A stretch of DNA of 64,000 bases, taken from the NCBI GenBank assembly GCA_950106755.1, contig OX467082.1, forward strand, positions 49,184,588-49,248,587, read 5' to 3'. This DNA is from Climacium dendroides. Taxonomy: Eukaryota; Streptophyta; Bryopsida; Hypnales; Climaciaceae. A model generated the notes under the pieces. That model saw only the letters and a program-made list of their open reading frames with translations, was not told where the DNA came from and did not search any database. Shown in pieces: positions 1 to 64,000 of this stretch. Made by a program: the position numbers and the translations under genes. The first letter of the stretch is position 1; each line of letters starts with the position of its first letter.

Positions 1-179
1 GAATGTCCTCTAATGGCGTCCCTCCTAGTTGCATGTTGGATCCTATCTCCCTCCTCTACCTCCATCATCCTACACCGGGAGGGTCCGGCCTCGGCTTGAG
101 TGGTACCAGCTTGCGGTTGCACCGGCCCAACCGGTTGCGTAGAAGGTCAGACTTCTTCCGGGGCCGGTCTGGTCTCCGT

Positions 180-1060
180 TTTCTACTCCTGAACTTCTTC
201 TTCCCGTGGCTTCGGTGCGGGAGGATCTTCTGTCGGATTCACCGGCGGCGTCCTAGTCCGTCGTTGCTTCTTCTTTAGAGGAGTGAGCGGCTCTTTGTCC
301 TTCGTCTCCTCATCGTCCAGTCCATCTTGAGGAGAAGGTTCTTCTCCTCTGTACTGTTGGAGCTGAATTAGTTTCTGGTAGGCGCTCTCCTTGTTTGCCT
401 TAAGTAGGGAGTGATGAGCATATAGATGGGACAAATATGCCGGAAGGGGACTTTGACCCTTCTTCCCTGACCGGAGGGAACGCACAAGGTCCCTGATTAA
501 CTCATAGATGATGGTTGCCCAATCCATCATCATTTTACCCTAGAGGCTCCCCAAGATGGCGAAGGCTACCTTTGCTACCACTTGCTGCGGCTTGGTTGGA
601 TGGAGGATAGGATTAAGGAATGCTATCACATCCTAGTACTCCGGATTCACCAGGTCGGAAATCTGGTGACCTTCCTTCGGACTGGTAGGCACTCGGAATT
701 CTCCCTCCATCACCTCATGATTCTTCTCCATGTCCTTGTCCGGCGCCTCCCGGAACTTGTAGACGGCCCTCCATGTGTTAACCGCTCATAGTTCTGGTTT
801 CGCTCGGAGGGTGGTATCCAAGATACTACTTTCCAGACAAAGTAGGTCAGACACCAAGCTCTCCTCCCTGATGCCCCACGGAACCTCCAGGAGTCCATCA
901 CACCTCATGTTGGTGAGGTTCTCTCGCAAGCGCACCAGCCGGTCTTCCTCGGTAGGAACCTCCGGAACTATCTTCATCACTGGAATGGTGCTCGGCCGGG
1001 GCAGCGGTGGCGGCATCTCTTCGTCTGAGTTGTCATAGCACAAGGAAGCACAAATCCTAC
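180..1060 (-). pseudogene. LTR-borne ORF, subfamily IV (degenerate)
   Basis: Reading right to left, the minus strand encodes a decayed relative of the LTR-borne proteins at 2.4-4.3, 7.3-9.2, 46.6-48.6, 58.0-58.7 and 59.9-61.9 kb. Shared landmarks in order are a W..VYKF block, PTSPKEGH (PKDGY in the paralogues), NPILHPTKP (PILYPEKP), AFAILGSL (NTIFGAL), MMDWATIIYELIRDLV and YLSHLYAHHSLL (YLFHLYHQQELL). The rest is charged and low-complexity with a Lys/Arg-rich stretch. The frame is broken by stops near 811, 632 and 534, at positions where relatives have W or another residue. Function is unknown; homology rests on ordered motifs read by eye. The N-terminal side appears cut near 1060-1080, where another LTR seems to begin. 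The left side may run past the window edge. Confidence 0.7.
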
Positions 1061-1078
1061 CCTTAAGTGTTAAATTGA

Positions 1079-4000
1079 TGTAAAACACCTTAGATGACTC
1101 GTATATCGTTCCCACAGGATTTCAACGTTAGTTTCCTCAAGATATCCGGAACAGGATTCGAAAAACACCAAACCCAAGCAAAACCGGATCTGAATAATTG
1201 CAACATAAAATTCTCTCAATACCCTCTCTTCTCCATAATCCAATTCCCTTACATCCACACCAAGTCTTCCACCAGTAATCGAACAAGGAGAATTGTCATA
1301 ATCCTGTGCTTCTCTCTATCTAGATCAACTTAGACGGATGCGGAACCGGAAAAAGGATTTCTATCCGGTTACGGTAACTCACAAAATCTTAGTTTAACCT
1401 CTACCAAGAGGGTTCCGCTCTTTGGTTTTAGAAAGGGAACGTAAACCCTACCCTTCAAACGTGTTTAGAGTGAAATGAAGATCTATTTAAAATAACGACA
1501 ACAATCACCAGAATAGGAAATAGTTACTTCCTCACAACTAATCCGGATGTTGATCCAGACTAGCAGGTCACTCAGGAAACCCCTATTATCCTCTCAGTAC
1601 TACAACGACAGACCTATCCGGACAGAATTCCAAGAGCGTGATCCGGCACCCGATAACTAAGAGATCCTAATTACCTTCCTGTTCCTCTCTTCCAGATCCA
1701 GTAGAACCTCATCAGACGTCAGTTGGCGTTCGTTCTCCCTCCTGAAGAGTTCACCCAACCTAAGAATGGCTATCCTACTCAAAAGACTCTCAAGGAACTT
1801 CAGCAACTAAAATACCCTCTCAGTACACAAAGTTTTCCTTAACCAAATCCTCAAAGCTCTCAAAATCAAATCCTAGACAGAATCCGGGGGCTACTTGTCT
1901 TCCTCCACACCTGCAAACCAGCTACCCGCACTAAACAATGGTTTTAGCATTGCACGGCATACCAACACAGAACTTAGCCTTTTTAGGCCAGCACTTATGA
2001 AGTGGAAATCTGAAATCAATTCGCAAAGTGTTGAAAAACACAAATAAGAAAACACCCGCTCGGGGCTTCAAGCTAACTTCAGCCCCCTAAATACACATCC
2101 CAAGGAACCCTAAAGGTCCCAAGGAATAAAACTAAAGGACATGAGAATGACAGGTGTCATTCCTTATCCTTCTAAGTTGACTTTTCTACCAATCCCATCC
2201 GATCCGCAAAATGTAGATCTTAGATCCTAAAAATCCGGAAAGTGCAGTCCAAGTGCATGCACCTGAAAAGCACCTCCCAAGCTACTTCCTACCTACCAAA
2301 AACTTGGGTTTTTGACTGACCATGCTAGGGTCGCTTCCCAAAAACTTCCTAACTACTTTCCTACCTATTTTCTAGCCTTCTTTGGAGAAGGTTCCTCTAA
2401 CTTTGTTGCCCCCTTTCTAGCTGGTTGTTTCCTACTGGCTGACGGTTTCCCACTCAAGGGTGGCTTCCCCTTAGACGGTGTTGAAGTTTTCCCTTTGAAC
2501 TTCGTTGGTGACATTTGCTCAGGTTTCGACTCCTCTTCTGATTCGGTGTCTTCCGAATCTTCTTCTCCGGATCTCGACAGACTTTCCTCCTGCTCGGATT
2601 GACTTGGGGATTCGTCCTCCGCGGATTGTTGACTCCTTGGAGGCACGTCTCTTCCTCTGATGGGAGTAACCTTCTTCACAGTCTTCTTGGCAGTTGAGGG
2701 TTGAGAGCCTTTACTCGGTGGTGTGCCTAGGTCGGATTCCGACTTCCGAATTTGAGTCTTTGATCCGGATCTGTGCATTGATCCTTCTTTCCTCCCCTCT
2801 ATACTTTTAGATGTTGGTGTCAACTCCTCCTCCTGCCTTTTCTGCTTGGCTGGCGTTTTTGTTGGAGTCTTTGTGGGCGCATTCTTCTTGGTTGGCTCCA
2901 TCTCCTCATCCTTCTTCTTTATTCCGGATTCCGGAAACTGTTCTGCTTGGTGAAGAACATCTCGGACTTCAAACATGAACTTCTCCATTTCTTCGGAATA
3001 CTCTGCCAAAACTAAGACAGCCTTACCTGCGGCTTCCGGTCTTGCCTCATGGATTCTCTCATCATAGAGTTTGGCTTTGTTCACAACATCCGCAGTGTTG
3101 GAAACAAAGGCCCCAACTCTCCTAAGGGCCCCCTTAAATTCTGAGGTAAGCCGTTCCACCTCTCTCTTCTTTTCCTCACCCTTCTCAATTTGCCGTTGAA
3201 GATCCGCATTCCTCTCAATCAACTCCTTGATTCTCAGTCTTCCACTTCCGGTTTTCACTATCCCGGAGCAACCTTTCTACTTTCTCTGCGAGCTCTGACA
3301 CTTTGATCCCTCCAAGCAGTCCACATACATTCCTCACTGCTCCTCTCTTCGTGTCAAACTCCTCCCGGACTCTCCCTAAGTTCGAAATGATCCTCCCTAA
3401 AGTATCCTCTCCCAGAACTTCCGGTTCCGGCGAGGCTTTCCCTTTTCCTTTGAATCCCTTCTTAGAAGAGACTAACACCCTCTCAGCCTCTGTTCTCCTT
3501 TCGGAAGGCTCCTTCCTTCTCTCTGAGGATTCCTCCTCAGATCCCTCATCTGGTCCTTCCTTTCTCTCTTCTTTCTCTTCCTCTCGGGGTGGAGTAAGAT
3601 TAAGTTTCACTAGGGTGACTGCGGCCTTGTATATGGTCTTCTCTGAAGTTTTCAGAGTACCTAGGGAGTCATACAAGTGAAAGAGGAATGGCCCAATGGG
3701 GGTGGCCTTTGCGTTTCCTAGGGCGTTCACCATTTTTCCTACCAGATCTTTCACTATTCCTCCCCAAAACACTTTCCTTTTCCCACTCAACGCTCCAAAG
3801 ATCGTATTGGCCCAAGTTACCGTGACCCGGTTTGGCCGTTCTGGATACAGGATCGGTACTACAAATTCTAACATCCTCCTCTCTCTTGCCACCTTGCAAT
3901 CTGCTACTACGTAGCCATCCTTAGGGTGAAGAGGATTAGAGAATTTACCTTCCACGAATTTGTGAACCCGCGAAGCCATCCCCTCTCCAGATCGAGGAAA

Positions 4001-4722
4001 GTCGTAGACCCTCTTCCAGATGTCCTCCGTCCACTTTCCGGGCAAAGCTCGGACGGTCTTGATCCATTCGTTCGACTGCTCATTCATCAGCTCTTGGATC
4101 ATTTCCTCGCTCTTCAAGCTCCATGGTTGGCAGAGGAATCCCGCACACCCGAGTTGGCCCAAATCCTCCTCTAGTTGCTTCCTCTCTCCGTCATCCTTCG
4201 GAATCACTGGACAGATGCTCTTGGTCTTGAAAGGAGATGACCCGCTTGCTTCCGCCTTCACCATGGTTGCAGAACTTTCCAAAACACTCACCACTCAAAC
4301 TTCCTATCCTTTTCTTGCCACAGCTCCTAGTCAATCCTCTTCCTCTCCACGACAGGATCCGGAAAGTAAGATTACCCAATCCTCTCACACCTCTAAAGAC
4401 AGACCTCGCTCTAAGAGTGCTCCCAATCCACAAAGACACAATAAGGTTTGAGGAACCAAACCCCTGCGTTTCCTTTCCTAGCAGTCACAGCCGTTGGGAA
4501 AGTAGCCGTTTCCGCAATCATCGCGGAGGAATCTAGCCGTTAAACGGTCCTCCGTGATGTATAGGATTACCATTGGATCCGGGATTTCCTCTTCCCGTCC
4601 CGATAATCTTCCGGTAGCGTGCGGATGCGTTTGCTTTCGGCCCCGGTATATTTTTCCGATCCCTGTTTAGTTCCTTGGGTGCGGATCCGGTTCCGGATCT
4701 TTAGGAAAACAGGAAACTTACA
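1079..4722 (-). mobile_element. Giant LTR, subfamily II (approximate ends)
   Basis: This block has the layout of the well-bounded 3.55 kb LTRs elsewhere in the window: about 430 bp of leader, an ORF of about 650 codons, then about 1.2 kb of trailing sequence, all on the minus strand. The proposed termini are TGTAA and TTACA on the plus strand, an inverted TG...CA pair typical of LTRs. Near the left end the sequence ATCGTTCCCACAGGA resembles the ATCGTTCCAGGGAAC found at the same place in subfamily I. I could not find a matching target-site duplication, so the exact ends are uncertain. It appears to lie inside the subfamily IV ORF remnant to its left. The stretch 1116-2360 holds only the non-coding tail of this LTR. 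Confidence 0.5.
2365..4294 (-). pseudogene. LTR-borne ORF, subfamily II (one frameshift)
   Basis: Two overlapping minus-strand frames (4294-3215 and 3258-2365) form one protein of about 650 residues broken by a single frameshift near 3240. Residues about 30-230 are the conserved N-terminal domain shared by all LTR-borne ORFs here: EDLGQLGC, PWSLKSEEMIQEL, W.EDIWKRVYDF, HPKDGYVVADC, PILYPERPNRVTVT, NTIFGALSG and FLFHLYDSL. A charged linker rich in Glu/Arg follows, then a heptad-like coiled coil (ELIERNADLQRQIEKG and on), then a segment alignable to subfamily I (NTADVVNKAKLYDERI). The Ser/Lys/Pro-rich tail ends in a basic KKARK, like the KARKPRH and KGRKPKH tails of subfamily I and possibly a nuclear localisation signal. 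There are no enzyme motifs. Function is unknown; the coiled coil suggests an oligomer, which is inference. Confidence 0.75.
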
Positions 4723-5141
4723 ATATCTTTCTTAACCAAATTATCTATCTACTACTGATCCAATAGTGAGGTAGAGTTAATATTGGTAATATGATTAGTT
4801 TACCATTTTGTAAATCAAAAATTTTTACCAATACCAATTTTTTACTTCTAAATTCTATATAACCAACTTCATCCTCTCATTTTGGTCTATGACATGAGTC
4901 CTCGGGCAGATCCTTCAGCTTGCGCCGGCTTACCCTGGAAGACATTGTGCTCACAGGAAAGCCTCACACAATCTCTCCCTAACTCTCCTGCTCATAAAAT
5001 TTCACTCCAGTAACCCCTGCACGATCTCAACTCATACAATCCCTCAAATTACCGGAATTCTCACAAAGTTGGGAAGACGGAAAACACCGGTGGAAGGAAA
5101 AACAAGGAAATACTCGTGCCCATTGCCGGCTATAGTCCTCC
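4723..5141. other. Stretch without a recognisable gene
   Basis: This stretch lies between the subfamily II LTR and a MITE. It is AT-rich from 4740 to 4870 and then more GC-rich. I see no convincing reading frame, RNA gene or repeat. It could be internal or flanking sequence of an old retroelement. The 5325-5640 interval on the other side of the MITE is similarly empty, though it contains several GGATCCGG-type words typical of these retroelements. Confidence 0.5.
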
Positions 5142-5324
5142 CACTAGAAGAAACTTGCGTTTAACTTGACAGATTTTTTTACGCATCATGTTACAATTTC
5201 ATGTTTTTATGTCAAAAATTACGTCCTTGATGTTACATTGGACGTAATTTTTGACATAAAAACATGAAATTGTAACATGATGCGCAAAAAAATCTGTTAA
5301 GTTAAACGCGGGTTTCTTCTAGTG
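5142..5324. mobile_element. CACTA-type MITE (near-perfect foldback)
   Basis: This is a 183 bp near-perfect inverted repeat starting CACTAGAAGAAAC and ending GTTTCTTCTAGTG. The two arms pair along almost the whole length, meeting around 5230 in a short loop, so a transcript would form one long hairpin. It is flanked on both sides by TCC, a 3 bp duplication. CACTA termini with a 3 bp TSD are the signature of the EnSpm/CACTA superfamily, so this is a non-autonomous member. A second element with similar ends lies at 26354-26580. Confidence 0.9.
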
Positions 5325-5639
5325 TCCTCTTATATTGGCCAGATAGTCAGTTAGTCGGATGAATGTACGAGACAGGTTTTGGCGGCAAAACCCTATCCCT
5401 AGGACGGATCCGGTTTCCGGTTTTTAGGGCCGGTGCCGTCATCCGATTTCCGGAACTTTCTAGGGTTCTGGAATTAAGTTTTTTTAGACCTAATGAAATT
5501 TTCCCGGATCCGGAAATCCGGTTTTCCTAAATTAACCTAACTTCCTAGGAGAACTCAAAAACTTTCCTTTTTAAGGGAACAATTTTTGAATTTTCCTGTC
5601 ATATGCTAGTATTCTAGGCCTAGCATGTGGGATCACATT

Positions 5640-6828
5640 TCCACAATACCCAAGAGATTCGTCGTTCAAGATCTGGATTCCTCCTCTCCCGTCTGTCTCT
5701 TGTTCTTGTACGCGGATACAATACCAACGCATACACGAGCTAAAACTCTATAAGCAAAGTGCAGCTAGTAGTACCTTAGCTGACTTAGATTAAAAAAGAA
5801 ATTGAAGTAACATACGTAAAAGTACTAGGATGGAATTGGAATGGAATGGCGGACAACTAACTTGCCTGCCATTAAATACTAACTAAAAACCCAAAGTCAA
5901 CACCTAAAAGCTTGAAAAAGAAATCCAGAAATCCAAGCAACCAATCGCTGAATTCCTCCGAGATATCCGGAAAGACCAATCTCAACTGACCCAAGAAAAC
6001 TAGATATTCCTAAACCACTTGCCTCAAATTCCGGAACTTGGGGCCATGCTCGGAAACCCGTTCCGGATCCAAAACTATACTTTCTAAGAATTCTAATGTC
6101 TTGGCTTCCGAGCCTTCTTTGAGTGGCTGCTCGTTTGACTGATTGGTGTCCCCATCACGCTCCTAGTTGGAGTCGTTTTTGTTGCTGCCTGGGTCTGGAT
6201 GTGGCGCTTTGCGGGAGATGGATCACTATCCCCCTCTGTTCTAGATGTGGAATGTGCACTTTCTTCTTCAGAGTCTTCAATGACTTGGATTTCCGTCCCC
6301 TTTTCTGGCGGCGTCTCCTCCAATATCGTTGGTTCGCCCCTCTTCTCCGGTGTAGTCTCTTGTATGTGTGTGGATCCCTCCGAATTCGTCATTCCGCCAA
6401 TCCAGTCGATGAAATCTCCCCTAACTCGTTGTCTTGGAACTTTGAATGTTCCCCGCAAGAGGTTAGGTATCGTGTGAACTCTAGGGAGTTCTAGAGTCGA
6501 AACTTTGGGCGGTACCGGAACTAATTTTGCGCTGGACTCGTGTTCCGGATCCGAAGCTGGCTTCAAATTTAACTCCGTCATCTGCATCTTATTGGAAGTG
6601 GGCTTGACTGGCGTGAATATCTCTCTCAGTCCTTCCATCCGAGTTGTACAATCCGCTAATGGCCGCCCTCGAGTACCCGAGACAAAAGAAAGTCCGGAAA
6701 GGTCGAGAAATTCATTACCTGATTCGGATTGATGGCAACCAGCAGCTACCGTAGCTTTCCTAAAACCCGCTCTATCCGTGCCATGAAGTCCACTAAGATG
6801 GTCACCACCTTAGTACCGGTTATGTGAC
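5640..6828 (-). mobile_element. Truncated subfamily I LTR (copy C)
   Basis: The minus strand matches the subfamily I LTRs at 45439-48994 and 58723-62281. Matching landmarks are the ACAACTAACTTGCCTGCC block near 5850, the CCAAAGTCAACACC block near 5900 and the ORF tail above it. The left end (the LTR 3' portion) is missing or replaced before about 5640. The right side stops inside the ORF at 6828, exactly where the 5' LTR of Element A begins. Element A therefore inserted into this older LTR in the opposite orientation, and the other half of copy C is not visible after Element A. Confidence 0.8.
6093..6828 (-). pseudogene. C-terminal remnant of LTR-borne ORF, subfamily I
   Basis: The frame 6638-6093 encodes 181 residues matching the last third of the subfamily I LTR protein. 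It has MEGLREIFTPVKPTSNKM, the ETTPEK repeats, QVIEDSEEESAHSTS and the basic tail KKARKPRH. Homology continues to 6828 on the DNA level, but with frame damage, before being cut by Element A. The sequence is clearly more diverged from the other three copies than they are from each other, which fits an older insertion. Confidence 0.8.
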
Positions 6829-7102
6829 TGTGGGAATCCGGAATCCGGAAACGGATCAATAATACAAGAAGTAGGTGCGAAAAATAAAAAAAAATAAAAA
6901 AATTTTAGTTAGAGCGTGATTTTTTTTGACTAGATAGCTTGAATTAGGAAATAAGCATTCCGGCACAACCCGTAACCGAAACTTATCCGGATCCGGAATC
7001 CGGACTCACCCGGAACACAGGAACCTACCGTATAGGTCTCGTAGCTATGGAAGTAGGATACCGTTAATACAACGGACCTGTAGCCATTGTCCTTAAACCC
7101 GT

Positions 7103-7124
7103 AAAAAGACGATTTAGTATTTAA
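7103..7124 (+). promoter_or_regulatory. Candidate TATA-like box for the LTR-borne ORF
   Basis: The sequence GATTTAGTATTTAAGCTG holds a TATTTAA core about 135 bp upstream of the ORF start at 7256. A near-identical block (GGTTTAGTAYTTAAG) sits at the same distance from the ORF in the LTRs at 48710 and 61985 (both minus strand). Conservation of position suggests a promoter for the LTR-borne ORF, separate from the promoter of the full-length genomic RNA. This is inference from sequence and spacing only. Confidence 0.4.
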
Positions 7125-7255
7125 GCTGTCTTCCTAGGGTTTTCCTCTTCACTTTCCTGTTCTGTACTTTTGAGACTATCTGTGTGAGTAGTTGAGAGAA
7201 AGAGTGGTGAGTTAGCGACTGAAGTAGAGCTACTTTTCTCTTGTTCTTAGATCTT

Positions 7256-9205
7256 ATGGCATCCGGACCAGTACGAAAGGTAGCGGTATCTGCCCGGGTT
7301 ATCTCTCCGGCCATTCTGGATAACTCGGAACTACATAAGCAGTTAGAAGAGGACTTAACTAAGTTAGGATGTGTCGATCTACTACACCGACCATAGAACC
7401 TCAAGAGTGAAGATATGATTCAAGAGCTACTTCACGGTGTTCCGAATCAGTATGAGCTCACTTTGAGAGGGCGGCTAGTCGCGTGGACCGAGGACATCTG
7501 GGCGGACGTCTATCAGTTCCGGAAGAGTGGGAACGGGTTAGCATCGAGGACGGACTGTTTTGTAGTTGGAAAGTTCACTGGGTCTGCAAACCCTAAGGAC
7601 GGATTCGCTATCAGCGAATGCAAGGACGAGAGACATAGGCAGATACTAGAGTTTCTGATTCCAATCTTGTATCCGGAAAAGCCAACACGGGTTACCATTA
7701 CGGTGGCCAATACTATTTTTGGGGCTATGGAGAACCGGGTAGTACACTGGGGTAGGGTCATAGCCGGGATAGTGGCTAAATTAGCGGATCACGTGACCCG
7801 AGCAAAGGCGAGTCCAGTTAGCACCTACTTGTTTCATCTGTACCATCAACAGGAACTTTTGAGTGCAGCGGAAGTAATCTAGTATGACACCGGAAAGGCG
7901 ATCCTGTCATACGGACTTTCCGGGGAGGAGGCGGAAGATCCAGTCGAGTCTGATCCGGAGGAACTTCCCGAGGAACGTTTGACCGATCCGAGGACCAAGA
8001 AGAGGAAGTCAACCGATCCGGGGTCGCGATCCAAGCCCCAGACGATGGAGAGGGGGGAGTCCAGCAAGGGACCTAAAATGGAAACGGAATCCGCATTTTT
8101 CAATGCGAGGCTCGAGTGGATACGTGAAGCCAAGGTACTCCACGACAGTCTGTCGGATTTGGTGATAGATACCGCGGAAGTTTTGAAGGTGGAGCCGGAT
8201 CAGATCGTGGAAGCTGTCAAGCGATTGCCTAAGCTGGAAGATATAGCGAAGAGGGAGGAGCGGATCCAAGAGTTGGAGGCGGAACGAAATCAACTCCAGG
8301 CCCGAGTGAATTGGGCGGAAGGGGAAATGGCAGCTGCAAAAGAGAAAGAGAAAGAGGCTCTCGCTCTAGTCAAGAATCTATCCGGAGCAGTCAACATCAA
8401 GGCCGACATCATCACCAAAGCTGCCTTGTTTGACTCGAAGATGATATCAGAAGGCCACATTACCGGAACTAAGGTAGTAACCATCCTCGTAGACTTCACT
8501 ACGAGGATAGAGCAAGTTTTGAAGGAGATCCAGCAGTTATTGGCGGCTATCGACCCAAACCATGCGATGGATTTCTCCACCTTTCCGGAACTTCCTTTTG
8601 TCTCAGGTACCCCAGGGAAACCAGTGGCGGATCATGCAACCCGGATGGAGGGATTGAGGGGGATACTCACACCAGCCGAGCCTTCTGCCAACAAGATGCG
8701 GATGACGGAGTTGAATTTGAGGCCAGCTTCGGAACCAGAACCTGAGTCCAGCGCGAAATCGGTTCCGGTGCCACCCAAATTCTCAACCCTGGAAGTCTCC
8801 AAGTTCCAAACAATGTCGAACTTGATGACCGGATCATTCAAGGTTCCGGGACAACAAGTCAAGGGAGATCTCATCAACCGGATCGGTGGAATGACCAATC
8901 CGGCTTGGACTAATCCGAAAGGATTTGTGCACATGCAGGAGACCACGCCGGAGAAAAAAAGCGAACCCGCAACATTGGAGGATACAACGCCAGAGAAGGA
9001 GAAGGAAGTTCAAGTCATCGAAGATTTTGAAGAGGAGAGTGCCCACTCCACTTCCGGAACCGAAGACGACAGCGATCCGTCTCCCGCAACGCGCCATATC
9101 CAGACTCGGGCCACAGCGAAAACCACGCCAGCAAAGAATACGAAGGGGACGCCTACTAGCCAAGCGGGGAGCCGTTCAAGGAAAGGCCGGAAGCCAAAAC
9201 ATTAG
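7256..9205 (+). pseudogene. LTR-borne ORF, subfamily I (two in-frame stops)
   Basis: A 650-codon frame starts at ATGGCATCC (7256) and ends in KGRKPKH. Two stops interrupt it: TAG at 7394, where the other copies have the W of RPWNLKSE, and TAG at 7880, where they have the Q of EVIQYDTGK. Residues about 20-215 are the conserved domain (EDLTKLGC, LKSEDMIQELL, WTEDIWADVYQFRKSGNG, NPKDGFAISEC, PILYPEKPTRVTITVANT, YLFHLYHQQELL). A charged linker follows. Residues about 325-440 look like a coiled coil (RIQELEAERNQLQ and on). Then comes a Pro/Glu/Ser-rich tail with repeated TTPEK and a basic C-terminus. There is no protease, RT, RNase H or nuclease motif and no CCHC knuckle, so this is not a second gag in any obvious sense. 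Function is unknown. Confidence 0.85.
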
Positions 9206-10331
9206 AATTCGTAGGAAAAGAAGTATAGAATCCGGATCGAGTTTCCGAGCATGAACCCGGTTTCCGGAATCTGAGGCGGATAGTCAGGAAATCCGGCAAT
9301 CTCGGACGGTAGTTAGTAATCTTTCCGGATATCCCGGGGTTTTCAATGATTGGTTGCCTGGATTTCCGGGTTTCCTTTTTAGGCTTTTAGGAGTTGACTT
9401 TGGGTTTTTGTGTTAATATTTTAAGGGCAGGCAAGTTAGTTGTCTGCCATTCCATTCTACTCCATTCGATCTTAGTGCTTTCACGTATGTATTACGATTT
9501 CCTTTTCTTAATCTAAGTCAGTCAGGGTGCTTCTAGCTACACTTTGCTTAGACGGAATCCTTGGCTCAGTGTATGCATGTATGTTTGTATCCTTGTGCTA
9601 GAGAAAGAGAAGGGAGGGAGAGGAGGAATCCGGATCTTGGACTACAGATCTCTTGGTGTTGAACTGAGTGGGAGGAATGCGGGCTGAGTAAGGGAGTGTA
9701 AGTGTGACGTGCTTTTAAATTGCCGGAACGGCAATCTGGATAAGAAGGTAGAGGGCCCTGCGAGTCCAGAACCAGGAGGGTTTTGTGCGGAGATAAGCAA
9801 CCACCAAAAGAAAGGAACTCCCGCTACTTCGAAAAGTCTACCAACCTCCCCTTTGGTGCATTGCCTCCCCTTAAGACTCTATTCTTTTGGGTCTATGAGT
9901 TCGGATCCGTCGTTGTAGTAAAGAGAGGTGTGAAAATTGCTCTGTGTGACCTGATTCCGGATCGACCAATCCGGAAACTGTGAGAGGATACTCCTCCCTC
10001 CTCCTACAGCTGTGTTATCTTGGGTGTGATGTTTAGTAGGTTTAGAGCATAGAGAGGTTAAATTCTACAAGTGGTGAGTCCCCACCCCTTTCTAGATCAA
10101 GGGCGGACCCTCTGAGGGTAAAACAGAGGCAACAAAAACCAGTGATGGAAGAGAGACGGAACTTAGTTCCGGGTGTATCCGGATCCGGAACGGAATCCGG
10201 AATGTACTAAGTCTCCGGAATAAAGTAGGGAAGTGAAAGAAGGGGGATTAAGTGAGTAATCCCAATCCGGATGCTTCTAACTCAATCGATATCTTACTAA
10301 AAGTTCCCTGGAACGATAATTCGTGTCATCT

Positions 10332-10354
10332 TGCAACAATTTGTCGTTGTAAGG
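10332..10354 (+). other. Stem-loop near LTR 3' end
   Basis: The LTR terminus contains TTGCAAC-AATTTGTC-GTTGTAAG, a stem with an 8-base loop. The counterparts at 45461-45490 and 58745-58775 keep pairing arms (for example CTTACAAC with GTTGTAAG). One arm position varies (CTTACAAC against TTGCAAG), so the pairing tolerates a wobble. It could be part of a polyadenylation or packaging structure in the retroelement RNA. That role is inference. Confidence 0.45.
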
Positions 10355-10386
10355 ATACTTACGGCTAACTACACGTACGACACTTT

Positions 10387-10404
10387 TGGCGCCGCTGCCG
10401 GGGA
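10387..10404 (+). promoter_or_regulatory. Primer-binding site of Element A
   Basis: TGGCGCCGCTGCCGGGGA begins four bases after the LTR end. It closely resembles the primer-binding sites of plant Tat/Athila-lineage Ty3/Gypsy elements, which start TGGCGCCGTTGCC. It would pair with the 3' end of a host tRNA to prime minus-strand DNA synthesis. I have not assigned the tRNA species. Confidence 0.85.
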
Positions 10405-10547
10405 ACTATTGAAAAAAAAAAAAAAATTATCGATAGAGTAGAAGATTGGAAAAGGTAGTTCAGGACAGTAAGTTAGGGCTCAGTCATTCGCCAGATTGTA
10501 GATTAAGTGAATGAGGGTCCAGTAAACGAAAATCTGATTCTAACTTC

Positions 10548-12151
10548 ATGAGTAGGCCTGAAAGAAGAAATACAACTTTACGTCGGACGGAACGTCAAGA
10601 GGAAGAAAATAGGCGAATAGTGGTATACGGGTTACCAGCGTCACAGTTTGCAGAGGATCTGGTTATAATTCCTCTTAGGCCGGAAGTACTTCCGGAACGT
10701 TCCCAAAGCCCTAAAGCGGTTGAGGAACTAGAAGCGGAACTTGTTACCTCTGAAGAGGAACGATTCTCTGACGAACCAGATACCATGGTGACCACCACGC
10801 GTCTCCGTTACAGTAGGTTCCGGGGAGACGGTAGTAAGGATGTAGATGATTGGATGGGGGAATTTGAAGCTACTATTGTAGCTAATCAAGAAGATGCCGC
10901 TTCTAGACAGAGAATTTTTCAGGGACTACTAAAAGGTGAAGCCCTTAGATGGTATCAGGATGTTCCGGAAGATACCCGGAACAACTGGGACCGTCTGACG
11001 GAACTCTTCCTGCGGACCTTTAGAGAAGTAGGAGGAGAAGCTAGAGCTTTGGGGAGACTTAGTAAAGTCTCCATAAGACCCAATGAGTCGGTCCGAAAAT
11101 ATGGTCAGAGGGTGAAAGACCTGATCAAAAAACTAACCACGGACGTAGCTCCGAGTATACAAGTGGAATGGTATGTGGCAGGTTTTCCGGAGGAGATGGG
11201 TTTTCAGATCCGACAATCCCGACCTGCAATGCTAAGAGAAGCCATGGAGTCAGCCCAAAATTATGAGAACTCAACTCAATCGCTACGACGATCCATTAAG
11301 AAGAGCGAGAAAAGAGAAAAAGGGAAGAGCAAAAAGTACGAGAAGAAGATGAAGCAAAGAGGGAGGTATTCGGATTCCGAAACCTCGAGTTCCGGAACCG
11401 GATCGGACGAGTCATCCGACAGCGCCGACAGTTCGGATAGTGAGGCAGAGACTTTTAGCAACAGACGAGTGGCGCGAGGAAAAAACGAGAAGGTTAACAG
11501 AAGAACCGTCAAGGTGAAGGTGGAGGAGGACAATTCCAAGAAACTTATGAAGAGCATCCAAGAATCGCTAGAGGCAATCAAGGTCAACCTAGCTGATAAT
11601 CGGATGCCTCGATGGATTGTACCGACTTCCCGAGCTAATGTATGGTGCGCAAGGTGTGGAAGACCCGATCATTATGCAAGCAAATGCCCCCAGGGACATC
11701 AGAAGCAGATCCATTTTGTGGACGAAGAAGGAGTGTACTACACACTTCCGGAACCGGAAGGGGGTGAAGATCCGGTGAATCCAGTATTCCAGATCCAAAC
11801 TGGATATGGAAGAGGGAAAGCACCTCAACAATTGATTCGCACCAATTTGCATACGCATCCACCGACTGGATCTAGTCAAGGTACTTATTCTACTTCTAGA
11901 TTCCCACCCGGATGTTGTTTCGTGTGTGGAAGTCCTCAACATTATGCCAATAGCTGTCCCCATAAAGGGTAGGGGCAAGGGGCCCCACTAGCTTTACCAT
12001 GCCAGAATTGTTTAAAATATGGACATGGAATGAATGAGTGTCCCAGACCGCAACAGATCCGTACTATTTACAAACATGTAGAAGTCCCACCTCGTGACCA
12101 AACCGGACTCAATTACGGATCCACTACCGGAATTGAGAATACGGAAAAATG
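10548..12151 (+). pseudogene. gag: gag polyprotein of Element A
   Basis: An open frame of 474 residues runs from 10548 to 11972. The capsid region (about residues 85-245) has the RYSRFRGDG start, the WYQDVPE block and the NESVRKYGQRVKDL block of Ty3/Gypsy Retrotrans_gag domains. A Lys/Ser-rich acidic-basic linker follows, then two CCHC zinc knuckles (CARCGRPDHYASKC and CFVCGSPQHYANSC). The frame continues after a TAG at 11970 with a third knuckle (CQNCLKYGHGMNEC). A second stop, TGA near 12149, precedes pol. With those two stops read through, gag and pol share one frame, so the family probably makes one Gag-Pol polyprotein. The product would package and bind element RNA in virus-like particles. 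Confidence 0.92.
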
Positions 12152-12763
12152 ACAACCAAAGGTGGAACTTCCAAAAGTTTTAGAAAGACTCGTTCATCGA
12201 GTATCAACTCGAAGTTCCACCAAAGACCAAAGGAATAGGCATAGAACTAGAAGGCAGAGACGGAAAGAAAAGCCTCAAGTGAGCACTCCCATTCCAGAAT
12301 CCGATCCGAGTGATTCTGATCACTCGGAAGAGACGGATCCTATTAGACCCACAGTAGAAGTAGAAAAAGGGGTCGGACCTCTTCCAATTCCCATTGACAT
12401 TGGTTCGGAAGTCCAACAGAATTTGGACAATATCGATGTAATTCCGGATCCCAGAAAGAAGAAGGTTACGTTTGAGGATGTTTTGGTTCTGATTAATCCG
12501 ATACCAAACTTAGATATGTACGACATCGTACAAGATATCAAAGATCAGAAGGCTAGTGTTACCTTTGGGCAACTCCTCCATGATAATGCAAATTATCAAA
12601 AATTGATCCGAGACGCTTGGACGAAGAAAATAACCAAGCGATTCAAACTTCCATCAGTCGCAGTCAACTTCTCCCAGATCGAAGACTTTGGAGCGCTAGA
12701 GTTGGAAGTCGAAGTAGGAGGATGTACGGTCACCCGGGTTCCAGTTGATGGCGGATCGGGAGT
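12152..12763 (+). pseudogene. pol: pol start and protease N-terminal half, Element A
   Basis: The frame 12162-12763 continues Gag-Pol with a basic, low-complexity linker. It reaches the aspartic protease active-site region VPVDGGSGV at 12740-12763. The Asp is in the expected place, with GGSG in place of the usual D-S/T-G. The protein is cut exactly inside this motif by a solo LTR. Homology resumes at 14063 with the residues that should follow (NLMLEDTAFDLGY). Confidence 0.85.
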
Positions 12764-14057
12764 TGTCGCGACCCAAGTGACACCTACCAGCTCCCAGCAG
12801 CTCCCTAGGTTCACTCCAACCTACTAACAGCGTCACTTGGTCACCAACTGCCTACCACTGCACATGCCAAGCACCCACAGTGTTAGTCCCCATTTCCAAC
12901 TCAGTTTGCCAAGTCCCAGTCACCGGGACTACTAGCACACACTCCCATCGTGACACCAGGCATGTCACTTAGTAACATGGGGCGGAACTTCCACCTTAAT
13001 GTACAAGGACCCATGGTGGCACTACTCACCATGGTCCTAACCACCCTTGAGTGTCACCCCACTCCATGCTAGCCCTTTTTGCATTTGCTACTCATCCACT
13101 AGAGGTAACCGGCGCTCACAACTCGGGATACATCTAAGGAGGCCTAGCAAGGAGCGGGACTCCACCCAACCGATGCCACGGGACACACACAAGTGTCCCA
13201 TGGTGCCTTGAAGTGGTGGTGAAGTCACCACCACCAACCATGAGTCACCGGGACTCACCAAGGCTTCAAGAGGGAGGGAGGAGGGAGACCAACCCCTCCT
13301 ATAGTACTCTCTGTGGTATTCGGTAGACCCCCCCGTCCTAGGTCAAAGGAAGTCCTTGGATAACCTTGGGTTGTGGAAGACCACCCACTTCCAACCCAAA
13401 TCGCCAAGTTACGTCACCGTTTAGGCTCCCGAACTTCCAACCGGCGTAACTTTGTGCTCCAAGCTCCAAATCCCACATGCGAGCCCATTTTAGACATCTA
13501 CGCAACGAGTAGATGCCGATGGACTGCTCACTCGTCCCATTTGGACAAGTTCTTACAAAGTTATGGCCCTCTAAAGATTCGGATGCACCGGGGGAGGCGT
13601 CACGCCTTCACCACGGCTCTTCTTTTGGCCATAACTTTTGACTCATGTCTTAGAACCTCGTAATTCTTGTCATTCTAGGTTCCTTGTGTTCATAGCTTTC
13701 CAATGATATGCCACATGCCATACTTTGTTGTGGGCTTCATTGAAAACCCCTCACACCTAGCCCTCAAGTGTCCCGACGCCACCGGGACCCAGTCAACTTT
13801 GAGCGGCCACAACTTTTCGCTCACAACTCCAAATTGCGCGTTCTTTGCGCCATTAAAAGCGTATTGTCAAGAGCTTTCCAAGAAGGTGTGGCACTCTCAT
13901 GTTCACTTCAAAACCAGGGCGCTATTGCGCCCTGTTTGATCGGGAGTCTCTTCATTCTCCCTACCTAGTCTATTGCAAGGCTTGGGAAGTCACCTCCAAG
14001 GTCCCCCCTTGCGCACTAAGGTTCATTTGGGCACCCCAAGTAGATAGGGGCGTGACA
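12764..14057 (+). mobile_element. Solo LTR of a second Ty3/Gypsy-like family (TSD GGAGT)
   Basis: A 1294 bp insertion starts TGTCGCGACCC and ends GGGGCGTGACA, so it has TG...CA termini with a short imperfect inverted repeat. GGAGT is directly duplicated at 12759-12763 and 14058-14062. TGTCRCGACC...GTGACA ends are common among plant Ty3/Gypsy (chromovirus-type) LTRs. No internal coding region is present, so this is a solo LTR left by recombination between two LTRs. The short open frames inside it are not convincing genes. It splits the protease of Element A. Confidence 0.9.
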
Positions 14058-14062
14058 GGAGT

Positions 14063-14657
14063 CAACCTTATGCTGGAAGACACCGCCTTTGATCTAGGGT
14101 ACACGACATTCCAAGAAATCGACCAAGTCTTGAGGATGGCAGATCAATCAAGAGTATCCAGTAGGAAGGCTGGCCCGGATTCCAACCCGGATCGGAAAAG
14201 AGACTTATCTGCTAAATTATGTAGTCATCAGAGTATCTAAGAGAAGGCCTTTTCCCATGCTATTAGAAAGACCATAGTTATATGCAGCAAGAGTGCTGGT
14301 TGACTAGGGAGCCAAGGAATTTGTGGTGGGAAACCTGCCGTACAAATACCTTGGAAACATGTTGATCACTTGGGGGAGACTAGTGAGTCCGACGGATATA
14401 CTACGGACTGGTCTGATCAGGAGAACTCCGATTCCATGACTAGTTACTTCACGTCTGTTATGGAACCAGATTTTGAGTTTCTGGAACCCATCCTGGAAAT
14501 TGCGACGGAAGAAACAGAAACTCCGACACCAACAATACCGGAAGATCGGTCATTAGGAGAGATGAGCGTTCTGTTATCATACGAATGGATCAAACGACAG
14601 CTCAACGAAGAGAATCTTCCGACGGTAGGACTGGGTCGAACAAACTTCTCATGTTGA
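14063..14657 (+). pseudogene. pol: Protease remainder of Element A, then truncation
   Basis: The reading frame resumes after the solo LTR with NLMLEDTAFDLGYTTF, the natural continuation of the protease. It carries a stop at 14238, then damaged frames with recognisable protease C-terminal sequence (14240-14350, ending near a WGAKEFVVG-like block). A linker frame runs from 14370 to 14657. No reverse transcriptase, RNase H, integrase or 3' LTR of Element A follows. The element is truncated at about 14657, right beside the putative end of the next element. Confidence 0.75.
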
Positions 14658-14670
14658 GGTCCTCATTGTT

Positions 14671-14835
14671 GCTAGCGTGCGAGCTTGAGAGCAGGAGCCT
14701 GCGAGCCTGTGAGCGAGAATTTTTTTTTAAGAAAAATTTTGTGCAAAAATCAAAAGTTGAATAGAGGGTCGGCAACGAACTCATGACCGTGGATTTAGGG
14801 TGACTGTAGGCTCTATAACCGTGGATTAAAAAAGC
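14671..14835 (+). repeat. Left inverted-repeat end of a putative large Mutator-like element
   Basis: This stretch shares ordered blocks with the reverse complement of 51660-51832: GCTAGCGTGCRAGCTTG at the outer edge, a T-rich middle, TTTAGGGTGA, then ACCGTGGAT. The match is imperfect, with gaps. An outward-facing pair 37 kb apart, flanking a MULE transposase gene, is what a long-TIR Mutator-like element should leave. I could not find a 9 bp target duplication, so the assignment is tentative. The region 14836-15660 holds AT-rich non-coding sequence and no gene that I can support. Confidence 0.4.
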
Positions 14836-15666
14836 AAAAGCAATTTAGGGAATGTAGTGCCATTTGTGGACTATGAAGGAAACTTCTATATTTAAGGGAT
14901 TTTTGTTGCACATAAAATAGAGCTAGGGTGTCTTATCACACATGGACTGTTGGAAGAAGGTGAAAGTACCTAAATGAGCCAAAGATGTAGGAAGGCAATG
15001 TTATCTACTAGTGATATTTTATTGTTGGGGGTTTAGGTAGAGTGGTTCAATTGTTGAGCTTTGTTTGTCTTCCCATTCAAATCTATGTGTTCATTAAAAG
15101 GGCAAGTGTGACCTCATTTTATTCACTACTTCATATCATGACTATCACCGTTTAAAGATGACTACATTTATTTGCATTCCATTTTTTTTCCCACTATGTA
15201 GGAGTTAAAATTGGAAGGAGTTATAATTTCTTTCCATTTTTATTCCAATCACATTTTTTCGCGCTACTCACTAATTTGCAATAAATAATTTAGTCTACCT
15301 TGTTTTCTCTATTTTTGCCCCACTACAGAGTACCTAATCCTGCAATTGTAAATGAACTCCAAATTCTATAATTCCCACACTTGTCCAATAGACATTGTTT
15401 CTCTCTAGGTGTATATTTCATAACATTTTTTAGGTCAAGTTTAGTATCAAGAAAGAAGCACATTGCACCTCATTTGTAGCCATAACACACACAAATCAAA
15501 TAAACATAAAAGGAATACACATAGTTCAACTCATAAGATACGTCAATCTTATGAGTCTATGTTGCGGTGGACTCAGTCATAGAAACCTCACTAGAAGACG
15601 ACTCTGGCGTCTCCTCACCCTCAGAAGCTGAAACGTCTACAAAATGAACCACATTTGCAGCATACT

Positions 15667-18600
15667 TCAGGATGCAAGGTTTAGGATCTCTACAACCATG
15701 CTGTTCATATTGTCGCCATCTTCTCGGCATACACTGGAAGTTCGTAAGATTTCTTCGGATTCAAGATATGTCTTCGAATCTTCTTCATTGGATGCGTTCC
15801 CTTCACTGCTTCGTTCCTTAAAGAACTACACATAGAAGGTTTAGGTCCTTGAAATTCTTTGTATGCAACGTATATTACAAAACAAAACAATGTTGTCATT
15901 ACAAAGCAAAACTTACTTACTAGGTCTAACGGTGCGTGTGAACACCATTGGTTCGACGTGTATGGCATCAAGATTAAGGGCGGCAATAGCTTCCACTGGA
16001 GCTTGAGTCACTCCTACTAGAGTGGCTTTCTTCATCGGCTTCAGAACAATGTTGAAGATATCGATGTCCTTCTCCAAGGCCACAATATGGCGGCCTGTCC
16101 CACGACAAGCCGTAATGGACGCCCCTACAATAGAAGCATGTGGTGATTAATGTTTAAGTACATCTTTACAAGAATAAACAATTCATTTTAGAACTCTTTC
16201 TTGAAACTGAGTAGTATTATACCTGTAGCAGCGGTGCAGTCGAGAACTACATCATCTTCATCGGTACAGCCTTCAATGAAAAACTATAGGAACCTCACAT
16301 CTTTCTCTCGGGGTCCACGCCAAGGCGCTTTGGTTTCCTTGTTTACCATCGTGGTCTCCTCAGTAATGTAATTGATGACCATGTCTTTCTTCTGGAGGTT
16401 CCACTTTGCTTTGGTCATGGTTGTGGTCTGCCTAAATTGGAAAAGTGATGCCACTTTTCCACCCACGTCCTTTATGAAAAGGGTGACTCCGAACTTCACG
16501 GTCTGCATCAAAAAATTAATTAGTAAAGAGGGGAATGCCATTGACAATCACACCATATATCAAACCAAGAATCACATCTAAAAGAAAACCTAAAATCACA
16601 TGAAAAATAAAATAGAGAACTCATTGTTTCGCCAAGGTTTATTCCCGACGCGAGGTCCAATTGGTTGAATGCCAACCACTCTTTCTTCATCTTCAAATTC
16701 TTAAAAATCTTCATCAACCCTACAAACATACTTCGAGACTGAACGCTGTAGGAATGAAACACTAGGAGACAACCGTTGTCTTGTAAATACTCCTCGGCAA
16801 ATTGGAATGCATTTTGCATTCCAGCATATGCTGGGTCCGCGTTCCACGAGGGAACGCGCTTCTCTGAGACAAGAGGCACAAACAGGTTCTCTTGGCAATC
16901 GAAGATGATTAGATCCACCAAAGGGTCTCTGGTGACCCTACCGTCGAATGAGCGCGGTTTCCCTGCATTCACCTGCAACGAAGAAGTTTATCATGTCACA
17001 AGAGGATTGAACAAGAAACAAGAAACTCATCCAGAAATTGAAAGAGAGGAAAATTCAAATACATTTGAAGGTTGACGATACCTTTTGAATGAAGTCTATG
17101 ACTTCAACATACGGATTTGGTGGTGAATTCTCATAATCTTCTATAATATCAATGATGGACACGTTTAAGATAAGCTCCTCCGTTCTGACGTCGTCGTCGT
17201 CTATCACCAGGATTTGTGTGCCTTGGGTCAGTATATTCTCCGTCCACTCTGGAAGTATGGCCTTCCTCTTCATCCCGGTGTGGCTTCCTTCCACCAACTG
17301 CGAGCTCTGGTCAACTGCTGAAGACAATGGAACCCCGGTATCGCCCTCATCTTTTTTCTTGCCTTTGGCCTTCGCTTTCTCGTCCTTCTCTCTCAATTTC
17401 TCTCTCTCCTTCTCCTCTTGCTTTGCCAAGCGGTCTGCCTCCTTCTTTGACTTGGTTTCTAATGCCAAATGTAGCTTAGCTGCCTTCTTTCTGTCAGCTC
17501 TGTCCCTCTTGGCAATTGCCTTCGCCTTTTGAACTGCGTTGAGACCTGCGAACTCATCGACATTTAAGTCACCCCCACTAATGCCCTCCAAAGAATCCCG
17601 GAGGGCTTGCTCCGATGGATGCGTATATCCAATAAGACAATCGAGGTACCACGTGCCACGGCTGAGATGAGCCGTGGTGTACGTTTGGAGTTGACTCGAA
17701 GTGTACATGCAGGTTGCCGAATGGCGATCAAGAAAACTCCTAAGGAATTTTCGGAAGTCATCCTTTTTTATTGCACCTTTTCCCTCAAGTTCAAACTTGA
17801 AATACCTGAATTGCCCCCAAAAATGTAACATTGAAGGAAAAGTGAGCGACACGTGAAGTTTTAGTCTAGACATTTCCATTACAAATACCAAATGAGAGTC
17901 AAGATAAAGTGAACCTGAGTTGGAAACAAATTATATGCTACTTTGAAGGCAGGCTATGAAAGTCTTGGAAGATTGAATTGGTTCCCAATTAATTAGCATT
18001 TTTGAATGAGCCTTACAAAAGTGGTATAAGACATACTGATAGAGCACCCTTCTCACTGCTTGTTTGGGCCCCTCATACTTCTTGAAATTGTCGCTCTTTT
18101 TGAAATAATTCGATCCCCTGAGGTAGTTCATATATCCATCATCCCAAATTTTCCTCCTCCATCCCTCCAGGTACTCTTGTAAGGTCTCCGGCTGCAGTGG
18201 GACGTTCATATTGATGACAATGCTGTCGTGCTGGACAACGTCGTCAAAGTACTTCACCATTGCATCCTCGATCTGAGAAAATATAGAACAACAAAAATTT
18301 ATCATCCACTGAAAGAAAATGAACTCTAGAAATTCTAAACAAAGAAAATCCAAATCCAATGACGTCTAAAAATTTATACAAAGATTTTCACTTACCCCAG
18401 CATACCACACACAGCGGTTCAAGAAGGGACCAAGTAATGTCTCAGAAACTGGCTTAGGCGGGAATCGCCTGACATGTCGAGATGGTGTTGATGAGTTCCA
18501 CCATTTCAAGAACTTGATCTTGTGCTCTGTCGTGGTGTTGCAAGTGGCCACCATTTGTAGCTTCTCCAGAGTCATCTCTGGCACTTCATTGGCACTACAA

Positions 18601-20001
18601 TGTCTCTCAATCTGATATTAAAAAACAAAATAAAGTCAGTCACTGTTTCAGACTTCCTAATCGCAATGTCATATGAATGCTATCAAGGAGATGGAGGTAC
18701 CTCCTCAATAAACCTTGGCTTGTTCGCCGGATTGGCTACCGCCACCAACTTGGACATCTTGACGTTTAGTTTCCTGAATTTCTCGTTTGCCCCAGCTCGC
18801 ATCGCTTGCGCTAGTTCCACGGGGGAACAGTCTTCCTATGCTGTCACCTCATTGTATTTGCGACCAGCTGCATCTGCAGACTGCGCAACCTCTTGCTGCA
18901 GAAGCAAGTGAAAAATAGCACCTTCAAATACAAATAAAGCAAGTATAAAATAGAAGAGAATATAACACATCAAATTCAACAAGCCCGAGCATCCTCACCC
19001 TGAATACAAATGCCGTAAAGACTTGTAGTGGCATAGAATACCACATCGGCTTCGGTTTCGGTGCCCCACACAGTCGAAGCTCGGAAGGCTTCAACATCTC
19101 TTGAAAACGCTCAATAGGAAGAAGGCCATACTTTTGCACCCTGTAGAGTGTGTGAACCAAGTTGGTTTTGACGTGAGAATCCTCGGTGGATCTGGAAAAC
19201 AATTAATCACAGTGAGATTCATTACAGTATCTGCAGCATCCAAAAATCACATAAAAAAAATTAAAATGTAAAGCAAAAGTACATAAGAAAGGCTTGAAGG
19301 TATCAGAAAGCATACTTGTTGATGTCATGCATGACATGCATGACGAACTCCATCCTCTTCTTTGTGTCAAGTACAATGGCATCCACCGCGTAATGTCATT
19401 CAATGTCCTTGGAATGCATTTTGCCAATGTACTTCATCCAAGAGATGAGTCGATGGTTTCCATCGCAAATATAGAACTTCAGGTTTTTTAAAAACCTGAG
19501 TTCGGGCACGGATTCCACGTAGGCATTGAACACGTCATTCTTTTCCTTCCATAGCGGCCCCCACGCCTCCATCTCCCCTTCAGTGAATTGGGAGCTCTCT
19601 CCGGCCTCGTCAGTTGTTGTCACGTAGAAAACCGCTGCCCCGTCGCGGTAGCCCTTGTTGAACTCATGTTCTAAGAACTCGAGGTCGCATGATAAGGTAG
19701 GCCTTACCATGGGCATGGACACCATCCGGCAGAGTGGGATGTTCATTCTGAAAAGGTGGTCCGACTTCATTCGAAGGGACGCTATAGACTTCACCGAATC
19801 CACCTTGTGGTATTGGCGGAGTTCTTCCAAAAAATCTTTGTCATCTCCCTCCATCACAATGACCGGTGCGTCTTCTTCCATCATGTCACCCTCGTCTTCC
19901 CCTTCTCCGTCCCCTGCAATGGCCGGTTGCGTTGAGTCTCCTGTAGTTGGAATCTGGAGATTTGTCTCTTCACGCCACAAGTTTGATGGGGTGCCATCCA
20001 T
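15667..20001 (-). pseudogene. ParB-like / N4-N6 amino-methyltransferase-like gene (about 10 exons)
   Basis: The exons below are bounded by plausible GT/AG sites. Exon 20001-19320 ends a ParB-like fold with FYICDGNHRLISWMKYIG (ParB consensus is a Gly-x-x-Arg after an acidic residue). Then come 19195-19003, 18899-18705, 18612-18396, 18273-18020 and 17804-17086. The 17.1-17.8 kb exon has a long Lys/Glu coiled coil. The methyltransferase part is 16973-16634, 16504-16234 and 16123-15928, then a tail to a TGA at 15667. It has a motif IV-like LIIFDCQEN followed later by motif I-like VVLDCTAATG, then GRHIVALEKD. This motif order (IV before I) is the beta-class order of DNA amino-methyltransferases. 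The DPPY signature is absent, so catalysis is doubtful. In-frame stops at 19396 (TGA), 18837 (TAG) and 16284 (TAG) mark it as decayed. The 16634 end lacks a clear GT donor. Exon assignment is by eye. Confidence 0.65.
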
Positions 20002-20206
20002 CTGCAAGTTTAAAACATGAGAAATTGTATTACATTTGAAATAGCCAAGATAAATGTAGAGACATACTGACATTGAAAAATTGATGAAATCCATAATGAA
20101 ATAATAGATAATACAATCAATCATTCCTGTAATGGGATTTCATGGAAAAACCAATGTCAAGGGAATGCAACTATCTCAAGAACTACATCCCTGTATCTCA
20201 CTAGAG

Positions 20207-20696
20207 TCAGTCAAATTCTACATCTTCATCCGAGTCTGAGCTCAAAAGGATGCAGATTGGATCTCCAAAATTCCGGGCACTACTACACGCGCAATCACAG
20301 AACTCTATACCCAAGGAATTGCCACCAGTCTCTGATGGTAGGGATTCCGAAAAGGTTCGACAAGGTTGTTTTGGATCGTCCGTCTCAGCTGATGCTAATG
20401 GTGGGGAATGGTGGCATGTATGCTTCTGAGGTCCTTGAACACACGCTTGACTCTGCACAGTGGTCTCAAATGCGTCATGGAAGTTGTCCACAGCGTCTAG
20501 GACATCATCAAAAGTAATCAATACCTCTTCGTCTTCTGGTTGATCACCGACAATGTTCTTGTCCTCCAATTCGATTGACACCTCCATCTCAGTCTCTTGC
20601 AACGGTGCAAGAGGCTGAGATGATTCTGCCTCAGCACTGACTGGCGTCTGAATAGGTGTCACTGTGGGTGAAGCTCTTTCTTGGCCTCGTCTTGTC
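20207..20696 (-). pseudogene. Acidic exon of unknown gene, upstream of the ParB-like gene
   Basis: Behind an acceptor (CTATCTTCAG) near 20697, an open frame of about 160 codons runs to a TGA at 20207. It is rich in Glu, Asp and Ser, with no domain that I recognise, and ends in an acidic SSDSDEDVEFD. It may be the last exon of a separate gene, or a 5' exon of the ParB-like gene whose next exon begins at 20001 directly after an AG. I see no good GT donor before the stop, so the first reading is slightly favoured. Confidence 0.35.
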
Positions 20697-21128
20697 TGAA
20701 GATAGGCACCAATGATAGAGTTAGATATAATTTTGAAACGGGTATAAAAAAACATCTAAACTAGTAAGCCTTAAAACATAAAATAAATGTGAAGATCATC
20801 TCCAACAAAGTCAATTAAAATTTTGGACTAGGCATCTCTACGCATGTACATCCATAATATTGTCTTTCATTCAGGATGCCTTAATCTTTTTGGCAGTACT
20901 AGGGCCCTAAATCCTAAACCATGGGAGGTGCCTTGGATCCCTAAATCCTCAGAGGTCATCTAGTGCACCCCTGCTGGACCTACTAAAGAGCAACAAAAAA
21001 TGACCTTTTCACTTATTTTGCAACAAGCGCCACACTGCAATCGCGAGCTCCACTTGCGTCACGAGCACTGCGACCGTCACGAGCGCTAAGAGAAAACCAG
21101 TGACATACTCACATGCTTGAAATTAACT

Positions 21129-21245
21129 TGCACATTTTTTTTTTGGAAATTTTTGGGGTCCTGGGCAGTCGGCCAAGTGGTGCCTCGGATCCAAGGCACC
21201 ACTTGGCCGACTGCCCAGGACCCCAAAAATTTCCAAAAAGAAAAT
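21129..21245. repeat. Foldback element 1 with GGATCC core
   Basis: Two arms of about 50 bp are exact or nearly exact complements (GGGGTCCTGGGCAGTCGGCC with its reverse). They meet at TGCCTCGGATCCAAGGCA and are bordered by T- and A-runs. A transcript would form a long hairpin. It shares its centre and its outer T/A runs with the elements at 21430 and 49600. Nothing coding is present. The surrounding 20760-21128 is plain non-coding sequence with a half copy of the core (GGTGCCTTGGATCC) at about 20927. Confidence 0.8.
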
Positions 21246-21429
21246 GACTTGTCTATAAAATGCCTATCTACCCTAAATTGATTCCCTCCCCCTTTGGCAT
21301 ACTCATTCACCTCCCTCATGCATGCGCGGATTCCCTCCTCCTTGAACGCACTACATTCCTCGCGAGAGTTAGCTGGAATCCCCGCGAGAGCCCGCGCGAG
21401 TCAGCTGGCCGATGATCAAGTGCTTGCAG

Positions 21430-21556
21430 GACTATGTTTCACTTTTTTTTTTGAAAATTTGGGGGGTCCAGGTTAGAGTGCCGGGTGGTGCCTTGGATCC
21501 GAGGCACCACCCAACACTCTGACCTGGACCCCCCAAATTTTCAAAAAAAAAAATAC
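21430..21556. repeat. Foldback element 2 with GGATCC core
   Basis: This has the same architecture as the element 300 bp upstream: a poly-T run, GAAAATTTGGGGGGTCCAGG, a centre at GGTGCCTTGGATCCGAGGCA, then the reverse complement and a poly-A run. The arm sequence differs from element 1 except at the core and outer ends. They are therefore two members of a family rather than a local duplication. Both are followed by ACTTGTCT. Confidence 0.8.
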
Positions 21557-24500
21557 TTGTCTTTAAACTCCCCGTTGTCGGCACTGTATCTGAACATCCA
21601 CGCTTCACTGCGGGCGCGGACTCTCTTGATGGACTGGTACATGGAGATACAGCAAGGAACTCAGGAACTCAGGGATTCTAAATTTTCCCCTTTGAGCGCA
21701 TAGATTCCCCGCCCGTACTGCACGATCCTATTCTCTCGACACTCAAGATGGAACGGAATTCTATCTTTCTGACAGTGTTCAACAGAAGGAAATCAAACTT
21801 CAATCTTTGCCGACTACGTGAATCTGAAAGGCAGACCCTAGCACTCTCAAGCTACAAGGATCAATGCGTGATTCGCGAACGACTCATGCCATCTAAGCAT
21901 TGACACACTCAAGCTCCGCATGTGAGCTTACGCGCCACACTCAAGCTCCACGTAATGTACTCACGCACTAGACTCACGAATCTCATCAAGCAACACAACT
22001 GGTCAAGGTTACCTTTGCTCGAGCCAGCGCAGCAGGTGGAGCGGGTTCTTGAATGCCTCCATGGCCACGGTTCCTGGTGCTCCTCATCGTCATACTCTGC
22101 AGATCACACGAGAGTTCACTCAGTTCCCACACCTACTCCCGGACCGACTTCGGTAGAATGCAAGAATGTTTGCAAATGGAGGTGCACACCCTCTCAATCA
22201 TCGAGTACAGCTACGATGTGCATGGAGGAGCGCGGAGGACCATGGAATTCCAGATAAGGCTTCAAGAAGGTGAGGTCATCTCCGGAAATGCAGTGGTTTC
22301 TATTTTTATCGCCCGCGTTGTTGGATCCTCGGCGTGCTTCCTTGGTGAAGTCGGCTAATTTCATGCACACTGGATTCCTGAATTGCCTCTACGGTGGACT
22401 AACGTGGATTCATGTAGCCCATGACATTCCAGGCTAGATTGAACGCCCAAACTTATTGATAAGTGATTCCAAATTAGACTGCCAGTTATTTTTGCCGAAC
22501 TTAAGAAATCGGGATCCTGGTTTCACCAAGGTGTATAAGCAGGAGATTCTCACTTACGTCCATTGTGCACTACATTTTTTGAATGAAATCAGGAAGATTG
22601 AACTGAGCCCCAAGAAACTGTGCTCACGAGAATATGTTCAAGAACTTTCACATATTGAATTTTATTTCGACTGGTGCAAATCCGCTCCTCATCGACAATC
22701 CTATTTTCTGTAGTTTACGGTTTTGAAAGTATATTAACTCTTCAAAGTGTAGGGACTAGTCCTCAAGTCATCCCCATATTAGCACCTTGAATACTGTAAG
22801 AGATTTTACAAATTTTTTGTTTTCATTAGTCTCTATAGAGCTTTAGTGAAGACACTTGCCAAAAGAGAATTTCTGCATGTTGAAACACTTACCTTGAATG
22901 CTATACAAAATTCAAGTCACCTTCCATGTGATATAAGAAACAGGGACAAAGAGGGGCACAGGGAGAACGACATTCAAATTGAAAACGACTCTGTTGCCAA
23001 AGCTTTTTCGAATTTCACAAGCCATAGTACCCTAAACTTTGGTCTTCTAAATTCTAGTACGAAAGTTAGTTTCATTCTTTGGAGTTTTTCCATATAGGAA
23101 ATAACAACAAGAACATTCTCGTATTGACAGAAAGAGTGCAATACTAATGTGGTTGAAATTTATAAGTGCGTTAGAACTTACAAGCTGCAGATTCTACTTG
23201 GATTCTACAGGGTGCACTTACAAGGCTATTTTGAAATTGTCATTTGGTCTCTTATAGAAACCCAGTATTGTGTATGTGCATGTCTCCAAGGTCCCTAATT
23301 TTAGCATTTAAAATCTACTCTAGAAAAACCTAACAGTGTTTTTCTTCACGATCATTGTTCTAGATATTTGAGTTACAGTTGTTTCGAATGAAGTCTCTCT
23401 ATTCTTGAACTTCTGTAGCACATCCATGAACCCTGTAGTTACCTCTTCTAAACTATTACTGTGAATTTCAATATACTTGCATGTGATTGCAATCCTTCCA
23501 ACTTTGTTCCATGAACAAACAAGGAGGCCACATGACTCTACAAGCTTTCCTTAGAGGAGTAGAGTGAAGACAGTTCTTTCACTGGAAAGAAACCAAGGGA
23601 GCTAAGTAGTTTTTAAAGAAAACACAAAGATAATGTGCTTACATTTGAGACGTCGATTGTGTTCTTCCTGCATCCAGAGCTCAAACTGTCTGCTGAGGCC
23701 TCTCCAACAAGTTGGACATTTTCACCAGGGGCATCCTCTTGCCCGACGATACTCCCGCTCTCGAACTGCAGAACTCTACGAAGATCTGGAGACGATGTCT
23801 CCCCAGACTTTGGCGCTCCTCATATACCTCTTTTCATCCTCAATCGCTTTAGCTCTCTAGTTGAAGAAAAGTAAAAGGACCCTCGTCTCTTTCTTCTTCG
23901 TGTGGGCCTCATACAAACAACCTCACTAACCTTGCACCCTAGAAGCATGAAGGGAAAAGAGAGGGCATCGCCATTGTCACTCTCAACTATACCACAGAAC
24001 TGAAAACAACCGGAAGACAATGAAAACTAAAGGAATGACATGAAGCCTTATACGTTTGGCCAAGCATTCCTATCAATAGCTACTAAATTTGAATCTACAA
24101 TGACAACACACATGCGAATTTGCTTTGTTTGTGGGCGCCTTTGGTTGTGAAGGACGTCGGCCGTCAAATCCTTTTTTGATAGGTTGGCCCTGACTATAAT
24201 AGGAATGTCAATACACATTAGGGCACCGCCGATTCCATTAAAATTAAACCCTAACAGGGTGAAACTACTTTCACAATGTACAACGTTCACTCTGACAAAG
24301 TACTTGTTCTTCCCTCTAATGGTGTGCCAAAAATCCTTATTAGTGTTGCTCTATTCATGAATTCCTCCCCATTTAATTAACTCTGCCAATTATAGTTGCC
24401 TAGAATTTGAAGGGCTCTTAAACCATGAATTTTAAATTTGGATTTGATTTCATGCAATCTACCCTATAATCTATGAAATAAAGTACCAAGTGCCTTCAAT

Positions 24501-25437
24501 GTTGTTGGATGAATATAAACGAACTTCTTAATGTACCATGTATGCATTTAGTTGCATAGACAATAATCAGTATTATGATATAGGTATTTAAATTGACAAA
24601 ATCAGAACCTTAAAATGAAGGAGGCGTCCAAGGTGAAAATGTAGTTTATAAATTAGCTATGTCATCAAATTATGGTAATAAAAAATTTCTCTATATTGGC
24701 AAAGTTTTTTGTTTAGGAGGTTAGTACCCCGTATTATTAAAGACTAAATTTTCTGTATTGCACATCATCACTAATATTTCGCTGTGCCTTACTTCATGAC
24801 ATCTTCCCAAAAGTAAATTTAATAGCATCCTAGCATAATTATTAATTTCAAGATATGCCATTCATTAATTTAAGGAATAGAATTTGATAGGTGTAATTAT
24901 GCATATTCATGTCATCCTCATTGTGTAAGTTCTTTTTTAAGGAGCGGCTTTAATTACAAAACTAATTTCTATTGAGTGGATTCCAGGATATATTGTCACC
25001 AAAATTTCTTTGTGATTCAATTTCGCCTCTTCATATCAAGCTATATGTGCTAGTGCTTTCTTAAGGAGCATTTCAATTATTAAAGTAATTAATTTTGATT
25101 GGATTCCTAAATGTACTGTTCCCAATATTTATTTGGGAGGCATACTTCTCTACATACTTAGAGTATTCCTTGTGCTTAGCAATCACGTAAGAATTTGAAA
25201 TGACCTTTGAACTAATTAATTTTCTTCAATCTCAACTACCATATCGTTTCAAATTAAATCAAAGATGTTGCAGATACGTGTTAAGATTTTGCTAATCGGT
25301 TTTAACATATGATTGCTATAGGACAAACCAAAGATGCACCACTATCATTGAGAACCCATACCTTTTTGTTCTGGAGCTCATTTTCTTGGTTGCTTGGGCT
25401 TCTCCTTGTTCCTTGACATTCTCCTTTTGCTGCAAAG
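21557..25437. other. Non-coding stretch with one candidate exon
   Basis: No gene can be supported over most of this 3.9 kb, which is increasingly AT-rich toward 25 kb. The only coding-like segment is on the minus strand at about 23870-23643. It reads as an acidic/Ser-rich peptide (GAPKSGETSSPDLRRVLQF) ending at a GTAAGC donor and carries one in-frame TGA near 23826. It could be an upstream exon of the gene ending at 20207. The short open frames around 22.0-22.7 kb look like chance. Confidence 0.35.
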
Positions 25438-25842
25438 ATGGCTTCCATTAGAATAGACGGTTATGATATACCTGTAGTGTTCCCAATTGTTCATGGTGGT
25501 CACGCTAGAGTTCCTAGTCACCTTCTGCACGTCCGTTTTAGGTTCGTAGAAACGTCCATCTACGTTGAGGAGGAGAAAATGTCCAAAACTAGCGAAGTGA
25601 TTCAATCTGTTCCGGTTGTGAGGTCTGACGATGATGGGACGCATTGTTGGTATCTTGGTCTAGGAAATTACAAAGCATACGGACTTCCACTCTCCATGCT
25701 AGGTGCGTCAACAGAAATCTAAAGTTGACAGTCAGATAATTCTACGTGAATATGCCGTCACTACTCACACTATGTCACCTAGTCCGTCGACAAATGTTCC
25801 AAGTGTGCTACATATGCCTTCAAAGCTTCTTGTTGTGAAAGA
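25438..25842 (+). pseudogene. MULE-type transposase gene, 5' part
   Basis: The frame begins MASIRIDGYDIPVVFPIV at 25438 after a pyrimidine tract and AAG. It encodes a compact N-terminal domain of about 90 residues. A frame change near 25715 leads into a linker (SPSTNVPSVLHMPSKLLVVK) that runs to 25842. There the 18 kb transposon interrupts it. The coding frame and sense resume precisely at 43943 with an acidic linker (EEKLDPIIELSSESEGES), so the two pieces were one exon. The N-terminal domain is unassigned; in MULE proteins this position often holds a PB1-like or DUF domain, which is inference. Confidence 0.75.
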
Positions 25843-25869
25843 AAGGCCTTATTCGTTAAATTGAGACAA
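25843..25869 (+). repeat. Left terminal inverted repeat of the 18 kb transposon
   Basis: 27 bp starting AAGGCCTTATTCG; one mismatch to the right end. A further TTTTGAGACTTGG follows within 20 bp, giving repeated TGAGAC words that may serve as transposase contacts. Confidence 0.88.
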
Positions 25870-26353
25870 AATGGTCATTTTGAGACTTGGAAAATTGAAA
25901 ACCAAAGCCCCATTTCACGAAGAGTTGTTGAATTCAATGATAAATAGAACTGTTTTCTCAACATCAATAAGAAGTTGCATCTAAAGGCATAGAAGTGGTG
26001 ATTCAATATGATGACAATCAATTTAATAATGCGATGGTTCTAAAGGTGCTTTTAAGGAAGTTAATCAAGCGAATGAGTTCACTCCAAGTTAAGAAGCTTT
26101 GAGGAACCATGTCATTTGCAATAGACTAGATCATTCATAGTGAAAACAAACGAATCATTGAGTTTATTTATGATTTTTCCAAATCCATGTGAAAACAATA
26201 GAGTTCTTCATAGTTACATGTCGTAGCACATCCTCTGTGTTCTAGTTTCTGTATATTTGCTAATCTATTTATAGTAACTACAATATGTCCGTACATATTC
26301 AATTTCTTTGAGTACTTACAATTCAATTATCATTCTACTCATGGTAAAAATTA

Positions 26354-26580
26354 CACTATAAGAAAACCTTGTTTTAGGTGACATTCAAAAAAACAGCTGA
26401 CGTCAAAGGGAACGAATTTTAGGTGACGTTGAAAAAAACAACCTGTATTTTTCATGTCAATAATGATGTCCAATGGAACATTAATGGAGATAATTGTTGA
26501 CAGAAAAACATAGGTTGTTTTCTTCAACGTCACCTAAAATCCGTTCCCTTAGACATCGAAAATTTTGGTTTCTTCTAGTG
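26354..26580. mobile_element. CACTA-type MITE inside the 18 kb transposon
   Basis: This 227 bp element starts CACTATAAGAAAACC and ends GGTTTCTTCTAGTG, flanked on both sides by TTA. The arms (TTTTAGGTGACGTTGAA against its reverse) pair imperfectly. It is less symmetrical than the MITE at 5142. Terminal CACTA and a 3 bp TSD place it in EnSpm/CACTA. It entered the 18 kb element after that element was in place or in an ancestor copy. Confidence 0.85.
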
Positions 26581-26640
26581 TTAAGAAGCTACAAAATGGA
26601 TGGATTCTAAAACATGTCTGATTTATGTGCACATTTTCTC

Positions 26641-27555
26641 TCACATTTTTTCGGGGAGGTCTGATCCATCAATCTTTGTTGCTTCCATTGCTTGCAACTT
26701 TGCAAGCCCTCGTAGGATATCCTCGCGCCTGGAAGGATAATGCGACCGACCTCGACTATCAAAAGTATCCCAATCATTCAAACTCTGCGTAGCCCTAGCT
26801 TTCCGCTTTGGCCTTCGGATGCTTTCGGGAACCTCCAAAGCAGAATGAGATTTTGGACCTTTGAGGGGCGGCCTTGGTAGAACTGGTTTAGGATTTAGGT
26901 CTAGAACTACAGTCTTGGTAGATTTTGAGCCCATACTTTGTCTTTGCTCTCTGACAATTCTTTGTCGAAGAAGACTATCCGATGACGGCGTTCGCCTTGC
27001 TCCCCAAGACTTCAAATGAGCTGATGGATTACCATCAAACGAAGTTTTACAAAACGAAACAGCCTTCCCGTGAAGTAAAATCTCCTTATCTCCCTTTAGA
27101 AGTGGATCTGATTCCACTCCAACAATGGGGATAGATGCTAACGGAGTTGAAGTTTGAACGTCATCCTCAAGTCGAGGATATCTTACAACGTTGTCGACCG
27201 AGAGCTTTAGTTTCCGACTTGTGGGAGTGCCCATGCACGAAGTTGGTGATGCGGATCGTCCGTGGCTCGAGGACGTGCACTTCAACGGCGACGGAGAACA
27301 GATAGGAGTCCTTCCGGGTCCACGACTCGAGGGGTTGTCCACAACGCCGTCCTCAATATCCCCCTTTGAATAGTCAATGGCAGCCGACGCGGCATCCGCG
27401 GCAGAGCGCAACATGTAGGGCTTAGAGAAGGGAGCCGTTTCACAGCTTCCACCATTGGATTTGGAGTCACTCGATAGTGCCTTTTCCGATCCAGAGAGGA
27501 GGCTCCTTGTGATTTTTTGCTTCACAAGTGATCCCAAAAAGCGAACACCTTCGAC
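26641..27555 (-). CDS. Unknown basic, Ser/Pro-rich protein (transposon cargo)
   Basis: A single open exon of about 300 codons follows an acceptor (TTTAGTGTAG) at 27556 and reads VEGVRFLGSLVKQK at its start. It ends at a TGA at 26641. The protein is Ser/Pro-rich with scattered RTPICSPSPLK-type sites and basic patches (RRPKRKARA). It finishes in a short helical segment (REDILRGLAKLQAMEATK). No known domain is visible, and no in-frame stop. It may be the 3' exon of the phosphatase gene just upstream, although that frame ends at 27768. One copy of the GANTC-centred palindrome lies in its coding sequence at 27163-27182. Confidence 0.5.
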   Translation of the reverse strand, partial: VEGVRFLGSLVKQKITRSLLSGSEKALSSDSKSNGGSCETAPFSKPYMLRSAADAASAAIDYSKGDIEDGVVDNPSSRGPGRTPICSPSPLKCTSSSHGRSASPTSCMGTPTSRKLKLSVDNVVRYPRLEDDVQTSTPLASIPIVGVESDPLLKGDKEILLHGKAVSFCKTSFDGNPSAHLKSWGARRTPSSDSLLRQRIVREQRQSMGSKSTKTVVLDLNPKPVLPRPPLKGPKSHSALEVPESIRRPKRKARATQSLNDWDTFDSRGRSHYPSRREDILRGLAKLQAMEATKIDGSDLPEKM

Positions 27556-27767
27556 CTACACTAAATAATTATTAATAAGCTCAATTCTTGCCTTCCGCAT
27601 CAACCAAATAGCACTTCGAGGGCATACAAATTCTTAAACATTGAGCCAAAAGATGATTTTTTAAAAAAAGGTTTCATATATTAATTACAACGAATGGTCA
27701 TTTACTTGAAATACATAGTACAAAATGCCTGGACCCCTGCATGCTCAATCACACGGAAGTGTAAACT

Positions 27768-28691
27768 CTAAGTCGAAGTGTAAACTCTACGGCGACGCGT
27801 CTCTACACGTAGACCTACTGCGGAAAGCTCGTATGAGCAATTCATGACCTTCGCGGACTCTTTCATGCCCTCAATGATATCTTGGAGGGCATGGTCATCG
27901 GGACCGGGCGGGTCTAACCCAATCCGATTCTCATTGACGTATTGTTGCATCCCGTCGTCCGAACAGTTGGAATGCAACCTCTGGAGCCAAAGGAGCAACT
28001 CGCCCATGAGCACGTCGTCCCTCCGCTTGGAATGACTTCAAGTCTCGAGGAACAAGGCATTCCCATTATCATTGCAAATACTCTTTTCAGGAGAATCATC
28101 AATGAGAAGGGTATTTTGATCGTTAAAGAACGGGCCCTGACTATGAACGGTGAACAGACCATCCTCAATAATCTTCAAGCAGAACACTTTGTTTCTGCGA
28201 TGGAAGAACTTTCCAGGAGCGACTTCTACCTTCGAACACTGCTCCTGCCCTAGTATATCGAAGGGGGCCCTGCAATTGCTGAACAGGTGCCTAGCAATCG
28301 GTTCTGCATTATGCTTCATCATGGTGGACCACACAATGATCCTATGTGCAATTTCCGACACTTGCCGCAAGAATTCCCTGACATTCTGTCTAGGGAATAC
28401 TGCTTTCGATCCGATGACAGTCGGGTACCGATGGCTAAGAACGTTGTCTTCAAGCCTATAAGACTTCAATTTATCAGCAAACGCCCTCAGCATGCTTTGG
28501 CAAAGCACGCCGTTCAGGTCTAAGACAATATTCAGCCATTTTCTCCGCGGCGGAGGCATCAAAGGACGCAAGCTCGTTCGTAAGACCTCTCTTTGCCCCT
28601 CCGGTGCTACTTGATCAAAGCAAAACAAATGAGAATTGGAGTTACCTGAATAAATGCAGAAGTGGGAGAGCCAGCAAGCGGACAGATGCAT
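27768..28691 (-). pseudogene. FCP1/SCP-like HAD phosphatase (transposon cargo)
   Basis: The minus strand encodes an FCP1-homology (NIF) HAD domain. Motif I is IVLDLNGVL, with the nucleophile Asp present and the second Asp replaced by Asn, a form seen in plant FCP-like proteins. Motif II is the RIIVWSTMMKHN block, and the late acidic motif is TLLIDDSPEK. HAD phosphatases of this type remove phosphate from Ser/Thr, classically on the RNA polymerase II C-terminal domain. One in-frame TGA at about 28036 separates 217 residues from a matching tail (RRDDVLMGELLLWLQRL). The second exon starts near 28614 after GATCAAG; 28691 is the first Met upstream and may be a false start. The gene sits between the methyltransferase-like gene and the unknown basic protein, all on the same strand. 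Confidence 0.7.
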
Positions 28692-29103
28692 TTCATTCCA
28701 CTAATTGACTGGGGACTTCCGCGAGGGAGTGCTTTCATTGGTATCGGACGTTGCACATTTCTATGTGTATTGAGTTGAGCATGAACACATGGACAGATCA
28801 GTTCAATTAGACGTCATTGTATACAATCTATTGAAACGCTTATACTTTATTTAAGGTAGATTATAAAATACATGTCAAAATTTCGTTTAAGTATGGGTCG
28901 TCAAGACTGCGCATTGAGGCCTACGCTATACTATTCTACACGCATGTCTCCCACGGACACAGGTTCTGTCCGCGCAATTCATTCAAAAATAGGCAGGCCA
29001 TCCTATCAAGCATCATGAATTTGAATAAGAGTCGGCAGTTCATGCGCACCGCATTCCAAACATCTACATAATAACAAACGACTATCAGATTCTCCACCTT
29101 GGA

Positions 29104-32100
29104 TTAATACTCGGGATTTGAGGAGTTTACCTGCGAAGATCCACCCGCCTGGATGGCATCGTCTTCCTCCTCAGCGGGCTTAGAAGAAGGACCTTTCTCT
29201 TGAAGATCTTCTTCGCCCTCGCCGTAGTCCACCTTCTCCTCCTCTTCATCAAAGGAGGGAGAATGGCGTTCCACAACAACCTCTGCCGACTCATGCACAG
29301 AGGTCTTTTCAATCGAAACTGCCGGGACCTCTGCAACACGATCAGCATCATCGACACGAGGATGATATCCTGCATCGTGCACAACAATTTGTGGCTCCGG
29401 AACAACAACTTCAAATGCTGAAGGGATTGGCGAAGATATCCTTGGCACTTGCGAAGTTGATGTGCATACAACGACATCTTCCGGTGTCACTGCGAGACCA
29501 CCGTCATTATCATTGACACGAGGATGAGGGAGCCCGACAACCAGTTCCTGCACGATTGGTGATGTAGAGACAGGTAGTGGAGGATGTGAAGGCCCAGCCT
29601 GGGATACAACCAAGGGATTTCCAAGTTGTTGACTAGACTGGGATGACAGGAGCTGCTTGAGTTGCTCAAACTGGGCCGATAGATCCGAGATTTGGGCTTG
29701 CGACTTTATCTGCAATTCCATTATTTTTGCATTCGCATCGGCAAACTCTTTGTCCATGGCTGCCCTTGCTGCTATTCGTTCAATTCTTCTGGTCCTCTTC
29801 TCCTCTTCTAGCCTCCAATAGTCCTTCTCCACCTTGATGATGGAACCCATGGGCAAGAGCAGTGGCTTCATTTCCTTCTATTTGGGAGCGCCATCATCGT
29901 TTTCTTCATCGTCATCAGATTCTCGAGGATGATCTGCAACATCATCATCACTGCCCAAGTCAATGAAGGTTGGCAAGCTAGAAACATGGGCATCAACTAT
30001 GAGTTCATCATCCGCCCCAACATTCTCCTCCGCCCTTGCTCGGCCAACATCCCCAACATTTTCAGTCCTCCTTGCGTCGTCCTCCATCATCTTGTCAAAT
30101 TCCGTATCTGATTCAATATCCTCGACGATATGACGCGCAATAGGATCCACACCCGCGAGTGCCTATGATTCATTACAAGGAGGTTGGGCAGGTTCATTCT
30201 TGTCAGACACACCAAACACGTCTACCAATCCAAGAGAGGAAGGTTGGATGATCAAATTCTCAGAGGTGACGGGATCAGTAGTTGGATCCAGAGTTGGCAT
30301 CGACACCAAGGATAACCACGCACGCATTTGGAACGTATTTGTTCCGAACTCGTTTATTCTGTCCAATCCCGGATCGGAGCTAACGAGGTCTTCAATCTGC
30401 ACTCGATTTTTTGTCACGGAGGTCCCAACAGATGATTCCAGTGTCATGGGAGGCGACGAAGGCGAGTCAGACAACACCATGATGGGTCCACAACGAGGGG
30501 GTTGGACATACGTGAGCGAGTACGGCGAGTTTGAATGCATGAAGTCATTCTTGTCGAGTTTATCTGCAAAGTATGATATACTTCTATATCCCTTTGCATC
30601 GTGCTTGTCGACGAAACCATAGAAAAATGCCCCAAACATCTGAATCAAGAGAAGAGGATATCAGTGAGTCATAGGGGAGCAACGAGAGGTTATCGTCGTG
30701 TCGAGGATAACAAGAGCATCCTACATCCTCTGTTTTGTATGAAGAGCAAAGAGAAGAATATGATAGGATAACAGACTATACAAAATAGCTAATTATCGTT
30801 GAGTCGAGGGTAACTGTGACAATTGCTCAATAGATTTCATGAACTACACTAGCCTAACAAATCCACTCCGCAAATTGACCATTATCCTCGAGTCAATGAT
30901 AGTAAATGACAATGTTAACGTGACATACCTTTGCAGCAAGCATGAGCTTGACTCCGGTATAAATTCCAAGCACGTTCTCGCCAGGGACTGCAAATGCTTG
31001 AAGGATCTCGAAATAGAACTCCATTCGGAGTTCAGTGGGGTGAATTCTCCACTTGCATTCTGTGTTCCTGTGCGCATCCTTGTAATAAGGACAAGTTCCC
31101 GAAGGCACTCGATACTCTGGCTTCATGAAATCCCGTACAGATGAAGCAAATTCATTCTCTTTCTTGAAGAGGAAGAGAAGAGGCACATCTGGAGCGGCGC
31201 CTCGGTTCGTCACGTTGTTGAGCATTTCCGCTTTGTATGGGATGTACTTGGACTTCAATATGTCATACTCTGCCATGTTCAAGTCAGCGAAGCTAACAGC
31301 CACACTCACATCCTCACTGTCACGTAATATGAAAAGCCAAACGTTGGCTGCACTCATACTTGGCTCCAGCTTGTCGTCCAAGAAGTCCAGAAATGGGTCT
31401 ATGGCTGCCTCGATTGCTCAGGGTTTTGATCGAGGGACTTCTCTAGTGTCAACCACTGCAAGATTCACCTCTCGACAGCAGTAAGTGAATCGGTTAGTGG
31501 TGACAAGCGCCTTCGCCGAGACATCCATTCCACGTATCTCCACTCCACCGCTCAATTCAGGAAGACTGTATTTCAGCTTCATGAAGCAATTGTACATGTG
31601 CAGAACGTCTGGGAATTCTTTTCCTAGGTCCGACACCCGCTTTAGCCATGCATCATTCCGTAAACGCCTCTTGAAGTAGTCGGCCTTGATATGTGAAAGG
31701 AGGAAATCCCATGTAGCAGATGAGAATGGATGGCGAGACTTCCAAGACCTCCACCGGTCATCAATTATGTCCTTCCGGCTGTCTAGAAGCTTTAAGTCAG
31801 GTTTGATGCTCATCAAGCCCTGAATCACAATTTTTTTCCTTTTCCTTCGCTCAGTCCAGTCCGTACTTGTCATATTGTCCACTGCTAACACCCTCATTTT
31901 TGAAACTGAAAGCTTGGGATATGGTGCAGCCCGACCAGGAGTTATCCCAAGCAGATGCTGTGCCTGTTTTCCGAAATCCTGGTCAGTGAAATGGCCAGCA
32001 TGTTTAAAGAATTCCCTTCGTAATCTAGCAAGCTTCAACTTGTACCCTTTATTTTCCTTATACATTTTAACGGTAGCTGGGTCAATGAGCTCGCCTTCAC

Positions 32101-33296
32101 CATGCTTTGTCAGAAAGAGTTTCCAATGATCCCACAACTCGTCCGAGAGGGTTATTATCTAGATTTCGTTCTTGAGGTCCGACGGCCCCCTTATTATTGC
32201 ACCGTCTCCTTTAGGATTAATATTCTGGAAATGATCTACAACTGCATCGGTAAAGCTCTGCAAAAGAGGTGATGGAGAAATAAGGGAAGAGAGAAAGAAT
32301 GTTTAAATAAAAACATTGAATCCATGATGAAATTGAGTTATAATTATAATTCCAAATGCTGACCAATGAATACAAGACTGAAAGAATTCAATGTAGTCAT
32401 GTAGCAGGTATCGTCGAGTCGACGATGATGGTATATTCTCGCTCACCTTGTAGTTCAGTGGACTGTACACAGCCTTGTTCTGTCGCACCACATGATCGGT
32501 CACTTCAAGAGTGGGACGCTTGCAAGCAATCCAGATGTTTCTACAGCTGATTATCTGATTCCCCCACGTTGGCTGCGCATGATCTAGGTGGTGTAGGGCT
32601 AGGATTAATGCAATCCTGAGTTTGAGTCTCGGGTAGGGGTTGACTAGGTTGTGTCCCCCTACTTCTTCCTCCTCCGCTTCCAGATGACATGGTCCACTTT
32701 CCAATCGATTCGCGTTGTTGAATATTACGTATTTGACCTCCTACAGTCGGAGGAGCTTGAACGTTTGACAAAGCGTACCTATCCAATGTCTGGAAGATCA
32801 GGCTCAGCTTGGTTGCAGTAGCTTTGGCGGTCCCGGTTTTCCATGGAAGGTATCCACTATCTATAAACTGTTGATTGAGGGACTCCATTTCAGAGCCCTC
32901 CAATAATGTCATGAGGTTCTCAAGGTCAAACTCTGCCTAATTTGAGTTGACATTCAGCACTATTGAGTGACAATGTTTTCCAGCTTTTCCACCGTCATCT
33001 ACCTCACGTAGAACGATCACAACATAGTTGTTGTGGTGAGCATCTATGAATATCACCTTTTCATTCAAATTCCACACAAGGTAACCCGGCTGCCCGGAGA
33101 CTTTGTACCGGAGAAAGACGTAGTCTTTCCATTGGTTCACACCAAAACTCCAGCTTGCAATATGCGATTTAAGCTGGAATAGTTTTCCGTAGCTATCCTC
33201 CATTTCCGAAATGAAGGGTCCATCTTCGACAGGATTGACGAAGGGTTCTAGGTGGTGCTTTGTCACTGAATAGTCTTATGCGTCCTCCGAATCCAT
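29104..33296 (-). pseudogene. Second amino-methyltransferase-like gene (transposon cargo)
   Basis: The start at 33296 follows an acceptor-like AG. A first domain at 33.3-32.5 kb (KHHLEPFVNPVEDGP, then GYLVWNLNEKVIFIDAHHN) is unassigned. A large exon at 32258-30930 holds a helical domain. It then has motif IV-like EVNLAVVDTREVP, a long insert, and at its end motif I-like PGENVLGIYTGVKLMLAAK. The next exon continues FGAFFYGFVDKHDAKGY. This is the beta-class order, and the spacing FxxIL..PGE.VL..G resembles N4/N6 DNA methyltransferases. As in the 15.7-20 kb gene, the DPPY box is missing and a D-x-x-E stands there. The C-terminus (29871-29500) is a Lys/Arg coiled coil. Stops that look like former Gln or Arg codons occur at 33283, 32938, 32160, 31418, 30163 and 29878. 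A frame change lies near 32560. Confidence 0.6.
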
Positions 33297-33412
33297 TCTC
33301 AGGTCCTGTCAACAGATGTGCATGATTGGCATTTAGTTTCAGGTATCTACACTCAATTTCCAAAGGACGTCCTATTTATGTGTTGTAGTAATAATCGTTG
33401 AATTGGACATAG

Positions 33413-34129
33413 CATCGTCGACTCGACGATAACTAGTGTATGGGGAATCTTAGCACTAGCTGTGAATTTCAATGGTCATTTCATGTGAATGGCACATTGA
33501 GGACGTACGGGGCTACTAGAGAATGTTGTTTTTCTGTTCTGTGTGTTGTATCAATGGTTCGATGATACAATCGTTTTTTTATGTTTTTTTCTTTTTTGAT
33601 GAATAATGGTTCCTTTTGGAAAATAATGTTCTTTACCTCAATTTTAGTTCAGTTTTTTTCTGGCGACGATTTGATGATTGTCTTCTATAAATGATTGTAT
33701 TCTTCCTAGTGGGTAACATCCATTACTTCCGAGTTATCCTCGACTCGAGGATAATCAGGGATACTTCACAGGTACCTATGATATTGGGATAGCGTTGACG
33801 TATCCTATGAAGGATTCATTGCTTCCCTCTAGAAGCATCAATTACTTCCAAGTTATCCTCAAGTCGAGGATAACCAGGGATACTTCACAGGTACCTATGA
33901 TGTCGTGGTAGCGTTCACGTATCTCAGGTTATCTTCCATTCGAGTTCAATTTTTTTTTTTAGAGACGAGTTGATGATCGTCTTCTATGAACGATTGTTTG
34001 CTTCCCTCTAGAGAACATCAATTACTTCCAAGTTATCCTCGAGTCGAGGATAACCAGGGACACTTTACAGGTACCTATGAAGTCTGGATAGCGGTGAAGT
34101 ATTCTAGGTTATCCTCGACTCGAGGATAA
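33413..34129. repeat. Cluster of GANTC-centred palindromes upstream of the methyltransferase-like gene
   Basis: Five good copies of TATCSTYGAGTCRASGATA lie at 33413, 33734, 33853, 34033 and 34109, with a partial copy at about 33928. Those at 33734 and 34109 are perfect 21 bp palindromes apart from the central base. Three sit in units sharing the flanks ATTACTTCCAAG and CAGGGATACTTCACAGG, so part of the cluster arose by tandem duplication of 120-180 bp units. The cluster lies 0.1-0.8 kb upstream of the gene beginning at 33296, where a promoter should be. Confidence 0.85.
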
Positions 34130-37100
34130 CCCTGACTTTTCCTGTGAACTTGAGTGGGCCATTGTGTGGAAACCCTAATTGCCGCATCTAAACCCTAAAT
34201 GCTTGCATGATGGAATGAATTAGCTTTTTGTTTCTGTACTTCAGTGGACAAACCTGGGAGTTGGAAGGCTCTTCCTGTCAACTTTAAACTTCAGATGCTC
34301 AACGTACCCTTCAAATTCTGAAAATGCCATGTACAGTGCAATTTCATTAGAGAAATGTAAGGTGCACGACATGGAGATGATGTGAATATGCAGAATTCAA
34401 GTGGCAAACCGTGCAAGACACTACGAACTACAACCTAGAATCCAAAACGGGTACTAAAGGTCTTACACTGCTTACAGAGGTATCCTCACATCTCTATAAA
34501 TTTGAATTCAAATTAAAACAAGTGAAACTACAAAATTGAACACCCTCAAGTCCTCAACCACAATAGGAAGGATTCACAATTTGAATTTACCTGTACTAGA
34601 AGGAGAGATTGGGAGCAGCTATCGCAAACTCCTGGCTTGACACTGCTTCAAGAATAGGTGATGGCGCTTCTCAATTTCAACAATCTTGTGCCCCTCCCTT
34701 CCAGACGGTGGCACCAAAACCCTGAACATGATCAGTCCGCAACAATCAATAAAGCAAACAATCGGCCTAAACAACAAGCGTTCACAAACATAGAAGCAGA
34801 AGCCTACAAAATCATCAGCGCTCATAATTACAGCGCGTTGGAAAACAATCGCTCCCAAATACAGACCTAAACCATTCTACCGGGACCAGTGTGGCACACA
34901 GAAGCTAGAGCCCACAACAGCATGAGCGCTTAGAATAACAAACAGAAGCGCTGGAAAAACAATCGCTGCGAAACAAAAGCAGAAGCCCGCAAAAACAAGC
35001 CCGCACAAAAATATAAGCGCTCACAAGTAGTAGCCTTCAAAAACAAGCGTACACAGATTGATAAACATTAATCCTTGAACTTGTGGAAGCACTCGGTCAC
35101 TCACTATACACCCTAAATCAACTTGTAGGATGGAGTTCACAAGTCACGACATCAACCTCATACCTTGCAAAGCACCGGAAAACCAGATTGAAATCACAAA
35201 ATGGATTGTTGCTGCTCCCAATTGACCTCGCAACGGATTGTTGTTGCTCCCAATTCAACTCGCAACGGATTGTTGCTGCTCCCAATTGAGCTCGCGGTTC
35301 GTACCAGCTCTCAATAGAACTCGCGGAATGAAGCCAAGCCTAAACTTTGAAACTCGTGGAATGGAGCTCAGGTTCCTCACCCTAAACCCTCAATGCACTT
35401 GCGAAATGGAGCTCACACAACTCACACATCCCTTGCAAACCTCCATGCACTGATTGAAAACGCAATCGTTCACAATTTCAGCAACCCTAAAACGAGGACG
35501 TTGCACACAATTCACGCAAACCGAAGTCGAGGGACGCACCGCAGAAGTCGCAGTATTTGGAAACCTGCGCCGCCCAAGGAGGTCGACGACGACTCCACGA
35601 ACCTCACGCTCGACATACCCGAACGTAGTCCTGCATTCCCGAACCTCGCGCTCGGCATACCCGAACGTAGTCCTGCATTCCTGAACCTCCTACAGTAGTA
35701 CCCAAACCTCCCCTTACAACACCCGAACTTGCCCATGATTTATCTAAGGTAGAAGGTCCTGAAAGCATTGACCTAAAGGAAATTAGGCCATTTGGAGATC
35801 TTGGAGGACTTTAATATATTTTGCCCTTTTTTGTAGTGGAAGAAAATTTAAAGATTTATTTATTTCATGTAAGGAAGAACAACCCATTACAGGCCAAATG
35901 GGGCGTTTGTCCTTAGTTCATTACTGAAATTTTTTACTTTTTTTCTCACATAAAGACAAGCAATAGAAATGGCGAGAGCAATTGAAAATATATTTTTTCA
36001 ACAAACTAAGTGTGAATTTCTTATGAATTTTTGAAGTGCTCAACCCATCATGGCCTAAAAGACCCTAAACCCTCCATAACCAACAAAAACTATACCCATA
36101 ATACTCATCTTACTCACGTAATGCAGTCAAAATATTTTCTAACATGGAAGGTTTGGAAAAGTCACTTTTCACAGTGAATTAACCCTAAAATGCTGGAAGT
36201 TCCTATTGCAGTCCCTAATCACCCCATTCCAGTTAGCTAAGACATTGATTGCAGTCAGAATCTAAAAATCTGGAAAAAAACTGTAATGGGCTCGTTCCTA
36301 GGGGTCCGTAATGGGTAAAAGGTCCATAATGGGTTGTTCTACCTTATATGCTTGCCAAAAAAATAGCAGATGCAACCAATGAACGAATGAAATGACAAGC
36401 CACTCTAGACAAGGCGGATTTTTCCTAAATTAAACATTTATTAAAAATTTATCATTCGTATTTATTTGGTCTACATGGGTCGAATGCTAAAAATGTGCTC
36501 TCTGTACCGAGAGGTACTTAGTGTGAATAATACTCATGCATTTCTAAACCTAAAATTCGTTTTTATAGCTAAATTTTTTTCATTTCCAGTTTTTTTTTCA
36601 TTTTCTTTAATATTTCATTTGCTATTCATCATCTTATTTCAATCATTTGGACATTTTTAAGCCATTTTGTAGACCTTACCAAATTTTGGTTCTTAATGTG
36701 AGTAAAGTCGATCATGATAGTGAACCATCTCACTTGTTCAATAGCCTAAAATCATCCACATGGGATGTTAGTTCCTCATCACAAAAAGTTAATTCCATTT
36801 CAACACCCATGTGCAGTGCTTTAGAGCCTTTTGTAGGGGTGGTTCTTAATGCCTGAACCATTTTAGAGACTCCCCCTATAAGCCTGGCCCAGAAGTTAAG
36901 TAGCCACTACAATGGATTATTGCATCCAAGATGGCCATCATAAAATTTTAAACGGTGATTTTAAGAACTAAAACACTTATAAAATTACTATTAATATAGA
37001 ATTTAGGAAGTTATAAATGAATTTAACCACTTAGAAGAGACCATTCTATTTTGCGTAGTACACTATTTCGACTACCATTCTATATTTGTAAATGACTACA

Positions 37101-37660
37101 CCACTTTGGAATTGAAATGTTTCATTCTAAAAACAAAATCAATTTTAGTAGTATATTCTGGACTTATTATTTAAGATGCTAGTACGCTTAAGTCTTTAGT
37201 TCTTGTTAATTAGCCCCTAACCATGTTATGAATTAGGTGGGTATTAATAGAACTATGGATCTACTACTACTTTAGGTTGCATCTCATAACTCACAAGTCT
37301 TCAAATTTTGCAATTAATTTTGATTTTTGTTGATGTGGTCCACTTTTGAATCATACCCAAATAAATGATTAAGACATATTAAGTCACGTTAAGCACTGAA
37401 CCAAAAATATTATCAATGAGGAGGAGCTCATTTTTACGCTATGCTTACATGATTCATAATGACCTATTTATTTTTGGTGTTTTTGGTTATTATTCTGGTT
37501 ATTATATATTTAAGAAAAGGAGAAATTTAGAAGTGAAATATCTTATTTACACCACATTTTTTGGGTTTAAATGCCCACAACGTAGAACATACCCCTAATT
37601 ATATTATATTATCCAAAGCATGAACCTTTATCTTTAACCCAAGACTCCAGCTCTTCCCTA
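34130..37660. other. Non-coding stretch
   Basis: I see no supportable gene. From 34.7 to 35.5 kb the sequence repeats loose words around AGCGCTCACAA and CAACGGATTGTTGCTGCTCCCAATT, which reads like a degraded repeat. At 35.6-35.7 kb a 40 bp unit (CCGAACGTAGTCCTGCATTCC) is duplicated. From 35.8 kb on it is AT-rich. Confidence 0.6.
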
Positions 37661-38265
37661 AAAAAATGGCAAATGAATTGAGCAATACTATCTCCCCATT
37701 TCTTTTCATCGCTATGGTATTCCAACACACTTACATAAAGAAAATAATGGGAGAGTAATTGAGCAACATTATCTCCCCATTTTTCTTCATTCCTTTGGTA
37801 TTTCATCACACGTATATCACAAAATGGCAGATACATTGAGGAACACTATTTTCCCATTTTTTCATTGCTACATTATTCCACCACACTTGCATGAAGAAAT
37901 GGGAGAGTAATTGAGCAATACTATCTCCCCATCTTTTTCCATTCCTCAAGTATTCCACCACACATATGTGAATAAATGGCAAATAAATTGAGCATCAATA
38001 TTTCCTCTTTGTTTCTCATTGCTTTGTTATTCCACCACCCTTGCATGAAAAAATGGGAGAATAATTGACAGACGTGCATTTCAAGTACTATACCAAACGT
38101 GCATGTATAGATAGCAAATAAATTCAACAATACTATTTTTTTTTTCTTCATTGCTACGTTATTCCACCAAACCTACATGAAGAAATAAAAGAGCCTCTCC
38201 ATTTTTGATCATCATTGCAACATTCTCCCATATTTGCATGAAGAAATGACAGAAGCATACCCCTT
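37660..38265. repeat. About 83 bp minisatellite
   Basis: About seven diverged tandem units share ATTGAGCAATACTATCTCCCC, CATTGCTA and TATTCCACCACACTTGCATG. Alternate units differ (AAATGGCAAAT against AATGGGAGAGT), hinting at a two-unit higher-order repeat of about 165 bp. It is non-coding. Confidence 0.75.
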
Positions 38266-38289
38266 GAACCCTAAAACCTTCAAAATATT

Positions 38290-38345
38290 GAAAACCCATT
38301 TGTCATACCCTAAACCCTAAATCCTAAACCCTAAACCCTGACCCT
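38290..38345. repeat. Short telomere-like AAACCCT tract
   Basis: Four to five imperfect CCCTAAA units in a row, followed by scattered ones up to 38390. The plant-type telomere heptamer fits a plant nuclear genome. The tract is far too short and degenerate to be a telomere. A similar scrap is at about 52460-52500. Confidence 0.7.
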
Positions 38346-38433
38346 CTAAAAATTCATAGCCTCAAAACCCTGAATCCTAGAACCCAAAAATGGACTTGAC
38401 AGAAAATAAGCCAACAAAAAAGGCCTAAAAATA

Positions 38434-38707
38434 CTGAGCAATCGATGGGCACACGACCCGAGAAGTCAACCTAGTAGAACTACAGCAAAGAATTCTGTGT
38501 AGGGACAAGCTTTTTTTGGAAAATGCATTGGTGGAGCCACATCTTTCTTGTAGAAAGCTGGCAAAAAATACTAAGCAATCGATGGGCACAGGATCCCAGA
38601 AGTCAACCTACCGGAACTATAGCAGACAATTACGTGTATGGACAAGTTTTTTTTAGAAAATGCATTGGTGGAGGCACATCTTTCTTGTAGAAAGCTGGCA
38701 AAAGCGC
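38434..38707. repeat. 137 bp tandem duplication
   Basis: Two units of 137 bp start at 38434 and 38571 (CAATCGATGGGCACA, then TCTTTCTTGTAGAAAGCTGGC). They are about 90% alike. A small inverted stem (TTTCTTGTAGAAAG) ends each unit. Confidence 0.85.
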
Positions 38708-39239
38708 CTTCAAGCGAATGACTGAACACCCAAGAATCAAGGAGTTTGCAGGAAATTTGAAATTTGGAATTGCCCGCTAAAATGTTCCCACTTTTTCCAA
38801 CTTTTTGCCCATCTCCTGCCACGTGCATGTTCACTTGACAGAACTTGCCTTCCTCCACAAACACGCTGAGGTGATTCTTTTGTTGTTGCTATTCTCTTGC
38901 GCTTCAAGTGTATCCGCATAGCACATTCACAAGTTCAGGTCTGCAATGATTTTTCTTCTTGTTTGTGAGTTCTTAGAAAGAAGGTGTACATTTGTATTTA
39001 AATTAGTTGCCATTAACCTCGTTTGCTAGTGAGTTTGTTTTGCACATATTGATGTCAAGAAGTATGTGGTGATAGTCGTTGAAGGTCCATGTTTGTGACA
39101 TCTCAATGTATGAAGACGTTATTTTTCTCGAGTAAGCCTGGAGACTATAGGAAATTGGTTACTCGTGCTGTTAGTGAAGAGAGTTGTAATACAACGTTGT
39201 TTGCAGTGCCCATTTTTTGCGGCATGAATTTTGGAGCAT

Positions 39240-40420
39240 TTCATGGATAATTCCATTACCTCAAAACTGTCATTGAGGGTACTTATCGTTGAGTCGACGA
39301 TAACAATGACCTCTTTGACTTCTAGTTATCGTCGAGTCGATGATAACGTAGTCAGATTTTTTCAATTGGCATTCCTAGCAAATGTGTAGCTACTTCAATT
39401 TCTTCTAATTTCAAAGGAGAATGTGCATCGGGTTGAATTATTTGTTCTTCACATCCAACGAATCATGAAAGGAATTTCATTGAGGGTAGTTATTGTTGAG
39501 TCAATGATAACTCTGCGTTCTTTGGCTTCTGATTATCGTCGAGTCGATGATAAAGTAGTCGAATTTTTGCAGTCGGCGTTCTTAGCAAATGTGTAGCTAT
39601 TTTAATTTCTTATGATCTCAAAGGAGAATGTGCATTGGCTTGAATTACTTCTTCTTCACATCCAACGAATCATAAAAGGAGTTTCCTTGTTGGTACATAT
39701 CATTGAGTCAACGATAACTCTAAGTTTTTTGACCTCCGGATATCGTTGAGTCAATAAACCGTAGACGAATATTTGCAATTAGCATTCTCAGCGAATGTGT
39801 AGCTACCTCAATTTCTTATGATTGCAAAGAAGAATTTACATTGGCTTGAATTATTTCTTTGTCACATCCAACGAATCATAAAAGGAGTTTCCTTGTTGGT
39901 ACATATCATTGAGTCAACGATAACTCTAAGTTTTTTGACCTCCGGATATCGTTGAGTCAATAAACCGTAGACGAATATTTGCAATTAGCATTCTCAGCGA
40001 ATGTGTAGCTACCTCAATTTCTTATGATTGCAAAGAAGAATTTACATTGGCTTGAATTATTTCTTTATCACATCCAACGAATCAAGAAAAAAGTTTCATT
40101 GAGGGTGGTTATCGTTGAGTCAACGATAACTCTGAGTTACTTGACTTCCTGTTGTCGAGTCGATGATAACGTAGTTGAATTTTTGAATTTTTGCAATTAG
40201 CATTCTCAGCAAATTTGTAGCTACTTCAATTTCTTCTGATTTCAAAGGAGAATGTGCATCGGGTTGAATTATTTCTTCGTCACATCCAACAAATCATGAA
40301 ACGAGTTTCATTGAGGGTACTTATCGTTGGGTCGTTGATAACTCTGAGTTTTTTGACCTGTGAATATCGTTGAACCAATGATAATGTCAACTATAAAAAC
40401 AGTATTTGCAACTTTGCATT
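39240..40420. repeat. About 205 bp tandem array carrying paired GANTC palindromes, upstream of the transposase
   Basis: Six units with a spacing of 201-212 bp start at about 39283, 39490, 39693, 39903, 40108 and 40320. Each carries two copies of the TATCSTYGAGTCRASGATA-type palindrome about 40 bp apart, then AATGTGTAGCTACYTCAATT and CACATCCAACRAATCA. Units 3 and 4 are virtually identical, so one duplication is recent. The last unit decays into 40420. The array ends about 220 bp before the first recognised transposase exon. Confidence 0.9.
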
Positions 40421-40639
40421 GAAAAGTACTTACTTAGAGGAAGATGAATGACTGAATCATAGTACAAATCATTGTATCATCGATTCAACAATGTTGTATT
40501 TGTAGGAAATTATGGACACTTGATGCTATTGGTAAATATAGAGTATGTTTAGTTTCTAGTATACTATAAGTTGTTGTAGTAGAATATCTTTATCTTTGAC
40601 TCAACAATGAATCTAAGGAGTGATCTTCGTGCTTGCAGA

Positions 40640-43492
40640 ATGGATTTCCTTGGGTTTGATGAGTTTGCAAATCCAGTTCCCCCATTTCCACCTGATGTTT
40701 AGGTGTGCGAAGGAATTCCTCGTGCAAAATGGGTCTCACGGTTCGTCACTCTTCGAAACGAAGATGGGGTGGACCTTGCAAGGGGGGTTTGCCAGAACGT
40801 TGACCCAGAGTTAATCATTGACTAGGATGGAAAGCCTCTCGGCGATGACCGGGTTGCCATTCAAATTGCTGAGTCTCTGAACGAGGAACTCTTCTCATCT
40901 GGGAATGTTTGGTCGCTTCGTTCTTGGGACATCAAGAGAGTTTTTTTAGATGACAATGTGAGCTTATATGACCATGACCAGACCCATGTATATAACGCAG
41001 CCATGAACCCCTCAAGCAGAAGAATTCGTAAGGGGGTTCGATCATATGAAACAACTCGTGAAAGGATTGATCCTTAGATTCCTCCCAAGAAAGAACTTCT
41101 CCTCTCTATGGAATCGATCACATCAGTGTCCACAAAATCATGTTGTGAGAAAAATTGTGTTCAACCTTTTCCGCGTGGGCAAATCCAAGCGATAAGGACT
41201 GAACTATATTCAGGTGAGGACTTCAAGGCGCGTAGCAAGACACTTTTGGAGGTGCACAGGCAAATCCATAAAGACAGTGGTGGCAAAGAGTGGATTACCT
41301 TGAAAGGCAGAGAAGTGTGCCCCACTGCGTGGTGGATCATTCATGGGATTGCAAGAGCTACGTTCTATAGGTACAAAGAGAAGGCTAGAATTGGGAAGCA
41401 AACTCAAGTGCATGGAAATGTGGGATCCAAAAAACCCCGCATTCATACTCTTCAAGCTATTGCCATGCTTCGAACTCTTATTGAGTCTGATGCCGATCGA
41501 ATGCCACACAAAACAAGGACAATAGAGTCTAGAGAGAAAGTTGCAGCGATGGTTCTATCCTCCTCTTTTTGTTGGAGTGACCAATTGCCTAAAATCAATG
41601 AGTTCAATGCAGAGTTCAATTTGCAGCCGATTTCTTCCAATGGCTTGAGCAACATTCGCCGTCAGAATTTCCCTGAATTTGCTGCCAAGGCTCGTGGGGA
41701 TAGTTTTGCTAGGTGTGGCTTGTGCGATGAGTATAAGCAATTGAGGAGCGCCTGTTGGAAATCAGAGTCGTTTGATAAGTATACCAACATTTTGAATACC
41801 CATGTTGCAGGTCAGAGGGCTCATAGAGAGTACTACTATGGAAATCGGGAATTTTCCATGAGATGCCCGGATAAAATGTTGTGCATCATTCATGATAAAA
41901 TGGATCACTCAAAAACGGCTTCTCCACACTTTTCTCACAAGAACAAATCGACGGAATCCTTCATGAAAATGCCTGTTGTTGTTACAGGTATGATTGCTCA
42001 TGGTCATGGTGATGTACGATATGCACACTATGGTGTGGGCATTTTTCCAACAGATTCGAATCATACCATTGGATCCATTGCAAGGTTGTTGCGGGATTTG
42101 GAAGGGCTGCCTAAGAATTCATCAAGGGCGTTATTTTCTATTGAGGGGGGGCAATTCACATTGACAAAGGCGCTTTTAAATGGAGCAGAAAATTGCTTGG
42201 ACTCCCTCCTTCCACCTCCAGAACAGCCACTTCCAGCTCAACCTCTCCCACCAATATTAATATTGCAATTGGACAATGCGTCAAGGGACAACAAGAATCG
42301 ATATGTTTTTGCGTTCTGCTCTCTACTTGTATACAAAGGCATTTTTCGTGAGGTATACATCAACTTCCTTATTGTGGGACACACTCACGAAGACATTGAT
42401 GCTCTTTTTGGTCGATGGAGCTCAAGATTGAAGACGAATGACTACCCAACACTTCCAAAGCTCATGAAGTCCTTTATGGATTGTGAAACGCACCCTGTGA
42501 TTCCTCATCTCATTGAGGAGCTCCCTGATTTCAAGAAATTTGTGGAGGGTTATTTGGGCATTGGTGGCGATGAATTAGGGGGGCATTCAAAAAGTCAACA
42601 ATTCAAGTTTTTTATGGGTTCTTTAGGATGGCCTTTGATGGAGTATAAGAATATGTGTACTGACCCGAAGTGGTTGCCAGAGCACGGCAATGGGATTAGA
42701 ATGTGGTCAAAGACTGAGGATGGTCTTCCTAAAATACCAAGTGGTAGCCCTAAACCTTTGGCTCCAGTTCCAATGAAAGCTCTTGAAGACATAAAGAAAG
42801 GTTTGAATGGCTATGTTAGGCATTGGAACAAAATGGCAAACAATGATCATAGTGGAGAGTACAGGCGGAAGAATGGTCCACTAGAAGAGTATTGGAAAGG
42901 CATCAGAGCTGCTCTAGATGCACCTCTTCAGGTGCGGGAGGCATTACTTGATGGATTTTGGCCAGCTTCAAGGATTGCCAATGATGAAACAGATCAAATG
43001 CAAAGAAATGGCACATTGCGTGAAGAAAATGTGGAGGATGCCAACTTTGTTGGATGTAAGCGTGATCGTCCACGTTCTTCGTTTCGTGTTGCTCGTGATA
43101 CACACGCAGGTTCTTTTGTTGCAGTGCGTCTTGCTGATGGTGATCCAAAACCATTTTGGCTTACTAGGGCTATTACGGCTCCGAGCCCCGATCTAGGGCA
43201 TATGCATATGATCAAAATCCAATATTGGAGGCCTACTTCGGATCGGCACATTAATATGGAGACATATGAAGGTTGGGACACCAAACAAGGGAATGTGTGG
43301 CGTGAAGATAGCGTTATACCTTCAACATGGTCAAGCACAGATTGTATCATGACAGTTTGGAAGCCACGGTTTCGTGACGGAACTAAAAATCCAAAGGTGA
43401 CGGTTCCAAGCTTGCAAATTCAAATCATCAAGGCATCAGTGGCAGCCTTCACGACTGATGCAAATATCGATGGTTCTATGGTTGAAGAATGA
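40640..43492 (+). pseudogene. DUF7869-type putative transposase
   Basis: The frame starts at ATGGATTTCC (40640), just after CTTGCAG, and runs 951 codons to 43492. In-frame TAGs at 40700, 40823 and 41075 interrupt the first 150 codons. From 41108 there are 794 uninterrupted residues. The N-terminal half has a predicted helix-turn-helix-like region and a CGLCDEYKQLR...C Cys cluster. The centre holds the DUF7869 core: an acidic region with MDHSK, then LQLDNASRDNKNRYVFAF and VGHTHEDIDALFGRW. The spaced acidic residues and the fold family suggest a DDE/RNase H-like transposase. That is inference; no activity is known to me for this family. The C-terminal part (WKPRFRDGTKNPKV) is probably a DNA- or chromatin-binding domain of unknown type. 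It is the best-preserved gene of the 18 kb element and the likely mobility gene. Confidence 0.75.
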
Positions 43493-43911
43493 CTTATAGT
43501 TCATAATTATATTAGTCAAATGTTGTTTTGGTAGTTCAATTAGAGCGCTCAATGTAATTATTAACAAGTTTTGAAATGTTTACATTCATATATGTATTGG
43601 TTACTTTTATTATGGTAGTGTGCCTATGTATGAGAAATAGATCTCTATTAATAGTAAATTTATTTATTACTATTGTCTCTCCAAGTATTGCATTCTAAAT
43701 GTTTTTGGTGAATTTTTGGTAATTTATATGTTTAATTTCATGTTAAACTTTGCTATCCTCCATGAATAGATTACTTCTTTGACATTTGGAAGTTTTGATT
43801 TGTGAGAAAAATCATATTTGACGTTTCTAGGTCTCAATTTAATGAAGAGTCTCAAATTAATGAACCCTGTTTCCACCTTACATGTATGAAAAATTAAAAT
43901 GAGACTGCAAC

Positions 43912-43938
43912 TTGTCTCATTTTAACGAATAAGGCCTT
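43912..43938 (-). repeat. Right terminal inverted repeat of the 18 kb transposon
   Basis: Read on the minus strand it begins AAGGCCTTATTCGTTAAA and matches the left end over 27 bp with one mismatch. Subterminal GTCTCA words continue inward to about 43810. The 43493-43911 interval is AT-rich and otherwise empty. Confidence 0.88.
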
Positions 43939-43942
43939 AAGA

Positions 43943-45438
43943 GGAGAAGTTAGATCCAATTATAGAGTTGTCAAGTGAATCTGAAGGTGAATCCCCCAAT
44001 ATTAGTGCTCAAAGAGAGGAGGGTTCATTCCGCATGGCATCTGTCCAGCCCACTATGCTAAAATCCTCATCTAGAAGCTTGTCAAGAAGCCTCTCCAATT
44101 CCTCATTCTCACTCCCCCCACCACCCCATCCTATTGAAACCAGGAAAAGCATTATGGAGTGTCTGAAGCGACTTGGTAGTATGTAGCGCTCTCAGAACGA
44201 GTTGTCCGCTATGGATTTGAGCACAGTGAAGCACCAAAGAGTTCCATTCCTTCCAGCAGTTTTCAACGGAGATGTCATCTTCGAATTGCCTCCTTGTGGG
44301 GCATCTTCATCTTCGTCGGGAGCCAAGAACTTGGAGGGAATGGACAAGCGTTACGATGAACATCCATGGTGCAAACTTGTGACTACCAATATCCAGAACT
44401 CCGACAACCTAACATTTTGTAAGTCCTACTGTACTGGCCATCTTGCTTGTGAGAATGCCAATTGTGAGTACATGAAGAGAGCTTCGAAGAAAAACAAAAC
44501 TGAATGGAGTGGCTACACTGTGTTCCCTTTCGCCCCCGGTGAAGCCCCCCCAAAGGACTCCACTCTAGTGTGCAAGGTTTGCAAGTTGGCTCCCCAGTGT
44601 CTAGGCGCATGCAAGGCTAGGATATATTTTGTGTATTCTAAAAACCCTGAAATGACAAGGGTGGCTATTCACTTCGGAGAGCATGGCCACCCGGTTGCTA
44701 TAGGCATGTACATGGACTCTACCACCCTAATACACAGACTCATTGCAGAACAAGTGGCAAAAACACCCACGGCCACAAACTCTGCAATCATTCTCTCAGC
44801 TAGTAAGGACTTCCTCGGAAGCTATCTATTCCACAATGGAGATGGAGAGAAGCAGATGCTAAAAGCTGACGAAATGGAAGAGGTGATGGACCGCTTCCAA
44901 TACTTGAGTAGTCCAAGTATTCGAAATGTCATCTCTTCTTTCCGCTCAAACAACCAAGGAGGGATAATTGACAACATCATGACCATAAAGAAGGAGTCCA
45001 AGTTTGAGTTCATACATGACAACGTCTTCCCAGGTCAAGGCAAAGAGAAGGTTTACATTTTCAAGATGCTCACCGAGGGACCAAGAAGTGGAGTCGACCT
45101 CGTGAAGCGAATGCAACCGGATGGGGATCTGCAGAATGCGTGGTTAATGTTTGACCATGTGAAGCGAGTAAAGGAGTGGACCACAATGGCTTGCCACGTG
45201 TATGATACCAACTACGAAAAGGTGATGACGATTGCACTGTGCGATATGCAATCCGAAGATACCGAAGTGCAGGTACAGTTTTGGCGGAGCTTGAACGCGG
45301 TTATGCAACGCCACAGAGTACCAAACCCCAACTTCAAGGGATTCATGGCAAATAGTGCCATGGCCAATTGGAATGTAGTGCGGATAGTGTATGGCACTGT
45401 TTTTGCCAATGTTGAAATGGAGAATCGTGAGCGGACAT
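43943..45438 (+). pseudogene. MULE-type transposase gene, central part
   Basis: The frame continues from the 5' part with an acidic Ser-rich linker and passes an in-frame TAG at 44184. A zinc-finger domain of GCM/WRKY-GCM type follows (CKSYCTGHLACENANCEY, later CKVCKLAPQCLGACKARI and IHFGEHGHPV). Then comes the MULE DDE core: HVYDTNYEKVMTIALCD and QFWRSLNAVMQRH, followed by FKGFMANSAMANWNVVR. In MULE transposases the last block normally reads FMxDSAxANW, so the second catalytic Asp is Asn here and the protein may be inactive. The exon is cut at 45438 by the solo LTR, and the same frame resumes at 48995. Confidence 0.8.
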
Positions 45439-48400
45439 TATCGTACGCGCAGTTAGCCGTAAGTATCCTTACAACGACAAATTGTTGTAAGATGACACGA
45501 ATTATCGTTCCAGGGAACTTCTAGTATGATATCGATTGAATTAGAAGCATCCGGATTGTGACTACTCACTTAATCCCCCTTCTTTCACTTTCCCTACTTC
45601 ACTCCGAAAACTTAGTATATTCTGGATTCCATTCCGGATCCAGATACCTCCGGAACTTAGTTCCGTCTCTCTTCCGTCACTGGTTTTTGTTGCCTCTGTT
45701 TTACCCTTAGAGGGTCCACCCTTGATCTATGAAGGGGTGGGGACTCACCACTTGTACAATTTAACCTCTCTATACTCTAAATCTACTAAACAGCACACCC
45801 AAGACAACACAGCTATAGGAGGAGGGAGGAGTATTCTCTCATAGTTTCCGGATTGGCTGATCCGGAATCAGGTCACACAGAGTAATTCTCACACCTCTTA
45901 CTACAACGACGAATCCGAATTCATAGACCCAAAGGAATAGAGTCTCAAGGAGAAGACAATGTACTTAAAGGACGAGGCGAGTAGACCTTTCGGAATAGCG
46001 GGAGTTCCTTTCCTTTGGCGGTTGCTTATCTCCGCACAGAACCCTCCTGGTTCTAGACTCGCAGGGATCTCTACCTTCTTATCCGGATTGCCGTTCCGGC
46101 AATTTAAAGGCACGTAACTCTCACATTCCCTTACTTTGCTTGCATTCCTTCTCACTAGCTCCACTCCCCGCCAAAAGATCCATAGCTCAAGATCCAGATT
46201 CCTCCTCTCCCTCCCTTCTCTTTCTCTAGTATAAGGATACAAACATACATGCATACACTGAGCCAAGGATTCCGTCTAAGCAAAATGCAGCTAGAAGCAC
46301 CCTGACTGACTTAGATTAAGAAAAGGAAATCGTAATACATATGTGAAAGCACTAAGATCGAATGGAGTAGAATGGAATGACAAACAACTAACTTGCTTGC
46401 CCTTAAAATACTAACACAAAAACCCAAAGTCAACTCCTAACAGCCTGAAAAGGAAACCCGGAAATCCAGGCAACCAATCACTGAATCCCCCGGGATATCC
46501 GGAAAGATTACTAACTATCGTCCGAAATTACCGGATTTCCTTACTATCCGCCTAAAATTCCGGAAACCGGGTCCATGCTCAGAAACTCGATCCGGATCCT
46601 ATACTTCTTTTCCTACGGATTCTAATGCTTTGGCTTCCACCCTTTCTTTGAGCGGCTCCCTGCTTGACTGGTAGGTATCACTTTCGTATTTTTAGTTGGC
46701 GTAGTCTTCGCTGTAGCTCGAGTTTGGATATGGCGCGTTCCGGAAGACGGATCGCTGTCGTCCTCAGTTCCAGAAGTGGAATGGGCACTCTCCTCCTCCG
46801 AGTTTCGATGACTTGAATTTCCTTCTCCTTTTCTGGCGGTGTATCCTCCAAGGTTGCGGGTTCACTTCTCTTTTCCGGCGTGGTCTCTTGCATGTGTACA
46901 AATCCTTTTGGATTAGTCCGAGCTAGATTGGTCATTCCACCGATCCGGTTGATGAGGTCTCCTCTGACTTACTGTCCCGAAACCTTGAATGATCCGGTCA
47001 TCAAATTCGGCATTGTTTGTGACTTGGGAACTTCCGGGGTTGAGAATTTGGGTGGTACCGGAACCGATTTCACGCTGGACTCAGGTTCCGGTTCCGAAAC
47101 TGGCCTCAAATTCAGCTCCGTCATCCGCATCTTGTTGGCGGAAGGCTCGGCTGGTGTGAGTATCCCCCTCAATCCTTCCATCCGGGTTGCACGATCCGCC
47201 ACTGGTCTTCCTGGGGTACCCAAGACAAAAGGAAGTTTTGGAAAGGTGGAGAAATCCATCACCTGATTTGGGTCGATAGTCGCCAATAGCTACTGGATCT
47301 CCTTCAAAACTTGCTCTATCCTCACAGTGAAGTCTACAAGGATAGTCACCACCTTGGTTCCGGTAATGTGGCCTTCCGATATCAGCTTTGAGTCAAACAA
47401 GGCAGCCTTCGTGACAAGGTCGGCTTTGATGTTGACTGCTTCGGATAGATTCTTGACCAGAGCGAGAGCCTCCTTTTCTTTCTCCTTTGAAGCTGCTATT
47501 TCCCCTTCCGCCCAATTTACTCGGGCCTAGAGTTGGTTCCGTTCCGCCTCCAACTCCTAGATCCGCTCCTCCCTCCTCGTTAGATCTTCCGACTTGGGCA
47601 ATCGCTTGACAGCTTCCACGATCTGATCCGGCTCCACCTTCAAAACTTCCACGGTATCTATCACCAAATCCGCTAGACTGTCGTGGAGTACCTTGGCCTC
47701 ACGTATCCACTCGAGCCCCGCACTGAAAAATGCGGATTCCGTTTCCACTTCAGGTCCTTTGCTGGACTCCCCCCTCTCCATCGCCTGGGGCTTGGATCGC
47801 GACCTCGGATCGGTTGACTTCCTCTTCTTGGTCCTCGGATCGGTCAAACGTTCCTCGGGAAGTTCCTTCGGATCAAACTCGACTGGATCTTCCGCCTCCT
47901 CCCCGAAAAGTCCGTATGACAGGATCGCCTTTCCGGTGTCATACTGGATTACTTCCGCTGCACTCAAAAGTTCCTGTTGATGGTACAGATGGAACAAGTA
48001 GGTGCTAACTGGACTTGCCTTTGCTCGGGTCACATGATCCGCTAACTTAGCTACGATCCCGGCTATGACTCTACCCCAGTGCACTACCCGGTTCTCCATA
48101 GCCCCGAAAATAGTATTGGCCACCGTAATGGTAACCCATGTTGGTTTTTCCGGATACAAGATGGGAATGAGGAATTCTAGTATCCGCCTATGTCTCTCGT
48201 CCTTGCATTCGCTGATAGCGAATCCGTCCTTAGGGTTTGCAGACCCAGTGAACTTTCCAGCTACAAAACGGTCCGTCCTCGATGCTAACCCGTTCCCACT
48301 CTTCCGGAACTGATAGACGTCCGCCCAGATGTCCTCGGTCCACGCGATTGGCTGCCCTCTCAAAGTGAGCTCATACTGATTCGGAGCACCGTGAAGTAGC

Positions 48401-48999
48401 TCTTGAATCATATCTTCACTCTTGAGGTTCCATGGTCGATGTAGTAGACCGACACACCCTAACTTAGTTAAGTCCTCCTCTAACTGCTTGTATAGTTCCG
48501 AGTTATCTGGAATGGCCGGAGAGATAACCCGGGCAGATACCGCTACCTTCTGTACTGATCCGGATGCCATAAGATCTAAGTCAGAACGAGGGAGAAGTAA
48601 TCCTACTTTAGTCGCTAACTCACCACTTTTTCTCTCAACTACTCACACGGACAGTCTCAAAAAAAGCAATACAGGAAAGTGAAGAGGAAAACCCTAGGCA
48701 AACAACTTAAGTACTAAACCGTCTTCTTACGAATATCAAGACAACGGCCATAGGTCCGTTGTATTAACGGTATCCTACTTCCGTAGCTACGAGACCTATA
48801 CAGTAGGTTCCTGTGTTCCAGGTGAATCCGGATTCGGATAAGTTCCGGTTACGGGTTGTGCCGGAACGCTTATTTCCTAATTCAAGTTATCTTATCCAAA
48901 AATCACGTTCTAACTATAAAAATTTTTATTTTTTTCTATTTTTCGCACCTACCTCTTGTATTATTGATCCGTTTCTGGATTCCAGATTTCCACAGACAT
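45434..48999 (-). mobile_element. Solo LTR, subfamily I (TSD GACAT), inside the MULE gene
   Basis: The LTR occupies 45439-48994 (3556 bp, minus orientation). GACAT is duplicated at 45434-45438 and 48995-48999. The ends correspond to TGTGG...(C/T)GATA on the minus strand; the terminal CA has changed to TA. No internal retroelement sequence is present, so it is a solo LTR. It contains the full LTR-borne ORF and the same hairpins and spacing as 6829-10382. The MULE frame joins across it when one GACAT is removed. This is the clearest single proof that the ORF belongs to the LTR and not to internal element sequence. Confidence 0.95.
46622..48570 (-). pseudogene. LTR-borne ORF, subfamily I (solo LTR copy)
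   Basis: It starts MASGSVQKVAVSARVISPAI at 48570. The first 337 codons, including the complete conserved domain (WNLKSEDMIQELLHG through YLFHLYHQQELL), are uninterrupted. Downstream it carries TAG where the copy at 7256-9205 has Gln: at about 47561 (ERIQELEA), 47527 (QLQARVNW) and 47291 (EIQQLLA). It also has TAA at 46970 (GQQVRGD) and a frame change near 46810. The stop lies at 46622. The intact domain in an otherwise decaying copy fits a fairly recent insertion. Confidence 0.85.
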
Positions 49000-49258
49000 G
49001 CTTATTGCATTGGAGCACCTCTCTTCACAAGCACACACAAAAGTACATCAAGGAAGTATTTCAACAACAACCTTTAACTTTGTGCAAGCAATACAAAGAT
49101 TTAAAGAATATGGACCAAGCAGAGGTCCGTTATCTCGCAATACGGTCTTGGTGGTTGTCATCTAGTGCGGCCAACGAAGAAGGCTTACATCACCTGGACC
49201 ATTGGCTTGCTTTCTGGCATTTCAGATACCGTCAATGGGGAGGCTTTATGGACTTGGT
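48995..49258 (+). pseudogene. MULE-type transposase gene, exon after the solo LTR
   Basis: The frame picks up after GACAT and encodes about 85 residues (HWSTSLHKHTQKYIKE and QAEVRYLAIRSWWLSSSA). It ends at a GTGAGT donor (GACTTG/GTGAGT) near 49256. The helical, Trp-rich segment is the usual link between the DDE core and the C-terminal SWIM region in MULE proteins. The following intron (49259-49930) contains foldback element 3. Confidence 0.75.
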
Positions 49259-49599
49259 GAGTCAATTTTGTCCGCAAATGTGTTTAGGTGCTTAGGAATC
49301 TCTGGCTCACTTTGCATGATGATATTCTTTGTACTTTATAAAGAACTTTTTCTGAAGTTCTTTTTGTTAATTAAGTTGAACATTTTATTTCTATTTATCA
49401 AGAGGTTGGGACGCTTCACACAGTAGGAAAACATGCCTTCGATTTGAGACATGAATAGTCCATTGGATGAGGCTTTACCTGTTTTCTAAATGGAAGAGTC
49501 TGAATTAAATTTTAATAGGGGCAACAGTTATAGTTCTCTCAAATTTTTTTGATAAAATATGAGAAATTTTTTCTTTTAGGAAACAAAACTTAGGGATCC

Positions 49600-49676
49600 C
49601 CTCCCCACCTCCAATACGTGCCTCGAATCCGAGGCATGTGTCGGAGGTGGGGAGGAGACCCCCTTGATTCTTGTAA
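49600..49676. repeat. Foldback element 3 with GAATCC core, in an intron
   Basis: The arms CTCCCCACCTCC and GGAGGTGGGGAG flank GTGCCTCG-AATC-CGAGGCA. The centre is the same as in the foldback elements at 21.1 and 21.5 kb apart from one base. The arms are shorter and the outer A/T runs less regular (poly-A/T sequence at 49535-49580 on one side). Confidence 0.65.
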
Positions 49677-49931
49677 CTTGTGTCCCTAAACCTGATTTGA
49701 TAGTTGCATTTCATAATTGTTTTAAGTTATTTTAGGTTTGGGTTTTTAAGTAGGCTAGATGTGTTGTGTTTGGCGGTAGCAGTAGATTTCTACTATCAGA
49801 AGTCAGTACTTGTCTTTCATCGTATAGAACTATAAAAGTAATGAAAATTATTTATGAAGATGCTACAAGTTACAACGGTGGTGAATATTTGTTATTAACA
49901 CTATTATACCTTTGATTACAAAATTCAGAAA

Positions 49932-51317
49932 TTGAATTTGGAGGAGATGTTGGATTTGCCATCATGCAATCTATCCGAAACGGTGCATAACAAGTGGCTA
50001 CAAATGTCCGGGAAGCGAGGCAACAGCTTGTTCGATGCCACATGTGACGACAATATCCGTGCTTGGATGCAAATGACAAACTACCGTGCATACTTGAAAG
50101 GTTCTGCAGCGGGATCAGGACCATCAAAAGGGGAGTTGAGGTTGAGAGCTGCAAGAAGAAGCGGAGACCCCTAAAAAATTGCAGAAGCACTGAATACATT
50201 GCCTGGGGCAGAGGACATGGGAACTAGAGTGCCACACTTCGAAGGAGAAGAAATCTTTGGGAGCACTAAGAGGAAGTTGAATGTGCCCATCGGTGATGCA
50301 AGAGACTCATACAAACCAGACAAGATCAATTTTTCCCAACCCCGTGTCAAAACACGATCCACCACGAATGCTTCTCAATCTTCTCTAGACAAAGGTAAGC
50401 AAATTCAAGCAAAGACTTCTGGGCATGTGAATGTAGCATTTGAAAGCGACTGCGATGCATCCAACTGGCACATTGCTAGAATCAACCACAAATCCAACGC
50501 AAGATGTCAAGCTCAGCAGTCCAGGTCTAACATCAAGTGCATTAGCAAGATTGCAAAAGGAAAGAAGGGAACTCCAGCTCCTACTTACCGCGGCAGGAAA
50601 GAAGAATATGGTAGTAAGCGAGAGGTGGTGGCTGATTTTTGGTTCTGTTGGGATGATATTGAACGATGCGTGAAAGGAACAAAGCGCAAATGGGTTTTGG
50701 ATTGGCCAGAGGTGCCAGAGGTTTGGCCTGTTCTCTCTGGAACAAACTTAACCTGCGAAGAGACCTTGTTGCTGCAACATGCCGGATTTCACCTCCAAGA
50801 ACAACCACTTCTATCACCACGTCGGCTATTCTACATGTCTAAGCTATTCAAGCCGGTTTTGTATGACAACCCTCTGCCACTAAACTCAGATGTGTATCCA
50901 ACAATGAGAAACAACAGAGCAGTTCGAAGGATTGCAAATGGGCCTACTCCCGAGCAACGGAACAAGTGGGAAAGCGCAGGCAATGTTAAAGGACAAATTT
51001 TGGGAGTAACACTGCTCCCTTTTCTAGGCCTTGGTGCAATTGTGGAGTTAGAGACAGGGTCAGACTCTAACAGAAATACATACAGAGTTATGATGGGCCA
51101 ATTTCCCACATGCACATGTCCAGACTTTGTGAATATGGCAGTTTCTGCAATTGGAGGTCGACAGCAGTACGTGAACTGCAAACACTTATACTATTTGTAT
51201 AGGTACTTTTGCAAGATGGATGTCAATGAAGACAAATTTATTCATGCACTAAGTTGTAGCTTCAATGAATTGAAGTTGTTGCTACTTCAGGCTGCCATGA
51301 TCACACTTCCAGAATAG
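49932..51317 (+). pseudogene. MULE-type transposase gene, 3' part with SWIM zinc finger
   Basis: It starts after an ATTCAG acceptor and reads to a TAG at 51315, with one in-frame TAA at 50172 between two long open segments. The first segment has a helical region (LSETVHNKWLQMSGKRG). After a basic low-complexity linker, a C-terminal domain ends in a SWIM-type zinc finger: CTCPDF, a 20-residue spacer, then NCKHLYYLY. CxCx(n)CxH is the SWIM signature used in DNA or protein contacts by MULE and FAR1-family proteins. SWIM near the end, after DDE, is the normal MULE order. Confidence 0.8.
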
Positions 51318-51659
51318 GCATAGACACGTTTTTGTATGCACTTCAGTTGTAATGAATTCTTCTTTATATATTACAGTTGCAAAATTCTTATGCCAAATTT
51401 TCCCATCAAAAGTTCCATCTATATTTCCACTGACGTATCAATTTTGGCCAATGCCTTCCCTAAACCCTCTAAAGTTTTTGCTGTTATTTTTAATTGCAAG
51501 AAACTTTGCAATACAAAATGTTTTAAATTCCTGCTCGTACGGCAATGCTGAGTATCATGAGTGCTGAAAACGGTAAAGAGTTCCCACGGCAATGTTCACA
51601 AGACAATATTGCCTAGTTTTCTACAAAAATAGATTAAAAATTTGCATAAACATCTATAC

Positions 51660-51832
51660 ATCCACGGTCATGGGGTACACGGACATAGGTCCCAAATTCA
51701 CCCTAAACAGCCAAAATAAATCAATTTTTTGAATTTTTTTTGCCAAAAAAAAAAAAAGTGGAAAAAAAATGGGAAATTTTTGGCTCCATGCTCTCCACTC
51801 ATAAGCTCCCCGCTCCAAGCTTGCACGCTAGC
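51660..51832 (-). repeat. Right inverted-repeat end of the putative large Mutator-like element
   Basis: Its reverse complement shares the ordered blocks GCTAGCGTGC.AGCTTG, TTTAGGGTGA and ACCGTGGAT with 14671-14835. It lies 340 bp after the end of the MULE gene, a typical distance. The flanks show no shared 9-mer that I could find. Confidence 0.4.
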
Positions 51833-53180
51833 GTCGTTGGCACTACGAGCCCCCGCCATGACTGCTTGAATGTCGAGTATTCACTTGCAAGTTTAGAATG
51901 GAAATTTCCAATAAATAATCCCCGTTCTCTCAAAATATATAATGTGCTTCAATGTCTCCAAGCATATGTAAGTAACCAAGGAACAAAATCCAATGTAGTA
52001 TGATCAAAATATGACCCCCACTCTTCACCACGTAGGAGCAACTAATGCGTGAAGCAATAGTAGCATTTCCGACATGGCAATGATTCCCAAATGGAAGAGT
52101 GAAAGTGAGAAAATCTAAGTTGGCTGTCCGCCAATATACCCGTCCGCTCCCAGACCTAAAAGAGGCCCAAGACCGGATCTGTCTTGGACCATGCAGACGT
52201 GGCCCGAGCCGGCGGATGGGCGGACGAAGCTGCCCTGTCCGCCTAGTTTGTTGCCTAGTATTTTGAAGTGTCCAAATTTTTTCCATATTGGCATGAGACA
52301 TAGGATTCTTCTCGTCCGCCTTTACTTACTGTCAGATTTTTTGGGTCAATTAAAGTTTCAGCATCCTATGCTTTTGTCATTAACCCAGAAAATAAAAAAT
52401 AGGCAAGTTATAATCAGATTTTAAATAATCATTTAGAAGTCTTTGAAGTTTATAGTGAGACCCTAAACTCTAAACCCTAGAACCCTAAAACCCTCAACTC
52501 TTAGTCTCCTACATTTCAGATTACGCCATTGTTTTGAGCAAATTGTAAATTTGTAATATTCATTTGAAATTGTATGCATACAAATTTTAACTAGACATAA
52601 AGGATATTATTTTTTTATTTATTTTTTCATCATGTAGGATATTTCAAAGGAAAAGAAAAAAACAAGAACATGATCAATATTAGTGATGAAGTGAAACGTT
52701 ATAATTTACAATTGACCAAATTGAGATGGTGCTACAATCACAACAATTACTTGAAGGGTTTTGGTTTTGGTTTTGAACCCCATGGACAATTTCCATTGAC
52801 TTCAAGGTGTTTTACATATGGACTTATGGAGAAGCCAAAAATGTATATAACTTATGCATGTCACACACTTCAACGTCATGTTTGTACTGTATTTTGTAAT
52901 GCCCTTTTTTGATTAGGATTGTTTTAAAAGTAAGGGTAACTATACAAAGAGTGTAAGATTTCACAACATTTCTGGAATTAGTAGAACTCTAAAACCTTGT
53001 CGTAATGAGAAAAACATTATAATCTTCTAATCCATAAAAGATATGTTTTTGGATGTGTTTTTTTGTTTTTGTTTGTTTTGTTTTTTGTTTTGTTTTGTTT
53101 TTTTCCTGGAGAATTTGAAACGTGAAGCAATAAAACATATTTAATTTTCATTTGTATAAGTTCTTCTTTTATCTGAGGGT
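51833..53180. other. Non-coding stretch
   Basis: No supportable gene. It includes a telomere-like scrap at 52460-52500 (CCTAAACTCTAAACCCTAGAACCCTAAAACCC) and a TTTTGTTTTG-type low-complexity run at 53050-53105. The frames at 52.19 and 52.67 kb are short and lack any recognisable domain. Confidence 0.6.
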
Positions 53181-54897
53181 GGGTTTATATTGTGCCTAAG
53201 GCCAAATGGAAGGCCGGCCGGATTTGCCTTCGATGCGGCCTTCAATCTGGCCCCAGTTTTCCCATCCGGCCCTACTTAATATAAACCCTGTGGGCCGGAT
53301 TCTAGGGCCGGATTTTCAATTCATGTGCTCTTGAATTTTCTCAAGGCTCAATTAAAAAAATATATAAAAATATGCATGTTTATCTTTTTTTCCTTTTTTA
53401 ATTAAAAAGATTTCATTTTTCATTTTTTTCATTTTTTTTTTGTTTCTATATATTTTATTTCTAAAATAAAATAAGAAGTTTATTTATTTATTACTTAAAA
53501 ATTTAAAAAAATTTAATATTTTGGTTTTCTTCTTATATAGAATATGCATTTGTAATCAACATGTTTAATGCTAAAACATAGGTACTTTATTGTAGTCACT
53601 TAGATGATTTTCCTTTAAAATTAAAAAAAGGAAATACATAAGGGAGTTTGCTCTAAAAACACCCATGTTCTAAGAGTAATCATGACGGAGAGGTACATTT
53701 TGCTTTATTGAATGTACTAGTACATTTTAGGACATGGTCACTTTTAATGACCGTTGCCTTTCAACTTAAAAAAATTCATAACTAATTACAGAAAGATCTA
53801 AAAAATATGAAAGAAATCAAGTCACTAAAAAAATATGAGGATAAAGGGCCTAACATGCATTTCAAAATCTACTCTACAATTTTTTAAATGAATCTTTAAT
53901 GTGGTTTTTTCTCCAAGATTTAGTGTATTTGAGGCTCATTTCCAAAAGCCCTCAACACTATGAAAGTCAAGTTTGTGATGGACACTTTTGTACAAAATCT
54001 TGAATAAAAAAATCATAATCAATCATTTTGAAAATTGGATTTTTGATGTTAAAATTAGATTTAAAATAGACTTAAATATATATATTCTTGGTTAAGTTTC
54101 ATTAGACTTCAAAGTATTGTTCACACCAAAATTTTGTGCCTTGGATATTTAGAAATTAAGAACAACTCTATGTAATAAACATGTACCAAATTCCAAAATA
54201 AAAATAAATCTTATGTTGAGTTAGTTAAAAATGATTGAACCAAATAAACTTTAAAATCTCATATTCAGTTAAGAACAATTTTATAGAATATATATTATAT
54301 TATAATAAATTTATATACCATATTATAATAAGTTTATATATTATATTATAATGAATTTATATAATGTATTATAAATTGTATACACTCATCAATCTGTCCC
54401 AGAGCTCCCAAACTCAAACCACTTTTGTTTCTGTTTCAAAGCTCTCAAACTCGTCAGTCCACTGCTCCCAATTTCAAATTGAAATATTGACAACATTGAC
54501 AATAGGTCAAGCTCCAAAAATTTAGCAATGCATATTGGTGGAAGTTTCTTGAGCTCACAATCAACAAGCATGCACCAAAATAGAAAACAAAAGACTTTGC
54601 ATAGCTAGACGGTGGAGATTTGTACAATCCAACGGAGGAGCCCAATCCGGCCCCAATCCGGCCCTAGATGGGAGTTCCGGCCACCCAAAACCTCGTCCCA
54701 ATTGCTCCCTTGGGGCCGGATGGTTTGGCGCCAAAACCATGCTACCTAAGGCGACATGTAGGATGAGTTGTAGTTCCATCCGAACCCAAGTATAAACGCC
54801 TTGGGCCGGATTTGGAGAAATTAAGCACTTCTATTGGTTCAAACTTGGAGAGTTCCAGCCGGCCCTCAATTTGGCTCCAAGTATAAACTGGCCCTAA
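53180..54897. mobile_element. CCGGCC-rich inverted-repeat element (non-autonomous, tentative)
   Basis: The two ends are inverted relatives: GTTTATATTGTGCC...GGCCAAATGG...GGCCGGCCGGA at 53188-53222, and the reverse complement of 54840-54893 (GTTTATACTTGGAGCC...AAATTGAGGGCCGGC). Both ends carry several GGCCGGAT words within 200 bp. The 1.2 kb centre is AT-rich and has no gene. An AGGG-type start recalls hAT-like elements, but I found no 8 bp duplication. The middle contains three AT-rich 30 bp tandem units at 54286-54372. Confidence 0.45.
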
Positions 54898-56335
54898 ATA
54901 ATTGTACATCATGTCCATCTTTTAGGGGCTTAAAAATTTAGAAATCATTCATGAAACATTGAGAAAAGACTTTTCCACTTGACATGCAACAAAACACATG
55001 TGTGTTGGTTCTTTCCATTTGTTCCAGAAAAAAAAAACATGTGTGTTGTTGCTAATTCCATGCTCATTGCTCGACTTCCTTATCCCCTAAAGGACCATTG
55101 TTCATTTGGGGGACAAATGGGATTTGGGGGAGGTTTTTTCACTTCTCATGAAGATGGAAAACATGATAAGCTAAATGCCCAAGAATTAAAGGTCTACCTA
55201 AATAAGCTCAAAACAATGGTCAAGGGGTAGCAGAAAAGATTTGAAAAAATGCCAAATAAAAAAGAAATTGAATTTCTATTCTCATAGATAATTTTCTTTC
55301 CTATTTAGTATTTAGGAAGTTTTAATTCATTTAATTAGGATTTGTTATGAGAAAGTTATAGACATTCTTGTAAAATTGGGCAATTAAAGCATCTTTTTAA
55401 AAAAAATAACTCACAAGATTCATTTGTGAATGCAATTTTTTCATTTTTCCAATTTTCGATGTAATGCCCACAAAATTAAGTTTTTTTGGATTTTTGTTTT
55501 TTTCTTAGATTCTCAACTCAATTATCTACTATAAAGATTTAAAGCTCGAAACTCTATAGTGTAAAAATTTGAAGTTAAAAATGCTCTAAGTCAAAAAAAT
55601 GTAGTTTTCGCATTTACAAAGTGGTCTTGGTACTGTATGTTGAGGTCAGGTTCGTCAGAGCCAAAACAAAATTGTTTCTTTTTTAATTGAATTATCTTTC
55701 ATTAATTGAATTTTGAATTTTCAAGATTTCATATATTTCGAATTTTTGATTGGAAATATTTAGTTAATTGTAGCTATGGTCCTCCTTTAATACAGAATTG
55801 CAAGCTCAATATGACACAAGGCATCACGGAATCTTGCTTTGGGTGGCTAAATTCAAGGCATACTTTTCAAAATCTTGTTTTATTCAAGCTAAATCAAGCC
55901 TTATTGCGATGAAGGCCTTAATGCAAGGAAGGCTAGTAATCCATTTTAGACTCCAATTTAAATCACCATGATTTCTGAAGCCAAAATTAAGTCTTCACAA
56001 GTAAAGCTTACAATAAGGTAATCAAACTTTACAAGTAAGGCTTTATAGCATAGTTCTCTATGTGTGGAATATTATTTTATATTATTTTATATATATATAT
56101 ATTTTTTAAACACATTGACAATATTATTTTTCATTTTTAATCATTTATCAAGATCTTTTTTGAGATTTCAATTTTTTTTCATCAATTTTATTTGAGATTT
56201 CAACTTATATCCTATTATAAATTCTGAAAATTTCACTACATGCCATATTTTTTTAATTTTTTAATTAATTTTTAACGAATCTGACTCGAGTGTAGGATAT
56301 TCCAAGTGATGAACTTCAATGTGCTAGAAAAATGG
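54898..56335. other. AT-rich non-coding stretch
   Basis: No gene, RNA or repeat of note. The open frames at 54.98 and 55.71 kb are short, with no recognisable motif and no homologue in the window. Confidence 0.6.
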
Positions 56336-56339
56336 CCCA

Positions 56340-56560
56340 TCTGCCGTCTGCCCGTCCGCCTGTCTGCCCGTCCACCCGTCCGCCTGTCCGCTTGTCCGCT
56401 TGTCCGCCCGTCCGCTTGTCCGCCCGTCCGCTTGTCCGCTCGTCCGCTTGTCCGCCCGTCCGCCGTCCGCCCATTCGCCCGTGCACCCGTGCACCGTGCG
56501 CCATGCGCTCGCCCGTCCGTTGTCCGTCCGCCCGTCCGCCACTCGTTGTCCTTCCGCCGC
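56340..56560. repeat. GTCCGCC minisatellite
   Basis: About 25 repeats of an 8-9 base word (TGTCCGCC, CGTCCGCT, CGTCCACC) form a GC-rich island in AT-rich surroundings. Both strands are open through it (RTGGQADGRTSGRAD on the minus strand), a by-product of the repeat and not evidence of a gene. Decayed copies extend to about 56660. Confidence 0.85.
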
Positions 56561-56925
56561 GCGGTCAGAGCGTCCGTCCGATGCAGTTGTCCGTTGTTCG
56601 TCAAGGCCGTGCGATTGGACGCGCCGAGGCATATTGCCCGTCTGATCTGGCGGTCAGCCCGTCCACCCATCGGATTCGGGCAGTGATGTCAACATCGACG
56701 GACGGTATAAAGAGGGGCGCAGACGGCCCATTCCACACAGTTGTTTCTCTTGCGGAGTGGGCTGATCCAGCGCCAATTGGTATCTGTAAGCCCCTTCCGA
56801 CTTGGAGTGTGAACAACTGTGAATGAATTAACTTAATTTTTTATAATCTCTTCATCACCTTCTCAATTATACAAATTGTAAACTTCTCACTCAAACGTTG
56901 CATTTGGTGCGGAAAAGAAGGATTA

Positions 56926-57503
56926 CCATGGCTCCAAAAGGATTTCCCAATCTGCTCAAGAAGAGTACAAAGGAAAAATTACAAGACATGGATTGGGACG
57001 CCTAATTCAACCACTTTTGTATGGCTGAAGAAGGATGGCAATACGAGCCCAAAGCAGTATGGACTTGTACAACGTGCCGAGAGTATGTGAAAATGTCACA
57101 CATTGCGAAACTTTGGCCAGCAAATATCATGGCTGTGTTAGAGAGACAAGTGAGACGATGGGAAGGTCCCATGAACACTTGCAAGAGTGAACATTTCAAG
57201 CAGAGATACGAGGAGATTTGGGCATCTTGCAGTCTAGGTGCTTCCAAACCAAATATCATGAACTATTCCACCATGGCAATGATTTGGGCGGAGATTGTAC
57301 ACCAAAAAGACGTGGATTGGCGTATGGTGCTTGCAAAGGACAAGAAGACCAAATTGAGTAGTGACAAAGCGGTGATAGACACCAATTGGGTTGGCCCAAG
57401 CGATTGCATGCCAAAGTGGTCTAATCGTGGTCAATTTGGATTTCCTCCGGAACCATTGCTAGATGCAGAGGACAATGATGATGATTGTCGCAGCACAGGG
57501 TAA
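56926..57503 (+). pseudogene. Unknown ORF fragment ending at a splice donor
   Basis: The frame starts MAPKGFPNLLKKSTKEKLQ at 56926, passes a TAA at 57003 and runs 160 more codons. It has a pair of cysteines (WTCTTCREYV) and a Trp-rich region (YEEIWASCSLG, MAMIWAEIVHQKDVDW). The coding sense stops at CACAGG/GTAAGT near 57499, a good donor site; the next exon is not visible because an LTR follows. I do not recognise the family. The length and Cys pair would suit an N-terminal domain of a transposase-like protein, which is only a guess. Confidence 0.45.
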
Positions 57504-57519
57504 GTAAAATTCCCTATTA

Positions 57520-58722
57520 TGCTCACAAAAACTCCTTTAAAGCATAATAAGGTGACTCTAAAGATCGAACCCAAGAGACTCTGTGAAGTGTTTCGTGTTA
57601 CTAGATGATTTGAGGAAAGTTTCTCAATTCAATTACTCTTCCTTATTACTCTTCTTTATCACTCTTCACCCTTTTCTCCAAATACCGGATAATTTTCTTC
57701 TCTCTCTGTAGACTGATCCGGTCCAGACTAATACTAATCTGAATCAAAATCAATTGACAACCTACAAGAACCAAACTGGAACTCACACTCCCGACCGAAT
57801 CTCTTACTACTTTATCCGAGGACTCCCTTTCCTTGGTTTCTATTCCGGTTTTGCTTAACCTCTGTTGGCACTTCAGAGGGATCTGCCACTTGTTCTCAAA
57901 GAGGTAGGCGCTCCTCTCCTTCTGGTCTTTATAGTGATGGAAAATTCACTCAGCTATTCTATCCTCCTATTCTAACAGGATCCGGTTTGATCTTTTACAG
58001 CAAATTAGAAGTAATCCCAGTTTGTAGGTCACACAAAAATCCCCCGTACGTCCAGAGAGCCATTTGAACTCTCCACTCCTTGTTCTCCTCTGAAGTTAAG
58101 AGACTCTGATTCTTGTATAGGTGGAAAAGGTAGGGGCATACCGGAGTAGCCCTACTTTTTCCCACATTTGAGACCAAAACATTCACCAACGTCTGAATAT
58201 AGGCCACCCAATCCATCCGCTTCTCTCCGCTCAAGGCTCCAAAGATCGCATTTCCAATTGTGGAAGTCACCCGGGTGGATTTTTCCGGATGTAGGATCGG
58301 TACCAGAAATTTGAGTAGCCGCCGGTGTCGCGCATTGACACAATCTTTGATGGCGTATCCGTCCTTGGGGTTAGTCGCTCCCCTGAACTTTCCGTGCATG
58401 AAGTCTCCCTTCCAGTTGGCCTATTCTACGCCGCCTTCCTCCAAGTCGTAAACTTTCCTCCAAATCTCTCGTGTCCACATAGGTGGAACCGGTCGGATAG
58501 AGTTGTCGAACTGGTTAGGGGCTCCTTCGATGAGCTCCCTAACTATTGCCTCGCTCGGAAAGCCCCAAGGTTTCCCCATGAACCCCACGCACCCCATAAC
58601 GGAGAGGTCTTCCATCAATTCTACTCTCTTCCGCTCACTACTGGGCTCTAAAGGAGCCACCTTCCTCACTCTGATTTCTATCCTTTGTGTGCTCGCCTGT
58701 ACTTGATTTTGTCCGCGCTTTA
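57520..58722 (-). mobile_element. Partial LTR, subfamily III, interrupted by Element B
   Basis: This sequence has the internal order of the LTR-borne type: the minus-strand tail 57520-57990 (with GATCGAACCC near the end, compare ATCGTTCCAG in subfamily I) and then the ORF above it. It is cut at 58722 by the 3' LTR of Element B. The exact left end is uncertain, close to 57520. The rest of this LTR should lie on the far side of Element B, outside the window. Confidence 0.6.
57995..58722 (-). pseudogene. LTR-borne ORF, subfamily III (partial)
   Basis: Two frames, 58722-58421 and 58399-57995, form the conserved domain: MEDLSVMGCVGFMGKPWGF, IVRELIEGAPNQ, REIWRKVYDLEEGG, NPKDGYAIKDC, FLVPILHPEKSTRV, NAIFGALSG and PYLFHLYKNQSLL. 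A TAG near 58421 splits them. The protein then ends early at 57995 without the coiled coil and basic tail of subfamilies I and II. The subfamily is either shorter or truncated. The N-terminal start is missing because of the Element B insertion. Confidence 0.75.
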
Positions 58723-61700
58723 TGTCGTACACGCAGTTAGCCGTAAGTATCCTTACAACAACCAATTGTTGCAAGATGACACGAATTATCGTTCCAGGGA
58801 ACTTCTAGTAAGATATCGATTGAATTAGAAGCATCCGGATTGTGACTACTCACTTAATCCCTCTTCTTTTACGTCCCTACTTTATTCCGGAAACTTAGTA
58901 CATTTCCGGATTCCGTTCCGAATCCGGATACCTCCGGAACTGAGTTCCGTCTCTCTTCCGTCACTGGTTTTTGTTGCCTCTGTTTTACCCTCAGAGGGTC
59001 CGCCCTTGATCTAGAAAGGGGTGGGGACTCACCACTTATACAATTATCCTCTCTATACTCTAAAATCTACTAAACAACACACCCAAGATAACACAACTGT
59101 AGGAGGAGGAAGGAGTATCCTCTCATAGTTTCCGGATTGGTCGATCCGGAATCAGGTCATACAGAGCAATTCTCACACCTCTCTTTACTACAACGACGGA
59201 TCCGAACTCATAGATCCAAAGGAATAGAGTCTCAAGAGGAGAACAATGTACCAAGGGGGAGGTTGGTAGACTTTCTGGAGTAGCGGGAGTTCCTTTCCTT
59301 TGGCGGTTGCTTATCTCTGCACAGCACCCTCCTGGTTCTGGACTCGCAGGGCCCTCTACCTTCTTACCCGGATTGCCGTTCCGGCAATTTAAAAGCACGT
59401 CACACTTACACTCCCTTACTCAGTTCGCATTTCTCCCACTCAGCTCAACACCAAGAGATCAGTAGCCCAAGATCCGGATTCCTCCTCTTCCTCCCTTCTC
59501 TTTCTCCAGTACTAGGTCACATACCCATGCATACACTCAGTCAAAAGACCCTGTCTAAGCAAAAATGCAACTAGAAGCACCCTAGCTGACTTAGATTAAG
59601 AAAAGAGAATTGTAATACATACGTGAAAGCACTAAAATCGAATGGAGTAGGATGGAATGGCAGACAACTAACTTGCCTGCCCTTAAAATACTAACACAAA
59701 AATCCAAAGTCAACTCCTAAAAGCCTGAAAAGAAAACCCGGAAATCCAGGCCACCAATCCCTAAACCTCCCGGGATATCCGGAAAGTTTACTAACTACCG
59801 TCCGAGATTGTCGGATTTCTTGACTATCCACCTAAGATTCCGGAAACCGGATCCATGCTGGGAACCCCGTTCCGGATTCTATACTTCTTCTCCTACGAAT
59901 TCTAAGGTTTTGGCTTCCGTCCTTTCCTTGAACGGCTCCCCGCTTGGCTGGTAGGCGTCCCCTTCGTATTCTTTGCTGGCGTAGTTTTTGTTGTGGCCCG
60001 AGTCTGGATATGGCGCGTTGCGGGAGATGGATCGCTGTTGTCTTCGGTTCCGGAAGTGGAGTGGGCACTCTCCTCCTCAGAATCTTCGATGACTTGAACT
60101 TCCTTCTCCTTCTCTGGTGTTGTATCCTCCAATGTTGCGGGTTCGCTTCTTTTCTCCGGTGTGGTCTCTTGCATGTGCACAAATCCTTTCGGATTAGTCC
60201 GAGCCGGATTGGTCATCCCACCGATCCGGTTGATGAGATCTCCCCTGACTTGCTGTCCCAGAACCTTGAATGATCCGGTCATCAAGTTCGGCATTGTTTG
60301 GGACTTGGGAACTTTCGGGGTTGAGAACTTAGATGGCACCGGAACCGATTTCGCGCTAGACTCAGGTTCTGGTTCCGAGGCTGGCCTCAAATTCAACTCT
60401 GTCATCCGCATTTTGTTGGCGGAAGGCTCGGCTGGTGTGAGTATCCCCCTCAAACCCTCCATCCGAGTTGCATGATCCGCCACTGGTTTCCCTGGGGTAC
60501 CTGAGACAAAAGGAAGTTCCGGAAAGGTGGAGAAATCCATCGCATGGTTTGGGTCGATAGCCGCCAATAACTGCTGGATCTCCTTCAAAACTCGCTCTAT
60601 CCTCGTAGTGAAGTCTACGAGGATGGTTACTACCTTAGTTCCGATAATGTGACCTTCTGATATCATCTTCGAGTCAAACAAGGCAGCTTTGGTGATGATG
60701 TCGGCCTTGATGTTGACTGCTCCGGATAGATTCTTGACCAGAGCGAGAGCCTCTTTCTCTTTCTCTTTTGCAGCTGCCATTTCCCCTTCCGCCCAATTCA
60801 CTTGGGCCTGGAGTTGGTTCCGTTCCGCCTCCAACTCTTGGATCCGCTCCTCCCTCTTCTTCAGATCTTTCGGTTTGGGCAATCGCTTGACAGCTTCCAC
60901 GATCTGATCCGGATCCACCTTCAAAACTTCCGCGGTATCTATCACCAAATCCGACAGACCGTCGTGGAGTACCTTGGCTTCACATATCCACTTAAGCCCC
61001 GCATTAAAAAATGCGGATTCCGTTTCCATTTCAGGTCCCTTGTTGGACTCCCCCTCTCCATCGTCTGTGGCTTGATTCGCGATCCCAGATCGGTTGACTT
61101 CCTCTTCTTGGTCCTCGGATCGGTCAAACGTTCCTCGGGAAGTTCCTCCGGATCAGACTCGACTGGATCTTCCGCCTCCTCCCCGGAAAGTCCGTACAAC
61201 AGGATTGCCTTTCCGGTGTCATACTGGATCACTTCAGCTGCACTCAAAAGTTCCTGTTGATGGTACAGATGAAACAAGTAGGTGCTAACTGGACTTGCCT
61301 TTGCTCGGGTCACGTGATCCGCTAATTTAGCCACTATCCCGGCTATGACCCTACTCTAGTACACTACCCGGTTCTCCATAGCCCCAAAGATAGTATTGGC
61401 CACCGTAATGGTAACCCGTGTTGGCTTTTCCGAATACAAGATCGGAATCAAAAACCCTAGTATCCGCCTATGTCTCTCGTCCTTGCACTCGCTGATAGCG
61501 AATCCGTCCTTAGGGTTTGCAGACCCAGTGAACTTCCCAGCTACAAAACAGTCCGTCCTCGATGCGAAACCGTTCCCACTCTTCCGGAACTGATAGACGT
61601 CCGCCCAGATGTCCTCGGTCCACGCGACTGGCCGTCCTCTCAAAGTGAGCTCATACTGATTCGGAACACCATGAAGTAGCTCTTGAATCATCTCTTCACT

Positions 61701-62281
61701 CTTGAGGTTCCATGGTCGGTATAGTAGACCGACACATCCTAACTTAGTTAAGTCCTCCTCTAACTGCTTGTGTAGTTCAGAGTTATCCGGAATGGCTAGA
61801 GAGATAACCCGGGCAGATACCGCTACCTTCCGTACTGGTCCAGATGCCATAAGATCTAAGTCAGAACGAGAGAAAAGTAGCTCTACTTCAATCGCTAACT
61901 CACCACTTTTTCTCTCAACTACTCACACAAACAGTCTCAGGAATACAGAATAGGAAAGTGAAGAGGAAAACCCTAGGAAGATAGCTTAAATACTAAACCG
62001 TCTTTTTACGGGTTTAAGGACAACGGCTACAGGTCCGTTGTATTAACGGTATCCTACTTCCGTAGCTACGAGACCTATACGGTAGGTTCCTGTATTCCGG
62101 ATGAGTCTGGATTTTGGATCCGGATAAGTTCCGGTTACGGGTTGTGCCGGAACGCTTATTTCCTAATTCAAGCTATCTGGTCCAAAAATTACACTCTAAC
62201 TATAATTTTTTTGATTTTTTTTCTATTTTTCGCACCTACTTCTTGTATTATTGATCCGTTTCCGGATTTCGGATTCCCACA
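58723..62281 (-). mobile_element. 3' LTR of Element B (subfamily I)
   Basis: This 3559 bp LTR begins TGTGGGAATCC on the minus strand at 62281 and ends GTACGACA at 58723. It follows the polypurine tract and integrase, so it is a 3' LTR. CTTTA precedes it at 58718-58722 and should be the target duplication; its partner lies outside the window. It is closely similar to the LTRs at 6829 and 45439. Confidence 0.93.
59902..61850 (-). pseudogene. LTR-borne ORF, subfamily I (Element B 3' LTR)
   Basis: It starts MASGPVRKVAVSARVISLAI at 61850 and ends KGRKPKP at 59902. A TAG at about 61353 replaces the W of VVHWGRVIAG. A one-base loss in a G-run near 61065 shifts the frame. From 61029 the remaining 375 codons are open, covering the coiled coil, the TTPEK tail and the basic end. 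The damage differs from that in the other copies, so each copy was separately disabled and the progenitor frame must have been intact. Confidence 0.85.
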
Positions 62282-62293
62282 TTACCCCTTTTT
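62282..62293 (-). promoter_or_regulatory. Polypurine tract of Element B
   Basis: The minus strand reads AAAAAGGGGTAA immediately before the LTR start TGTGGG. This is the standard position and composition for the polypurine tract that primes plus-strand DNA synthesis. Confidence 0.85.
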
Positions 62294-62331
62294 CAACTGT
62301 GAGAGTCCCCGCGAACATCCTCATCTTCGTC

Positions 62332-64000
62332 TTAGGAATCCGACTCTTGCGCGTACGTCTTGACCCAGGATTTATTCACCCTTGTGTCCATCCAAACCCC
62401 TTGAAGATCTTCCAGTTGAATGGATCCATTAGAGAATAACTGTCGCACTCTATATGGGCCCATCCATCTGGTGTGAAGTTTTCTTGGAAAAATCCGGTAA
62501 CGGCTATCATATAATAGAACTAACTCCCCTTCCTTGATCCCGTGATTGGTTGGTAATTTCTTGTCATGATCTGCCTTTCTTTTTTCCTGTATTCTCTTCG
62601 TGTGATCGAGGGCCACCAATCTTGCCTCCTCCAAATCTTCGATAGCCATCAACCGGATGTCTGGATCGCTGGTCCGGATAGCGTTCCGGGTCGACATCAT
62701 TCGGTGTGATTCCACCTCTAACTCAATCCCATGGGTGGTCTCCTGTCCAAATACAAGAAAGAATGGACTTCTCCCAGTGGTAGTCTTCTGTGAGGTGTTG
62801 TACGCATGGACTGCCGATAGAAGTTTCAAATCCCAATCCGTCTTGTGCTTAGAGATGGTTTTATTCAAAACCTTTTCTACTACTCCATTGGCTCGTTCCG
62901 TCAAACCGTTGGCCCTTGGGTTATAAGGAGTGGTCTTCCGGTGGGTGATCAGATATCTCTTGGTAATATTCTGAATGGTATCATTCAGGAAATGGAGTCC
63001 TCGATCACTGACTAACTCTAGTGGGTGTCCAAACCTCATCAGAATTTCCGTGAACAAGAACGATGCTGCAGTCTGGGTGGAACTATTTCGAGTAGCCCGT
63101 GCTTCCACCCATTTGGTGGCATAATCTGTCGCCAAGATGATATACTTCTTTCTTCTAGCCGTAACTGGAGAAATGGGACCTATGAAATCTATTCCCCATT
63201 TCTCAAATGGGGCAATAGGCATGATTGGAACGAGTGGCCAATGGTTCCGGAAGGAAGGAGCCCCTATTCGTTGACATTGGTCACAGCTCCCCACATACTT
63301 CTTGATGTCCCGGATCAGATATGGCCACCAATATCCGGCTGCTCGGATCCGGTTCACGGTGGTGATAGCTGCGAAATGTCCCCCAGAGGGTCCGAAATGC
63401 AAGGCTCGCATTATCTTCTTCTGGTCCTTTGTTTCCACGCATCGCCTTAGCTGATCATCTGCTCCCATTTTGAATAAGGTTCCCTTAATCAGTGAGTAAA
63501 GGCCAACCTTATGGTAGAACATGATTTTCTCCTCCCTGTTTAATCCTTCCGGGTATCTTCCGTCTACAAGGAAATCTATGATGTCCTGGTAATCCGATCG
63601 AGTTCCTTCTTGTAGGTGGAACACGAATTCTTCTGGAATTTCTGGAAAGTCATCCGGGAATTCTGTGGAAATGTCTTCAAGTGAAGTCGGTCCCCTAATT
63701 CTAGAGAGGTAGTCCGCATTTGCATTTGACTTTCCGGATTTCACTTTTACTTCATAATTGAATTCTTAGAGCAATAACACCCATCTTACTATTCTTCCGG
63801 AAAGGTCAGGTTTGTTTACCAAATACTTGAGTGAATCATGATCCGTGTGGAATATTACTCGATACCCAAGCAGGTAATGTCGGAACTTTTTACATGCGTA
63901 GACCACTGCCAACGCCTCCCGCTCCGTGGTGGTGTACTTCCTTTCCGCCAAGCTCATTTGTTTGCTGGAGTAGTAAATGGGGCATTCTCTCTGGTGACTG
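62332..64000 (-). pseudogene. pol: pol of Element B: RNase H end and integrase
   Basis: Reading leftward from the window edge, the frame has the end of RT/RNase H (PIYYSSKQMSLAERKYTTTE, HTDHDSLKYL), a TAA at 63766 (probably a former Gln before EFNYEVK) and the linker SNANADYLSR. Integrase follows in one open run. Its zinc domain is H-x-H-x-C-x-C (HFGPSGGH, then CDQCQR). Its catalytic DDE core has GIDFIGP, LVSDRG and LTERANG in order. A chromatin-facing C-terminus with GPYRVRQLF ends at 62332. The order RT-RNase H-integrase marks Ty3/Gypsy. The reverse transcriptase and gag lie to the right, outside the window. Confidence 0.93.

Follow-up and report, generated by a model that had tools for sequence, protein, structure and literature searches.

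Several groups of large DNA transposons have been described that are close to the element reported here. As outlined in the available part of PMC10741241, Sola elements encode a DDD transposase, generate 4-bp target-site duplications (TSDs), carry terminal inverted repeats (TIRs) of 11-1124 bp and mostly measure 2-9 kb, with some over 15 kb. The Sola1 group has been reported from Physcomitrella (excerpts of PMC9033089 and PMC10741241, citing Bao et al. 2009). In the brown alga Ectocarpus, the accessible sections of PMC12477816 describe Sola1-1_Ec32, a giant Sola-1 transposon of 21.5 kb, and give 1,989 Sola-1 copies, 2 of them intact, making up 0.17% of the genome. ParB-methyltransferase accessory proteins are proposed there to bind and modify their own transposon. 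The CMCT clade, which includes Lanisha, is characterized in the part of PMC12730594 at hand by mostly CA..TG termini, by C(2)C and H(3-4)H between the second D and the last acid, and by TSDs of 2-5 bp.

The window analyzed here is the whole 64,000-nt stretch C1:49184588-49248587 from the moss Climacium dendroides, whose genome assembly comprises 412.6 Mb in 123 contigs. It holds one decayed copy from an abundant family of giant elements. The features of this copy are listed below, with the evidence for each in brackets.

25839..25842, no strand: left target-site duplication AAGA (flank joining)
25843..25869, plus strand: left 27-bp TIR (arm comparison, genome matches)
25843..43938, no strand: complete element, 18,096 bp (TIRs and AAGA; family data)
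26644..27555, minus strand: frame after the phosphatase, probably its C-terminal part or the next gene, with no Pfam match (counterpart in a second copy and a second family)
27161..27181, no strand: weak palindrome with 5 mismatches, inside the 26644-27555 frame (two other elements have one at the equivalent position)
27771..28700, minus strand: HAD/NIF (dullard-like) phosphatase gene, in two frames here (Pfam, TIGR02251)
29107..30162, minus strand: acidic coiled-coil-like gene, two frames (counterparts in the second copy and second family)
29507..29527, no strand: weak palindrome with 5 mismatches, inside the acidic gene (two other elements have its counterpart)
30166..32158, minus strand: methyltransferase-like exons 31421-32158 and 30896-31417, then exon 30166-30660 (identity by motif only)
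30690..30902, no strand: three palindromes between two methyltransferase-like exons, a probable intron (site scan)
32306..33275, minus strand: remains of the ParB-like exon (comparison with the second copy, fold)
32408..32428, no strand: one palindrome close to the 3' end of the ParB-like exon (site scan)
33412..34129, no strand: cluster of 5 palindromes upstream of the ParB-like gene (site scan)
39283..40610, no strand: cluster of 10 palindromes upstream of the transposase gene (site scan)
39348..40384, no strand: 206-bp tandem repeats bearing many of the transposase-side palindromes (repeat analysis)
40637..43492, plus strand: DUF7869 transposase gene region, open from 41078 with an in-frame stop just before (Pfam, genome matches, predicted fold)
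43912..43938, minus strand: right 27-bp TIR (arm comparison, locus comparison)
43939..43942, no strand: right target-site duplication AAGA (flank joining)

The two TIR arms (25843-25869 and 43912-43938) are 27 nt long and 96% complementary, and the element terminates in AAGGCC..GGCCTT. With up to 3 mismatches allowed, the TIR was matched twice in the window and never in 100 shuffles. The presence of AAGA at both ends gives the element size of 18,096 bp. The repeats, the duplication, the size and the view of the locus as a single giant DNA transposon with both ends placed had been put forward in a sequence-only reading of the window, and all of them are borne out. That reading had also claimed the exact restoration of a MULE reading frame. 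Removal of the element with one AAGA does leave a 127-aa open frame spanning the junction; past a single stop codon, a 445-aa frame continues in register. The MULE label did not hold up: the 445-aa frame gave no meaningful Pfam match, its sole row being an unrelated phage family at E 0.2.

The existence of other copies with the same ends had been named beforehand as a test of the element. The element passed it: at 3 or fewer mismatches, a 25-mer taken from the TIR has 681 forward and 685 reverse matches in the assembly (1,366 in all; reversed control 0). The family explains over a thousand TIR ends in 412.6 Mb. From the 1,366 matches, which count ends and not genome-wide pairs, several hundred elements may be estimated. 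The search with the DUF7869 protein gave 56 scored matches among 2,289 candidates, namely the window, 51 at 92-95% and 4 at 73-74%. A left-end search gave 40 scored matches of 523 candidates, and a correctly oriented left end lies within 60 kb of 24 of the 56 DUF7869 matches. Besides the window, 21 end pairs from these 24 matches were tested; C6:1419846, with its gene cut short, was left out, and at C37:29896487 the right TIR was absent from the 451 bases examined. The 4-bp direct repeats that the earlier reading had suggested seeking at other copies were identical in 20 of the 21 pairs, window not counted (12/13 and 8/8 in two batches), and the discordant pair is flanked by GTAC and TGTT. At four TIR-pair loci from the 100 places listed, the flanks agreed by eye in all four (ATAC, GTAT, GTTT, AGTA), two of these being the same flanks inverted (L001/L002 and L003/L004). 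This one copy pair with shared inverted flanks is what would be left behind if the apparent transposon were made of large segmental duplications or assembly repeats. For the family as a whole, such an origin has next to no probability and is refuted: no two of 30 copies are more than 50% alike in the 40 bp outside the right TIR, and the duplications are exact in 20 of 21 pairs.

Fifteen of the 21 elements measure 18.7-22.9 kb, one 27.3 kb and five 37-49 kb. The 30 DUF7869 gene copies have a median identity of 98.05%, and for 19 of 29 the closest sequence is the same copy; judged by these sequence identities, this is the pattern of a burst.

The presence of a DUF7869 gene, noted earlier, is confirmed by the Pfam match to PF25273 in the window element (E 4.8e-46). 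Among 73 sequences of at least 600 aa, query included, D273, D399 and D439 are kept in 72 and D441 in all 73, and these acids sit at the expected places of an RNase H fold in the predicted model. On structural grounds, the DUF7869 protein is predicted to be a DDE/D transposase with D273, D399 and D439 or D441 as its acids. The best structural Z of 8.1 is near the level that unrelated models reach according to the tool's own note, and Foldseek returned no row at E 0.001 or better for the transposase model or for the ParB-like model. The 50 VIA rows for the transposase model include Argonaute/PIWI chains, a MutYX row and PWWP rows (C-terminus). Argonaute/PIWI proteins have an RNase H-like fold. 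The PDB sequence search with the transposase gave chance rows only, and DUF7869 was not mentioned by name in the literature searched. The window copy and many others carry stops in DUF7869, so many copies would need movement in trans; this would suit a DUF7869 gene that is a mere passenger, with the true transposase elsewhere or acting in trans. Such a passenger is very improbable and was rejected. The TIR lies at a fixed place, about 0.45-0.58 kb past the DUF7869 stop, in 30 of 30 loci (the best-scoring ones, the window's included), which bears out the claimed link of DUF7869 to mobility. The protein has a predicted transposase fold, and no transposase Pfam domain was found in the other frames scanned (8 in the window, 9 in the second copy). 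With DUF7869 read as the transposase of giant elements, PF25273 gains a probable role.

The best reading, with a probability of roughly 0.8, makes the window element a decayed cut-and-paste DNA transposon of giant size (about 19 kb is common) that most likely belongs to Sola1 within the Sola superfamily. It is filed there because size, TSD, gene order and domains match closely, on the basis of traits and precedent, with Sola1 transposases compared by description. The 4-bp TSD was found in 20 of 21 end pairs and in the window, the conserved acids form a DDD set on the predicted RNase H fold, and the TIR of 27 bp and the size of 18.1 kb fall within the Sola ranges. The earlier reading could not place the element in any superfamily. 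As far as the available descriptions go, the 4-bp TSD, DDD core, large size and opposite-strand ParB-methyltransferase gene probably match Sola1. It is improbable, in comparison, that this giant DDE/D transposon comes from a different superfamily, named or unnamed (KDZ, EnSpm/CMCT-Lanisha or a new lineage), and gained its ParB-methyltransferase gene by exchange between transposons. Of Maumus, McDaniel and Carey, two work on moss. Lanisha was named by these three, according to the source text at hand, and accessory genes are described, in the portion available, as moving between transposon superfamilies in fungi; both points favor such an origin. Against it stand the termini, which are AAGGCC..GGCCTT and not CA..TG, and the region between the second and third acids, where no C(2)C / H(3-4)H was seen by eye in residues 399-441 of P0001 (one C, H435 and H437); CMCT was rejected on these two grounds. 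KDZ was rejected on the TSD, which has 4 bp here and not the 8 bp given for Zisupton. Additionally, Physcomitrella is cited for Sola1 in the excerpts named above. Among the matches listed for giant moss transposons, novel Physcomitrella superfamilies and Ceratodon, nothing was found on this family; the word Sola1 was found, among the matches listed for moss-related literature, in PMC9033089 alone, and the available part of PMC7466625 on Physcomitrium transposons holds no Sola.

The strand opposite to the transposase carries genes that the earlier reading had labeled as cargo. They were compared with a second copy and with two further families, e3 (C1:7412427-7430766, proteins 32-72% identical piecewise) and c9 (42-73%). 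The phosphatase claim is upheld by a NIF/HAD Pfam match in the window (E 8.8e-08), and in another copy the gene is one 310-aa frame (PF03031, E 3.6e-11); the match to TIGR02251 (2e-06) is below that model's cut-off. It is present in the window, the second copy and the second family (54%), and the piece of the third family, which ends short of its left end, has a match of just 67 residues at 25%. The methyltransferase-like identity is putative and comes from motifs read by eye. Two conserved stretches, ELRMEFYLxILQxFAxPGENxxGIxxGxKFMLAAKV and DLRxxP, were compared with motif I and the DPPY-type motif of N4C/N6A DNA methyltransferases. Pfam, NCBIfam and PDB-sequence searches gave these exons no support, the sole methyltransferase profile row being Methyltransf_20 (E 0.1, 1 of 28 members). 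The counterpart of exon 30896-31417 has 150 scored matches in the genome, and 4 of 21 perfect-TIR pairs lack a scored methyltransferase-like match. A ParB-fold exon, overlooked in the earlier reading, precedes the methyltransferase-like gene. Its model is predicted to have the ParB N-terminal (ParB / sulfiredoxin-like) fold, with ParB matches in the PDB. The ParB Pfam profile matched 0 of 43 members, and Pfam, NCBIfam and PDB-sequence searches gave nothing usable for this exon. Compared with the second copy, about 0.55 kb covering most of the ParB fold is missing here, and a scored ParB-like gene is lacking upstream of 11 of the 56 DUF7869 matches, including the one in the window. The opposite-strand genes are conserved machinery and not mere cargo: even families with only about 50% identity have their ParB-like and methyltransferase-like exons at the same positions.

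The earlier reading had also overlooked a 21-bp palindrome, which occurs 13 times in the window, always inside the element, and is found in the second copy, e3 and c9 as well. Sites within 5 mismatches of TTATCGTCGASTCGACGATAA number 21 in the window, 28 in the second copy, 27 in e3 and 19 in c9, which is incomplete; dinucleotide shuffles gave means of 0-0.05, and reversed sequences gave 0, 0, 1 and 0. The consensus was drawn from these same elements, and the counts inside them are therefore not an independent test. Such a test is provided by the later-fetched families and by the zero counts outside: no palindrome was found in 45.9 kb of window flanks, in 27.7 kb beyond 29 other right ends, or in 12 kb outside 4 further elements. 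Within those 29 copies, 239 sites fall in the 4.5 kb before the right end. When the window element was aligned with e3 by blastn, the coding parts and the ends matched and nothing else did; with c9, one 28-bp stretch was added, itself a palindrome. By hand comparison of coordinates, sites lie at matching places in the window, second copy and e3 in the post-phosphatase frame and the acidic gene. The places shared with c9 as well fall between the methyltransferase-like exons, where the ParB-like exon ends, and in the clusters upstream of the ParB-like gene and the transposase.

The palindromes can be read in two ways. One is a self-contained ParB/parS-like system, in which the ParB-fold and methyltransferase-like protein would load at 19-28 palindromes, kept at corresponding places despite lost non-coding similarity, and would coat, bridge or epigenetically mark 20-40 kb of DNA for transposition or escape from silencing. 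This proposal is tentative, with a chance just short of even. It is also quite possible, though with somewhat under an even chance, that the palindromes are not ParB sites and serve as promoter or enhancer elements for two divergent transcription units. GATA-type half sites (TTATC/GATAA) are an example of a motif of this kind. The two big clusters sit upstream of the ParB-like and transposase genes, and paired change between the arms exceeded shuffles at just 2 of 10 half-site positions (position 6, P 0.03; position 8, P below 0.0005; palindromes inside the tandem repeats are not independent in this count), both of which suit promoter elements. The dyad symmetry over 10 bp per arm argues against them, as do sites whose positions correspond across three families, in a probable intron and within or after coding exons.

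The element moves as a unit with fixed ends and 4-bp duplications, its DUF7869 gene is locked to one end, and the opposite-strand genes are linked to it. In the mechanism proposed here, the DUF7869 protein would bind the 27-bp TIRs, excise the element and insert it at staggered 4-bp targets. The ParB-like/methyltransferase-like protein would be the element's own accessory protein, which may recognize or load at the 21-bp palindromes and coat, bridge or mark the element DNA. Synapsis of the ends, or escape from silencing, could become easier in this way for so long an element. As a guess, the phosphatase might act on host chromatin or transcription proteins. The palindromes are candidate DNA sites for the ParB-methyltransferase accessory proteins of the Ectocarpus proposal, as far as it is set out in the available part of PMC12477816. 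With such sites at hand, the bind-and-modify proposal becomes directly testable, perhaps in moss.

Bacterial ParB-parS systems are partition systems. Common to them and to this element is a mobile DNA that encodes a ParB-fold protein beside repeated palindromes, which is known here from sequence and a predicted fold. Bacterial ParB has a GERR-type motif in its CTP-motif region, whereas the moss protein reads NGQHS. No ParA was noticed in passing. KDZ giants (PMC12477816 and PMC12730594, in the available descriptions) are similar in size and accessory genes, and differ in the 8-bp TSDs of Zisupton. Lanisha and CMCT (PMC12730594, available part) share a DDE/D element and a TSD range of 2-5 bp; the moss element shows neither their CA..TG termini nor their C(2)C / H(3-4)H motifs. 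Physcomitrella Sola1, compared by description, shares the moss host and the Sola traits of 4-bp TSD, DDD, size and TIR range, and the accessible parts of PMC9033089 and PMC10741241 mention no DUF7869, ParB-like gene or palindromes in it. The closest counterpart is Sola1-1_Ec32, which shares giant size, an opposite-strand gene with ParB-like and DNA methyltransferase parts and, by the account in PMC10741241, a superfamily with 4-bp TSDs. Copy numbers are not comparable, as ends and scored matches were counted here. In the moss element, separate exons encode the ParB-like and the methyltransferase-like part, and the methyltransferase-like part has altered motifs and matches no profile. Set against the available description of Sola1-1_Ec32, the phosphatase, the coiled-coil-like gene and the repeated palindrome are seen in the moss element only. 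What had appeared to be cargo is conserved machinery, and the element is most probably a new Sola1 variant with more genes and a repeated palindrome.

Five of the 21 copies with tested end pairs are 37–49 kb long, compared with the usual 19–23 kb, and their 4-bp flanks still match. The extra length of these oversized elements may perhaps be explained by nested insertions. Two of them are listed below, together with the smaller features that were recorded in and around the window element and in a related element of the second family.

C35:31566816-31605109, oversized element
C2:50665390-50702539, oversized element
Window 10515-11972 and 62332-63765, gag and integrase reading frames of retrotransposon type, one stretch on each side of the window element
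Window 26399-26557, MITE-like inverted repeat (arms of 55 nt, spacer of 49 nt) within the left part of the window element
L059:8736-8764 and L060:3199-3244 (locus positions), short telomere-like CCCTAAA repeats within a second-family element

The same flanks, in inverted orientation, are common to two other genomic copies, whose end pairs are L001/L002 and L003/L004 (contig C1, 7.4 Mb and 23.3 Mb). This arrangement reflects either the segmental duplication of an insertion or a feature of the assembly.

The ParB-like exon, which lies on the opposite strand of the element, is matched at 38% by P0154, a protein labelled as coming from an uncultured cyanobacterium; its source is probably eukaryotic DNA inside a metagenome bin.
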